From positions 33,751,606 to 33,815,605 of the forward strand of contig NC_030387.2 in NCBI RefSeq assembly GCF_001625215.2: a DNA stretch of 64,000 bases. Reading direction: 5' to 3'. Positions 1 to 64,000 of this stretch are shown here, in pieces. This DNA comes from Daucus carota subsp. sativus. Its lineage: Eukaryota; Streptophyta; Magnoliopsida; Apiales; Apiaceae. The position numbers and the translations under genes were made by a program. Positions within the stretch are counted from its first letter, which is position 1; every line of letters begins with the position of its first letter. The notes under the pieces were generated by a model, which was not told the DNA's origin, did no database searches, and saw only the letters and a list, made by a program, of their open reading frames with translations.

Positions 1-227
1 CTTTAATCTGTGTCTCAATTTCATAATAATTTGTATGATACCTGAACTCACAGAACGTAAATATATCCCACTTCGGGCAAATTTTTGAAGTTTCCAAGCA
101 CAACTCCTGATTTGAGTATTGAGAAACTGAATAGTTCTGGTTGGTTTATCTGTAAAAGGATAAAGCTTGATTTTTTTCCGTGTTTTGCCTCTAAAATAAT
201 GAAATTGTATATGCTTGATACTTTCAG

Positions 228-1840
228 GAAACTATTTCCGGATACGCAGTGCTTTTAAATTTGGTGCCCGCAAACTTGGTAATATCCTTAGTTTGCCAAG
301 GGACAGACTTGCTGAAGAGATAATGAATTTCTTCGAGAACACTCTGGAGAGGCATGGACGCAAAAATGCTCCAGATATATCTGCTGATGAGCTTGAGAGG
401 TTACCAGTTACGGTATATTCGAATGATGAAGTACATCTGAACAAATTCAATGGAAATCTTGTTCACGATATGTTGGGGTTGGAAGATAATATCAGGTATG
501 CATCAAGAAATGAGCCAGACAGGTATTCGAACAGCACAGTATCTTCACAGATGGTGCAAGCAAGCCCAGAAGGAACCTTGGGAGGTCACTATGAAAAAGA
601 GTATGATGAGCTCGTCACAGATAGGTGTCTGCACTTGCAGAACACAAATTCAGAACCTAATTTTTCATCGCCTGGGAGAGATAACTGTGATTCTTTCTCA
701 ACAAACTTCAAGGCAGGATGTTTTGGTGAATCGGCAATCTCTAGTCAAGAGGATATTCTCTCAGATGGTCCATCTGTTGATTTTAAAAAGAAAACCTTGG
801 ATGACAATTTAGATGATACTGAAGGTGTGAACCTTGCAGACCTTAGTGGGGATTATGATAGTCACATAAGAAGTCTCCTTTATGGCCAGTGTTGCCATGG
901 ATATGCGTTATCTTCACCTGCAAAGTGTAGTACTCTTTTATCATTCCCTACTCATGTGCAGAGCAAGCCCTGGGATACTGTCCGCCAGTACTTCCCAATA
1001 CTCTGGAGGCTGAATTCCAGTGATGCAGCTTTTGTACAGCCTCCTTATGCTGTTGACAATTCTAATCAATCCACAGATGGTTTTGGTTTGGTTGAAAGGA
1101 GAAGAGCACGAGGAACAGGGACATACATTCCTCATCTGGTATTCTTTTGACTTTGTCAACAGTTATTATTTTGTGGAACTAATCTATATTTAACTGAATA
1201 CATGGTTTGAGGTACAAATACAATCCCTATTTACACGTTAATCTAATAATCGTATCTTGTGATGTGCAGACGCGTAATTCATTCAACTATCCACCCTCTC
1301 AGGTTAGGAGGAATCAATTGCAAGACACTCGCGGCCAGGTTCCGAACTACACCTACTACAACATTGTGGATTCAACTTCGCCCAGGACATTAGATGCAAA
1401 TTCTGTAAGAACTAATTCATTTGAAGGAGGTGACCAAATGAGTGTGAAAGAACAGTCAAGTTTTGAAAAGCAAGATTCACCCAACCAACCAGTTAACTCT
1501 TATGGCAATGGAACCTCAAGGGCGAACTGGGAACTTAAGTTCGGGTCATTTGGCCCTTTGGCAGAAGGCAGTTCATTGGGTTTGAGTGAATCTGTTGCAG
1601 GGGTATCTGTTTCAAGCCCCGTGTCCTCAGCAGTGCGGAACTCCGAAGATGTAGAAGGTAACAAAGAAAGGTGGGTGATTATTACGTTTACTAAATTGAG
1701 ATTCTTAGCTTAAACGAAGATTCTTTAGATATTCTGGTGTGTGCCTAAAGCAATGTACATGTCTTTGGGCTTATTTCAGGGACGCGGAGAATTTTCTAAA
1801 CCTCCAGAATGATGAAGACTTCCCCCCTCTTTCTTCCTGA
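228..1840 (+). CDS. PAP/OAS1 substrate-binding / nucleotidyltransferase-like protein, 3' part (5' end outside window)
   Basis: Three exons fit: 228-1138, 1270-1670 and 1780-1840, stopping at TGA 1838-1840. The first follows a TTTCAG acceptor and opens with a split Gly codon leading into GNYFRIRSAFKFGARKLG, which I recognise from the end of the PAP/OAS1 substrate-binding domain of plant proteins related to non-canonical poly(A) polymerases. The rest is a low-complexity Ser/Asn/Asp-rich tail with a conserved RRRARGTGTYIPHL block and a C-terminus ending NDEDFPPLSS. Phases agree across both introns. The catalytic domain lies upstream of base 1, so activity cannot be judged. Positions 1-227 look like intron. 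The exact biological role of this subfamily is not known to me; the family call is firm, the function is inference. Confidence 0.8.
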
Positions 1841-2273
1841 ATCCCTTGTAGGGCTACATCTGTGCATGTCTTAACTTGAGGTGGATAAGTTATAGGTTCT
1901 AACTTTCAGAATGATCTTTAGAGGTTTTTTGGGTTGAACACCGTTCAAACTCTTGTCTTTTTGGTTCGTTCTCACATTAGGAACACAAATGGGAAAAAAA
2001 AAAAAGAATAGATGGATTAACTTTTTTGTAGATTGTACAATCTTCTGGTTAATTTTTTCCCTGCATCTCCTGTCTCTGATTATTATAGTCTTTGCTGTTA
2101 TGTCTTATTAGTTCTCTTCAGCGGTTAGTTTTTTGCTATAATAAATTTCAAAATGCTTGATTAAGCTGAACATTAGTTTGGCTCGGTATATTATAGTTTA
2201 TTGATACAAGTTCTGCCTTCTGGAATAGGTTAGTGAGGTTAGTGACTACTTCTTCCCCCAATGAAACGGCTCC

Positions 2274-2331
2274 TGGTGCTAGTATAGTGTGAAATAGGGC
2301 CTTGGTGCTAGTATAGTGTGAAATAGGGCCT
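2274..2331. repeat. Two exact 29-bp tandem copies
   Basis: The 29-bp unit starting TGGTGCTAGTATAGTG is repeated once, head to tail, without a mismatch. This suggests a recent slippage or template-switch event in the 3' flank of the nucleotidyltransferase-like gene. Confidence 0.9.
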
Positions 2332-2693
2332 AGATTAGCACTCCCTCTGTTGGTTCCTCTAGTCTTTATTGTGCGCTCATCATAAGAACTACTTGGTTAT
2401 TACTGCAACTTCACATTCCTCCCTTCTTTTGATCATTATGGAGTATCAAATGTGGTCTAGATTTAACTATGGTTTTTCATCACATATCCATTCAGTATAA
2501 CTTTAAACAATTGTGGAATGGAATTGGATTATGGTTCCTCACCGCGTAGAACAAGTTTCGGGGTGTTTTCACGTTTCGTACAAATGAAAACATATCGAGT
2601 CAAAATGCGATAATACTAAGAAAAAAAAAATCTTTTTGAGACTACATAAGTGTAAACTTATACGTTGATAATTGAGTTTAACGTAAACATATA

Positions 2694-2849
2694 CTCCCTC
2701 TGTGCCAAGAAGAAAAGAAAAAGAGTCGTTTTGACTTTTTACATATAATTTGAGGTGTTAAAAAAATATTTAAAAAATAATGTCTATTTTTAAAAAAAAT
2801 TCAAATTACACATAAAAAATCAAACGACTCATATTTTGAGACAGAGAAT
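2694..2849. mobile_element. Short Stowaway-like MITE, diverged
   Basis: Begins TA-CTCCCTCTGTG and ends in a diverged complement (CAGAG). Inner arms match around AGTCGTTTTGA and TCAAACGACT. The TA at the left end and the CTCCCTCNGT terminus are the plant Stowaway (Tc1/mariner) signature. The right terminus is degenerate. Confidence 0.6.
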
Positions 2850-3600
2850 TAACATTATTCTCGTAATGGACAACTTACTGAAAAACATATCATATGAGAT
2901 GACATTTTCATAACATACAACTGGTTCCGATGTGGGTATGAAATGCAAAGCCGATCGAGTTCAGGAAGGCTACGTCCTCAACGGAAACAAGATGCGGATT
3001 ATTATTTTTAGCTCCGCCATGGCTTATAGACATAGTTGCAGACCTCAGCTGCTGTATACCAATTATGAAGCAGTCTGAGCTTTTAGCTTAATGAAGTCTA
3101 ATATTGTTTATATCTCTGCGGAACTATAATCTATAAGATTGTATACGCAAAAACAGATATGGCTGCTTGCTCCAAAGGGATCACTGCTTCATCGTCGAGA
3201 AAGGAATGGCTGGGTATGCCTTCTGCGTGTAGTTTTTCATATGTACGCATATAGAAAAAACAGTCAGATAATTAATTACTAACGTAAATAATGAGAAAAC
3301 AGGCTAAGAAACAAGTTCCAAGCATATGAAAAAAAATTATTTTAACTAGACATGCGGCATATACTACACATGTACTTTTAGTTCAAATAAGCAGCTTCAT
3401 TGATTCCCTGCGATTCTGCGAATATAATGCAGATTCTCTACCGCGCAGAAGTTGACAAACTTGGAATGCGAGGAAGTCCTACGTATGTATACACAGCTAA
3501 TTATGATAATCTAATTGATCAAAGAATATGTAATGATAAATTCATAACATGTGCACCTATACATTTGCATTCCGCGCATTTGTTGTGCCTGCTAAATGCT

Positions 3601-3666
3601 GACCTAGCGCCCTATATGGATGATATGTATTAAAACTATCATATCATCCATATAGGGCGCTAGGTC
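3601..3666. repeat. Perfect 27-bp inverted repeat with 12-nt loop
   Basis: Arms 3601-3627 and 3640-3666 are exact reverse complements, starting GACCTAGCGCCC; the loop is 12 nt. It lies just past the 3' end of the decayed PPR copy. It could be the remnant of a fold-back insertion or a hairpin-forming RNA; no flanking gene or target duplication supports either. Confidence 0.9.
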
Positions 3667-3749
3667 AACAACAATTTTGTCCCTCAAGAAAATATTCTTG
3701 GACAAGAGGGAAAAGGTATACCTACAGTTATATACATTAACACCTTTAC

Positions 3750-4790
3750 CAAAACAATACCATGGCAAGGAGAGCCAACCCTGCCCTTGTAATTCAAGCA
3801 AGTGCAGTAGCATGAATGTAGTAGGGGCACCCACCGAAAAACCACAAGCAACCATCTTGTCTATAAGCACACATTCTTCATTATATTTCTTATCCTCAAA
3901 GCAGCCACGAATAAATGTGTTGTAAGTACAGTGATTTCTTACTCTTTATGGTTTCTACCACTGCTAAAGCTTTATCAACTTTTTCACACAAGCAGTATCC
4001 ATCCACGAGTGAATTGTATGTGACTATATTGAAACACTTTTTGATACTGACCAGGGCGGAAAATATTTGATCAAAGTTAAGGCAAGAAACAGAGGTCTAA
4101 TTTGATTGATAAAAAAGTACGGCCACTATATAAACACCTTGAACCAATTGAGCAATAGTAGGAAGTTAAATTTAGAGACCACTCCATGCAAATACAACAA
4201 AAAGATCATAACATTGTAGAATAATATGACACTAGACCAGAACCCTTCAAAAGATCATTTAAAAGATTTCTCACCTCATTAACTTTTAGCTCTAAAAGGC
4301 CTTGGCTAACCCCAAAAGTGCTTCTGCTTAAGAGATTGAGTCACAAGTCCACACATAGTAACTTGTAACTCCAAACGGTACTATATTGGGTTTACGACTT
4401 TCCTGTCCATATATTTGGACAATGTAAAGGCAACATGTTCAATTTAGAACGAGCTTCCCAAATAAGTGCTCAACCTCAAGAGGTTTGTGTTTGGAGCTAA
4501 ACAATGAGGTGTAGGTAACAACATTTGGCAAAAAAACAACATTTCATGATACCACAAGCAATGAAAAAGCATAATCAACTCTATTCAAGTGACAAGAAGA
4601 ATTGATGACAGTATTAATGGCAATACTTCAGCTGGAATGGTAAAAGAACAAGTAACAGTAAAGAAAGACAGCAAAATAGTATTGTTTCATTTTAACAATG
4701 GTGGAATACAGTTAATTGAAGTTAATTAACCATGGTACCAGGTCTCATTTGGAGCACATTGTCTAACACAAGAATAGCAACATGGAGCTT
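3750..4790 (-). pseudogene. Decayed RFL-type PPR copy
   Basis: On the minus strand, fragments run in the same order as the PPR gene at 5852-7706. The segment about 3757-3925 encodes a C-terminus (VLIDKMVACGFSV-type) matching VLIDEMCAHGFKA of that gene. Positions 3925-4060 match its DNA around 6590-6690, including AAGCAGTATCCATCCA. Positions 4480-4790 match about 7185-7480 near the N-terminus, including GTAACAACATT and CATAATCAACTC. No continuous frame remains and the middle repeats are missing or unrecognisable. This is a tandem duplicate that has lost function, typical of RFL clusters, which expand by local duplication. Confidence 0.75.
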
Positions 4791-4884
4791 ATTATAACTA
4801 AACCTTATTCCCCAAGAAGTAACTGTTCAAGTAGCGGATGAGGTGTCTTGGGATCAGGGTCCAAATTCAGTGGAGAAAAGAGCG

Positions 4885-5540
4885 CGAATAAAATAGAAAA
4901 CAAGTTTAATAATTAATGAATAGTTGTTGGGATTATTTACCTTTTTTCAAAAAAGGCATAAAAAAATTAAAAAATACATAGAGTCAATGAGTAGAATACA
5001 TAATATTAATTGCTAAAATATCAAGTGAAGACTGTAACAGTTGTACTTCAAGTCTGCTGCGCTTAACACTCCTTTATGCAAATTTAAACTAACTTTACAG
5101 TAAAGAGAAGTCCTAGTCGACTACGACAAAAGATAACAAACTGACAAGAGAGTGCAAGTGAATAATAATGTTGCAGACTGAATCATCATATTTAAGTATG
5201 CATGACAAAACAACTTTTGTGCAGGGAAAACAAGTTTAATAATATATGAATAGTAGTTGTGATTGATTCCATTTCTTTAGAAGAAAGTTCAGAACTACAT
5301 AGAGACGAAAAATACATATATTAAGAACTAATATATCAAGAAATAATTGTAGCGGTTCTTGTTTTTTACTTTTGCTGCACTGAACACTGCTTTATGCAAT
5401 TCTAAACTAACCCTACAGTAAAGGAAAATCCAAGTTAATTACGAGAATAGATAAGAAACTTACAAGAGAGTGCAAGTAAATAATAACTTTCCACACTGGA
5501 TCATTCCAGTATCCAGTATGTATGACAAAAACTTTTACAG
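4885..5540. repeat. Imperfect tandem duplication, unit about 345 bp
   Basis: Segment about 4885-5225 and segment about 5229-5540 share long matches in the same order: AAACAAGTTTAATAAT, a CTTTATGCAA block, TTACAGTAAAG, and GAGAGTGCAAGT followed by AATAATAA. The unit lies between the decayed and the intact PPR copies, so it probably belongs to the duplicated 3' flank of the PPR genes. Confidence 0.75.
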
Positions 5541-5851
5541 AGCAAGAATAGCAGTGTCCTATTTATTTGTCCGGAGCAGGTTCTGTAATATACAGGTGGT
5601 ATGCATCTCCCGAGAAACCAGCTTCCTGCATTTTGTCAAAGGAAACACATGCTTTTTCATGATTCTCATTTTGTAAGAAGATGCAGAGATACAACATGAC
5701 CACCATCTCGAAATTTGATATTCAACAAAATTACATATTATTAACTCCAATATCACAATTGCTATTGACATTAAATATCTTAGCAAATTATTACAAAGTT
5801 CAGGAAATTTAAAAGTATTTTGTACCTTAATAAACTCGCTCATTGATGTAG

Positions 5852-7706
5852 TCAAGGCATGAACTTCTTCTGCAAAGCAAGGAGCGCAGGGTCCTGCTCT
5901 TTTAATTGCAGCAAATCGAATAGCATGGAGGTGGTAGAGGCATCTGCTTTGAAACCATGAGCACACATCTCATCTATAAGCACACAACCTCCATCATACA
6001 TCTTATTCTTAAAGGAGCCGCGGATAAGAATGTTGTAGGTAAATTCATTAGGCAAGCAATTGTGCTCTTCCATTTCCAAAAGTATTTTATATGCTTCTTC
6101 CAACAACCCTTCTTGACAGAATCCTTGTATCATATTGTTGTAGGATATGACATTAGGCCGTAAACCCTTTATAAGAATATTTTGAAAAAGGTTTCTTGCT
6201 TCACCAACTTTGCCGTCCTTGAACAATCCATAAATCAGAACATTATAGATGCGTATGTTAGGAACTAAGCCACATGACTCCATCTTGTGAAACATGAACA
6301 TTGCTTCAACAAGAAGTCCATTCCAACAAAGTCCATACAACAAGATCCCGCATGTCACTAAACTTAGTTTAACACCTTGGTTTAACATTTTCTTATAAAA
6401 CTTATGTGCTTCATCAAGCCTACGCATACGAAATAACCCATCCAAAATAGTATTGTACGTTTCAACCGTAGGTGTTAAACCTGCCCTGGGCATTTCTCCT
6501 AAGAGATGTATAGCTGTGTCTAGTTTCATCTTCTTACAGTAACCATTGATCAATATGGTATAGGTATGAGCATCCAGGAAAATCCCCTTATTTCTCATGG
6601 TTCTGAGCACCGCTAATGCTTTATCCAATTCTCCCCTTAAGCAGTATCCATCCATGAGGGCACTATACGTGACAACGTCAGGATTTTGGCCTCTTCGAAT
6701 CATCAAATCTATCAGAACTTGAGCATCTTTGACCTTTCCATCTCTGGCATGTGCATCAACCAATATACTGTAGGTACGCTTATCTGGAGAAATTTTGTGT
6801 CTGTCCATATCTCTGAACAACTGGATAATATTGTCCCACCGACCGAGGTTGCACATACCATGAATTAATGAGTTGTAGGTTACAACATTTGGTTGAATGC
6901 CTCTCACTCATTTCGGCAAGAAGTGTCAAAGCATCATCAACTAATCCGTCTTTGGACAAACTATTAATAATAATGCTACAAGTTACTTGGCTCGGCATAC
7001 AACCTTTCGTCTCCATGTACCTAAGCAACATCATAGCCTGGGAAGTGTGGCCTGTTTTGCAGAGGCCGTCAATGATGGTTGTGAAGATGGGTGCATCAGG
7101 CTGAATCTGATTGTACTTGAGAAGGTTCTTGAAGAGAAGCTCAGCCTCGAGAAACTTGTCCTGGGATATGAGTCCCCTGATGAGAGTGGTGTAAGTAACA
7201 ACATCCGGGAGAAAACCACGCTTGAAGATGGCAGCCAACAGCGCAAAGCCATAATCAACTCGTTTTAAGTGGCAACAACAGTTGATGGTGGTGTTATAAG
7301 TAACTATATTAACAGGAATGCCAAAAGAGCACATCTTCGAAAAGACGGAGACAGCCACAGAGTAATGTTTCGTCTTGACAAGGGCGGCCAAGAGTTGAGT
7401 AAATTCGATGACAGTAGGAAGAGGTCTCATACGGAGCATTTTATCGAACAATCGAAGAGCATCATCGGGCTTATCAAAACCAACCTTACATTTCTCGCTA
7501 AGTAATTGTTGAAGTTCCGTAAGATGATTGGGTTTGTAATTAGGGTTAGGGTAAGTGGAGGACAGAGAAAATGAATGCAATCCAAGTAATGTAATAACAC
7601 GACAAGGAGTAGTAGTAATATTATTAGTACCTTGTCTTGGGAATGGAAGAAGAGTGTTTGAAGTGAAGCAAGTAGTGAAAGCCCTCCTCATTAGCATCGT
7701 CTTCAT
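5852..7706 (-). CDS. RFL-type (P-class) pentatricopeptide repeat protein, one frameshift
   Basis: ATG at 7706, TGA at 5852-5854; about 618 residues if the frame were continuous. The N-terminus (MKTMLMRRAFTTCF, Arg/Ser/Thr-rich, few acids) looks like a mitochondrial presequence. From about residue 58, tandem 35-residue P-type repeats run to the end, with VVTYTTLIRGL, PNVVTYNSLIHGMC and PDVVTYSALMDGYC motifs. The repeat style resembles Restorer-of-fertility-like PPRs, which bind mitochondrial RNA and promote its processing. Near 6901-6906 the frame slips: LLAEMSER should run into GIQPNVVTYN, but two bases of a GAGAG run are missing. The gene is therefore a recent pseudogene or the assembly has a 2-nt error. 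Everything on both sides is intact. A Stowaway/CACTA nest ends 95 bp upstream of the ATG. Confidence 0.85.
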
Positions 7707-7800
7707 CTTGCACTTGCCCTTGTTTTTAGAAACTCTGCTCCTTTGCTGTTTCTTTAAAGGAGACTGCTGCTTGTAAAGTAACCATTAGCTTTTTGATTTA

Positions 7801-8819
7801 CTCGCTCTGTCCCATTTAATAATATACGTTTCTTTTCAACTGCTCGACACACATTTCAATGCTCTTATAAAATATAGTTCCGTAACTTATTTTTGAGATT
7901 TTCTTTTTCTGAATAAAAATATAATATCCAAACTTTAATTCAGAAAAAAAAAATTTAAAAATAAATTACACAACTACACTTTAAAGTACTAGAAATATGC
8001 TAATACACATCAGTTAAAAACTGATGTCCCGGAGAATTGTAACTGATGTTACTGTGGGCGATGTTAAAGGTACCTGTCTTTAACATCATTTAATAACTGT
8101 GTCGGGTCCTTTCTGTTTTAAATTGAGTGTGTTGTGTGCGTGTTTTAGTTTGTCTGAATGTTTGTATGTGTTTTATGTTTAAGTTTGTTTTTATTTTATG
8201 TGATGTTTATTGATATATATTTGTAATGTGTTGGGTTGTAATATTTTGGGTGATTTTAATTTATGTGTGTGTGATAGTAGTTTTAATTAGTTTAATATTT
8301 TTATTTAGTTGAATAATTATAATTTTTAATATTTTAAAGTTATAATATATATATATATATGATTTATGTATTTTAATAATTTTTAATATTTTAAAATTAT
8401 ATATATATATATATATATGATTTTGTATTTTAATGATTTTGATTATATAAATATTTTATATGTATGTGTTTGTAGTTGAATGATTTTATTTTAAAGTTTT
8501 ATGTTATGTATATTGGAGGGAGATGAAATTTGTTTAAGGGAGGGAAGTTGAAATTTTCCAAGGGAAGGAAATTTTTGATAAGGGGATGGTGGAAACTTTT
8601 TTTAAACACGTACCTTAGACATCAGTTGCATAAATAACTGATGTCTAAAGTACTTTAACACATAATGATGTTGAAAGTATCTTTAACATCAAAGACATTT
8701 CTAACTGATGTCTGAAGTGTGATTTCTATTCCACTTTTTCTAGTAATGTTTACAGGAGCATTAAAGTCTGTGCCGCGTCCCCGTCCCCCAATGTATACTA
8801 CTCAGGGGGACGGAGGGAG
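7801..8819. mobile_element. Stowaway-type element split by a CACTA-like insertion
   Basis: Left end TA-CTCGCTCTGTCCC followed by a stretch ending ATATACG; right end complements it (GGGGGACGGAGGGAG-TA). The terminal match extends past 25 bp. The interior from about 7986 to 8747 is the CACTA-like element, so the Stowaway itself is only about 260 bp. Confidence 0.75.
7986..8747. mobile_element. Nonautonomous CACTA-like element with ACATCAGTT subrepeats
   Basis: Left ACTAGAAATATGC and right TTTTCTAGTAATG resemble the CACTACTAGAAA terminus of plant CACTA transposons. Subterminal zones hold alternating direct and inverted copies of ACATCAGTT and AACTGATGT, typical transposase-binding subrepeats. 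The AT-rich core has no ORF. A relative begins at 55201 with the full CACTACTAGAAA terminus. Confidence 0.7.
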
Positions 8820-8912
8820 TATAAAACATTAAATTACGGTATAATTTACAAATTTAAAATAAAATGGTATTTAGACTTTATAATTTTCCGGACTTTATAA
8901 AATAATAGATTA

Positions 8913-9349
8913 TGGGCTTGTTTGGTTTAACTTAAAAAAAGTGACTTCTTACTAAAATTAAAGAAGTAGATTAGAAGTGAAAAACAAATAAACTAATAAA
9001 ATGTTTGGATGAGCTTAAATAAGTGCTTCTTGATTAAAGTAAAAAAGTGAAGTACAAGTTAGAAGCAAGTTAAGACTTATAAGTGATTAACGTGTTTTGG
9101 AAAAAAACAGAAACTCTGAGAGAAAAGTTAGCATTTGTAACTTTTAAAAAGTGCTTCTGCTTTTTTCCACAAACGGGTCAAGAAAAGAAGAAGCCGACTT
9201 CTTTCGAAAAGAATTATTTTTCCGGTGTCCCCAACAGGCACCTGATGATATTCTCAGCTTCTTAAAAGTGCTTCTACTTGTTTACACAAACGGGTCGAAA
9301 AAAGTAAAAGGGAGAAGCAGAAGCAGCTTCAGCATACCAAACAGGGCCT
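8913..9349. mobile_element. MITE with GGGCTTGTTTGGT termini
   Basis: Left GGGCTTGTTTGGTTTA and right ACCAAACAGGGCC are imperfect inverted repeats. The interior has repeated AAGTGCTTCT and AGAAGC blocks in both orientations. The open frames at 9083-9384 are accidental. A relative with degraded ends appears at about 51960-52230, and GTTTGGCAACTT...CACGGCCCC at 55570-55805 may be another. Superfamily not certain (hAT or PIF). Confidence 0.6.
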
Positions 9350-10129
9350 ATATGAATTTGTTGAGTGTATATTGTATGTTTTAAAAGTTCTTCGTAGATT
9401 TGGAATGATTGGACCCAACTTTATACTAATTTCATAATATTTTATCTCGATATTCATATAAATTTCAAATAATATAATTCATTAGATTTATAATTATTAT
9501 TTTTATTTATGGTGTTCAAAAAGTCAGGCGATTAATCGTTGTTCGGGATTGACTCCAAGTCCAGTTTTTTATTATACTGTTATTATATTATAACACAAAT
9601 CAAATACATATAAAAACTATCTCCGAAACATATCAAAATAATCAGGACATCTTGAGTGATACACCACACGTCTTCTTGAGTCTGAGTAAGAAACTCGTTT
9701 TTTCCTTAAGGAGATGGATTGAAAGAATTTAGTCAATTAAAATTTATAAATTGCTAGAGGAAAATAATCTAATAATTTCAATAATGAATAAAAAAGTGAG
9801 TGCATTTTTTCTAATTAACTCAACTCATCCACATAAAGAGACGCCGTTGCATTTAAAGGCGATCAAAATCGAACCAAACACAAACTAAAATATAAAATAA
9901 TATTATTGGCTTCAAAACTTAATTTAGTATAAAAAAATTGACCGAGAAACAATTAACAACAAACACAAACTTAAAAATAAAAACAAAGTAAAATGGAAGC
10001 TCAAGCCTCAAGCTACACAAAAATAATAAAACTATTGAAATAACAGAGGAGTAATACATTTTGCATTTCGGCGAAAGTAACGCTACATCTTGCCATTTAC
10101 TCCAAACAAATCTATCTTGTTCCAGCTAG
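9350..10129. other. Intergenic, no gene seen
   Basis: AT-rich sequence between the MITE and the MULE. A short GCGATTAATCG motif near 9529 resembles motifs near 38000 and may mark an old element, but no ends were found. Confidence 0.5.
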
Positions 10130-10138
10130 TTTAATTAA

Positions 10139-10278
10139 GACTTAATTGCACCAAGATGGCCTCAATTATTTTTTTTTTGCAGAAAAATAGCCAATCTATA
10201 ATAATAAGCACCCAATTGACACAACTATAATTTTTTTAGCACCCGAGTGACTTCCGTCAAATCCATCTAACGGACGTT
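10139..10278. repeat. Left terminal inverted repeat of the MULE
   Basis: About 140 bp, complementary to 14747-14886. It is flanked on the outside by TTTAATTAA. Confidence 0.9.
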
Positions 10279-10755
10279 AAATTTGCAGGGTTATATGTGG
10301 AACACTTGTTTCCAACAGCTATTGCATAGAAAAGACCTGTATATATATGCCCAAATACATAAAACTGAAACCTAAACTCCAAACTAAACACTGAAGCTTA
10401 AATTGAGAATCATGTCGTATAAATGTTGAAAAACCAAAATAGACATCCATACCAACGAAAATTGTAGGAAATTGCACAGTTAATAGTACATTACTGAATA
10501 CAAACTTAAGAATGGCACATCATAATTCAATGTTGGCCTCAAAATAGCATGGCACTGTCAAAAGTTCTAGGTAAAAAGCCATAAAGTGAAGGCCAGCTAT
10601 TACAATCCCAACAACCATATGACTTGCAAATTTGTGTCATAAAACTACACACCAACCAACCAGCCCCAACAAAAAACAAAGCAGTCATGAATACATATAA
10701 TTTTGGGATATTTGCCAAAATGACCAAAAACTAAGCAAAAAAATGCTGCAAGTCT

Positions 10756-13700
10756 TCATCTCTTCCTCTTTGGAGTGAGCTTCTTCTTCTGATTTGCAAC
10801 TGAGGAGCTGCATTGAGTTCCTTGACCTTCTGTCCTGGAGCTACCTCCCATCGTATTTGGAATTGTTTGCTGGTCTTGCTCCCTGCTTACATTTTTTGTT
10901 GATGCATTGCCTCCTTGCTGCTGTTGTTTCTATATTCTGATAGATGTAGATTTATTTTGTAAAAATATAAGTAATATGTGGATTTATTGATGTAATATGT
11001 AGATTTATTGTTTTTGAATAGATGTCCAAGAAAGCAGCAGTTACCTTGACTGGACAAGTTCTTGAGTTATGTCCAGGTTGGTTGCAAGTTTTGCACACAC
11101 ATGTAGATTTAGGAATAATAGGCAACCTCCCATCCTCTGCTGCCTTTTTGGCCATGTCATTTCTCTGTGAAAACAAGCAACAATTAAAGAACTATACTAT
11201 TTAACAATTGCAAATTATAGGTTCAAAATAAAAACAAGAATTAATTGTACCTTAGTTGTACAAATTCTAGTATTATGACCTCTTGCTTTACAATAAGTGC
11301 AATTAACAATTGTGCCTACTTTGCTCAATTTTGTTGGATCTTGAGGAATGTCATTCCTTGTGGTCCTTTTTTTCTTTGGTCTTCCAGCAGGGGTCTTCAC
11401 ATTGGGAGGCAAAGGCCTTGGCTCAGATGCTTGTTCCCAAAATTCTGGCCCCATAATTGGCTCCAAGGTACAATTGTAAAGCTGCATTTATCATTAATTT
11501 GTATTATCATCAAATTGTGCAGTGTGTGTAGTCTATACCTAAGTGTGTAATGTGTAAAGTATACCTTCATGTACAACTCCTTAGTGTAGAAGCCATGTAT
11601 ATGATTCCCCCATGGTTCATTCCTAACTGCTATGCATGCACAAGCATGATAGCAGGGAATTCCAGATAGATCCCATTTTCTGCAAGAACAACTTTTTTTG
11701 TTTAAATCCACGACTAGCTCATGGCCACCATCTGTACAAGTGACTAGATATGATGTGCCTCCTGACCAGGTTACAACACAATTGCCAGCGTGATGAATTG
11801 CCCTATAATTTGCAAAAAAAAAACACATATTAATGAACTGTGTTAAGGTATATGATAATGTCCACTCGATAGTCAGTAAGCATAACTTACTTGTTCAATT
11901 TCTTAAGTGCATTAGGGCATATCACAGTGTCCCTTGCTACCATTTTGTCTCTTCTTACTTGGATCCTTTTCATCACTGATTTATGCAGCTCCCTAAACAT
12001 GGTAATGATAGGCAAGTCCCTATACTTTCTTATACTACTGTTAAACACTTCACAGTGATTGTTAACAAACATGTCACTGTGAACAAGTGTCCTAAAAGAA
12101 GATCTTGTCCATTGACTCTTTGGCTTAGCCATGAGCCACTCATGACATCTAGATGCAATCTACAATAACATTTAATTTTAGACAACTAAATCAACTATGA
12201 AAGAAAAATAAACAAGAAGAAAAAGTTTAGAAGAAAATTACACCTCTTTCATCTTGTTCATATGAAGGTTAAACTCCCAATTTGTTGTAGACCTAGCAGC
12301 TTTCCAAAGCAACTGCCTTAGAGCAATTCCCTTAAACTCCTTGTGCATATTTTGGTACAGATGCATAACACAGAATCTGTGTTCTGCATTTGGTACAATC
12401 AGCTCCAATGCATTTATGAGTCCCTACAAATAATTTTTAGACCAGTTAGCAGGAATTAATAATACACACAAGTAATTAAATAATGCAGACAAGTAAATTA
12501 ATAATACACACAAGTAATTAAATAATGCAGACAAGTAAATTAATAATACACACAAGTAATTAAATAATGCAGACAAGTAAAATAATAATACACACAAGTA
12601 GTTAAAATGCTCAAGAAAGGCACACACCTTCTGTCTATCTGATATGAAGGTCCAATCAGCATCACTTTGAATCTTTAAATCCTGACTCAAGAGTTCCAAA
12701 AACCAAGTCCAAGACTCTGTTGTTTCTGATTCTACCACTGCCCATGCAATGGGGTACATGCCATCATTGGCATCTACCCCAACTGCAGCCAATAACTGTC
12801 CACCAAAGGGTCCCTTTAGGTGGCAACCATCTAACCCAACTAATTTTCTGCAGAACTGTACAAATGCATTCTTCAAAGGTCCCAAACATATGTACATTCT
12901 CATAAATCTTCCTCTCTCAGTCCCTGGTTCTGGATCTTCACAGAGAATCTTAACAGTGGAATCAGGGAGTATCATCTTCAGTTCATAAGCATAGTCCCAC
13001 ACCTGAGCAAATTGTGCTCTGTGAGTGCCATTTATCTTCAACAATGCTCTTGTCTTGGCCCTGTACACAGCATGTTTTGACACCTCACACTTGAAATCAT
13101 TGAATATCTTCTTATGAAAAGCAGCTACAGGCCACGAAGGATTCATTCTTATTTCCTTCTCATAATGCTCCGCAAGCCACACAGAATTAATTTGTTTCTG
13201 ATGGAAAGTAGGCATGCATGTATGCTTATTCACCATAGTCCTTATCTGATAAGTTTCACTCTTATTAAATGGAGAGGCATACACAGTCCATTTACAAGGC
13301 TTCTTACATACATACTTCACCTTCCGGCCGTAGTTTGGAACAAGTTCCACTGGTCTCCTCTCTACAATGGCATGAGTCCTTACAGCCTTCCTAAATACCT
13401 GTGAATTCTTAAACAACATACCATTCTTAAAAACAGGTCTTTCCATATCTACATCTTCATTGAACACGTGAAAGTCATCGTCTTCCTCATCGGTAGAATT
13501 TGCTGCCATTCTTTCTTCATCACTCCCAGCATAAACACTATCATCATCAGTATGAACACTATCATCCTTCTCTGGTTCCTCTTCAGGGATATCATGTTCT
13601 TCAAACACTGTTTTGTCAATATTTTTCTCAAAAATCAGATCATCATCGGTGTCGTCCTTGTTGGAGGCATCTGAATGCCAGGTTTCATCATCACTGTCAC

Positions 13701-14566
13701 TCCCATTCAATTCATAATCCTCACTATCAGCAGGATCAGAAAAGTCTTTATCCAAACCCTCAAAGTCCCTCAATTCTTGCTCTAGATCAATTTCTTGTTG
13801 AGTAGAATCAGGAAAAGGGTTGCCCATATGTATTTCCTCTTGATTAGGAGCCCAATCCCCATCTAATTCTACATTTAAGGGTGCACATATCCTGCTCACA
13901 AATAATTCTACATACCTATTTATCTTAGGCCTCTCTTTGTTGGTTATAAGTGTACACATTAGCATAAGTTCTTCATCAGTCTCTAACTCAAACAAATCAT
14001 TCTCCATTAAGGTACCTGGCAGCTTATACCACAATTTGTAATACCCACCCCTTGCACCACATTCAACCAACATACTATTTATTTCTAGCAGGCTAATAGC
14101 ATCAGAGTCACAGAAATCCACATACACCACAAAGCCACCAATGTATTTCTTAGGGTCTTCTTGCATTTCACCATTACAGTGCATTTTTATGGTGAAAAGT
14201 TCATCATCTAGCATAAAAGTGACAAAATGACCAAAAATTCAGATGCAAATACCAACAAATAGACACAACCAACAACATCAATATTGTATCTATTTAATTA
14301 CTACATAACAAATACACATAGCTTTGTCATAAAACTGTCTGGGCAGATTAGTTTTGTACTCAAAAAACAGAATTAAACTACAACACATAGATTACCACAT
14401 AATACATACACATAAACAAGCTTCAAACACAAAAGACCCAGTTTTTATGATCATTATGAACATTATATGCATGTAACAGTCGAGATTAGTAGATACCTGT
14501 GTATTCCGGACATTCGTAAGGCTTGTAGATGTCTTGATCTTGCTTCGCCCTCAGAATCCATTCCAT
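10756..14566 (-). CDS. MuDR-family (mudrA-like) transposase
   Basis: Seven coding exons keep frame from ATG 14214: 14214-12628, 12423-12244, 12159-11891, 11802-11565, 11481-11251, 11164-11045 and 10929-10756 (932 aa). A better start may be ATG 14566, with exon 14566-14497 spliced to 14207 (about 953 aa; joint PEYT-DDELF). Domains in the 932-aa numbering: an acidic region at about 130-260, a MuDR-type DNA-binding region from about 270, then a DDE core with D462 (GLDGCHLKG), D526 (ISDRQKG) and E579 (TTNWEF), with the family's CxxH (CVMH) between D526 and E579. It continues with a SWIM zinc finger (CSCRKWDLSGIPCYHAC) and two CX2CX4HX4C knuckles (CTYCKARGHNTRIC, CKTCNQPGHNSRTC), and ends in a basic tail (KKKLTPKRKR). 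The MULE catalyses cut-and-paste transposition in the nucleus. No stop or frameshift was found in any exon. Confidence 0.92.
12446..12605. repeat. Minisatellite in transposase intron 1, about 42-bp unit, nearly 4 copies
   Basis: Units alternate ACACACAAGTAATTAA and GCAGACAAGTAAATTA blocks in tandem. They lie wholly within the intron between 12628 and 12423, so they do not alter the protein. If the intron were retained, the frame would read through the repeat and end there. Confidence 0.9.
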
Positions 14567-14746
14567 TGTTGTCCGCTTTTCAATCCACCAATATTTGGTT
14601 TAGGGTTTTGTCTGATCAGAGAACTAGAAAAGGAGTTTTGGAGGGAGTTTTGTGTAGAGTAATCGAGAGTTTTATCGATTGAGTAAACAATTATTTTGAA
14701 AATCCAAAACTAACCCTGTCTTTTGTTAAGTTTTATAAAAAACTAA

Positions 14747-14886
14747 AACGTCCGTTAGATGGATTTGACGGAAGTCAATTGGGTGCTAAAAAAATTAAAG
14801 TTGAGTCATTCAGGCGCTTACTATTATAGATTAGCTATTTTTCTGCAAAAAAATAATAATTGAGGCCATCTTGGTGCAATTAAGTC
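14747..14886. repeat. Right terminal inverted repeat of the MULE
   Basis: Complement of 10139-10278, followed by TTTAATTAA. It probably contains the promoter side of the transposase gene, since the coding region starts about 180 bp inward. Confidence 0.9.
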
Positions 14887-15222
14887 TTTAATTAAAGGCC
14901 CAAGACGGCGCCACACTCATTCTGATCGATCCAATAGCGTTTAGAGAGAGAAAATAAATCCCGATTTTCTCTCTTCCCCCATCTCTCTGGTGAGCACACC
15001 ATTGACCCTGAGATCTAGTACAAGCTAAGTATTTTTTTCTTTTATTTTCTATCGATCAATTGATCAATCTGCTCTTTCACATTACTCGTTGCAACAAACA
15101 CGATGATGGGCTATGTTTGTTGCACAAAATAATCCGACCCATCAAATCTTGATCATTTCTGTAAGTGTTTCTTGTCTTCTTGAATATATATATGCAAAGA
15201 TTGTAGGTACTGTGTCAAGAAA

Positions 15223-16704
15223 ATGGATAATAATTATTCAAGAATCTCTAGTTCGTTTGTTGAGTCACAATTGCATGATGGTGATCTTAATTCTGGGGAT
15301 AGAGACTCTAAAGATGCGGCCTTTACAAAATTAGTGGCTTCTGATCAGGAGCTAGGGCTTGTAAAGTCAAAATCTTTGAACATAGATGATGATATTGATG
15401 ATGATCTTGATTTTGATAATGTACCCTTTGTAGCTAGTGGTAGTAGAACTACTGGGTCTGGCTTATATGGTGCTGTTTTTAATCTGACAACTACTGTTGT
15501 GGGTGCTGGCATTATGGCTTTGCCTGCAACTATGAAGGTTTTGGGTTTGTTTGTAGGTCTTGTTTTTATAATTTTGATGGGTATTTTGTCAGAGGTTAGT
15601 ATTGAGTTTCTTGTTCGATTTACGGTGCATTATAAAGCGACTTCTTATGGCGAGGTTGTTGAACATGCATTGGGTAAGAGAGGTAGAATTTGTTCCGAGA
15701 TTTTTATCATTCTTAATAATGCGGGGATGTTAATAGTTTATTTGATTATAATGGGTGATGTGATGTCGGGTTCGCTTCATCATCTTGGAATATTTGACCA
15801 GCTGTTGGGGAATGGTGTGTGGGATCATAGGAAGATGTTGATTTTAGTTGTGTTGGTGATTTTTCTTGCACCACTTTGTGCTTTGGACAAAATAGATTCT
15901 TTAAGCTTGACTTCAGCTGCGTCTGTAGCTCTGGCAGTTATATTTGTTCTTGTTGCTTTTGTGGTGGCTTTTATAAAGCTTGTTGAGGGAAAGATTGAAG
16001 CTCCAAGGTTTACCCCAGAATTTGGCTCCACAAAGGCAATCTTGGATTTGCTTGTAGTGATACCAATTATGTCAAATGCATATGTGTGCCACTTCAATGT
16101 GCAGCCTATATATAATGAACTGGAAGGACGCTCACCTGAGAAGATGAACCGGGTGGGGAGGATAACAACTGCTCTTTGTGTTTTTGTTTATGCTTCGACT
16201 GCCATGGCTGGTTATTTACTCTTTGGGGAAGATACAGAGTCAGATGTGCTGACTAACTTTGATAAAGATCTTGGGATTCGTTTCAGTACCGCTTTGAATT
16301 ATGTAGTTCGTGTTGGTTACATTCTTCATCTGCTCCTTGTTTTTCCTGTTATTCATTTCTCCCTGCGTCAAACTGTGGATACTTTATTATTTAAGGGATC
16401 ACCTCCACTAACTGAAAGTAGGAAGAGATGTCTGATCTTAACTGGGGTACTGTTGGCATTCATTTATTTTGGTTCCACGATGATTCCAAATATCTGGACT
16501 GCTTTTAAATTTACGGGGGCGACTACAGCTGTTTCATTGGGTTATACATTCCCAGCTCTTGTTGCATTGAGGTTAGGGAAGCAGGGGGCTGGTTTGAGCC
16601 TAAATGAGAAGCTTTTGTCTTGGTTAATGCTGATATTGGCCATCTTGGTTAGCATTTTCGGAGTGTTTGGAAATATATATAGCATCAACAGCAAATCTGA
16701 ATGA
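15223..16704 (+). CDS. AVT6E: AVT6E-like amino acid transporter (SLC38/AAAP family)
   Basis: Single coding exon of 493 aa. An acidic, Ser-rich cytosolic N-terminus (about 1-80, with DDDIDDDLDFD) precedes roughly eleven membrane segments. Conserved blocks include GAVFNLTTTVVGAGIMALPATMK, SYGEVVEHALG, PIMSNAYVCHFNVQPIYNEL, NRVGRI and TFKFTGATT-type repeats near the end. This pattern matches the plant AVT6 clade (AVT6E in Arabidopsis), proton-coupled transporters placed at vacuolar or other endomembranes that export neutral and acidic amino acids. A GTAAGTG donor near 15160 and a TTGTAG acceptor near 15206 suggest an intron in the 5' leader. The leader starts just right of the MULE, so the insertion has probably replaced or displaced promoter sequence. 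Localisation and substrates are inferred from the family. Confidence 0.88.
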   Translation: MDNNYSRISSSFVESQLHDGDLNSGDRDSKDAAFTKLVASDQELGLVKSKSLNIDDDIDDDLDFDNVPFVASGSRTTGSGLYGAVFNLTTTVVGAGIMALPATMKVLGLFVGLVFIILMGILSEVSIEFLVRFTVHYKATSYGEVVEHALGKRGRICSEIFIILNNAGMLIVYLIIMGDVMSGSLHHLGIFDQLLGNGVWDHRKMLILVVLVIFLAPLCALDKIDSLSLTSAASVALAVIFVLVAFVVAFIKLVEGKIEAPRFTPEFGSTKAILDLLVVIPIMSNAYVCHFNVQPIYNELEGRSPEKMNRVGRITTALCVFVYASTAMAGYLLFGEDTESDVLTNFDKDLGIRFSTALNYVVRVGYILHLLLVFPVIHFSLRQTVDTLLFKGSPPLTESRKRCLILTGVLLAFIYFGSTMIPNIWTAFKFTGATTAVSLGYTFPALVALRLGKQGAGLSLNEKLLSWLMLILAILVSIFGVFGNIYSINSKSE

Positions 16705-19230
16705 TATAAATGAGCTTTGGGTGGATTTTTGTTTTAGTAGAAGATGAGGATTTTTAGGCAACTTGCAAGTTGAGATTAGTGTTAGGACTGCAAGATAAGA
16801 CAATGGCTACAAGCTTATTTGTTTAAAGACTCATTCTTTATCCACTGTTTACATGTTACTGAGAAGTGTGGCGGTTCGTTCTTTAGAGGATGAACTTCAA
16901 GGAAACTTTATGGAGGCAAGAGCATCACAAACGCAAGTCCTCGGACAGGTTCATCAATTATTTGATGATTAGTTTCATTTCATCATATCATTCATCTCCG
17001 TGCTTCAAGTATTCATATCTATTCTTCCCAATCACCTCAAGCTGGGATCCTTGTAACATTTTTATACAACAATTAAAGTGACTGTTTAAGAAACAGTTCT
17101 CTTATGATATATTCATATAATTTCATACCTTTATACTTTTTCTCATCTCTCTTATCTTTGAAAGATGTCCCTTTTTACACACAATTTCTATCAATATATA
17201 CATGTTATATTTTAAATTTTCTTAGTTTTTGAGTTATTTTATGCTAATGTGTATGCGTGCATGAGCATGAATATGACTGCATTGAGCTGGTTGTAATCCT
17301 GTACTTCCTTATGCAAAGGATTTAGATTGGGATTTTTTTTATAGGACCACAAATAAGTACTTAGAAACTGTTTCAACTTGAATTCCCATCATTTTATTGC
17401 AGAATGAAGATTTTTTTGCTCTTCTCGTCAGGAAATGAAGAATTACTTATGTTGTCTTATCCATCAGTAAATTAAAAATTAAGGATGATTTCAGCACAGC
17501 TTAATATTTAGAATTTAGATGCTGCTTATACACATTTTGTGTATCTTTATTAAAATAACAATTGCATTATTTGTTGCTGGATTTTCTCTATTAGTTTCAC
17601 GCCCAGAAAATGTTATGATCATCTTGTTCATAAAATTTCTTCCTAAGTTTTTGGACAATTATTTGCACATTCTTTGCATATACTTAAAAACCTTGTATGT
17701 GAGGCGACTTGAACTTTGTGCAATACTAGGCCAGGGTAGTCATTTCATCCTTTGTTCAGGGCAATATTGTTTTTTGATTTAGCATATAAGCTGGTGTCTT
17801 TTGAGTGGGACTAGTTAAATGCGAGGACACTGATTGTCCTCTTGTTGTGTTGAAGCCTTGAAGGTGGTGGTGCTGGATTTCCATTTGGGAATACAATCCC
17901 CACTATGTCATGGAAGCCTTGTGGGTGGTTATATTGGATTTCCATTTGGGAATACAATCCTCACCATTTCATGAAATAAAAACAAACTTACTTGATGTGG
18001 GAATGACAACTGAAGTCCCAAAGCTTTTCAGGAAATATTAGTTACTGCAGAGAGCCTGAGACCTTTAATGGCTTCTTTCTAAGGAAACAGTCTTGAGAAA
18101 AATGATTGGTTTAAATTTTAGATATCGTAGTCCAGCATCATCTGTTTGACAAAGATACTATAGCATGTAATGAATCAGATTTCTTCTTTTTTCCCATCCG
18201 TAAATTTCTTTTTTTTCCCCATTTCATTTTGCTCGGACAAATTTCCGATTCCTACATAATGGAGTTTCACCTTAGGTGACTCTACTGCGAAAATTAACAT
18301 GAACAATGTTATGATCAGATTGAAACTGAAGGATCTATGATTGAGTTGTGGGGGGCGTTTTTGAACACTAGTATTCGAGCACCTTCTTCATCCTTGAAGA
18401 TTCTGAACTAGCAGTATTATTTAAAATGTCCTCCTCTTACTCATTTTGTCGGTTGAGGCACGCACTAACATGTAATGTATGGGAATGCGACGCTGAGATA
18501 TCCGATCTCGAGGAGGCATTTTTAATAATACTACACATTCTGTTATATACACAGCACATTCATTTCGAGTGTATCATCATTTATCATCTACAAATGACTT
18601 GTGCAGGAACAAAGCCGTCTACTCAGGTAACTTAAAACGAACTCATCTAAAATCTTAAGATGTCAGTATACTTTGTTCTGTCGACGTATACTAAGCGTTT
18701 AACATCCGCTTATCGATTTAAAATTGAGATCCTAAAGCCTAGAATATGGTTTGAGTAGCCTAGGAGTTGCTTGTAGACTAATCAAAGAATATGGTCACAT
18801 ATAACCCTACTCTTGAGTAATAGTCAAAATGTTGTGCTTTTTACCCTCAAATAAACCCATTGTGGGGGTGGTCCATATTATATACATGAATAAGCTTACC
18901 CACTTTTTTCAGGCCGTGATTGATGCCCCCATTTTTCCAAAGCACTTGTTATACTACTTTTTCACTACTCACTTCTAACTTACACCAAGACTTTGATCAC
19001 ACCCCCTACCCCTTTTTGTGATACTCAATTTTTCTAGATACACTGCTTAATCATATCTAAGCAGATATTAGTTAGATTCAATTCTCTTATAGAGTGGTTA
19101 AGTGTGAGTACTAATTGATGGATTTGTCTCAGAAGACCCCATAAAACCCCCATCATTTTCTTGGTTTTCAACTACTTTCCCATTATTAATTAAAGCCTGT
19201 TTCATCACTCTTGAGTTTTCTTGCATCCTT
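16705..19230. other. 3' UTR and intergenic region, no gene seen
   Basis: The transporter 3' UTR is probably 16705 to about 17130. A 61-bp tandem pair lies at 17852-17973. The short frames at 17519-17782 and 18426-18635 resemble nothing I recognise. Confidence 0.5.
17852..17973. repeat. Two 61-bp tandem copies
   Basis: Units start GAAGCCTTG at 17852 and 17913, and both contain GATTTCCATTTGGGAATACA. They differ at several sites, so the duplication is older than the exact one at 2274. Confidence 0.85.
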
Positions 19231-19233
19231 GGC

Positions 19234-19242
19234 CTCATATAT
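19234..19242 (+). promoter_or_regulatory. Possible TATA box of the SAM-domain gene
   Basis: TATATTTAA lies about 50 bp before the ATG at 19291. Spacing allows a short leader. The motif is common in AT-rich DNA, so this is tentative. Confidence 0.35.
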
Positions 19243-19290
19243 TTAAGTCTAGACATATCTAACACACATAACCAGATCAGGCTTACTATC

Positions 19291-19899
19291 ATGGCATATG
19301 ATCAGAACAAGGCCATGGACTGGTACTCTTGGCTGTCCAAGACTGGCCTTGAGGCTACCCTGGTTTATGAGTATGGTTTGTCTTTTACGCAGAATGAGCT
19401 CGAAGAAGAAGATATAGAATACTTCAACCATGAGTTTCTCCAGAGCATGGGGATCTCGATAGCCAAACACAGGCTCGAGATTCTCAAGCTTGTCAAGAGA
19501 GAAAGAGGGCCTAGCAGGCCAAGGTCTGTGGTCAAGATTCTCAGTGCAATCAAGCAAACAAAGAAGTCTTTGGTTAAGTACATTCAGACGTTGGTTCATC
19601 GCGATGAATCAGCTATTGTTCTTGTTACTAGGCGCAGTTACAGTTCGAGATGGAAAAGTGCTATGTTGAAGAGGAGTAGCAAGCCAAAGGTGGCGGCTAA
19701 ACAGAACAGGCTATTGCTCACTAATGGAAGTCCTACCAGAGTGAATAGTTTTTCTAGCCCTATGGTTTATGATCTTCGTAGCGATGAGAAGATGGAAGAT
19801 GAGGATGAGGATGACGACGACGAAGATGGATACTATTACAGGACTGGTGTGGAAGAGATCAGGTGGGATACCATGTTTCAGAATCTAAAGCCTACTTAA
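19291..19899 (+). CDS. SAM (sterile alpha motif) domain protein
   Basis: Intronless, 202 aa. Residues about 8-70 form a SAM domain: DWYSWLSKTGLE at the start, then FTQNELEEEDIEYFNHEFLQSMGI and IAKHRLEILKLVKRE, with the LGI-type turn and final helix of the fold. The middle is basic (RSYSSRWKSAMLKRSSKPK). An acidic run of about 15 Asp/Glu follows at about 168-183, then the end EEIRWDTMFQNLKPT. Plants have a small family of such single-SAM proteins; SAM domains mediate protein oligomerisation. No enzyme domain is present. The partner and function are unknown. Confidence 0.85.
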   Translation: MAYDQNKAMDWYSWLSKTGLEATLVYEYGLSFTQNELEEEDIEYFNHEFLQSMGISIAKHRLEILKLVKRERGPSRPRSVVKILSAIKQTKKSLVKYIQTLVHRDESAIVLVTRRSYSSRWKSAMLKRSSKPKVAAKQNRLLLTNGSPTRVNSFSSPMVYDLRSDEKMEDEDEDDDDEDGYYYRTGVEEIRWDTMFQNLKPT

Positions 19900-21656
19900 G
19901 TGAAAATACTCACTCCCCTGTCTCAGATTTCAATGGTGAGAAGATGGTTTTAGTGTTCATCCACCAGAGTTTGTTTTTTTTTGGATTATTAGCTTTGGAT
20001 CTTTCAGAAAATTTGCATTATCTTTTTCCTGTTGATGTATACTTTTGATATTTTCACTTGTATTATTGGTTGTATTAGTAACTCGCTAATGAGATCGTCT
20101 CTTCGACGTCTTGTAAACCAAATCAAACATATTCAGTATATTCCGCTTGGAACATGATAGTGTGAAATGTACTCTGTATTTTGAGAAGCAGAGATGTGAT
20201 TTGCGTGATTATCGAAAGATCAAGGAAAGTTTAGTTGTGGATGCTGAAAGCTGAGCATCATTAAATTAAGAATTATGGTGTAACCACTTTTGTAATGAGA
20301 ATGAATATTGGTAACCAGGTCAACAAGCATGAACGTGAATGAATAGTCACAAAAGCGTGGTGGCTGATTGACACCTTTTAGTGTTCTACACTATTCAGCT
20401 TAATGTCAAGATTCACCGGCTATGCAAATTTAAGGAACATATAATGATAATCACATGTTAACATGCAGTCACTTGCACTATAATCCCAACAGATAAACTT
20501 GATTACTTGGGCACACATCTTGTTTAGTTAGCTCTAGCCTCTAAGAAATGTAAGGCTTTCCAATCATATATTAGGATAGTGGTCCACAACAATCGATTAT
20601 AAACAATATACATTCTGCGGGAAAAAATCGCTGAATGATAAAAATTCTAGAATGAGTGATTTTTCTGGTGAAATATACTCTAATCATCAATAATTTAAAG
20701 TTAACACCATCCACCGGAAAAAAACTGCTAATCCCTTGCCATTCAACACATCATATTATACTAGTGGACTAAGCCCTTGCCATTCCCCTTCCAATATCTC
20801 CATTTTCTTAGTTAGCTCGCTCAGCTTTGAATGATGAACAATATCCGACACGATTCAAAACACGAGAACGTGGAGGGACGATAATATCTGATACGATTAT
20901 GTGGACGTGAAATCCTTTAACAAGACTCATATCCAACCATCAAAGAAGCAAAAATTATGGCAAAACATTCTCCCAAATTCGCCTCTTTCTTGATAATTCC
21001 GGGACCTCACTTAAAGCCAGCAAAGCATTGCAAAAATGAGAGGACAAAGACAAATGGGATTTGATCAGAATATTGACTGTACAGAATTCCAGTAGTTTTA
21101 AGAACAAATATGCGTTGGATATGGGCCTGCTCATGGACCCCCATTATGTCTATACGTTATACAGTATGTTTCAGTCATGCCGTGCGATCTATGTCATGTG
21201 TGATAACGACGAAAATAAATTGCAAATTGCATTTTCTGTCGTATCCTTTAAATTAAATAAACTGTATTATGTGACAACTATATTTCAACAACTTTAAATA
21301 TGCCTGAATTTTCTGAATCGACTTTCGAATAAAAGAAGTGTACTGTTTATATTCATAGTATGCAATTATTTATGGAACGTTTTTTCACGAAGGTATGGGC
21401 TTATAGGTAAGTTGGGCCCAGCCTGCAAGGCGCCCTCTGTTCATGCTCTTTTTCTAACTTCTGAAATATACGACGAGAACAAGTCCACTTGCTTTGATTG
21501 TGAAATTTTGGTTTTATTTTTTTTTCTTTCGGCCTTAGTACAAGTATCCAGTTTATCTGTATCTTCTTTAAGAATTAGGATCACAATCCATTTTTAATCG
21601 CTGAAATACATGGTACATGATTTTTTATGTGAATACAGGACAACACTGTCTTCTGT
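19900..21656. other. Intergenic region, no gene seen
   Basis: It includes the SAM gene 3' UTR and AT-rich sequence. The short frames at 21061-21297 and 21412-21597 have no recognisable motif. Confidence 0.5.
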
Positions 21657-21844
21657 GTTTAGATTAGACCCGGCAAATTTTCACACGACACGAAAACGAC
21701 ACGAAAATTTAGTGTTTGTGACACGAAAAGGTATACGACACGAAGTACACGACTGAGATGTCGTGTCGGTTTTGTGTTTATCCTTCGGGTACACGACACA
21801 ACACGAGGTACACGAAATAAATATAATTTAATAGTTAAATATTA

Positions 21845-22124
21845 CTCCCTCCGTCCCTTCCATTTCTTTACACTTTCCTTTTTGGGGTGTCCCATCCAAT
21901 TCTTTACATTTCAAAACTTACCAAAAATAGTTAATGGGTCCCACCACTTCTCCACTTTTCTTTCCTTTTCACAATACTTTTACTCCACTATCTTCTTTTT
22001 ATACATTAAAAATCAATGGGTCCACCACTTCACCCACTTTTTTTCCTCTTTTCCAATACTTTATACATATTTCTTAACCTCCGTGCCCAACCCATTTGAT
22101 AAGAAATGGGAGGAACGGAGGGAG
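21845..22124. mobile_element. Stowaway MITE, 280 bp, complete
   Basis: Termini CTCCCTCCGTCCCTTCC and the complement ending GGAACGGAGGGAG are flanked by TA on both sides. It is internally AT-rich with GGGTCCCACCACTT motifs shared with other copies here (34040, 46681, 49287). Open frames across it are accidental. Confidence 0.9.
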
Positions 22125-22289
22125 TAATATTTAATTATAAATATGTATATTTATAATAAATATATGTATATTTTCTTTTAAAATAATACATAGTGGAAAC
22201 CGGTCCACAGCCACCGGTAGATAGGGTCCGGTTTCCAGCCACCAGATCACGTCCCTCCATTTTGTGATCCTACGGCTAAAAAAAAGGCT

Positions 22290-22375
22290 CCCCGCAATGA
22301 AACATTGCGGGTATGAAAGACCCCGCAATGAATCATTGCGGGTATACAAGTCCCCGCAATGTTTCATTGCAGAGA
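22290..22375. repeat. Palindrome cluster 1 (three copies)
   Basis: CCCCGCAATGAAACATTGCGG, a variant with AAT in the loop, and one with TTT, spaced about 30 bp apart. Each can form an 8-10 bp stem with a 3-nt loop. Confidence 0.9.
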
Positions 22376-22495
22376 GTCTCTTTTTATTCCATGGACCCTT
22401 TTACCCTTCCTTCACATATCATATGCCTTGTAGAGTTTATTATATTAAATTGTTATTTTTAAATTAAACTAAAAATATTGTTAAGGTTTGTCAAA

Positions 22496-22532
<37 letters not shown>

Positions 22533-23179
22533 AAGGTTTGAAATAAGAGAAAATTTTGATTTTTCTTAGTACAATATATGAATAATTTTCTATCTAATTT
22601 CTATATATTTTTATCTTATTAACTATTTTATGTCATTTTGTTATACTAATAATTTTACTTATTTGAATACTACTGCTTGTTTCCTAAATATATCAAACAC
22701 ATGTTTGAACTATGTAGCTCACATGCTCTTTTAAGGTTAATTAACTTTTTGTAGCTAAAGTTGAATTATTTTATTACAAATTATTAACTTTTTCCAATTC
22801 CCTTTGGTACTGGTAGTGTTTTCAAATGTACTCGAACATATTCAAATCAAAGATAAATATCGAAATTATGAATAAACATCACTTAAATTGGTTGAATATT
22901 AGTAAGAACGCATATAGTTAGTATTTTTTGCTAGAATTTAATATTTTTTGACAAATTATTAACTTTTTCCAATTCTCGTATGTACAAGTAGTTTTTTCAA
23001 ATATACTCGAACAAATACAAATCAAAAAAAAATATCTAAATTATTATTAAATGTCACTTAAATTATTTAAATATTAATAAGAACACATATATTAATATTT
23101 TCTAGCTCAAGTTGAATAAATTCTTACAATTTATTGAACTTTTTCAAATATTTTGAATAAAATAAATAATATTATCTTC

Positions 23180-23402
23180 CCCGCAATGAAGCATAGCGGG
23201 GATAGTTTACCTAAATTTCATAGCCGCAATGAAACATTGTGGGGATTATGTACCCCGCAATGAATCATTGTGGGGTGTTATATCTTCATTTGAAAGGTGG
23301 CTGAGTGAGGTGGATAGGGTATATGTTTTAAAAGGCACCCGCCATGAGTCATTGCGGGTAGTTTACTTTTTAAAAGATAACCCGCAATGAATCATTGCGG
23401 GG
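23180..23402. repeat. Palindrome cluster 2 (five copies, partly degraded)
   Basis: Copies near 23180, 23224, 23253, 23340 and 23382. Several carry single changes (CATAGC, CATTGTGGGG, GCCATGAGTC) that weaken one arm. Confidence 0.85.
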
Positions 23403-24129
23403 AGTATGTTATACTCCAAGGCACATAGCTCACGATTCGAACACTACACCTTCCGATTCTACGACATTGTGAATGATAAATAATAAATAAATTTTATTGT
23501 ATATTGAAATTGGTAATTTAACTTAATTTTATTTCTTATTAATTTGACATTATGAATAAGAATGTTATTTTTCTATATATATATTTAAAAATTGTGGTTA
23601 TAAAAATTCAATTTTATATTAATAACAAAATAATTTAATTTAATTAATAATATGAATAGTAAAATATTTTTTAATTTTAATATTAGTTCAAATGATTTCG
23701 AATAAATAAAACAATTTCATAAAAAGAAATTAAATTAATTATATAATATAATTAATAATATACTTTAATTTTAATAATAATTCATATGATTTCGAATAAT
23801 AATAAAACAATACCAAAAAATTAAAAACTCAATTAAAAACATACTTTAATTAATAATATGATTTATTTTAATAATAAATCAAATGATTTCTAATTATAAT
23901 AAAATAATTTCAAAACAAAAAACATAAAATTTAATTAATATTTTATTTAAGTTTTTAAAAATTCAAATGATTTCAAATCATAATAAAATAATATCATAAC
24001 AAAAACATAATGTATTACATTAATAATAAAAAAATCAAACAACAAATAATAAATTAAATTCAAAAAATGAAATGAGAGAAGGTGATAGAGTAATTTTGTT
24101 GTTACTTGTAGGTAAAAACATTAATTACG

Positions 24130-24240
24130 ATCCCCGCAAGGGAGTAAAAGTTCTGTGCAATGAAACATTGCGGGGTGTATTGGTACCCGCAATGAAACAT
24201 TGCGGGGAGTATTAGTACCCGCAATGTTTCATTGCGGGGA
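24130..24240. repeat. Palindrome cluster 3
   Basis: Three copies in alternating orientation of the loop (AAA, AAA, TTT), ending ...CATTGCGGGG. Confidence 0.9.
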
Positions 24241-24649
24241 TGGGAGATGGGATAGTCGTAAGTCTACAAATAATTTCGTTGTGGGTGATATAATGTATTA
24301 GTATAATAATTAAAATTAAAATTTTAAACAAATATAACATATAAAATAATTAAAATTTTCAAAAAATATTAAGAAAAAATATTTTTGTAACTTAAAATTA
24401 TAAAGAATTAAATATTTTAAAATATTTGTGATATACAAATAATTTAATATTATTATACATTCTAGTGATATAATTATTTTGAATAATAATATTTAAATTT
24501 TAATATATATATATATCTTGAATTAATGAAGATAATCGTACATTTAAAATGAATAAAAATAATTTAAAATTTAAAATGAAAGTAAAAATGTCAACTAAAA
24601 CTAAAGTAGTGGAAGGATAGTTTAGGGAAGTAAAATGTTTCAGAGTTCC

Positions 24650-24765
24650 CCGCAATGAAACATTGCAGGGACTGAAGTACCCGCAATGTTTCATTGCAGG
24701 GACTTAAGTACCCGCAATGAAACATTGCGAGGTCTTGAGTACCCGCAATATTTCATTGCGGGGAG
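24650..24765. repeat. Palindrome cluster 4 (four copies)
   Basis: Four copies about 31 bp apart with loop orientation alternating AAA, TTT, AAA, TTT. This gives a regular array close to the right end of the element. Confidence 0.9.
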
Positions 24766-24865
24766 TCTTTGTCATCGAACGGCCCAAATCTGGTGGTTCC
24801 CTATCCAACGGTGGCTGTATAACAGCCCCCATACATAGTTTATAATATTGTAAGTGTAAATGATT

Positions 24866-24896
<31 letters not shown>

Positions 24897-25141
24897 TTCA
24901 TACTATTTTGTAAATTTTTTGCCTAAAAATCTAATATTTACATTAATTTAGATATTTATTTATATTTATATTTAAATTCGATTTTACACGAAACACGACA
25001 CGAGAACGACACGAAAACGGAGATACACGACACGAAAATACACGAACGCTAAATAGGTCGGTTTTGTATTTGACCTTTGAGTACACGACACGAAAAAGTA
25101 CACGACACGAAAGTACACGATCTGCACGATCTAGTTTAGAT

Positions 25142-26313
25142 ACACAACCTAAGATCATTAAAAATCACGGAAAATTTGTTACACAGAGCGATTGTCAGGG
25201 AAGTGTATAAATTATGTGGTGTGTGTTTTTACACCAGTGTTGTGAGAACTCGAAGCATTTAAAATCAAAATCTCATCGTCTGTGAGTTGATCGACTAAGG
25301 AGATTGAAAAAATATTTGGGCTAAAAGATGCAGCTAGAAATAAATAAATTAAGAAACAGAGAGGCCTTTAGTTTGAGTACAAGCAGAGGTGTTGCAGAAC
25401 CGGGTGGGTTTGGGTCGAAATATCCCCCTCCTTTGAAGATTATGTCTGGATGGCCTAATGATCTGCAACAAGAATGCTTTCAGAAGCTGGTTCATCTTCG
25501 AAGACGACGAGTTAGATACTGAGGATGCACACTCCACTGATCTGTTATTCTTGGCCGTGCATGATAATGATGATGATGATCTTGCGCTGGAGCTGAATCT
25601 CCAAGTCCTGTGACGGCTGCACCGGAAGGACCCCGGATGGGTGGTTGGAGAGCAGAGACATGCACGCCCGGATGCAAATGAAGAAGATCTCGATTTGGAA
25701 GCCATTGATCAAGTGTCCCTCTGCATGCACTTCTTTATAAATCTGGGTCGTCTGGTCTAAGTTTGGAACAGTTAAATATTGAAAATTGTGTGCATGATCA
25801 ATCTCTGTGTGTAGAAAACAAGGTGCGATTGAATTCAAATAATTGAAGCAAGCACACAGAAAACAAGGCTCAGTAGCATGTTTTTGCTCAGTTGATCCAG
25901 GATTAGGTGCCCATGTATTCAACTAAACCTTGTGCTACACTTTTTATAAACCACAGAGCATTAGAGTATCGGTTTTTCCATGGGCACATGCTAAGCGCGA
26001 CATAGCATGTGCCCATGGGCACACACCGACAAACCGTTAGAGTATTTCACTACATTTTGTTTTTTACCACAGTATAATCATTATTTCCCCACAGTGATTT
26101 TGTGTCAACAGCCAACTGTCATTGTGTAATGAGTTTAAAGAACCTGATGCCTCTTTGACTTCATAATCACATAAATATAGAAACATCATATCTTGATGAA
26201 CTAATAAAGAAACTGATCATTCTTGTGTTAGGACAAATGATTCAATGAATGATGTTCTAATTCTTCTGTACAAATAATTTACCTAGTTTCCTTGCAATAT
26301 ACAAAAAGATACT
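25142..26313. other. Intergenic region with possible gene fragment
   Basis: On the plus strand about 25440-25615 a short frame reads ICNKNAFRSWFIFEDDELD followed by an Asp-rich stretch and ends at TGA. It has no start or family I can name, so it may be a relic exon or chance. A hairpin-like MITE remnant lies at 25965-26035. The rest holds nothing clear. Confidence 0.3.
25965..26035. mobile_element. Short MITE remnant with CCATGGGCACATGCTA arms
   Basis: CCATGGGCACATGCTA and its exact complement TAGCATGTGCCCATGG are separated by a 9-nt loop. The outer parts are CGGTTTTTCC and GACAAACCG. It is related in sequence to the elements at 52477-52672 and 54055-54250. Confidence 0.6.
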
Positions 26314-29263
26314 TTAAGGCCGTCCTTTCTCTTCGAATGAATTTGGTGCGGAGGAGTTTCTGATGAGTTTGGTGTATTTCCGGTGCCGCCTCTCTCTTGC
26401 ATACAGTACCCAGAAAATTAAAGAAAGCATTACTGAACCTGAGGCCAATGCCAGTCCGATGTAGACCCATCTGCTGTATAGCCTCAAATCTGGGCAGTAC
26501 TCATCTTGTATCCCCATGAAGGCATCGCGAACAAAGCTACAATCCAGTAAATCAGCAAGAAATGGACCGTATTGATATAGTCCGTAACTCACATTAGTAG
26601 CAGCAACCATTTGGTCATACATACTAGGAGTCAGACGTCCCACTGAGATACAATGGTCTCCTGAAACTTCACATATGTTATTTTTCCAAACCTGCAATTA
26701 CCGAAAACAAATCAATAAAGATCAAAAGTTTAATAAGTTGGAAGCATAAAAATAAAGTTACTTGATCAAGCTCCAACGAGCTTCTGTTTCACCATTGCTA
26801 AGTACTAGTAAATTCTAGCTCACTGTACAACATGAAACGTTGCTTTGAAATTTACCTGCGCTGCATCGCTAAGCTGAACCTCACCAGCAGTACATTTTCG
26901 ATCTGTTTGGTCAGGATTGAATGGATTACACAGGACAGGCACCAAAGGGCCAGATTGGTTATATGAGAAAGGTAGACCATATGGTATATCAACGTTTGAA
27001 AGATTGACGATGATCTGGTTCACTGCTACAACCAATTGAAAGGTAACATTCTTGCTTTCAGATAATATTTCTTGAGCAGTTGCAGGTTCAACACATGGCA
27101 ATATGTCATCTAAAGCTGTATGCGCTGTAGGGTTCTTAACCCACTCATCCATTGCCACACAGGTGTCTCCAGTCGCACTTCAAATATAAGGAAAAGAAAA
27201 TATTAGAACAAACTAAAACTCCTATCATAAACAACTCTTACTCAGTAAAAGTTCCCTAATTTGTATTCATGTGCATCGAAGACTCTTATTACTCTGCAAA
27301 TCCACTTGACTGTTTATTTTAGAAAAATTAACAACTCCACTTGATTATATTTAACGAGCACTTATGTTCCATTAGTAACACATGAACAGAGAGAGATAAC
27401 ATTCCACCTAAGCAGCTATATCTTTATACCCCTAGTTTCATGCCTTACAATTTTGATCAACCTCTCTTAACCATGTACATCTGAAATATCCAGATCTTTG
27501 ACATTCCAACATATGTACTTCGATATTTAGTAAAAGTTCACAATTAGCCAAAATGATAAAGAGATTAATCAAAGACATACTTGTGGAGAGCGAGGAATAT
27601 GCCACACAGGATAAATGTGAGTGTCACAAGAACCCATCCTATGATCACCAGACTGAAAAAGTTCACAAACAGGGATGCACTTTCAGTAAACTGCACTGTA
27701 AAGTATCATACAGAAATCTATTAAAGCTTTTCAGTCTTGTTATCACTTACATATAAACAAGATACTGCATGCCAAAAATTGAGAATACTGCACAAAATAG
27801 CAAGAAATGAGATGAATGATACCACAATTTGAATGGGGACATTAGAAAGAAAGACGAAAATATATATGCTTACGAAAACCAAGAAACGCCACAAGAAGCA
27901 TTACAGCAGCAATTATCACAAGAGCAAGACGCCTGCAGAGTGCAAGGTAATTAATAACATATAAAAACCTTAATAGATTTGGGGAAATGAAGAAAAGTGA
28001 TAAAGAACATACACTGCATCCAGCACATTTTGTATATCATTTGAATTCTTTTTTGTCTCATGTTCAAGAGTTGCAGAAGAAGAGTTGATCTTAGTCTCAA
28101 CACTGTCAATGCTATTCTGGATACTTGGAGGTAGGACAAATTGGTTTAATCTAATCCGTTTAGCTGCTGCAAGATAGCCCGACACATTCTGAAGATTTTC
28201 AACTGTAGTGTCTGATTTGTTAACAACAAAATTCACAGTGTCGGTTGTGGTCATATGAAATTTTCCCTGTCCAGTGTATAAAACGACCGAGCCGGCACTG
28301 AGAAGAAGTGAAAAAATCAGCTACACATTAATAATGTAAACATGTTTTCCTCTATGGATATGGAGAGAAAGAGAATTACATAGCTGCAGCGGTGAATATT
28401 GAGAGAAAGATAAGAGAAAGGGCATAAGCAGTCCGAGAATAGCCATAAGGACGTTTCTGGCAGCAGCAAAAGCACATACACAGGATCAATAAACACAAGC
28501 CAAATCCCACAAACCAGAGCGCAGCAATGAGGAACAAAGGAGCCGCAGTAAAAGCCACAGACTGTATTAATATGACATATCAAAGTCAGAAAATCCTCAA
28601 AACCAAAGTTACTAATTGCTAAACAATGCTCAGAAGAAATATACATCAAGCCAAATTTTCAAACATAGAATTTAAAGGAAACATTAATTCTTCAAAGGGA
28701 AACAATATGATCAAGTACACAAACTACAGGTACCAAGTACAGAAGAAATCGAGGTGGCGAACTAGGCGATAACTGAAAGGTAAATAAAACAAGATACAAA
28801 GCAAAGTAATGCACTAGAGATCAAATAAGCTGTAAGTACTAATCAAAACTAGTATTAATTGCGAAAAAAATAACATGATCAGGGTTTGAAAGGTGAGAAA
28901 CATACATAAATGTAATGCTTTTCACTTATGTTCCATCCACGTTTATAGTACTTAAAACTGTCAGAAGGGTCTTTTCTGTAAGTTCTTTTCTCAGCCAGTA
29001 TCAACGATGAGTTGCTAACACCTGTGGCATCCTCAGCCACACTCCTTCTACTTGGCCATGAGACCAAATTATCCTCATTCTCGTAAACCACCCCTGAAAA
29101 AAGCAAAACAAAATAAATTATTCTGAGTGAACAAAAAACAAACAGTTGAGTTTCAACGCAGCATTGTTGAGATACCTGAAGCTTGATGAGAGAATGAAAA
29201 GAGGGCTGAAAACACGAGGAGAAGCAGAGCAAGTTGGAGAGAGATTCGGTTATTGCAGAACAT
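26314..29263 (-). CDS. Plant multi-pass transmembrane protein (536 aa), family of unknown function
   Basis: Nine exons keep frame: 29263-29176, 29093-28906, 28561-28380, 28297-28013, 27932-27874, 27787-27751, 27652-27581, 27177-26856 and 26691-26314. A signal peptide (MFCNNRISLQLALLLLVFS) is followed by a luminal or extracellular stretch. Two membrane spans are in exon 3 (ALWFVGFGLCLLILCMCFCC and YALSLIFLSIF), and a loop with conserved Asn/Thr and coiled character follows. Two more spans are in exons 5-7 (LALVIIAAVMLLVAFLG, ILVIIGWVLVTLTFILCGIF). The Cys-rich outer domain includes TGDTCVAMDEWV, LPCVEP and VSGDHCISVGRLTP, and the last span is IGLALASGSVMLSLIFWVLYAR. This layout matches a plant-wide membrane protein family related to DDB_G0292058. 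Molecular function is not known to me. Confidence 0.9.
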
Positions 29264-31346
29264 GATGAAACTTGTTGAGTTTGTTGAGTTGAGTGTTGGT
29301 AATAAAAACAAAGAAGGCCGAATAGAATCGTTTACGCGGTCATGGGCAGGCTGTTGATGTGTAGGGGGAGTGTAAAAATATATATATAAGCATGATTTGA
29401 ACGCGTGTATGTGTATGCAAAGGCAGTTAGTCGTGGGAGTGAATACTCTGTTTCGGCATTACGTGCATCTCTCTCCCTCGTTCTCTCTCTTTCTCTCTCG
29501 GTTAATTAAATAATGTAACGGCCTCTTTGTTAATCTTTTCGGTGCATCCAAAAATACGGCCAACTATTCGAGCTACAAGTGTATTGCTAAACAGAAATTG
29601 AAATATTTTAACATAGTCAAGGATACCAGTGGAGTATTGAATAATTTTAAGAAAAAAACTTTTCACCGTGACCATAGTACTCTGCGAAAATAAATATTTT
29701 TCAGGCGTAATTTACGTAAATGACAATATTATGTTGCCGCATGTATATTGGCGAATTAAAATATAGAATTGAGAATATTACACGAACCGCAGTTTCGGGA
29801 CGTGTAAATCAAATAATAATATCTTATCTTTGTACATACAGCTAAGCGCTACTGAATTTTCTATTGCCTGGTCTTATGGACTCGATCTTGTAATAACTAA
29901 AAAAAAAAGTTAAACCTGACTTATAATTTGTGCAAAGAGGTTCTATATATATACAGGTTGTAATTCGAGTCGAGCTGGTCGAGTTTCGAGTTGAGCCTAA
30001 TTCGAGCCAAATTTAATTGAGTCGAGCCGGCTCGTTTAACTAATCAAGCCTAAACATTTGCTGGAACTCGACTCGTTTAATTTCACGAGTTGAGCCGAAC
30101 CGGCTCATTTAGCTAAACGAGCCGGTTTTAAAGAGTCGAGCGAACCAGCTCATATAATTTTACACTTAATCGAGCCAACATTTACCCGGATTCAGCTAGT
30201 CTAAATTTACGAGTTAGAACCTCTATATAAGGAGCCGAATGCATCCTCCTAATTCCTGATTATAGTCCATAACGAGTAAAAGGTGGATCCTCTCAACTTA
30301 ACTTATGTGAATTTTCATGTATTATTTCTCTTGTTTGTTTGTTTCTTTTGGTGATCTTCTTCCTGTCAAGTTGTCCACGAAAGCTCAAAGATAAAATTAT
30401 AGTATACGCTAGTTGTATTTTAAGCTTGAAAAATGTTCCGCAGGACCAAAACTAGAATAAGAAAAGACTTATGATATGTCTCATGCGGACACATCAAATC
30501 ATTTTTTAAGCAATACAACATCTAAATCATGCTTTACATTGTATTCATCTTCAAGGTTGCAGTATTAGTAACTACTAACTACAATGACTTCAATAGTATT
30601 GCTCTGTACAACCAAGCTACTTTACTCAAATAAAATTAAAAAGATAAAATAAAATTTGTGTTTTTTGTTTGATGGAATGAAAAAAAGGTCCCGGTCCTTA
30701 GAATCGTGCATCATATGTTTGGGGCGCCACATTATAATTGAGCGGACATATATTACTAATAATCGATTGTTATGAATCACTACCAATCAAAGAAAATATA
30801 ATGCAGAGATGCCTAAATGTCCCCTGGACCTGGAATCCTTTGCATCCTCTGGCAGTGAATTCTTTACAATCATAAGATTTTATTCACTGCTCTTAGTCTT
30901 TTTAGATGATTTTTTTCTGTTGCAGTGTAGAATTTGCCTGCTGCTGGGCTGAATAGTTCGACAAGTGATGCTTGCTTAAATGAGACAATGAACTGGGCTT
31001 CCGACAGAAGATGCTGGGGAACAATGGCTGTTCTGTTCTGGCAATTGAGATAATTGGAAGAAAGCGTAAAATAGTGACGATGGTTCAAATAATCTTTTGA
31101 TCTTGGTGTGCAATATATTTTGTTTTTTAAGTTGTGGATATTTGTTTCTTACCGGGAAGAGGCTTCATGAGGTCTAGTAAGCATGCAGAAACTTTAACTA
31201 TATATGGGAGAATTACAATTCATAACTGGCTTAGATTTTGGATAGCCAGCTTACAAAAGTTATGTAACAAAACAATGACTGATACATTTGAATTATAGTC
31301 GACGTTAGGAAGGCACATTGAGATGTGGAGCCGCAGAGTATGCATC
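29264..31346. other. Promoter side of the membrane protein gene and intergenic region
   Basis: A hAT-like repeat lies at 29937-30223. The minus-strand frame at 30870-31088 has no domain I recognise and no support from introns or neighbours. Nothing else is clear. Confidence 0.45.
29937..30223. mobile_element. Short element with GAGGTTCTA termini and GAGCCGGCTC subrepeats
   Basis: GAGGTTCTA at 29937-29945 and TAGAACCTC at 30215-30223 are exact inverted repeats. Between them are repeated TCGAGTCGAGC and GAGCCGGCTC motifs in both orientations, the style of hAT subterminal arrays. The termini are short, so the class is uncertain. Confidence 0.5.
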
Positions 31347-32477
31347 TTACTTGTTTTGCTGGGGAGGGAAGAAAGGAAATGGTGATGGATCTGACGGCTC
31401 ATTCGACGAAAAGTCTGGAGGCGTAGAGAAAAAGGGTTGAGGTTGTTGTTGTACTGGAACCATGGGAGGGGGGAAGACAAAATCAGGAGCCTGAGGAAGT
31501 GGAAATTGAGGAGGATCTTGTGGAACAAGAGGTGTTTGTGGCTGTGGAAATTGATCTTGAGAGGGTGGTTGAAAAATGGGGACAAGAGGTGTGGGGGTAT
31601 TGCTAATTGGTTGATCAGGTGGTGGGAAGAAGAAGTCGTTTATCGGGGGTGAAAAGATGGGGACTAGAGGTGGTGCTGGTGGGAAATCAGGGATTGCAGG
31701 TGGGGAAAAGAAGGGGAATGAGGGAGTGTCGGATGGAGGTGGTGAGAGCCAGGGCCATGGGAAGAATGGTGGTGATGGGGGTGTTGGTGGTGGTGGGAAT
31801 ACGAAAGGGGGGAGATCAGGTGGTGGAGGGGAGGGGACTGGGGGTGGGGGGGAGGGGACTAGTGGTGGCGGTGGGGGTGACGGCGGGGGAGGGGAAGGGG
31901 GTGGGGGGGATGGAGGAGGTGGCGATGGAGTTGGTGGTGGAGGGGAGGGGATTGATGGAGGGGGCGATGCGATTATAAGTGGGGGAGAAGGTGGTGGGAT
32001 TACTGGCGGAGCTGCGGCTACTGGAGGGGGGGATGAAGGGGGAAGTGGTGGGGGAATTACAGGAACCAAAGGTGGTGGAGAAGGGATGACTAATGGGGGA
32101 GGATTGGGAGGGCTGCTGGCTCTTCTGGGGGAAGGGTTAAAAGGGTTATCAGGAGATTGATCACGAGAGAAAGGCCATTGTCCACAACTACCATATAAAT
32201 AGCTGTACAATGGATCACAATCACTTGATGGTGATGCTGATCTTCCTCGTCCTCGGTTTCTTGATCCTGATGGTGATGGTGATGATCTTCCTCTTCCTCT
32301 ACTTCTACCTCTACTACCACCTCCTCTATTTCTGCTCCGCGTGCTTCTGTTTCTTGATCTTTTCTCTTCTTCTTCAGTATGATGTTGAGTAGTAATGGGC
32401 CTAATGGCCTCTCCAAGAGCACAACAAACAAGAATCAGTGTTACTAGAGTAAAACTAACTGCATTTCTTCTCATCAT
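31347..32477 (-). CDS. Secreted proline-rich, extensin-like protein
   Basis: Intronless, 376 aa. A signal peptide (NAVSFTLVTLILVCCALGEA, about residues 4-23) indicates secretion to the cell wall. Residues about 35-82 are rich in Arg, Ser and Gly (RSRNRGGGSRGRSRGRGR). A short block with two cysteines (DCDPLYSYLYGSCGQWPFS, about 85-104) follows. Beyond about 110 the chain is mostly Pro/Ser with PSPPPP runs, then PxFPFF, PLVPIF and VFPPP motifs. Proline-rich wall proteins are hydroxylated and O-glycosylated. Classical extensin Tyr cross-link motifs are absent. The antisense strand also reads open as Gly-rich protein; that is a shadow of the Pro-rich repeats. Confidence 0.82.
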   Translation of the reverse strand: MMRRNAVSFTLVTLILVCCALGEAIRPITTQHHTEEEEKRSRNRSTRSRNRGGGSRGRSRGRGRSSPSPSGSRNRGRGRSASPSSDCDPLYSYLYGSCGQWPFSRDQSPDNPFNPSPRRASSPPNPPPLVIPSPPPLVPVIPPPLPPSSPPPVAAAPPVIPPPSPPLIIASPPPSIPSPPPPTPSPPPPSPPPPSPPPPSPPPPPLVPSPPPPVPSPPPPDLPPFVFPPPPTPPSPPFFPWPWLSPPPSDTPSFPFFSPPAIPDFPPAPPLVPIFSPPINDFFFPPPDQPISNTPTPLVPIFQPPSQDQFPQPQTPLVPQDPPQFPLPQAPDFVFPPPMVPVQQQPQPFFSTPPDFSSNEPSDPSPFPFFPPQQNK

Positions 32478-33610
32478 TTTTTCTTACTGACTTCTACTCG
32501 ACATTGTACTCTTTTTAAGGACAAGAGTGGAGAAAACAAATACTCCATGTAGTTGCATAAATGCGTGCCTCGACTAATGTGCATCTTCTAACCACAATCA
32601 AACAGCAGGCGCAGGAGTAAATACTGAGAGTTGCAGACTTGGTGAAGACAGCTAGGTTCCAGGACAAGTATGTTGACATACAAAGTTTGCAATGGAGCTC
32701 AAGGTCAGCGGGAATGGCTGGGAATTGAATGTAAAAGGGACGAGTAATGCCTCACTGCCTAGTTCTACGTGCCATTCTCAACATTGCTTGGATAGACTTG
32801 TTTTCAATACACATAAAATAATAATCCATCAGTAAATGAAAAGCAGAGTCTCCTTGTTCATTGTTCTCTCAGCCTAGCACTAATATTATATGGCCAGTAT
32901 GAGTATAGGCTTTTTCAAATCTAATGTTGAGCCCATTGACATGAACATTGTATCTTGAGGTCTTCACTCGGGAGGTGGGCTTGAACATTTCTTCACCTGT
33001 TTTGGACTGGGCTGATGCCTCGGTAATCGGTATGTTTGTGTTTTGTAGCGAGTCTAATGACTCAACATTGATCAACAACTCTTTGCTGAGTTTTTTGGTT
33101 TGCAGCTGTGAGATGAAAACTTTCTATTATTAGTAATACTAGCCTTTAACCCGTGCTCGAGTATATAATTCTTTATTTTTTATTTATAAGAAAAAGAATA
33201 TTAGTTAAGAATATTCACACTTATTTATATAATTTTTTATTTGACTTTCAATTTGTCTTTTATAAGTATACATCTATTTATAAGTATTTATTAGTATTAA
33301 TATATGTTATTAATAATAGTTTCACTTTTTTTCAACTAATTATAAATTAAATTTAAAAGGATAATGATAAAGTTTTTGTCTAATACAAGATGAGAGTTTT
33401 TAGTATTTAAAATTGTTTAACAATCTTGATATATTGTAGATTTCTAATTCTATAGAAAGAGTATCAAATCAAACAAACATAATCAAACCAAAAATTTGCA
33501 CGACTACAAATTATATTCATGTTGGCTTAGTATAGTACAGATATATTTGCTGAAAAAAATATTTAACAGAGTAAATCATAAAATGAGTCAATTTTTTTTA
33601 TTGAATTACG
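32478..33610. other. Intergenic region, no gene seen
   Basis: Upstream flank of the proline-rich gene. Short frames near 32870-33130 occur on both strands with no recognisable domain. Confidence 0.45.
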
Positions 33611-34784
33611 ATGAATCGACCCTCATCAAAAATTATTAATCAACTTTTTCCTGTTAATAATATATCCTCACATACCATTATTATGATCCGGCCGTCATAT
33701 ATGTTCCCTTCCTCCTAGATTAATGAATTAGTTGATTGGGACATAATTTAATGTGTAATGACCACTTATTTTTAAAATTTATTTAAAAAGTCTTCTTTCA
33801 TTAATAAAATTTTTATATTTAAATTCTCATTAGCAAAAACAATATTTTATTTTAAATTTTTATTTGTAAAACATATAAAAAAACAAATTATCTCATTATA
33901 CAAGTCGATGAATTTTAAAATACGTATGCAAAGGATACAACGTACCCGTCTAATTTTAGAAATTTTGCTGTGACATCAAAATGCAATACAGGGAGGAAAA
34001 GCACGTGCATGAGTTGTATGCAATTGCAATAACAAGTTACTCCCTCCGTCCCCTCAATTGTTTACATTGGAGGAGGACACAGAGACCATATGAAAAATGA
34101 GTAAAGTTAGATGAAAAGTGGGTAAAATGGTGGGACCCATCAATATTTAATAATAGATTTAAGATAGTGGAGGAAAGTAGTGGGTGTAATAGTAGTTTTT
34201 ATCGTTAAATATGAGATAGTGAGGGAAGATAGTAGGTGTAATGATGGAAATGTAAAGAAATGAGAGAGACATCCCAAAATAGTAACTGTAAAGAAATGAG
34301 AGGGACAAGGGGTAAAACGTATGATTAGTCTTAGAAGCGACAGCATAAACAGTTTTTAATACATTGACTGATTATTAAGTCAATAATTCTAACCACTCAC
34401 GTGAAATGAACAACTGAGAAGAAACAAAAACACAGTGGAGAGTAGAGTAGCAGTAGCTGCGTATCTGTAGTTTACATAACGTGCACATTTTGCCTACATA
34501 TTGATTATCTTAGCATTCACCATTAATCGCGCAATTACTTTCAACTTGTTCATTTCTTAATATGAACCACTCTAACAATGCTTATCAAATTTAAAAATCA
34601 GGTATCGGTTGATTACTTGATTCATGTACAGTCTAGCAGGCTGTTTGTTCTACGTACTAGATTTAAAATTACTTTATTGAAAAAATATTTATTTTTGTAA
34701 AAAATCAGAAATCGATTTAAAATTAATTAAACAAATAGATTAAACTCTCGACATGTTGAATTATAAATTACAATTTTAAATTAA
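33611..34784. repeat. Segmental duplication, copy A
   Basis: Matches 55808-56870 in the same orientation, with shared blocks starting ATGAATCGACCCTCAT, the ATTAGCAAAAACAATATT region, and 34380-34784. The last block is nearly identical, from TCAATAATTCTAACCACTCA to the TTTTAAATTA end. Copy A is interrupted by its own Stowaway (34040-34313). Confidence 0.88.
34040..34313. mobile_element. Stowaway MITE inside duplication copy A
   Basis: Begins TA-CTCCCTCCGTCCCCTC. The right end is degraded (GAGAGGGACAAGGGG). The minus-strand frame over it is accidental. Confidence 0.75.
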
Positions 34785-36940
34785 ACTAAACAAGTTCTAG
34801 GAACCGTATATCATATATATTTTAAGTGATGAATAAATTAGATAACGTAAGCATATTGTAGTCATTTTTGAAACAGATGGTGTGATTTATATTATTCTTC
34901 AAATAAAATGGTAGAAAATATTTATTTTACATTAAAGAAAATCATAAACACATGAAACACAAAATTTGTTTTGGATTCAGAAAAAAAATCATATGCAAAT
35001 AGCTATCAGTTGCCTTATAAAATAAAAGTTGATTTTTTTCTAATCTAACGGTGCTTATTTGTTTAATATACGATCCAACAGATGATAAGTTTTGGACGAT
35101 AGAACCATGCGATCAAATTATCCCTTTAGGCTTATTGTATATAAGTATACAATTATATAATTTCCAACTTTGCGAAAAGAATTTGTAGTATTTTTGGACC
35201 GCATCTCTTATCCTCCTCCTTGTCCTTGAACCCAAATTATTCGAATTATTAAGATACAAGTACATGATAACATTATTTGCATTGTATAAATTTGTAATCT
35301 CGTAACCGTATAATATATGTTCACTCATATCGGTGTGAATAATTACAATCGAGTGTGCAATTCTAAATCTCATGAATCAACTTGTTTGTCTTTTACTTCA
35401 TTACTAGAATTTGAATCCGATTATATACAATATAATCTGAATTTCGACTAAATTCCCCGGCCGAATAGTTTGTTTGTGCCATTATCTCTGGTCTAAACGG
35501 CCACAAAAGACCACTTGTCCTCGTACATGCATACCATGATTGGCGGGCTTCATGCGCTTCTCAATTTCAAATCGGTGACATAACGGCCATTATTAAGAGC
35601 AAGTTCAAGATGCCCGTATCATGTCCTAAGTTATAATTTAGGGTGATTGATCTAGCAATGTCCTAGTGATGCTTTATATCATTAAGACAACCTCCCCAAG
35701 CCCTATTTTTGGGACACATCTCACCTTGTCCTATTCAATATTTTATTATAAATTCTCATCATACTCTCTTTCTCTCTCTATTTTTATATTATTCTTAAAT
35801 GATGAAAGAGAATCTTTAATAATAAAATATTGAACATAATGTGAGAATAAGACACATTGTTGGAGTTCAAGTTAGTAAAGTATGTCCTAAATTACTAGAA
35901 CATAATATTTTATATTATATTTGAGGCATCAACTAGGACACTCTTGGACTTGCTCTAAGACGAACAAGACGTAATAACATGTGAGATGACACAAGAGTAA
36001 GGCTTAAATTTAAATAAACCATTCAAGTTTGCTTGTTTGTACATGTCAACCACTGAACAAATAAACTCGATAGGGTTACTATCCAAGTACTGAAATTGTA
36101 CAGTACAACCATTGACAAAGATAATTACTCTGGTTTGTGAGAGAGTAGTTCACACTCTCTGACTTGTGGAGGTGAATGGTGCAAAAACTTCTGACTGGCC
36201 CAAAAAATAAGGCTTCACTGCTAAAAAGAAAGTAACATTTGAATCATACAAATATCTTTGTCGACACGAGATAAAAGTGCATCTCGAATTATCATGACAT
36301 TCTTTACCGTTCCGGTGTTTTAAATTTATGTGTTTCCTAACTTTGTTTAAAATTATTTTTATATAAATATTAGAGTTAAGTTCCATGTAGTTCACATATT
36401 TACTGTAGTACCGTAGACCACGTATATTCTGCAACTATAAAATGGCATAAAAACATTATAAAATGTATGAAACTTGTTATTCTGTGAAATACATTCTATA
36501 AATATCACTATTTCATTAAAAATATTAAAAATTATTTATGTTCGACAAGTAGAACGCATATGTTCTGTAATATGTAAATATGTTCAGCAACTTAACATGT
36601 TTTACAGAATAATGTGTTTTTCACTATTTAACTTGTAGAATGTTTAGGATTGTCCATTAATTGTATACATACCAAAAATATTAGTAGGAGTTAGAGGAGT
36701 ATAAAGTGGGTGTAGTGCAACGACAATCCATTATTGTCTTTAATGACAGGATATCTAGAAATAGCGGGTATATTACTAGTTTTGAAAAAATATATAATCG
36801 AGCATGCGTCCAAAAAAAACCCCGAATAAAAGTGAATGTTAGGAGGGAGTACTAAACTGCCATCTTCCAAGATAACCTAGGAACACCAGAAAGTACGGGA
36901 AATAACATTTTCCAAACGATAGAAGCATGAAACTTTTAGG
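34785..36940. other. Intergenic region, no gene seen
   Basis: AT-rich sequence with one Tourist-like MITE (35597-35955). Frames at 35113-35373 and 36150-36434 have no recognisable features. Confidence 0.45.
35597..35955. mobile_element. Tourist-like (PIF/Harbinger) MITE, 359 bp
   Basis: Inverted termini GAGCAAGTTCAAGA and TCTTGGACTTGCTC are flanked by TAA on both sides, the 3-bp TWA duplication of PIF/Harbinger. A relative is at 51373-51752. Confidence 0.8.
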
Positions 36941-37316
36941 CTGTTGTGGTCAAAGTTTACATTGATTTTCAAAACGTTGGCTAGAGTTCCAAATTCTCAA
37001 AAAGATGGCCAAACTTTGACTTCGCTTTTTAAAAGTGTGGCTCCCGTTGAATGTCCCTAACGGGAGCCTGACAGGAGCCACATTTTTGAAAAGCGGACCA
37101 AAATGTAGCCACTTTTATGAGAATTTGGAACTCATTTTTACCCTTTTGTTCATTCCAAATTCTCAAAAAATTGGCCAAATTTCAGTCCGCTTTTCAAAAA
37201 TGTACATATAATGGGAGCCACACTTTTAAAAAGGGAAGCCAAAATTTGGCCATCTTTTTGAGAATTTGAAACTCTGGTCAACTTTTTAAAAATCAGTGTA
37301 AACTTTGGGTACAACT
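36941..37316. mobile_element. MITE with long (about 100 bp) inverted repeats
   Basis: Left and right sides match after complementing, through AAAGTTTACA, a TTCTCAAAAAGATGGCCAAA block and AAAGTGTGGCTCCC. No ORF and no clear target duplication. Long arms on a short element suggest a MULE-type MITE, but this is inference. Confidence 0.65.
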
Positions 37317-37347
37317 TTGAAATTTACTCTATTTTAAATAAAGATCG

Positions 37348-37349
<2 letters not shown>

Positions 37350-37424
<75 letters not shown>
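37350..37424. repeat. (AT)n microsatellite, about 75 bp
   Basis: Uninterrupted TA dinucleotides directly left of the TA-inserting element. Confidence 0.95.
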
Positions 37425-37430
<6 letters not shown>

Positions 37431-37853
37431 CACTCCATAGCATACCCTCTTATATGGAGTGACGTAGCACACCATTATAAATATATACATAATATATATT
37501 TTATTATATTTTTTATAAAATATAATTGCAAATTTTGATTATTAAACCGAAAACGAAATTATACATTTTTTTAATTCCAAAGATCATCTAAAATTATGCA
37601 ATATCTCAACATGATTCTATAACAGAATAATAATCATCCAGAATTATTCTGTTGTAGAATCAGTTTCGAAAATATACTTTTTTTAATCAAATTTTAAGTG
37701 TTAAATTACTTAAAATAGATTTATTTTATAGTATTCTATATTAGAATCACGTTTTATTAGTATTCTATAACAGAATTTATAATAAAAATTGAAGATTTAT
37801 AGTGGCGCACTATGTAACTCCATATAAGGAGTCCCTCTCTGGAATGTTGGCCT
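37425..37853. mobile_element. MITE inserted in an (AT)n tract
   Basis: Inverted arms share CTTATATGGAGT and TAGCACACCATTATAAAT-type blocks. Both ends abut TATATA runs, so it inserted into or near a TA microsatellite, as Micron-like MITEs do. Confidence 0.6.
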
Positions 37854-39262
37854 ATATATATATATATAATAAATTGTTAAAATTAAATTACTATATCACT
37901 TTAAATATGAACAGTTATAAAATTTATGACATAATAAATATCAATAAATAACTAATATAATAATAAATAAACATTAAATAATATTTTGATATTAAAATAT
38001 ATCGATTTTCACCCTATTAATCATTCTGATTAATTAATCTCTAATTTTCGATTAACTCTAAATTTGTAACTCAGCCGATTAGGTTCGATTACCAACTTCT
38101 CAAACACTGGTTTTAAACCGTTAATTTAACACTAAGTAAATATTGTGCAGAGTTTAAAAAATAAAAATGACAATCATTTTGACTACTTATATATTTTAAC
38201 CACTAATGTGTAAAATATATATATACGAAGTCAACAAACAGTAATTTGGTTTATTTGTAATATGTTACTGTAGTTGGGATGTTGCTGAGGGTTGAATAGG
38301 ATGGAGATTGCGGAACAGGTTTAGAAATTGAAATAATATGAAAGTGAGCAAGGCGTGACGTGATTTGGATTCACATGCTATAATGATTCATGTACCGTGC
38401 GAGAAAAAAGAGCGGAGAGAAACTTGACAATTTTGCATTACACTGAACCGCAGGTGTACAACAAACACCGCTGTCTTGAGTTCATTTTTCCGGTTGAAAC
38501 TGACTACATTTTTGTCTACTAAGCTCCTGACAATATAATCAAGCAAGTGAGAAAACTACAAAAGTCTATGTTACCTGCCAATAGCAAAGCATCCGAGATG
38601 GAAAATCATTTATCTTTTTTTTTGTAATATTATTACTGAGATATAATTATTTACAGTTATAAGAATTATTTTGATCAAGTTATTTTATTTTATGGAAGAT
38701 GATTTGCTTTCTAAATTTTTTAACTTATATATGTATGTATATAATAATAATAATAATTAGTAAGGCTGATTACAAGGAGGAGCTGATTTTTTAAAATGAT
38801 CTTTTATATTTTATAAAATCAAATTTAAAAATAAAATAAATTACTAAAAAGAGTTAGATTTTCAACTTTTCGTATTTTAAATTATAAGTCGGAGTAGACT
38901 GACTTATAAAGTCTTCACATAAATAATACGAATGAGTTGTTTGTGATTTATAAGTACACAAAATTGTATTTTTCAGCGGCATTTTAAGTCATTTACAAGA
39001 AATTTAAATATCAAAATAAGCTACAGAGCCAAAAGCCGAAAGTTAAGAATTTTGGCCGAAAGTTAAGAATACAGGGTCGGTCAAATGAAGTTCACTGGGA
39101 TGTGTCATGCTGAACATACGAGTAACATAGTTAATTTCCTTACAATCACTGCAGCTTGTGTATCACTATCATCAATGAAAGCAAGCATTCATATCTATGA
39201 ATGCTAATATGTTCCTACATACACAAGCTAGCATTAATATGTCTGTGATCCTTTCTACAAAC
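37854..39262. other. Intergenic region, no gene seen
   Basis: AT-rich. A GATTAATTAATC-type tract near 38010-38080 may be part of an old element. Confidence 0.45.
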
Positions 39263-41987
39263 TTACTGTTTGGCTAAAAACATCGCCCCTTTTTTTGTCC
39301 AGAGGCGCCAGATTCTTGAGTGGGATGGATTTTCTACAGGATCAGCTTCAGTGACAGCAGCTGCTGCAGTGTGGTATCTTTCTACCATCTCATGATCCAT
39401 TATCCACTTCAGACCTTCGGATGTCTCGGTCAATATTGGGGTCTGGAACGCCTGAGCATGATAAATTTATTTTTTTATCCAGCAGAGACATAAAAACCTA
39501 ACTTAAAGTAACAAAAATATTGGATTGAATTTTTACTTGTCCACGGGGACTTGTACTTGATGTTGTCCCCCTCTGAATCACACGTGGAGAATAACTATCA
39601 GGTAGTACTGAGCTTTCCTCTGGAGCAGTGGAAGAGAACTCTTAAAACAGCATACATAGAACATAAAAAACGACATGAAGCAGAAATATCAAAACATGAA
39701 AAACGAAAAACGACATGATGAAGAAATGTCAATTTCACCTCTGGCTGTACTTGGAAGAGACTGACCTGAGCCAGGACTGCTCTCCTGCCGTCTATGGCTT
39801 CTTCCCCTTTGCTGAATCCGGGCCGCAGCTAAGAAAACTGCTGCTGCGACCCTTTGCTTAATCCGGGCCACAGCAAAAAGAATTGCTGCTAAGAAAAGAG
39901 TGACTCCACAAACGATACAAATGATTGCACCAGGAGCATAATCTTTTGTCTTTTGCTCCTTTTTCGGACAATATGGAGGACTGCTACCATTGGTAGCAGT
40001 CGTTGCCTCGTTAGATGGTGGAGGTGGACTAGTGATATGAGGTGTGAAGTCAAACCAGGGGAAAAACCAAGGTATATCACCTGTTCTTCTATGAAATCTG
40101 TTTCCTCCTAACCTATGAATACGATTAAAGATATACAACTTATCTACTTGTGTACTTGTAAAAGAAAAAAAAAACAAAACCTAGGAGATAATGCTTCTTA
40201 CCATAGATTAGGTATTCCTCGGAAACTAGGTGGTATTACACCGCTAAAGTGGTTATCTTGGATATCCCTGGTGACATATATAGTGAGCTGACAGAACAAA
40301 AATATGAAATACGTAATAAATACTTTGTAAATAAATGATCTAAATCATACAAATCTGAGAGAGGGAGTTCAGAAAGAAGGGTGACAGATCCAGTAAATCC
40401 ATTGCTCTCTAAGAACCTGCAGACCATTGACAGCAAATTGGGAAACCTCTTTGAATTGGAACTTATAATAAGAATTGAAGAAATGAGGAGGGACAACTCA
40501 CAATTTGCTCAAATTAATTAAGCCTTGAAATGAACTGGGTAGATCTCCAGTGAAATTATTGTATGACAAATCCCTGTGACATGATTATGAATTTCATAAA
40601 ATGTGAATCAATTATTCCAACTACAGATAGTATATTAAAATAAGAATAAACGTCCTAAGATAATAAGGACTGGTTATACAAGTGGGAGTAGTTCTGCAGC
40701 TGCCATTAAATTGTCATTCAAACTATATGTTGCACATTTAGACTATTTTATTAGGAGTACTTCTCGAATAAAATTACAAGAGGTGAAGAAATATTACATT
40801 TCTTTGAGGTTTGTCAGTCCTGTGAAAACGTCTCCAATTGGTCCAGATAGTGAGTTGTGGCTCACATTTCTGTCGAAATATATACATATAGTTAAATTAC
40901 CATATTCTATCCTAGTGAGCCAAATTCTGCCATTTTCAGATAACGATAAACTTACAAAAGCTGAAGATGCTTCATGTTTGTCAAGGAGTACGGCAGGTTC
41001 TGGCTAAACATATTGTGTGCTAGGTTCCTATTAGGAGAGGGAAATATATGAAATAGAAAAATGTAATGCATAACATGATCATTAAGGAGACTCCTTACAA
41101 GTAAGTGAGATTAGCCGGTAGGGCGTATGGAATCGGACCCTGAATCCGGTTCGAACTCATGTCCCTGGTACAAATATTCACATAAACCAGAAAAGATAAA
41201 TATACAATATCAGCACTTCAAATTTTTACAAGTTGGTTTTCCAGAACAACTTACAGCTTCTTCAAGTTCCGAAGATCAGATAGTCGGTACCCTAGGTTAC
41301 CACCAAGCTGAAGCCCAGGAATTTCTCTGCAATTCAATGATATATGTTATTTTTTTATGGCTTTATTAAAGTTAACAGAGCAGAACATAAACGAGTATGT
41401 AACAGTTTTTACAATTGAACCACTGATGAGCCCTTGCAGGTAACTCCTGTCCATGATTCTGCACATGGATCCCCGCCATATGTCCTCCATCCCTTGAGCT
41501 GTGACGGAATATTCAGGGTTCTGTGCAGGTCTTGCAGTGACTTGGCTGCATAATTAAGCCAAAACACTCAAAAGTCTACTGAATGCTGGTAATCTTTTGG
41601 TCTAGCACTTCTAAACCCAAAACGCATTGACTAACGAAGTGTTATCTACTTGACACCGGTACCCCTAACCTCAAATTTGTGCTCATTGTATAAAATCAGA
41701 ATCTCAACAAAGCGATTAAGAACTATGCTCATAAAATCAATATTCACTCCCAATCTCAACAAAGTGACATATGAGAATAAGGAATATCAACAAAGTGAAT
41801 TAAGAACTACGCTTATAAAAGCAAATATTAAACAACAACTAATCAAAGAGAGATAATACATGAATAAACGTCGTCACATACTTTCGTGTTCATCAGTCTC
41901 AGCACTAGCCTGGAGACCTAGGGCTAAGAAGACGAGAAGAGTAAAATACAGCCACAAACTCCTCGCGGACATAGCAACTGGATACAT
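39263..41987 (-). CDS. STRUBBELIG-receptor-family LRR protein lacking a kinase domain
   Basis: Twelve exons keep frame: 41987-41882, 41545-41413, 41326-41255, 41164-41099, 41027-40956, 40869-40798, 40573-40502, 40416-40351, 40267-40202, 40112-39739, 39640-39537 and 39451-39263. This gives 463 aa, or 458 from the second ATG at 41972. A signal peptide (SLWLYFTLLVFLALGLQASA) leads to the SUB-type N-cap (GWRTYGGDPCAESWTGVTC). Six or so LRRs follow, mostly one per 66-72 nt exon (DMSSNRIQGPIP, NLAHNMFSQNLP, NVSHNSLSGPIG, DLSYNNFTGDLP). Then come GGNRFHRRTGDIPWFFPW, a Pro-rich linker, and one membrane span (GAIICIVCGVTLFLAAILFAV) followed by basic residues. Normal SRF proteins continue into a large kinase-like domain; here a tail of about 150 residues ends at TAA 39263-39265 instead. 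It may act as a membrane-anchored receptor-like protein or be a 3'-truncated gene. Confidence 0.85.
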
Positions 41988-42609
41988 CAATTAAACTTAT
42001 ATTATTCAATAGAGTCTAACAAAATCAGGCAAAGTGAAAACAGAGAAAAGAATCAATGACGATGTATAAACAGAGGTAAAAGTAGAAATCAAGAACAGGA
42101 TTGACTGGAGATACATATGCTTACAAACAAGATATAAACGGAGAGATATACAAGAATGTGTACGTACAGTGTTGTTAGCCCTGGAGGTTTTGAGAGAGAG
42201 ATCGAGAGGGAGAGAGAATGGAGAGAGGGGGGAGAGATGATGGAGACTGAATGGGGGAGAGTGTCTTAAATGCCACCTCCACCTAGGCTAAAACGGTTGT
42301 GTAAGCAATTTTTTTTAAAAAAATTTGGAGTTACTCTATGTTGCATTTTATGTTAACTTCTCCCGTTACACTTGTTTGCAACACAATTTATTTGTTAAAA
42401 ATTCAGAAAAATGATAATTTTGCAAATCCTAAAAAAAAAATTAAAAATGAATTAAAAAAGAGAGTATATTTTTTTTAAAAGGGTATTTTTTAAAAGAACA
42501 AATAATATTACAGTGCAATATTTTTTTATAATTAAAAAATGCTGAAACACTCTTTTCGTTTCCACAAGATTGAGATAAAAGGAGCTAGGGAACCAAGACG
42601 GCATTGGCT
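41988..42609. other. Promoter and leader of the SRF-like gene
   Basis: Minus-strand leader with a GAGAGA-rich tract (42180-42245, read as CT-rich in the transcript), then AT-rich sequence up to the foldback MULE target duplication. No gene seen. Confidence 0.5.
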
Positions 42610-42798
42610 GCAATATGAGGCTCCTTCAAATTTCTAACCACCCTAAACACAATCTTTACAAAACTAACCACCTTTTTTTTCACTTCACAAAACTAACCAC
42701 CCTAAATTCCTCAAGCCACGGGCGAACACAGCAAAATAACCCTTCCATGTTCGACCCAGCCAAGGGCGAACATAGCATGAATATAGTTATCTGTTCGC

Positions 42799-42824
42799 CC
42801 TTGGCAAGGGCGAACATAGTTACT
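42799..42824. repeat. GTTCGCCCTTG/CAAGGGCGAAC palindrome, left arm
   Basis: A short near-perfect palindrome with related half-sites at about 42716-42774 (GGGCGAACA) and mirrored in the right arm at about 46440-46520. Another variant (GTTCGCCCGAAGAGAGGGCG) lies near 43464, mirrored near 45780. Confidence 0.8.
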
Positions 42825-43644
42825 GCTCGGTCATACAGTCGTATGGTTTGTGCTGTTGAGGATGAACACGTCACTCTCTTTATATATTTACTTATTTAGG
42901 TAGGGGTTTACATTTTGTTTGTTAAAGCATATGATCTCCCATGAAGAAATTTTATGAGAACTGCACGTGGAACGGTGTAAGCATGTATTTCCTCGGTTTC
43001 AATTTATATTTTCAATTTTAAAAAAAATATTTTAAATTAATTATCCATTTTAATTTTCAATACAAAATTATATTTTGAAAGTCAATTTTACTTCACATAT
43101 CTCTTGTTTATATTTCTTAGATCAATCTTCTGTTATTTATAATTTTTTACTTTTTTTTGACAAAGTGAACATTCACTTTTCTTAAATTGTGGTTTTTTTG
43201 AAAGTAATCAAAGTATACATTAATTTGACATAGATGGAGTATTTACTTCTTACTAGTGACATAGTTACTGCTAATCACAGCACACACAAAAGCGAGCAGG
43301 GAAATTTAGATAAATTTAAAAGTAAATTTAGAGAAATTTTAGAGAAATTTAAAAGTAATTTAAAGTACAAATGTCAAATTAAAAAATACATAATATAATA
43401 TCATATCAATATTTCGAATATAATAAATAAATGAAAGCATAATGAAAGAAGCTAATTAGTTATGTTCGCCCGAAGAGAGGGCGAACATATAATGGGTTGT
43501 TTTGTAAATATTGAATTGATATTATTTTATTGATTAAAAATGTCATGAGTTGAAGTGATAATTGAGTAAATTTGTTTATATATAGTTAGAACTAAGGCCA
43601 TACACATACTCGAACTTCTCATCTGCTCATACTAAAAACATCTC

Positions 43645-44040
43645 ATGGACAAGCAGAAAAAATCTAGAAAGCTTGACGACGGGATGGAAGAATGGAGTTG
43701 TAAAAAAACGAGAAGACTTGTTTCAATTGCCATGGAAAGGGATGCGGAGAAGATGAAGTTTGCTACGGAGATGCGGTTGTTGGAGTATCGAGAAGCGAGA
43801 CAGGGCAAACACTGGGTGCCGACTAAGGATGAGACCCATATTGAAGTTCTGCATGGAGTCGGTCGCCCGCTACGTGAATATCACTACAGAAAAGACCGGG
43901 ATATAAATGATGCCTTCTTGAAAGGAAAGATCACGGATGAGGAAAGGATAGGTTTGCTGAGAGAAAGCTCGGCAGAATACGCTGCAAAAGTTAAAGTCAT
44001 TGAGAAATCAAATTTTGATGCTTATGCAAAGCAGTTGTAA
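43645..44040 (+). CDS. ORF A, left arm of foldback MULE (131 aa, unknown)
   Basis: Complete frame, ATG to TAA: MDKQKKSRKLDDGMEEW at the start, then a charged, helix-prone segment (SIAMERDAEKMKFATEMRLL), a middle VPTKDETHIEVLHGVGRPL and an end EKSNFDAYAKQL. No membrane span, signal peptide or known domain is visible. The right-arm copy at 45224-45619 encodes the same protein. A TATATATAG motif lies about 65 bp upstream. It could be a captured host gene or an element-specific protein. Confidence 0.55.
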   Translation: MDKQKKSRKLDDGMEEWSCKKTRRLVSIAMERDAEKMKFATEMRLLEYREARQGKHWVPTKDETHIEVLHGVGRPLREYHYRKDRDINDAFLKGKITDEERIGLLRESSAEYAAKVKVIEKSNFDAYAKQL

Positions 44041-44144
44041 TTTTGTTTGTGCTAAGTTTTTCCATTTTAATGTTTTCAAAAGAAATAATAAAGATGCATT
44101 TATTCGTACTTATATTTATTGGAATAAAATACAAATGATATTTG

Positions 44145-44703
44145 TCAATCAGAATCATTGGCACCGGTTGAGTCTTCGTCAGACATGTAGAAATCCGAAA
44201 TGTAATTTGGATTTTCAAGCAGTGCACATTCTTCTTCGAAAGACATTTCTCTTCTGCTAGCAGTTGCCGAGTCTCTGGCCAACTGATACATGTACATACG
44301 ACATCGGCGCAACAACATTCTGTTGTTCTCTTCCCTGATCTGCTCCACTCCTGCAATCACTTTCATTCGATATTCACCCCAACTACCCTGGAACCTATAT
44401 TCCGGATAAATAGCTAGCGAGTCACGGGCCGGGAGTTTTGCACCTAGAGCTATAAGATCATTTCTCAACTGGTCGGATTCTTCAAGACGATGAGCCCATT
44501 CGCGCCGAACACCAGCATTGGAAGACAAACACATAACATGAATAACATAACACATCCTCAGCATCCCATCGAGATCCATCACCTTTCATGGTCTTCCTCA
44601 TTCTTCTTACTCTTTCGGCATGCTTCGTCTCCATTTCTGCCACTTCCGCTGCCTGCGACCATTTGAGGTCACTTATTTCATCAGCAAGTTTGTTGATGAC
44701 CAC
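44145..44703 (-). CDS. ORF B with upstream part, left arm and spacer of foldback MULE (unknown, frame broken)
   Basis: The spacer encodes VINKLADEISDLKWSQAAEV and then a helical charged run to MRKTMKGDGSRWDA. In this arm a 46-bp extra piece after GATGCTG throws the frame off. After it, the frame GVRREWAHRLEESDQL resumes and runs to the TGA at 44145. The C-terminal part is acidic (SFEEECALLENPNYISDFYM). The right arm lacks the extra 46 bp and reads through the joint. No known domain. Confidence 0.5.
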
Positions 44704-44705
44704 AG

Positions 44706-45119
44706 TTGAACGGTTGTATAGCTAGCGGTGATGGATCTCGATGGGATGCTGGTGTTCGGCGCGAGTGGGCTCATCGTCTTGAAGAATCCGACCAGTTGAG
44801 AAATGATCTTATAGCTCTAGGTGCAAAACTCCCGGCCCGTGACTCGCTAGCTATTTATCCGGAATATAGGTTCCAGGGTAGTTGGGGTGAATATCGAATG
44901 AAAGTGATTGCAGGAGTGGAGCAGATCAGGGAAGAGAACAACAGAATGTTGTTGCGCCGATGTCGTATGTACATGTATCAGTTGGCCAGAGACTCGGCAA
45001 CTGCTAGCAGAAGAGAAATGTCTTTCGAAGAAGAATGTGCACTGCTTGAAAATCCAAATTACATTTCGGATTTCTACATGTCTGACGAAGACTCAACCGG
45101 TGCCAATGATTCTGATTGA
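44706..45119 (+). CDS. ORF B, right arm of foldback MULE (unknown, 5' part missing)
   Basis: Open from about 44706 to TGA at 45117-45119. From GDGSRWDAGVRREWAHRLEE onward it matches ORF B of the left arm without the 46-bp extra piece. No ATG precedes the matching part in this arm, so it is probably a 5'-truncated copy. It has acidic and charged helices and no recognised domain. Confidence 0.45.
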   Translation: MNGCIASGDGSRWDAGVRREWAHRLEESDQLRNDLIALGAKLPARDSLAIYPEYRFQGSWGEYRMKVIAGVEQIREENNRMLLRRCRMYMYQLARDSATASRREMSFEEECALLENPNYISDFYMSDEDSTGANDSD

Positions 45120-45223
45120 CAAATATCATTTGTATTTTATTCCAATAAATATAAGTAAGAATAAATGCATCTTTATTATTTCTTTTGAAAACATTAAAAT
45201 GGAAAAACTTAGCACAAACAAAA

Positions 45224-45619
45224 TTACAACTGCTTTGCATAAGCATCAAAATTTGATTTCTCAATGACTTTAACTTTTGCAGCGTATTCTGCCGAGCTTT
45301 CTCTCAGCAAACCTATCCTTTCCTCATCCGTGATCTTTCCTTTCAAGAAGGCATCATTTATATCCCGGTCTTTTCTGTAGTGATATTCACGTAGCGGGCG
45401 ACCGACTCCATGCAGAACTTCAATATGGGTCTCATCCTTAGTCGGCACCCAGTGTTTGCCCTGTCTCGCTTCTCGATACTCCAACAACCGCATCTCCGTA
45501 GCAAACTTCATCTTCTCCGCATCCCTTTCCATGGCAATTGAAACAAGTCTTCTCGTTTTTTTACAACTCCATTCTTCCATCCCGTCGTCAAGCTTTCTAG
45601 ATTTTTTCTGCTTGTCCAT
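45224..45619 (-). CDS. ORF A, right arm of foldback MULE (131 aa, unknown)
   Basis: Same 131-residue protein as 43645-44040, on the opposite strand. Both copies are uninterrupted, which points to a recent duplication or gene conversion between arms. Confidence 0.55.
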   Translation of the reverse strand: MDKQKKSRKLDDGMEEWSCKKTRRLVSIAMERDAEKMKFATEMRLLEYREARQGKHWVPTKDETHIEVLHGVGRPLREYHYRKDRDINDAFLKGKITDEERIGLLRESSAEYAAKVKVIEKSNFDAYAKQL

Positions 45620-46680
45620 GAGATGTTTTTAGTATGAGCAGATGAGAAGTTCGAGTATGTGTATGGCCTTAGTTCTAACTATATATAAACAAATTTACTC
45701 AATTATCACTTCAACTCATGACATTTTTAATCAATAAAATAATATCAATTCAATATTTACAAAACAACCCATTATATGTTCGCCCTCTCTTCGGGCGAAC
45801 ATAACTAATTAGCTTCTTTCATTATGCTTTCATTTATTTATTATATTCGAAATATTGATATGATATTATATTATGTATTTTTTAATTTGACATTTGTACT
45901 TTAAATTACTTTTAAATTTCTCTAAAATTTCTCTAAATTTACTTTTAAATTTATCTAAATTTCCCTGCTCGCTTTTGTGTGTGCTGTGATTAGCAGTAAC
46001 TATGTCACTAGTAAGAAGTAAATACTCCATCTATGTCAAATTAATGTATACTTTTTACTTTCAAAAAAACCACAATTTAAGAAAAGTGAATGTTCACTTT
46101 GTCAAAAAAAAGTAAAAAATTATAAATAACAGAAGATTGATCTAAGAAATATAAACAAGAGATATGTGAAGTAAAATTGACTTTCAAAATATAATTTTGT
46201 ATTGAAAATTAAAATAGATAATTAATTTAAAATATTTTTTTTAAAATTGAAAATATAAATTGAAACCGAGGAAATACATGCTTACACCGTTCCACGTGCA
46301 GTTCTCATAAAATTTCTTCACGGGAGATCATATGCTTTAACAAACAAAATGTAAACCCCTACCTAAATAAGTAAATATATAAAGAGAGTGACGTGTTCAT
46401 CCTCAACAGCACAAACCATACGACTGTATGACCGAGCAGTAACTATGTTCGCCCTTGCCAAGGGCGAACAGATAACTATATTCATGCTGTGTTCGCCCTT
46501 GGCTGGGTCGAACATGGAAGGGTTATTTTGCTGTGTTCGCCCGTGGCTTGAGGAATTTAGGGTGGTTAGTTTTGTGAAGTGAAAAAAAGGGTGGTTAGTT
46601 TTGTAAAGATTGTGTTTAGGGTGGTTAGAAATTTGAAGGAGCCGCAATATGATCCTCCATCAGTGTCAGCCAATTCTTTA

Positions 46681-46941
46681 CTCTTTATGTTCGCTTTGGG
46701 CGCGGAGATTAATAAATATGTATAAACTAGTGAAAAAAGAGAAAGAAAAATGGGTGAGTAGTGGAACCCATTGATTTATAATGTATAAAAGGGAGATAGT
46801 GGAGTAAAGGTAGTGTGAAAAGGGAGGAAAAATGGGAAAGTGATGAGACTCATTGACTATTTATAATAAATTTTAAAATGTAAAGAATTGGATGAGACAT
46901 CCCAAAAAATAAACAGTAAAGAAATGGTGATACGGAAGGAG
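46681..46941. mobile_element. Degraded Stowaway MITE
   Basis: TA-CTCTTTATGTTCGC at the left and ACGGAAGGAG-TA at the right. The inner part shares GTGGAACCCATTG-type sequence with other Stowaway copies here. Confidence 0.65.
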
Positions 46942-47374
46942 TATAATTTCATGGAGGACTGAAATCAAAAAACAATTTGCAAAAATATAAAGACTAGTAT
47001 TCACGCCCGCATTGATGGGCCTGTGCAAACTAAAAATTGTTTTCCTCTTAAATTGTGAACACTTTTATGAAGAAAATGTCCTAACAATCGGTGTAAAATG
47101 GTTGGATAGATGACGGTTAGTTAAAAACTGAAGTTTGTTCTTCAAGATACAGGAACAGAACAAACAAACAAAGTGGATACTGTCATACATTAAACCAAAA
47201 GTACAGTTGCTTATTACGGTGAGTTCTAAAAACAGTAAAATACAGTCATGTTCTAATCCTTAGATTCAATTAGAGGTTAAGTTGACATTCGAGATCCCTG
47301 CAGTGTTGTACGTTGACATGGTGGCCTGTTATTAATAAAAATGAAGTTGACATTAGAAAATTAAACTAAGTGAG
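46942..47374. other. Intergenic, no gene seen
   Basis: AT-rich sequence between the Stowaway and the RPA-like fragment. Confidence 0.4.
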
Positions 47375-47869
47375 CTAATGTTTGGTGTCATTAGTTAATA
47401 CTTGTGATGTTTGTGCTTCATTGTTTGAGACAATATCAGTTGATTGTTTTCGTAGATTGGCAAAGTCTTTACAGATGTTAGTGGTCTTATACACCTTGAA
47501 GTTTTTGACAATGTTAATCTCTTTGATTTGAGTAACTAAAATGTACTGTGTAGTATACTGAGCAAAGACTTTGACACCGCTTCCGCATCGGAAACCTGCT
47601 TCCAATAAAATATAAGCATTAATTTAAGTTGTTAATGACAACGTAAGTAATCATGATTACCTCATCAAATAAATCCGAGGCTCTTCTACCAACAATTCTA
47701 CGAACTTTTCTATCTCCTAAGATCACTTGAATCTGTCCAAACGCATATCAGATAGAGTTTATGGTTGCAGCGCATCAGAAGCATTGAATACATAGCAATA
47801 AGGAATAACAATCAAACAAAGGAGTTAACTTACAGTGGTTGCAGCACAAATTCGGTGTGCCTTCAATAA
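47375..47869 (-). pseudogene. RPA1-like (replication protein A, C-terminal OB fold) fragment
   Basis: Three exon-like pieces with good splice sites: 47869-47834, 47732-47661 and 47595 to about 47375. Joined, the first two read LLKAHRICAATT then IQVILGDRKVRRIVGRRASD. This fits the strand and helix pattern of the RPA70-like C-terminal OB fold (family form: F-D-R-E...L-G-K-A-x-D-L). The third piece starts VSDAEAVSKSLLSILHSTF and then hits a TAG. One base over, the frame continues as ILVTQIKEINIVKNFKVYKT, so a frameshift is present. The cysteine-rich part and upstream domains are absent. Such copies are common in plants and sometimes travel with Helitrons; no Helitron ends were found. Confidence 0.5.
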
Positions 47870-48066
47870 CTGAGTAGTTGGGTGTGGAAAAAAAGAAAGA
47901 GATGTTAAGATATGTAATATCAATACATGCTCTCTTGAGATACTATAATAAGCCAACATGAGTATAATTTGTAATCTCACTTTTTGTTCATGTATTTCGG
48001 TTTAGTCATGTTTTTTAGTCATTCTTATATTGTATTATATTGCTAAAAAAAAGGAATCACACTAGG

Positions 48067-48200
48067 AATTTATCTCTTAATAGATACAAGTCTTAAACAA
48101 TTATAAGACTAAAAATCTATCTCTTATAACTACAAGTTTTAAATAAATTACAACACTAAAAATCTATCTCATAATAAATACAAGTCTTAAACCAATCCAA
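48067..48200. repeat. Three imperfect tandem copies of about 58 bp
   Basis: Each unit holds AATCTATCTC, then TACAAGT, TTAAA and AATTA-type blocks. The units differ at several sites. Confidence 0.7.
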
Positions 48201-48483
48201 AGTAGGCAAAATTCTCATCAAAAATTTCAATAGGGTCATTGTAATTGGCAAGAAAGAAGCCATCCAGAGTAGGCCTGTCAATGGAGCGAAAATCCGATCC
48301 GACCCGATCCGATCCGAGGTCATTTTAGCGGATATGGATTTGGTAAAAAAAAATCTGATCCGAAATTCAATCCGATTAAAAAAAATCCGATAATAAATGG
48401 ACCGGATATGGATTTAGTGTGATCCGATCCGTTTATAACCCGATCCGGTAAATATATGTTTTATATATATATATATATATATA

Positions 48484-48935
48484 GGGATAGGATCAAATAA
48501 AAACTTTTTTAAGTTACAAACTTTTTTTTATTCTCCCATCGTGTTAATCCTTAGTTATATAAAGTATCTATGTTGAAAATTCTTCAAAAAAACATCACAA
48601 TTTTTAAAAATAACGCATAAATAAATCGCGTTTTCAACACATTTATAACTGGGGTTCAACATCGGGTGTTGAACACTAATTATCATTGTGTTGAATATAT
48701 CTAAAAGGATGTTTAAACTATACCTCTGGGGTTTGGGTAGGGTCTAGAAACATATATATTAGTTATATAACATGTTTACCTTAGTTCTTACATTTAAAAA
48801 TTGGTTTACGTACTTCTCCACCACTATTTTAATCGATGTTCAACAAAATATGTTAAAAAAATGTTGAACTCAAGTTATATATGTGTTGAACAAAAAAAGT
48901 TTGTAAGTTTGTAAGTTTGTACCAGAACCCTCCCC
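48484..48935. mobile_element. TA-flanked MITE inside the hAT
   Basis: The arms GGGATAGGATCAAATAAAAA and the complement of the right end (GGGGAGGGTTCTGGTACAAA) are related, with shared AAGTTACAAAC-type sequence. Both ends abut (TA)n runs. Confidence 0.65.
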
Positions 48936-49286
48936 TATATATATATATATAATATTATATATTATATATTATATAATAATATATTTTATTCCCGATAAAT
49001 CAAATTACAACATACATTACAAACTGATCATATGAATATAAAACCAACTACAAATTCACAGGCCTAGTCTCTGCTAGTCATCTAGTATGTTTGGTGACCT
49101 GGGTCCTTAAGTGTCACTGGTTTGAAAGCTTAAAGATCCTTTTAAATTTTATTTATGAACAATTTAGGTTGTAATTTGTTTTGAGACTTGAGATGTAATG
49201 TTTGACTTTGTAATTTAAATTTTAACATTGCTATTTACTGGTTTTATTTGTATTTTAGGTAATGTTAAAGTTTTATAAAAAATATA

Positions 49287-50331
49287 CTCCCTATGTCCCT
49301 CTCATTTCTTTACGGTTACTATTTTGGGATGTCCCTCTCATTTCTTTACGTTATTATAAATAATAAGTTTTTCTCATCATTACACCCACTATCTTCCCCT
49401 ACTATCTCATATAGGGCCGTAAATTGATACGGACTATCCGGTGTCTCGGCTCATATCCGGCTCAAAAATATGATACATGTCTCATATCCGTTTTGAAAAC
49501 GATCCAAATCTGGCGGAAAAACTAAGCCCGTATAATATATGATCCCGGATACGAGCACACCTATACCCGCTCAGATTCGGTCTCATATATTTTTTCATAA
49601 TATGATCCTACCCGAATAACCGAATATGATCCACGGTTCATATTCGATTCAAGCTCATATACATATTATATTTTAACATTATCATATTTGCAAGTAAATA
49701 GTCATCATTTTATAAAATTTTAATATCTTATTTAAGTTTATATCTGATTTATTTAATGTGATCATGCTTATTATCTTCATATATATTTAATAAATAATAT
49801 ATACCAACATATAACTATAAGTTTTAATTTAATATTATTATACTTTATAATATTATGTTTACCTAGACTAAATGATAATTATTGAACGACTGAAATAATA
49901 ATGATATTTAATGTTAGTGGATCATATCCGGCTCATATTCGATGGATCATAAACTACCCGGTTAATAAATAGAAAATACGATACTGGATCATATCCGGTT
50001 CAGATCCGAATCTCAAATACCCGGGATCGGTTTATATCCGAATAAAACGATCCCGGACCCAAATCTGGACAAGATAAAAATTAAATGATCCGGTACTTGA
50101 GCAGAGGGGTACCCGGGATCACCCGGATCATTTTACAGCCCTAATTCTCATATTTAACAATAAAAACTACTATTACACCCACTACTTTCTTCCACTATCT
50201 CAAATCTATTATTAAATATTGATAGGTCCCACCACTTTACCCACTTTTCATCTAACTTTACTCATTTTTCATACATTGTCTTGGTCTCCGTGTCCCCCTC
50301 TAATGTAAACAATTGAGTGGGACGGAGGGAG
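49287..50331. mobile_element. Stowaway MITE split by another hAT
   Basis: TA-CTCCCTATGTCCCTCTC at the left and GGGACGGAGGGAG-TA at the right. The halves share CACTATCTTCCCC and TCTCATAT sequence with other Stowaway copies. The hAT at 49413-50145 interrupts it. Confidence 0.85.
49413..50145. mobile_element. hAT-like element (733 bp) with CATATCCGG subterminal repeats
   Basis: Left AGGGCCGTAAATTGAT and right ATCATTTTACAGCCCT are inverted repeats. TCTCATAT at 49405-49412 and 50146-50153 is an 8-bp target duplication. Repeated CATATCCGG and ATCCGG motifs line both ends. No transposase. Confidence 0.8.
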
Positions 50332-50524
50332 TATATAAGTAGTAAGTAAATGGATTGGATATCCGATCCGAGATCCGTGATCCGAATGGATATGGATATG
50401 GATCGGCTTTAAAAAAATCCGGTCTCGATCCGATCCGATCCGAATCCGCTAAATTAAATGGATATGGATATGGATTTAGGTCGATCCGATCCAAACCCGA
50501 TCTATTGACAGGCGTAATCTAGAG

Positions 50525-51372
50525 TGTACCTTCGGATCGCAAATGAAGCTATTGATATAAAAAGAGTTTATCTTTGATAAAATATGCAGTTATGCACTGT
50601 TTGATTGCATTTCTCCAGTTTTGCACGTGTGCTATGACCGCATAAGTTATAAAAATAAAATACCTGGGTAAAAAAATCTGCAGCTGGCCTCAAATTATGT
50701 GATGGGAAACTTTTATCAACCTTTATGATCAAGGTCACTGGTTAACTGAATTACAGGATCAGAAGGTGACTTCTGACAAGTCAAAATGATTATTTTTTTA
50801 TTGAAATTTACATGTATCATATAACTATAAAATATAATAAAAATTATACTATTAGAAAGTATAATTAATCTGTTTTAAAATGCAACTTTCATATTTTAAA
50901 AATAATAAATAGATAATTTTTAATGTTTTATCAAAATTTGGTCAATTTTACTACTCGAAAACTAAAATGGTCATGTAAAAGGGACGGACGGAAGTAAATC
51001 ATGGTTGTTGGAACCTTTTGACTTTGTTGACGGCTTCAAGATAATTTTTAATTAGAATAAGATGTTTTCTTGCAAGAGATGTACTACCAAAAAAGTTGCG
51101 GGTGAAAATTTGTCTATTAGCAATTACCAATGGATTGCTCACGGTTATTCGTTGACAAATTATTTCAATTCAGAAAAAAAAAATAACACATGCTGAACTA
51201 ATTTAGCTGGAAATTAATCATAATAAATAATGAGTTTGCTTAATCTAACCTAAAAAGGACTTATTACTTATTAGTAAGAAGTTACGAGGGATGGACCATA
51301 GTGACCATGCTGGTAATAATTCATAATATGCTATGTCTTTTTGCTCCTCAATGCCCAACTTTTCTGAAATAA
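50525..51372. other. Intergenic, no gene seen
   Basis: AT-rich; no clear element ends. Confidence 0.4.
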
Positions 51373-51752
51373 GAGCAAGTCCAATACATTACCTATTTTA
51401 TTACTTATAAATAATATAAAATAATGAGTGCTAGTATGTCTTGGTGATTTAGATAATCTATTTTTAGTGTCAACTCCAATAATAATCCCTATATTTGTTC
51501 TCTTAAGATTATTTTAATAATAAATTGAGAGAGAAAAGGGGAAAAAAAGAGAATAGACAAAGAAAGAAGGAGAGAGATGATTATTTTATTCATAAATGAC
51601 TAGAGGTTATTTATAAATAGGTAATGGTTAGGAGAATGAAGGCTGTGCTAGTGATTTAGGATAACATTAGGATAGTGTTGGAGTGCATTTTTTGGACACA
51701 TTATCTAAATGTGTGTTCAGAACATTATATAGGCAACCTATTGGACTTGCTC
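51373..51752. mobile_element. Tourist-like (PIF/Harbinger) MITE, 380 bp
   Basis: GAGCAAGTCCAATA and TATTGGACTTGCTC termini with TAA on both flanks. Same family as 35597-35955. Confidence 0.82.
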
Positions 51753-52476
51753 TAACAACCTAGCATTGCATGCAAAACGCACAAGTCACAAGATACCGCT
51801 AGATTGAGACATCACTTGATTCTACGGTCGTCATCACTATGTACCCCTCCTTTCTTTGTAATTTCATACGATTATGAACAATAGCTAAAGAAACTCAATT
51901 ATCACTCTACCATTTTTGAAAGATGCGGGTTTGTTTTAAGTAATACGAGGAGAGAGAGTAAGGGGCTGTTTTAGTGAGGTTAAAATAAGTATTTTTTGTT
52001 TAAAATATAAAAAAAAGAAATAGAAGTTAGAAGTTAGTTGAGACTTATAAGTGATTAAAGTGTTTGGAAAAAAAATAAAATTCATGAAATAAAAGCTAGG
52101 ACTTTTAGCTTTTTATAAGTGCTTCTCGATTTTTTAACACAAATGGTACGAATAAGTGATTCTAACTTATAATTCTAAAACGAATAAGTGATTCTAACTT
52201 ATAATTCTGAAAGCGGATAAAAAAAACCCCACTAAATACTCTCAGGCCACGAAAGCTGGGGTGTTTGAATTTAAATAAAAAGTTATCCTAATTAGCTACT
52301 AGTATGGAGAAACGGTGCAAAAACGAGATTAATGAACAAAGTCGTGATGCAGACATGCAAGCAACAATATACTAGACTACTAGTACAGGTGAAGTTTATT
52401 AAAAAAAATGCGGTCAAATATTAATTTCCATGGGCACGATGTAGTATTTGTCTCCAACGTCCTTCAAAATTTAAAA

Positions 52477-52672
52477 CGGTTTTTCTATGGTGTGCCCAAA
52501 GGCACACACTAAGCACTAATTTTTATGAGTTTGTTGCATTCTTATTGGTCATGTAATCATAAATATGGATGGTCCTCCTGCATTTACGCCAACTCCATCA
52601 ATTAAAATCCACTAAACTCATCAAATTTAGTGCTTAACGTGTGCTCTTGGGCACACACTAGAATGACCCAAT
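52477..52672. mobile_element. Small MITE with GGTGTGCCCAAAGGCACAC end
   Basis: Left CTATGGTGTGCCC with an internal small palindrome; right GTGCTCTTGGGCACACACTAG complements it. The inner arms share ACTAAGCACTAATTTT and AAATTTAGTGCTTA-type sequence. The element at 54055-54250 is a diverged relative. Confidence 0.65.
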
Positions 52673-52804
52673 TTAAAAAACTCTACGAAAGTTTGGTTTA
52701 GCGGATTTGTATATACGACTACTGATACTGATTGCCCTCCTGGCTCCTGGAACCTCTTTAATCATGCAATCCTGTCTCCGCCGTTCGCCCGTACAAAAAA
52801 TATA

Positions 52805-53405
52805 CTCTCTCCGTCCCAAAATACATGTCATATTTGACTTTTAACTAGTCAAATTGACTATAATTTGACTGCAATTTATATGTATTATATGATTGAAAAA
52901 AATAAACAAAAAATATCATTAGAAAATATATCTAATTTATTTTAAGATATAACTTTTTATGTTTAAAAATAATAAATAAATACTCCCTCCATCCCATTTT
53001 AAGTGTCCACTTTGCCAAAAAAAAATTCCCAAAATATGTGTCATAGTCTTTGACCCATGTAAACTTTATACTATTTCCAATATAGTATTAAATACAACCA
53101 ACAAGCCCCCCATAAATATATTGAGAGAGATTTTGAATGTATAGTGTAATTTGAAGTGAAGAAAGGTCCAATATAGAGTAATTAATGAGGTGTGTAATTA
53201 GTAATATGTATGACAACTAAGCTGATTAGCATTGGGAAGATAATGATCAAAACATTATACTCTTAAATGTTTCTTAATATGTGTGAAATTTGCAAAGTGG
53301 ACACTTAAAATGGGATGGATGGAGTAATTTTTTATGTACAGTCAAAGATGAGTCAATTTGACTAGTTAAAAGTCAAATGTGATATGTATTCTGGGACAGA
53401 GGGGG
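52805..53405. mobile_element. Stowaway containing another Stowaway
   Basis: The outer ends CTCTCTCCGTCCCAAAATACA and the complement CTGGGACAGAGGGGG are flanked by TA. The inner copy occupies 52983-53324. Confidence 0.85.
52983..53324. mobile_element. Inner Stowaway MITE, 342 bp
   Basis: CTCCCTCCATCCCATTTTAAG and the complement ending GGATGGATGGAG are TA-flanked on both sides. Confidence 0.88.
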
Positions 53406-55200
53406 TAGCTCCTCGAGTCCTCTGTGTTCATTACTACTAGCATTAGAAAAAGGGAAAACAAAAAATTCTGCACATAAAATTTGAAAGTGAGCGATTCTAT
53501 TGCACGAAATTCGACTACAGATGGGTTAACATTTTAAATCTGAGCATTAATTTGCTGGAAAATAACAAAACAGATCAGTTGTTGCTTGTATAAGTTGTAA
53601 CGGCTTAGATTGAGGCACTGTTGTATCATTAAGTGTCTTCACTTGCTCACTTATATTATGCCTCTTCTATGGCTGCATCGCTCCAACTTTATTTATACTC
53701 TGCGCTCTCGTGCTAATCGCTCCACTTCACGGAGAATGACCGTTTGCTCAAATTCTGATCGTTTTGTCTTTCCAAATCTAATGCGATACTTTTTGCTTTG
53801 GGCTTCAGATGTCTGTTCCTCTATTCGGTCGTAAGTTTTGGTATGCTTGTTTTACTAGTCTAATGCGACGGTGGCATAAAATAATATCTTATATATTTTT
53901 TTACAAAATATTGTTATTTTTTTTCTTCAATGTTTGACATTTTGACTGATATATTTATACCTAAACCGGGAATATATAAAAACACAAAATTAGTATTTTT
54001 TTTTTATGCTAGCTTAATTTAGAAAGGGAATTCACCGACGGTGCCGGAGTGTTACTAGTTTTTCAGTTTTTTTATGATGTGTCTATGGACACGCAATAAA
54101 TATAAAATTTGATAAAATTCTCTTATTTTGATTCGCTTAAACTTTAATAATAATGGATCCTCTTGTATTTACAACACCATACTAATCAAAATATTCAAAT
54201 TTATAGTCCTAGTACTTTAGCATGTGCTCGTGAACACTAGACAAACTCTTAATTTTAATATTAATTTTAATAATAGCTGTGTATTATACGAGATGCAGTT
54301 GTTAACTTGTTATAAGTAGTCGTAAACGTCTAGAACTAGAAGCAGGTGCAACAAAAAGATGTGAAATGAGCTTTATGTGTACTTGTCCCCACTCCCCTGT
54401 GCGGCTGAGTGCGTGTATAAAAATACAGTTTCACCGTTTTGAAGGATAAAAAGATGCGGAGCACGATCTCCTTGTGCTATGTTGATAAAAATAACGGTCA
54501 CGTTCTCGGGCGGTGTTTCCTAAATATATTGACCCAATCTATTTGCCGTGGCTTTGTCCACTATGCTCTTTTCTTTTTGCTGCTTCCTCCTATTTTCACT
54601 CTTTTGACTTTTTCCTATAATTTTCACCACTTTTTCCTATTCGAATGCGTGACACTGGATACTGTATTTCCTTTCCTGTTCCTGTATCACGATTCACGAA
54701 TCACGATTATGTTCTTTACCTATTTTTCATTATATAATTATTTTCTTTATTTTAATTAAAAATAAATTGGATAAAATCTAAATATATTATCATAAATACT
54801 AGAATTCATAAACTTTTACTTGATATTGATATCATTCAAGAATAATGTGTAAAACTTTATAAATAATATTTTTACAATTTGAACTCATATTTCGAGATAA
54901 TTGTTTGTATTTATGATAACTTGAGTGACTATATTAATAACACTTTCAGTTCAAATTCACTTCAATAACTAAGTAGATAATTAACCTTTGTTTTAAGTAA
55001 GAAACAGTTTTTTAAACTTATTCAAACAACCCCCGGTATTTTCAAATTCTTATAAATACTTTTTGATCTTTTATGCAAGCAGTCTGAATAAATATTTTTA
55101 AGTCATAAATTCAGAAGCCGGGTTTTAAACCCGGCCAAACACCACCCATCCGATCATTCTCGCCACACTTATAACAACGGCATCTATCTTCATTAAAATC
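53406..55200. other. Intergenic region, no gene seen
   Basis: It includes a diverged relative of the small MITE at about 54055-54250 (ATGTGTCTATGGACACG motif). The frames at 53610-53834 and 54439-54759 have no recognisable domain. Confidence 0.4.
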
Positions 55201-55535
55201 CACTACTAGAAATCTGCTAATACACATCAGTTAAAAACTGATGTCCCGGAGAATTGTAACTGATGTTACTGTGGGCGATGTTAAAGGTACATGTCTTTAA
55301 CATCAGTTAATAACTGATGTCTATTGTTGGTTTTAACATCGGTTCGTACACCCTAAATGATGTATATTATACTCTTTAACATCAGTCCTGTAAGCTTAAA
55401 TGATGTCTATTGTACTCATTTACATCAGTTAATAACTGATGTTGAAGGTTAGTGCCTTTAACATCGCCCACAAAGACATCACTTGAAATTTTTGCTTACA
55501 TCAGCTAATAACTGATGTCTATGGCCTTTAACATC
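55201..55535. mobile_element. CACTA-like element, left end and subrepeats
   Basis: Starts CACTACTAGAAATCTGC, a classic CACTA terminus, and continues with ACATCAGTTAAAAACTGATG subrepeats nearly identical to 7986-8100. At least five further ACATCAGTT / AACTGATGT copies follow. The right terminus was not found, so it is probably 3' truncated. Confidence 0.65.
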
Positions 55536-55807
55536 ACTTCATCCTTAAAGAGAAGTTGCTTCAACTTATCTATGTAGCGTTTGGCAACTTAAGAGAACTA
55601 CTTCAAATGAGGCTTAAAAGCCCCGGAAAAAAAAAAGCTAAAAAACCTAGCTTTTTTTAGGTTTGGAGCTTATTATAACAAAATAAGTCACGAGTATCCA
55701 AACACTTTTAATAACTTATAAGTTCAAACCAACTTTTCACTTATAATCCACGTCTTTATTTTAAGCAATAAGTCATTTCATTTAAGTCCAGGAACACGGC
55801 CCCTATA

Positions 55808-56870
55808 ATGAATCGACCCTCATAAAAATTTAGGATTATTTATCAACTTTTTCTTGCTAATAATATATCACGATGTACCATTATCATGACCCGACCGTCA
55901 TATATGTACTCAGTACTGCATTCGTCTTAAATTAAATGAGTTACTTTAGAGACATAATTTAAGATGATGATCATTTATTTTCAAAATTTATTTTTTTAAT
56001 TTTCCTTTCATAAATAAATTTTCATTAGCAAAAACAATATTTTATTTTAAATTGTTATTTGTAAAATACGTCTAATTTTAGAAATTTTGTTGCGACATCA
56101 AAATGCAAGACAGTGAGGAAAAGCTAAAGCACGTGCATCGGTGCATGAGGTGTAACGACAGCATAAACAGTACTCCCTCCGTTTCAAAATACATGTCCAC
56201 TTTAAAAAAATATATTTGTTTCAAAATACTTGTCCACTTCAACTTTCAATGTACATTTATATTTCCAAAATCAACTCTCTACCACATATTACTAAGTTAT
56301 ATTTCCAAGATCAACCACACACCACATATTATGTTCAATTAATGACTTAACACACCTCTTTTTTCTCACAATCCACTTTTCTTAAACTATGTGATTTTTT
56401 TAAAGTGGACATGTAATTTGAAACGGAGGGAGTATTTAACACATTGACTAATTATTAAGTCAATAATTCTAACCACTCACGTGAAATGAACAAGTGAGAA
56501 GAAACAAAAACACAGTGGAGAGTAGAGTAGCAGTAGCTGCGTATCTGTAGTTTACATAACGTGCACATTTTGCCTACATATTGATTATCTTAGCATTCAC
56601 CATTAATCGCGCAATTACTTTCAACTTGTTCATTCATTTCTTAATATGAACTACTCCTCTAACAATGCTTATCAAATTTAAAAATTAATTATCGGTTGAT
56701 TACTTGATTCATGTACAGTCTAGCAGGCTGTTTGTTCTACGTACTAGATTTAAAATTACTTTATTGAAAAAATATTTATTTTTGTAAAAAATCAGAAATC
56801 AATTTAAAATTAATTAAACAAATAGATTAAACTCTCGACATGTTGAATTATAAATTACAATTTTAAATTA
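55808..56870. repeat. Segmental duplication, copy B
   Basis: Direct counterpart of 33611-34784, about 22 kb away. Interrupted by a different Stowaway (56173-56432) placed after GACAGCATAAACAG, whereas the copy A Stowaway sits before that motif. Confidence 0.88.
56173..56432. mobile_element. Stowaway MITE inside duplication copy B, 260 bp
   Basis: CTCCCTCCGTTTCAAAATACA and the complement ending GAAACGGAGGGAG, with TA on both sides. Clean ends suggest a recent insertion. Confidence 0.9.
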
Positions 56871-57239
56871 GATTACAAACTATATTCGTGTGAAAGTCAA
56901 TTATAATATTAGTAAGTACATCACTCATGTAAATTGGATTATTTCAAATAATATTATAATAGTTATTAGATTTTTTTAAATATTCTATTTATTAAATTAT
57001 CAAAAATAAAACAACTTTTTATTTAGCTATTTTTTATCATTGGGGTTTGTCTTGACCGCGACCGCGGCACTTTAAAGAATTCTTACATATACGTTATAAA
57101 AAAAAAAATCTTAACGGAACAAAATGGGCAGAAGAGCAGGAGGGGTCCGAGGGGAGAGAAAAAACAAAAGCTGGCAGGCATGCAAAAAGCAGTAAGATTA
57201 AAATCAAAAGAATAAGCGAAAAAATACACTAATCTCGCC

Positions 57240-57661
57240 TAAACACATATACATACAAAACAAGCCTGGGAGAGAGCAGAGAGAAAGAGAGAGAGAGCAG
57301 AAGAAAAGGAAGGGAAGAGAAGAGGTGAGAGAGAGAGAGTACACAAAAAATCTCTCAAATCCAAAATCACCATCATCCTGAAATCCCCAGCTCTCTTGAA
57401 ACCCTGCCCATGGCGTCTTCACAATAATCTCATTCAAATTCACACATCTCTCTATTTTAATTTCGTCCTCAAAAGCGGAGACTCTCTGTTGGCCACCTCA
57501 TGATGGCCAATGAGATACCGCTCTTCAATTCTTCATCGGCCAGTGTTTCTCGATTCATCATCATCTTCATCTCCCCCGATCTCTCCACCATCACAAACAC
57601 GCACATTCATCAATAACTAACGGAATCTCGAATCTCTCTTGATTGGTTGTGGATTGAATTG
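57240..57661 (+). promoter_or_regulatory. Probable promoter and leader of the hydrolase gene
   Basis: GA-rich tracts (57270-57345) and a CT/CA-rich stretch precede the ATG at 57662. The start site is not determined. Confidence 0.35.
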
Positions 57662-57937
57662 ATGATGATGGCGAGTAGTAAAGGATGGGTGGAGAAGATG
57701 AGGAGGATAGCTAGGACGATTTATTTTATGGTTGCTATGGTAGCGTCGCTTTTGGTTATGTCATTGCCATTGTTAATTGCTATTGGAGATGTGTTGCTTC
57801 CTGCTTTGTTGATTTCTAGTTTCACTTGTGTTACTTGTCATTCCTTTCTTCATCACCTTCGTCGTTACGCTTTCAATTCTTCTTTGACTGACATTCCCCT
57901 CGTTTCCCTCATCAGATCTCTCCTTATCACCTGTAAG

Positions 57938-57988
<51 letters not shown>

Positions 57989-60900
57989 TTCTCTCTCCCT
58001 CTCTCTCCCCCTCCCTCCCTCCCTCTCTCATTTTGTATATTGTGCACAATGTAGCTTAATTGAAGAATAAATGTAATAACTGGTAGTAGTACATTGTTAG
58101 TTTCATTGGGAATCTCCAATGTTGTGTTTAATCTGCTTGTTTATGGTGGTGAATTTGATTTATAGGAGAAGGAGCATCGGATTTAGAGTTAGGTAATAAA
58201 CACTAAAATTGAATCAATATTTAAATGGATGAGCCAGATGCATTACTTTGTTGCAGCAAGGGATAAAGAAATTTTCAATTTAATTAAAAATTTAACAAAG
58301 GGACTTGTTGCTAGAAGTTAGAACTGCATATAGGTGGGGGACTGGTGAATGCTGCAACTTGTGGTTTAACTTCTTTGATGATTGGTTTATCTTTATCGGG
58401 TGCAGGTGTGTATTATATGTGTGATGGACCTGCCCTCTCGTATGGGCCGTACTTAGGAACTGTTGCGATGTCTTCCATTGCATCTGTATTACTTCTCTCG
58501 GTTAAGGCTTATGTTTTCTCTGTCAATTCTCAAATTGAGGCTGAAGCGTCATTGTCTCTATCAAAGCGGAAACTGCACTTGAAGAAGTCATGGGGAATGC
58601 CTGTCCTATTTCTCTCATCCTTGGTCTTTGCTTTAGGGCATATCGTTGTTGCTTATCGTACGAGGTGCAGAGCAAGGAGGAAATTGATGTTGCATCGAGT
58701 TGATCCAGAATCAGTAAGCTTATAATTCGTAGTTTTCTTAAAGATAAAGTTCAAATCATCACCTTAACAAATCACTATAATACTATATTCATGAAATATA
58801 TTGAAACTTGGAAACACGCTATAGCTTCTGAAGATTTAATTACAAGAAACTATATATTAGATTCCCATACATTTCGTGCTCTGTTTTCTTATGAATCTTT
58901 TTTAATGATTACAGATTCTTTCATGTAAAATACCATTTTCTGTTTATCAGAAAGTTCCAAGATCACCCACTCCTGCTGCTGGGAAAACGCTAAGAAGTGA
59001 TAGTGAGTTGATTAGAAGGCCTGGGGGGCTTATTTGTGATCAAGGGGAACGTCCAGTTCAGTTATTAGCAGATGTTGACAGCTTATTTATGATGACCCAA
59101 GGGATTAACCTACACTACAAGCTTAGCATATCTGGTGCACCTTCTCGTTCCTTGTCTTCTTCAACCTTTCTTAGCAGGCCTTCGGCAAATGTATATCCGA
59201 AAAGCAAGTATTATCTTCACAGGAGCTTTAGCAGTATTATCTTCACAGGAGCTTTAGCAGTCAATTCAATACATCCTCTCTCCATACACCACTATTAGAT
59301 CGATCAACTTATCCTGGACAATCAGAAGAAATACCAATTTTGAGTTTGATTGAAGCTGGTGATTATGAGGATATGAGTGGACATCGTCCTCCTGTGCTGG
59401 TGGAAGATTCGAGTACGAATCGTCAGTTTGGCATTGTTTTAGTGCATGGATTTGGAGGGGGGATCCTCATGGAGGCATGTAATGGGAGTGTTGGCTCGGC
59501 AGGTTGGCTGCACTGTTGCCGCTTTTGATCGTCCTGGATGGGGATTAACATCTAGACCTCAAAAACAGGACTGGGAAGAAAATCAGCTGCCTAATCCTTA
59601 CAAGCTTGAAACTCAGGTTATTGCCTGAAAATTATATTCTATTATTGCACATTGTTTATAGAACTGATATATCAGTTTCTTCTTGTTATTATGATTCCTT
59701 TCCTATTCACAATAACACCTTTCCGTATGCAGTTATGTTCATTGTGGTTTGTGCATGAATTATATTAAGGCCATAACTGTTTTTATTTGCCTTTTCTGTG
59801 ATACCCATGTCACTATGTATTATTCTCTGTGACAACCCTTATCTTAACATCTTTGCGGCAACGTATGTTTCCAGGTTGACCTACTTCTAAATTTTTGTTC
59901 GGAGATGGGGTTTTCTTCTGTTGTCCTTGTTGGTCATGATGATGGAGGCCTACTTGCTCTGAAAGCTGCGCAGAAAGTGATCTCCTCTGCGGCCTCTGTA
60001 AATGTGAGGAACTCACACTTTGAATAACTGATTCTCCACTGTATATCTCTTTTTGCATGTTAATCACAAAAAAGAAAAGAAAAAAGAAAGGAATAAACTA
60101 GAGCTAGATCTATGTTTAATTGTAATTACATGTTTTTAATACCCAATCCCCAATTTGGCATTTACTATGATAACTTTTTACATGAGAGTACTGATGATTG
60201 TGAATGCAGGTTGAAATCAAGGGGGTGGTATTACTAAATGTAAGCTTGTCAAGAGAAGTTGTTCCTGGCTTTGCTAGAATAATCTTGGGAACTTCACTTA
60301 AGAGAAACCTTGCAAGTCTAGTTAGGGCAGAGATCATACAAGCAGTCAATCGGCGTGCTTGGTATGATGCTACCAAGCTAACAACGGGAGTCACAAGTCT
60401 CTATAGGGTAAGCAAAGTCTATATGTAACAAGGCTATTTCCATGCTTAACAAGTGCCAATTTTTTGGTATTGCTGCTCTCTGTATCTTCATACTCAACCT
60501 GTCTGCCATCAAAACTTCACAGAAACTGGCAGATCCTTTTTGTTCTAACTTTTAAATGATTAATCCCTGGCTAGATACTTACAACAGCATAAAAGCGAAG
60601 CCTTTCCTAGCTTATTGAACTCCTTCACCTTGTTCAAACACTATATGAGCAAAATACTATATATAGTTATTATAATTTGCAAGTAATACACCATTGATTA
60701 AGTTGGGGTGCGGCCCTTGGGTGTTTCTATTGTAAAACTTCCATTGATAAAAAGTGTAATATATCTTAGCAAAAGCAGGGGACGTAATTAGAAACAAATT
60801 GAAGATTATTGTATAATGAGATATAAAAATAAAGGCAGTGTTCTGTATAGTTTGGTAATGGTGTATTGGAAATGTGAATGTGACATCTGCAATATTACAA

Positions 60901-61937
60901 ATTTAGTGATTGCCAACACAAGTATAGGTTACACTGCTCCAGCAATACCCTATGTTACCCGGACTCTTCATTTTGCCTTGAGTACCCGTGTCGGACACTC
61001 GACACTTGGACATGGGTATGGACAACCGACACTTACTTTAGGCCAAAAACATGTAAAATTTTCAAATTATTGCCGAGTCCGACACTCGGACACGTATCCA
61101 TGTTCAACACTTTTAGCCGAGTCCGGGTAACATGCCAATACCATAAACACATAGTCTAAGAACATTTCTTTTTTCAACTGAATTAGCATCTCTCACCTCT
61201 GTTATCTCATTGTGATGCTTTGCCTATTATCATGGTAGCTTATGATTAGTCATCTATCTTTACAGCAAGACATTTTTCTTAATTGCCAGTTGCATATACT
61301 GATCTTGAAAAGCATTTTAAAGCTCCCCTTGCTAAATTGGTATTATTTATATTCAGGCCCCTTTATATGTAGAAGGCTGGGTCGAAGCACTCCATGAGAT
61401 AGGTAGACTGTCATCTGAAACAGTGCTGTCTCCAAAAGACGCAGCGTCGTTAGTAGCAGCAGTCCAAAATATCCCAGTTTTAGTTATCGCAGGAGCTGAA
61501 GATGCTGTTGTCTCTTTGGATTCTGTTCAAACTATGGCTTCAAATTTTGTAAATTCTGTAAGTACAGCCACTATTACTTTTCTTTGGGAGTCATGAGTTT
61601 GCATATGCACTTTAAAGTCATGTGCTGAAGTGAAATGAAAAGTTCAAATGAGGTAATTATTAATTAAGTTATCAGAGTATTGAGCAATTTATAGTCTGAT
61701 CATTTCCTGGAGTGAGATAGCTGGTATCTTTAGAACTGGAAAGCAGATGATAAAACATTTTGAGTTTTCAGTGAAAAATATGTGTATCTAACCATGAACT
61801 GACTTATTGCATTGCAGAGACTGGTAGCAATATCTGGTTGTGGCCATCTTCCGCATGAAGAGTGTCCTAAGGCGTTGCTCGCAGCTTTACTGCCCTTCAT
61901 AAGCAGACTCTTAAGTATACGAGATTTGCAAAACTAG
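57662..61937 (+). CDS. Alpha/beta-hydrolase superfamily protein with N-terminal membrane region, frame disrupted
   Basis: Seven exons: 57662-57932, 58406-58713, 58915-59616, 59875-60003, 60210-60407, 61357-61557 and 61818-61937 (about 642 codons). The N-terminus has two or three hydrophobic segments (TIYFMVAMVASLLVMSLPLL, LGTVAMSSIASVLLLSVKAY, MPVLFLSSLVFALGHIVVAY). The hydrolase fold follows: LVHGFGGG, DRPGWGLTSRP, nucleophile elbow VGHDDGG (Asp nucleophile), VNRRAWYD, acid in AGAEDAVV and base His in SGCGHLPHEE. I recognise it as the plant family of At1g80280/At1g15490; the substrate is unknown. Two lesions lie in exon 3. A 26-bp exact tandem duplication (59209-59260) shifts the frame to a TAG at 59296-59298. 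Two bases are lost near 59462-59468, where HGFGGG should continue into a SWRHVMG-type motif. Together they restore phase downstream, but not past the stop. It may be a recent pseudogene, or the assembly may be wrong. Confidence 0.85.
57939..57982. repeat. (CT)n microsatellite in intron 1 of the hydrolase gene
   Basis: About 44 bp of CT followed by CTCTCCCT-rich sequence to about 58030. Open frames across it on both strands are artefacts. Confidence 0.95.
59209..59260 (+). repeat. 26-bp exact tandem duplication within hydrolase exon 3
   Basis: Unit starting TATTATCTTCACAGGAG occurs twice head to tail. Removing one copy restores the frame HRSFSSQFNTSSLHTPLLD, which fits the family. This makes it the first of the two lesions. 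Confidence 0.92.
60953..61132. mobile_element. MITE in intron 5 of the hydrolase gene, 180 bp
   Basis: TGTTACCCGGACTC and GAGTCCGGGTAACA are exact inverted ends. Inside are repeated GTCGGACACTCGACAC-type motifs in both orientations. It does not touch either splice site. Confidence 0.8.
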
Positions 61938-64000
61938 TAGGACCTTTTGTTATTATGTACAAATAGGTTTTATTTATGGAAGGGGTCGGGGTTTTCATTT
62001 CCTTCTAGATATCTTCTGTCTTTCTTCCAGCCTGTAGTTCATCTTCAAGAGAAGAGAGTAAGTCCATCTCTTCTTTTGGTTGTTTTTGGACTGTTAGTTT
62101 GGAGCCTCTTCTGGATGTGCTAGAACTCTCTTTCATGTATTCTTCTGTATCTTTCCCCTTCTTTGTTGTTGTTGGCCAGGTCTAGTCTTTTAGTGTGTTT
62201 CAGAAATCCTGTTGTTAACCACTTATGTCGTGGACCAACATCCTTGTACATTTTATTTACGTTGGTAATGAAAGAGCTCTTGCATGTTTTCGACAGAGCA
62301 AACTGTGTCAGGTTCTACCATTTCCCGGAAACTTTTCCAACTGGTATAGAATGAGATAGACAAGATATTGCTATGATGATAAAGAAAAGTAGCTGTGTTC
62401 TTTTACTCTGATTGTCACATGTAAAAAATTCCAAGTATGCTGTGCATATTGTGCGTGGGCCTGAAAGTTGGAATCTAATGATGATAGTAGATATTCAGCA
62501 TCCTTTTGAAAAGGAATAAAGCTATCGTCTTCCTTGGAGATTCAGAAAAGCTATGTTAATCAGAGAACAAAAGAAGGCATCGAGTTATGATTTCTCTTGG
62601 ACAAATTTTAGATAATGTATTAAACATCCATTTTAGCCAATCATTTATTCGTTCAAGAGGCTTTTCATTATTAAAAATAAAATAAAAAGTTGGTTGGCCG
62701 CTACCTATTCATGAGCAATGTAAAATAGATACTAGAATATTTAGAAAAAATGAATAAGACTCTACTGGAATGAATTGCACTGTGTTTATCAAAATCATGG
62801 TTTAGAGAATTATATAGCTAATCCGGGGAAGATGCTCGAGCATGTCCCAACTAGGTTCCCTAAACAATTCAAAAGATAGCATAATGAATGTTCATTTTCA
62901 TGGCAGCATTGGCGTTTGTGCTGTTAAACCAGGCTTCTTTTTAGGAGTGCTGCATAGTGCATGCTCAGCAGTCTAGGCTTCTTTTTTAGAGGTCGGGAAT
63001 GATTAAAGGGCATAGTGAAGATTCAGAGCATCTGTCAGCCGCTCAACATTCACCCACAGATGGGATTGATTGATGTAGAATGAGGAACCATGGTTTCATA
63101 ACATACTACTTTAGTTTCTTTTGGGTGGCCCAAATATATTTTTACGGGATTATCAATATTTTTTAGATATATACAATCGTTTTGCTTTCTTCATTCCCTC
63201 TTCTATCCTTTGTCCTCTCCTTCAATTATAATATCGTTCACAATTTTCGGTCGTCCTTCCTTTCAGTTTTATTCAAGTCGACGACAATCACTATATCCTT
63301 CAGGCTTCAAACAAACCGAACAGTAGTGATAAACTATAATGGTTATCATCACCAAGGAAGAAAATACAGAAACATATTATGATTTACCTGCTTGGCACTC
63401 TGCAGAAAGTTCCATAACACAGAGACAAGTTACACACTCAAGCACATGTCATATTAAAAGGCTTTAACAGCAAAAATGTCATCAGATCAACACTGAAAAG
63501 ACAAACAGCAAACATAACTGATGTCCCTAACATTGCACGGACAAACGAAACTGATGCGCAAGTAATTTGCCACTGTAAAGGTTGTCCGACTCGAAACATA
63601 TAAGAAACATATGGACGCTGCAGGTACTAAGTTTTTGTGTTTTGTTTCTTTTACATTCTTTTCAGGTTCAAAGAGGAGCCCTACAGCCAATGTGCCATTT
63701 CCGTTACATTTTTTAACGGCAGTGATGAGTTTAATACTGTTAATCGAGTTTAGTGAGCAACTTGAGACCCCGTGGAGATCAGTGATGAGATTGATACCAT
63801 TTGTTCACTTCAGTGATGAGTTTGATACTGCTCAAATACTCCGGCAAGTTACTTAATTTTACAATCCCAAACATTCATAGACGCGGAAATATTAGAAGAA
63901 AGGAAGAGATTTTTGCTGTGTTCAAGACATTTGTTAGGAAGTGCCAGAAAAGTGAATTACAGTCACCCACACCTAAGATATAGGGATAGAAGCAACATAT
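61938..64000. other. 3' UTR of the hydrolase gene and intergenic region
   Basis: The transcript end is probably between 62000 and 62400. The sequence beyond has no recognisable gene. CAGTGATGAG-containing short direct repeats occur at about 63718-63835. Confidence 0.45.

Follow-up and report, generated by a model that had tools for sequence, protein, structure and literature searches.

A carrot foldback element with 1.9-kb mirror-image arms, probably a non-autonomous Mutator-like derivative and a candidate structural parallel to Mu killer of maize

How plants first recognize and silence new transposons is still debated, and Mu killer is a well-known trigger of such silencing in maize. Both ends of this Zea mays locus derive from the same end of MuDR, and it contains an inverted partial copy of mudrA for which a hairpin of ~4 kb has been proposed (PMC3440606). 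Attempts to amplify the centre of Mu killer failed, and how the locus acts is disputed; it may work via short antisense RNAs and not via a long hairpin (PMC3440606). More generally, 9- to 11-bp target duplications together with long terminal repeats are described as the mark of Mutator-like elements (MULEs) in plants (PMC3310237). Some of the described elements carry additional genes. Abermu MULEs harbor extra fast-evolving ORFs (ORFR) of unknown function that run opposite to the transposase gene (PMC9168764), and VANDAL elements of Arabidopsis, which encode VANA, VANB, and the anti-silencing protein VANC, are reported to combine extra genes with a dense 9-base motif located mainly in non-coding DNA (PMC5735166, PMC10398659).

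We analyzed a 64,000-nt stretch of carrot DNA (hereafter the window) containing an element that a sequence-only reading had described as one mobile unit bounded by a 9-bp target duplication. Direct reading of the sequence bears out both the unit and its exact coordinates (table 1). The two GCAATATGA copies are identical and sited exactly at the outer ends of the element. No empty insertion site was seen inside the window, and the closest protein matches point to carrot or a near relative as the host. This perfect duplication fits either a mobilization in trans or an origin in place.

Table 1. Features of the carrot foldback element, in window coordinates
Feature	Position	Strand	Description	Basis
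Whole element	42619–46643		4025 bp; starts GGCTCCTTC, ends GAAGGAGCC	direct reading
Target site duplication, left copy	42610–42618	.	9 bp, GCAATATGA	direct reading
Target site duplication, right copy	46644–46652	.	9 bp, GCAATATGA	direct reading
Left arm	42619–44583	+	pairs with right arm except 44513–44558	
Right arm, inverted copy	44727–46643	-		
Loop, central stretch without mirror copy	44584–44726	.	143 bp	
Left-arm-only stretch	44513–44558	.	46 bp; 6-bp repeat CAGCAT at both edges	
CTAACCACC, three copies near end	42634–42701	+	mirror copies 46561–46628	
GGGCGAACA cluster, subterminal, left arm	42716–42820	.	mirror cluster 46443–46542	
GGGCGAACA inverted pair upstream of ORF A	43460–43490	.	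mirror pair 45774–45804	
Nested MITE, TA-flanked	42988–43239	.	mirror copy 46025–46274	ends read by eye
TATA-like string	43577–43584	+	68 bp upstream of ORF A start; mirror 45680–45687	string match only
ORF A, left copy	43645–44040	+	131 aa, intact	
ORF A, right copy	45224–45619	-	translation identical to left copy	
AATAAA	44087		downstream of ORF A	string match only
ORF B fragment, left copy	44145–44516	-	residues 30–152 of P0001-type protein, without native start	tblastn and alignment
ORF B fragment, right copy	44748–45119	+		tblastn
Protein C tail	44551–44721	-	last 57 residues; mostly in loop, then ORF B fragment	

As had been claimed, nearly the whole element is inverted repeat: two arms of 1.9 kb, composed of adjoining inverted repeats of 1309 and 592 nt, are mirror images around a 143-bp loop. 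The arms are 99.6% identical (blastn). They differ by six substitutions (at 42673, 42773, 42941, 43046, 44106, and 44499), a 2-bp indel at 43208–43209, and a 46-bp indel whose short edge repeat points to a loss from the right arm; these two indels and the loop are the only sequences without a mirror copy. Because of these differences, we rejected a simple assembly duplication, in which a single arm would have been entered two times. The longest perfect inverted repeat in the element measures 896 nt. In 20 mononucleotide shuffles of its sequence the maximum was 16 nt, and 13 further 4025-bp tiles of the window, all clear of the element and of the last 3.6 kb of the window, gave no more than 74 nt. 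The possibility that transcripts might fold into a long duplex also stands, the predicted hairpin being strong: its energy is −3497 kcal/mol versus −908 to −939 in three mononucleotide shuffles, with 1916 cross-arm pairs and a single-stranded loop of 143 bp and no more.

Each arm had been read as holding two open genes, ORFs A and B. This holds for A, which is complete, but not for B, which is a truncated fragment devoid of a start. ORF A is 98% identical over its full length to the annotated carrot protein P0023. Its relatives in the ACET3Z carrot annotation are listed at eight loci, on contigs of seven different sizes, as expected of a dispersed family. Only three of the ten ORF A matches are 131 aa long, the remainder being shorter, longer, or fused. 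Two paralogues, 62 and 70% identical, have kept the whole length of 131 aa, which would be expected if the genes are maintained. An organism is named for nine of the ten matches, every one Apiaceae; nine of the ten, P0031 being left out, were used for the alignment. In the interval between A and B, string matching detected poly-A-like signals on each strand.

Relative to the carrot protein, both copies of ORF B are missing the start and the N-terminal 29 residues, and B as a complete gene was thus rejected. For the right copy, the tblastn alignment extends to residue 23, although these codons correspond to the end of protein C (GDGSRWD). The B profile search, which scored the 7993 candidates with the most shared words, gave 29 matches, nine with a named organism, all Apiaceae. 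Pattern matches to B in viral (37) and prokaryotic (70) contigs yielded no confirmed relative. The assignment of A and B to no recognized family agrees with our searches: neither ORF matches a Pfam family above the curated cut-off, and sequence searches of solved structures with each alignment returned no match. For the AlphaFold models of A and B (mean pLDDT 71.0 and 70.6, respectively), no fold in the PDB matched with an E value of 0.001 or lower, and comparison of the A profile with the B profile gave no match.

The C tail corresponds to residues 152–208 of P0015 (96.5% identity, tblastn), a protein with two GRF zinc-finger stretches (PF06839). We sought relatives of C through this tail within a joined C-tail/B query; 10 of its 22 matches bear an organism name, in each case Apiaceae. 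The carrot gene models P0019 and P0028 both combine A with the end of C, and the celery model P0046 fuses part of B with a GRF-like stretch (hhalign probability 72%, E 3.4e-5). A second celery model, P0043, gave no support for a B–C link (probability 0.6%). In P0019 and P0028, A and C lie on the same strand, whereas in the element the C tail next to A is encoded on the other strand. C is upstream of B in the element but downstream of it in P0046. The A–C and B–C links rest on gene models, and such models can join unrelated exons. Two apparent likenesses, of the N-terminus of P0038 to PMD and of the extension of P0024 to a transposase C-terminus, were not retained; neither had Pfam support or a convincing match to the window, and NCBIfam, which is built for prokaryotes, gave no support for these pieces.

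Non-coding DNA of the element contains 12 copies of the 9-mer GGGCGAACA, versus 0.13 expected. The outer 0.2 kb holds most of this array and the three CTAACCACC copies. Each arm also contains a nested MITE, presumably Stowaway-like, part of which matches window positions 56170–56314 at 71% (blastn). Its presence in both arms indicates that it is older than the inverted duplication. Neither the MITE nor the motif array figured in the sequence-only reading.

Non-autonomous MULEs lack a transposase by definition. The longest stop-to-stop frame in the carrot element spans 146 aa, and Pfam searches found no transposase in ORF A, the joined C-tail/B query, or ten additional frames from the left arm and centre. 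Blastn of the element gave no match near the MULE transposase frame of the window (12424–14238). The 9-bp duplication lies within the 9- to 11-bp range of MULEs, the 1.9-kb arms constitute long terminal inverted repeats, and, as in foldback elements, most of the element is inverted repeat. We propose that it is probably a non-autonomous foldback derivative of an Apiaceae multi-gene DNA transposon, most likely Mutator-like, one end of which was duplicated in inverted orientation.

MuDR has a convergent gene arrangement, as does the carrot element. The latter shares with MuDR/Mu and other MULEs the 9-bp duplication and long terminal inverted repeats, but differs in being almost entirely inverted repeat, in carrying no transposase, and in that its ORFs A and B have no Pfam family above cut-off. 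The likeness to Mu killer, noted before, is a close structural parallel: in both, the same parental end, presumably that of a transposon in carrot, is present twice, with an inverted partial copy between and the centre missing (PMC3440606). Whereas Mu killer duplicates part of the transposase gene, the inverted duplication in carrot contains no transposase gene part, its arms consisting of ORF A and a B fragment. In addition, the 143-bp centre is sequenced in carrot, whereas the Mu killer centre is described as not amplifiable, and Mu killer is a silencing locus, whereas silencing by the carrot element is a prediction. The carrot element is thus a good Mu-killer-like candidate and not a new kind of system.

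Other likenesses are more partial. The foldback elements FARE and FB have long inverted repeats with short internal subrepeats. Tm1 shares with the carrot element long inverted repeats, short internal subrepeats, and a 9-bp duplication (PMC3169594). In contrast to these three, the carrot subrepeats are confined to the outer 0.2 kb and one inner motif pair, and the arm otherwise consists of different sequence. Extra ORFs are common to the carrot element and to Abermu with ORFR, as described; the carrot element has no transposase. Its GGGCGAACA cluster recalls the VANDAL anti-silencing motifs, and the resemblance comprises extra genes and a dense 9-base motif. In contrast to the degenerate terminal repeats and same-orientation motif arrays reported for VANDALs, it has very long, 99.6% identical repeats of 1.9 kb and motifs in both orientations. 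We found no description of a carrot A–B–C family in the literature searched, which lay mostly outside subscription journals.

These features suggest the following scenario. A, B, and C would have been accessory genes of a parent transposon, in which a deletion or fusion set the C tail beside the middle of B. One end of this transposon would then have been copied in inverted orientation around the 143-bp loop, taking the place of the opposite end and of any transposase. The copied end would comprise the terminal repeat, the non-coding motif array, the MITE, and A, together with part of B and the C tail. Having two like ends, the element might still be mobilizable in trans. RNA with a duplex of up to ~1.9 kb may arise by inward transcription from the putative promoter of either ORF A or by read-through of transcripts that start outside the element. 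Read-through, on which the earlier reading relied, is a possible route but is not required, since a TATA-like string precedes each ORF A and an inward transcript could suffice. Dicer-like enzymes might process this RNA into siRNAs against A, B, and the terminal sequences of other family members. As such siRNAs would match these members, the element should silence the family from which it comes, in line with what has been proposed for Mu killer. The predicted fold makes a hairpin-siRNA role plausible; that element-derived siRNAs do silence the family we regard as possible, at slightly less than an even chance. A captured gene, the other target that had been suggested, looks less likely than accessory genes of the family itself, an indirect argument from the presence of A at multiple loci and from the restriction of named matches, whether to A, to B, or to the C tail, to Apiaceae.

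Alternatively, A, B, and C might be host gene fragments acquired in the manner of a Pack-MULE before the inversion, in which case siRNAs would hit host genes. The lack of a transposase domain in the element (Pfam) and of a Pfam family above the curated cut-off for A and B would fit such a capture, as would the many B relatives on short contigs, some of which are perhaps transcripts. We nonetheless consider it unlikely, as a single carrot annotation lists A at eight loci, gene models repeatedly combine A with C and, less surely, B with C, and the two 131-aa A paralogues remain full length despite identities of 62 and 70%. No host parent gene was identified among the matches, those with a named organism being from Apiaceae only. 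The element could instead be inert debris, a chance inverted duplication passively mobilized or fixed, with an untranscribed loop and no regulatory role. Poly-A-like signals between A and B on both strands may indeed end transcripts before the loop, and the arms differ at too few sites for selection to be assessed. However, the 99.6% arm identity, the two intact copies of ORF A, and the undamaged 9-bp duplication suggest that the element formed or was active recently, and long inverted repeats are usual sources of siRNAs in plants; we hold inertness to be less likely than not.

Two further explanations concern the nature of the locus itself. The composite ends, with three CTAACCACC copies and a GGGCGAACA array, resemble those of foldback elements, and might denote a foldback-type DNA transposon outside the MULEs that has terminal repeats of this composite kind and makes 9-bp duplications. 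Tm1, which is foldback-like, also generates 9-bp duplications, but the title of its description reads Mutator/Foldback (PMC3169594), and 9- to 11-bp duplications with long terminal repeats are reported to mark plant Mutator-like elements (PMC3310237), making this quite unlikely. Large palindromes are prone to assembly error, and an assembler could have doubled a single arm. Such an artefact is very improbable given the six substitutions and two indels between the arms and the 9-bp duplication exactly at both outer ends.

This compact locus of Mu killer design, with near-identical arms and a sequenced centre, would open the hairpin model to a test with small-RNA libraries. The A–B–C set and the motif array, should a full-length element confirm them, would extend the idea of transposon-encoded anti-silencing beyond Arabidopsis. 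A bolder conjecture, to which we attach only a small probability, is that this is a Mu killer analogue with a sequenced centre, whose hairpin would silence the Apiaceae family while an accessory protein would bind GGGCGAACA in a VANDAL/VANC-like manner. If so, the foldback element and the accessory genes would be opponents in a single arms race, the former silencing and the latter counteracting silencing.

The element is a foldback derived from a transposon family of the Apiaceae and looks recent. It begins with GGCTCCTTCAAATTT and ends with its reverse complement, and direct reading places GCAATATGA against it on either side as an intact 9-bp duplication, bearing out the sequence-only reading of a single unit with matching ends. 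The two like ends and the intact duplication suggest transposition as a unit, formation in place being a possible alternative. The repeat finder resolved the inverted arms into two abutting stretches, 1309 and 592 nt long. Aligned with each other, the arms differ by six substitutions, one 2-bp indel, and one 46-bp stretch found only in the left arm (99.6% identity across 1900 columns by blastn). As 25 bp of pairing continues on the loop side of this stretch, the loop is reduced to its tabulated extent; everything but the loop, the 46-bp stretch, and the indel has a mirror copy, so the element is, as claimed, nearly all inverted repeat. Within it, perfect inverted repeats reach 896 bp, against a maximum of 16 bp in 20 shuffles and 74 bp in 13 other tiles of the window (in tile 36226-40250). 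The motif CAGCAT at both edges of the 46-bp stretch suggests that the right arm lost it by slip deletion. With substitution rates of 7e-9 to 1.3e-8 per site per year, and gene conversion disregarded, six substitutions in 1900 date the parting of the arms to about 0.12-0.23 million years ago.

Features of the element and of the surrounding window
Feature	Position	Strand	Size	Remark
Foldback element	42619-46643		4025 bp	Read directly
Left arm	42619-44583	+		
Loop	44584-44726		143 bp	
Right arm	44727-46643	-		
Nested MITE	42988-43239			In both arms (mirror copy)
Degenerate Stowaway-like MITE	~46653-46948			Adjoins right target duplication
Repeat match	46696-46949			82% match to 21837-22090
Stowaway-like MITE	56170-56438			71% to nested MITE over best stretch
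MULE transposase frame	12424-14238	-	604 aa	Domain E 4e-10

The outer 83 bp of the element contain CTAACCACC three times. The window holds 12 copies of the 9-mer GGGCGAACA, all of them within the element and none in A, B, or the C tail (0.13 copies expected from shuffles). Because the arms mirror each other, these copies represent six independent sites, which occur in both orientations. The nested MITE, which we take to be Stowaway-like, is common to both arms and therefore older than the inverted duplication.

ORF A is complete (131 aa) and the same in both arms. The closest of its ten matches is a carrot protein with 98% identity along the whole length; two others of equal length share 70 and 62% identity, and the remaining seven are shorter, longer, or fused. 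All nine matches that carry an organism name are from carrot, and the eight from the ACET3Z annotation are on contigs with seven different lengths. String matching located a TATA-like string 68 bp 5' of each ORF A copy and AATAAA strings between A and B on both strands. The left-arm ORF B corresponds to residues 30-152 of P0001, a 152-aa B-type carrot protein (97.6% identity). In the right arm the match extends to residue 23, the seven additional codons (GDGSRWD) being the C terminus of protein C and not part of B. The start and first 29 residues of B are missing from both arms; the proposal of an open ORF A and ORF B in each arm therefore holds for A, B being a fragment. The C tail (last 57 residues) lies in the left arm immediately upstream of B, on the same strand, and is 96.5% identical to residues 152-208 of P0015, a C-type protein with two GRF zinc-finger stretches. 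In the right arm C is reduced to its last few codons, fused to B; the C tail therefore abutted mid-B in the common ancestor of the arms. Consistent with their description as belonging to no recognized family, A and B matched no Pfam family above the curated cut-off, no solved structure by sequence or by fold, and not each other. Nor did Pfam give a family above cut-off for 10 additional frames from the left arm and the central region.

The proteins closest to the element's frames are from Daucus carota. The joined C-tail/B query gave 22 matches (10 with a named organism), and a B profile search, scoring just those candidates with most words in common, gave 29 (nine named). The organisms named are carrot, celery, and Heracleum, all Apiaceae. 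Two carrot gene models, P0019 and P0028, combine A and the end of C within one gene, ORF A continuing into a GRF-protein tail; they are perhaps recombinant family members. In the celery model P0046, a B part is fused with sequence resembling GRF (hhalign E 3.4e-5, probability 72%), a join for which another celery model, P0043, gave no support. From gene models, not DNA, we read A, B, and C as three putative accessory genes travelling together in one transposon family. The place of C in the gene order and its strand, as compared with A and B, are not the same in the gene models as in the element.

The duplication size and long terminal repeats are those of a MULE derivative. No transposase was found among the element's frames (Pfam; A, the C-tail/B query, and the 10 additional frames); the proposed MULE assignment is therefore probable. 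The MULE transposase frame elsewhere in the window has no blastn match to the element. Near its C-terminal end is a short tandem peptide repeat, FNYLCVLLIYLSAL, which has the look of an expanded repeat within or next to the transposase gene. The GGGCGAACA array recalls the motifs bound by VANC, the anti-silencing proteins of Arabidopsis VANDAL transposons (PMC5735166, PMC10398659). However, terminal repeats are degenerate in VANDALs and not in the element, which we therefore do not class among them. In a survey of carrot MITEs, many are described as Mutator-like, and its text does not contain the word foldback (PMC8227079).

The suggested likeness to Mu killer, the maize silencing locus of MuDR, stands for the architecture: in that locus, too, one transposon end is present in two copies, which flank an inverted and deleted interior (PMC3440606). 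Unlike in Mu killer, no transposase gene is part of the duplication. For Mu killer itself, its authors propose short antisense transcripts, with a long hairpin as a possible contributor (PMC3440606), so the analogy leaves the mechanism unsettled. We propose that an inward transcript from either ORF A, or read-through from outside, would form a duplex of up to ~1.9 kb. The predicted fold of the whole element has -3497 kcal/mol and 1916 cross-arm pairs (three mononucleotide shuffles, -908 to -939). The resulting siRNAs would correspond to A, to the B fragment, and to the ends of related elements; the C tail, lying in the loop, would largely escape. Mobility in trans could persist thanks to the two like ends. 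The sequence-only reading was right in its observation and partly right in its interpretation. The element is of interest mainly as a complete, testable Mu-killer-like locus and for pointing to an accessory gene set (A, B, and C) of which the literature searched, available in part, gave no description.
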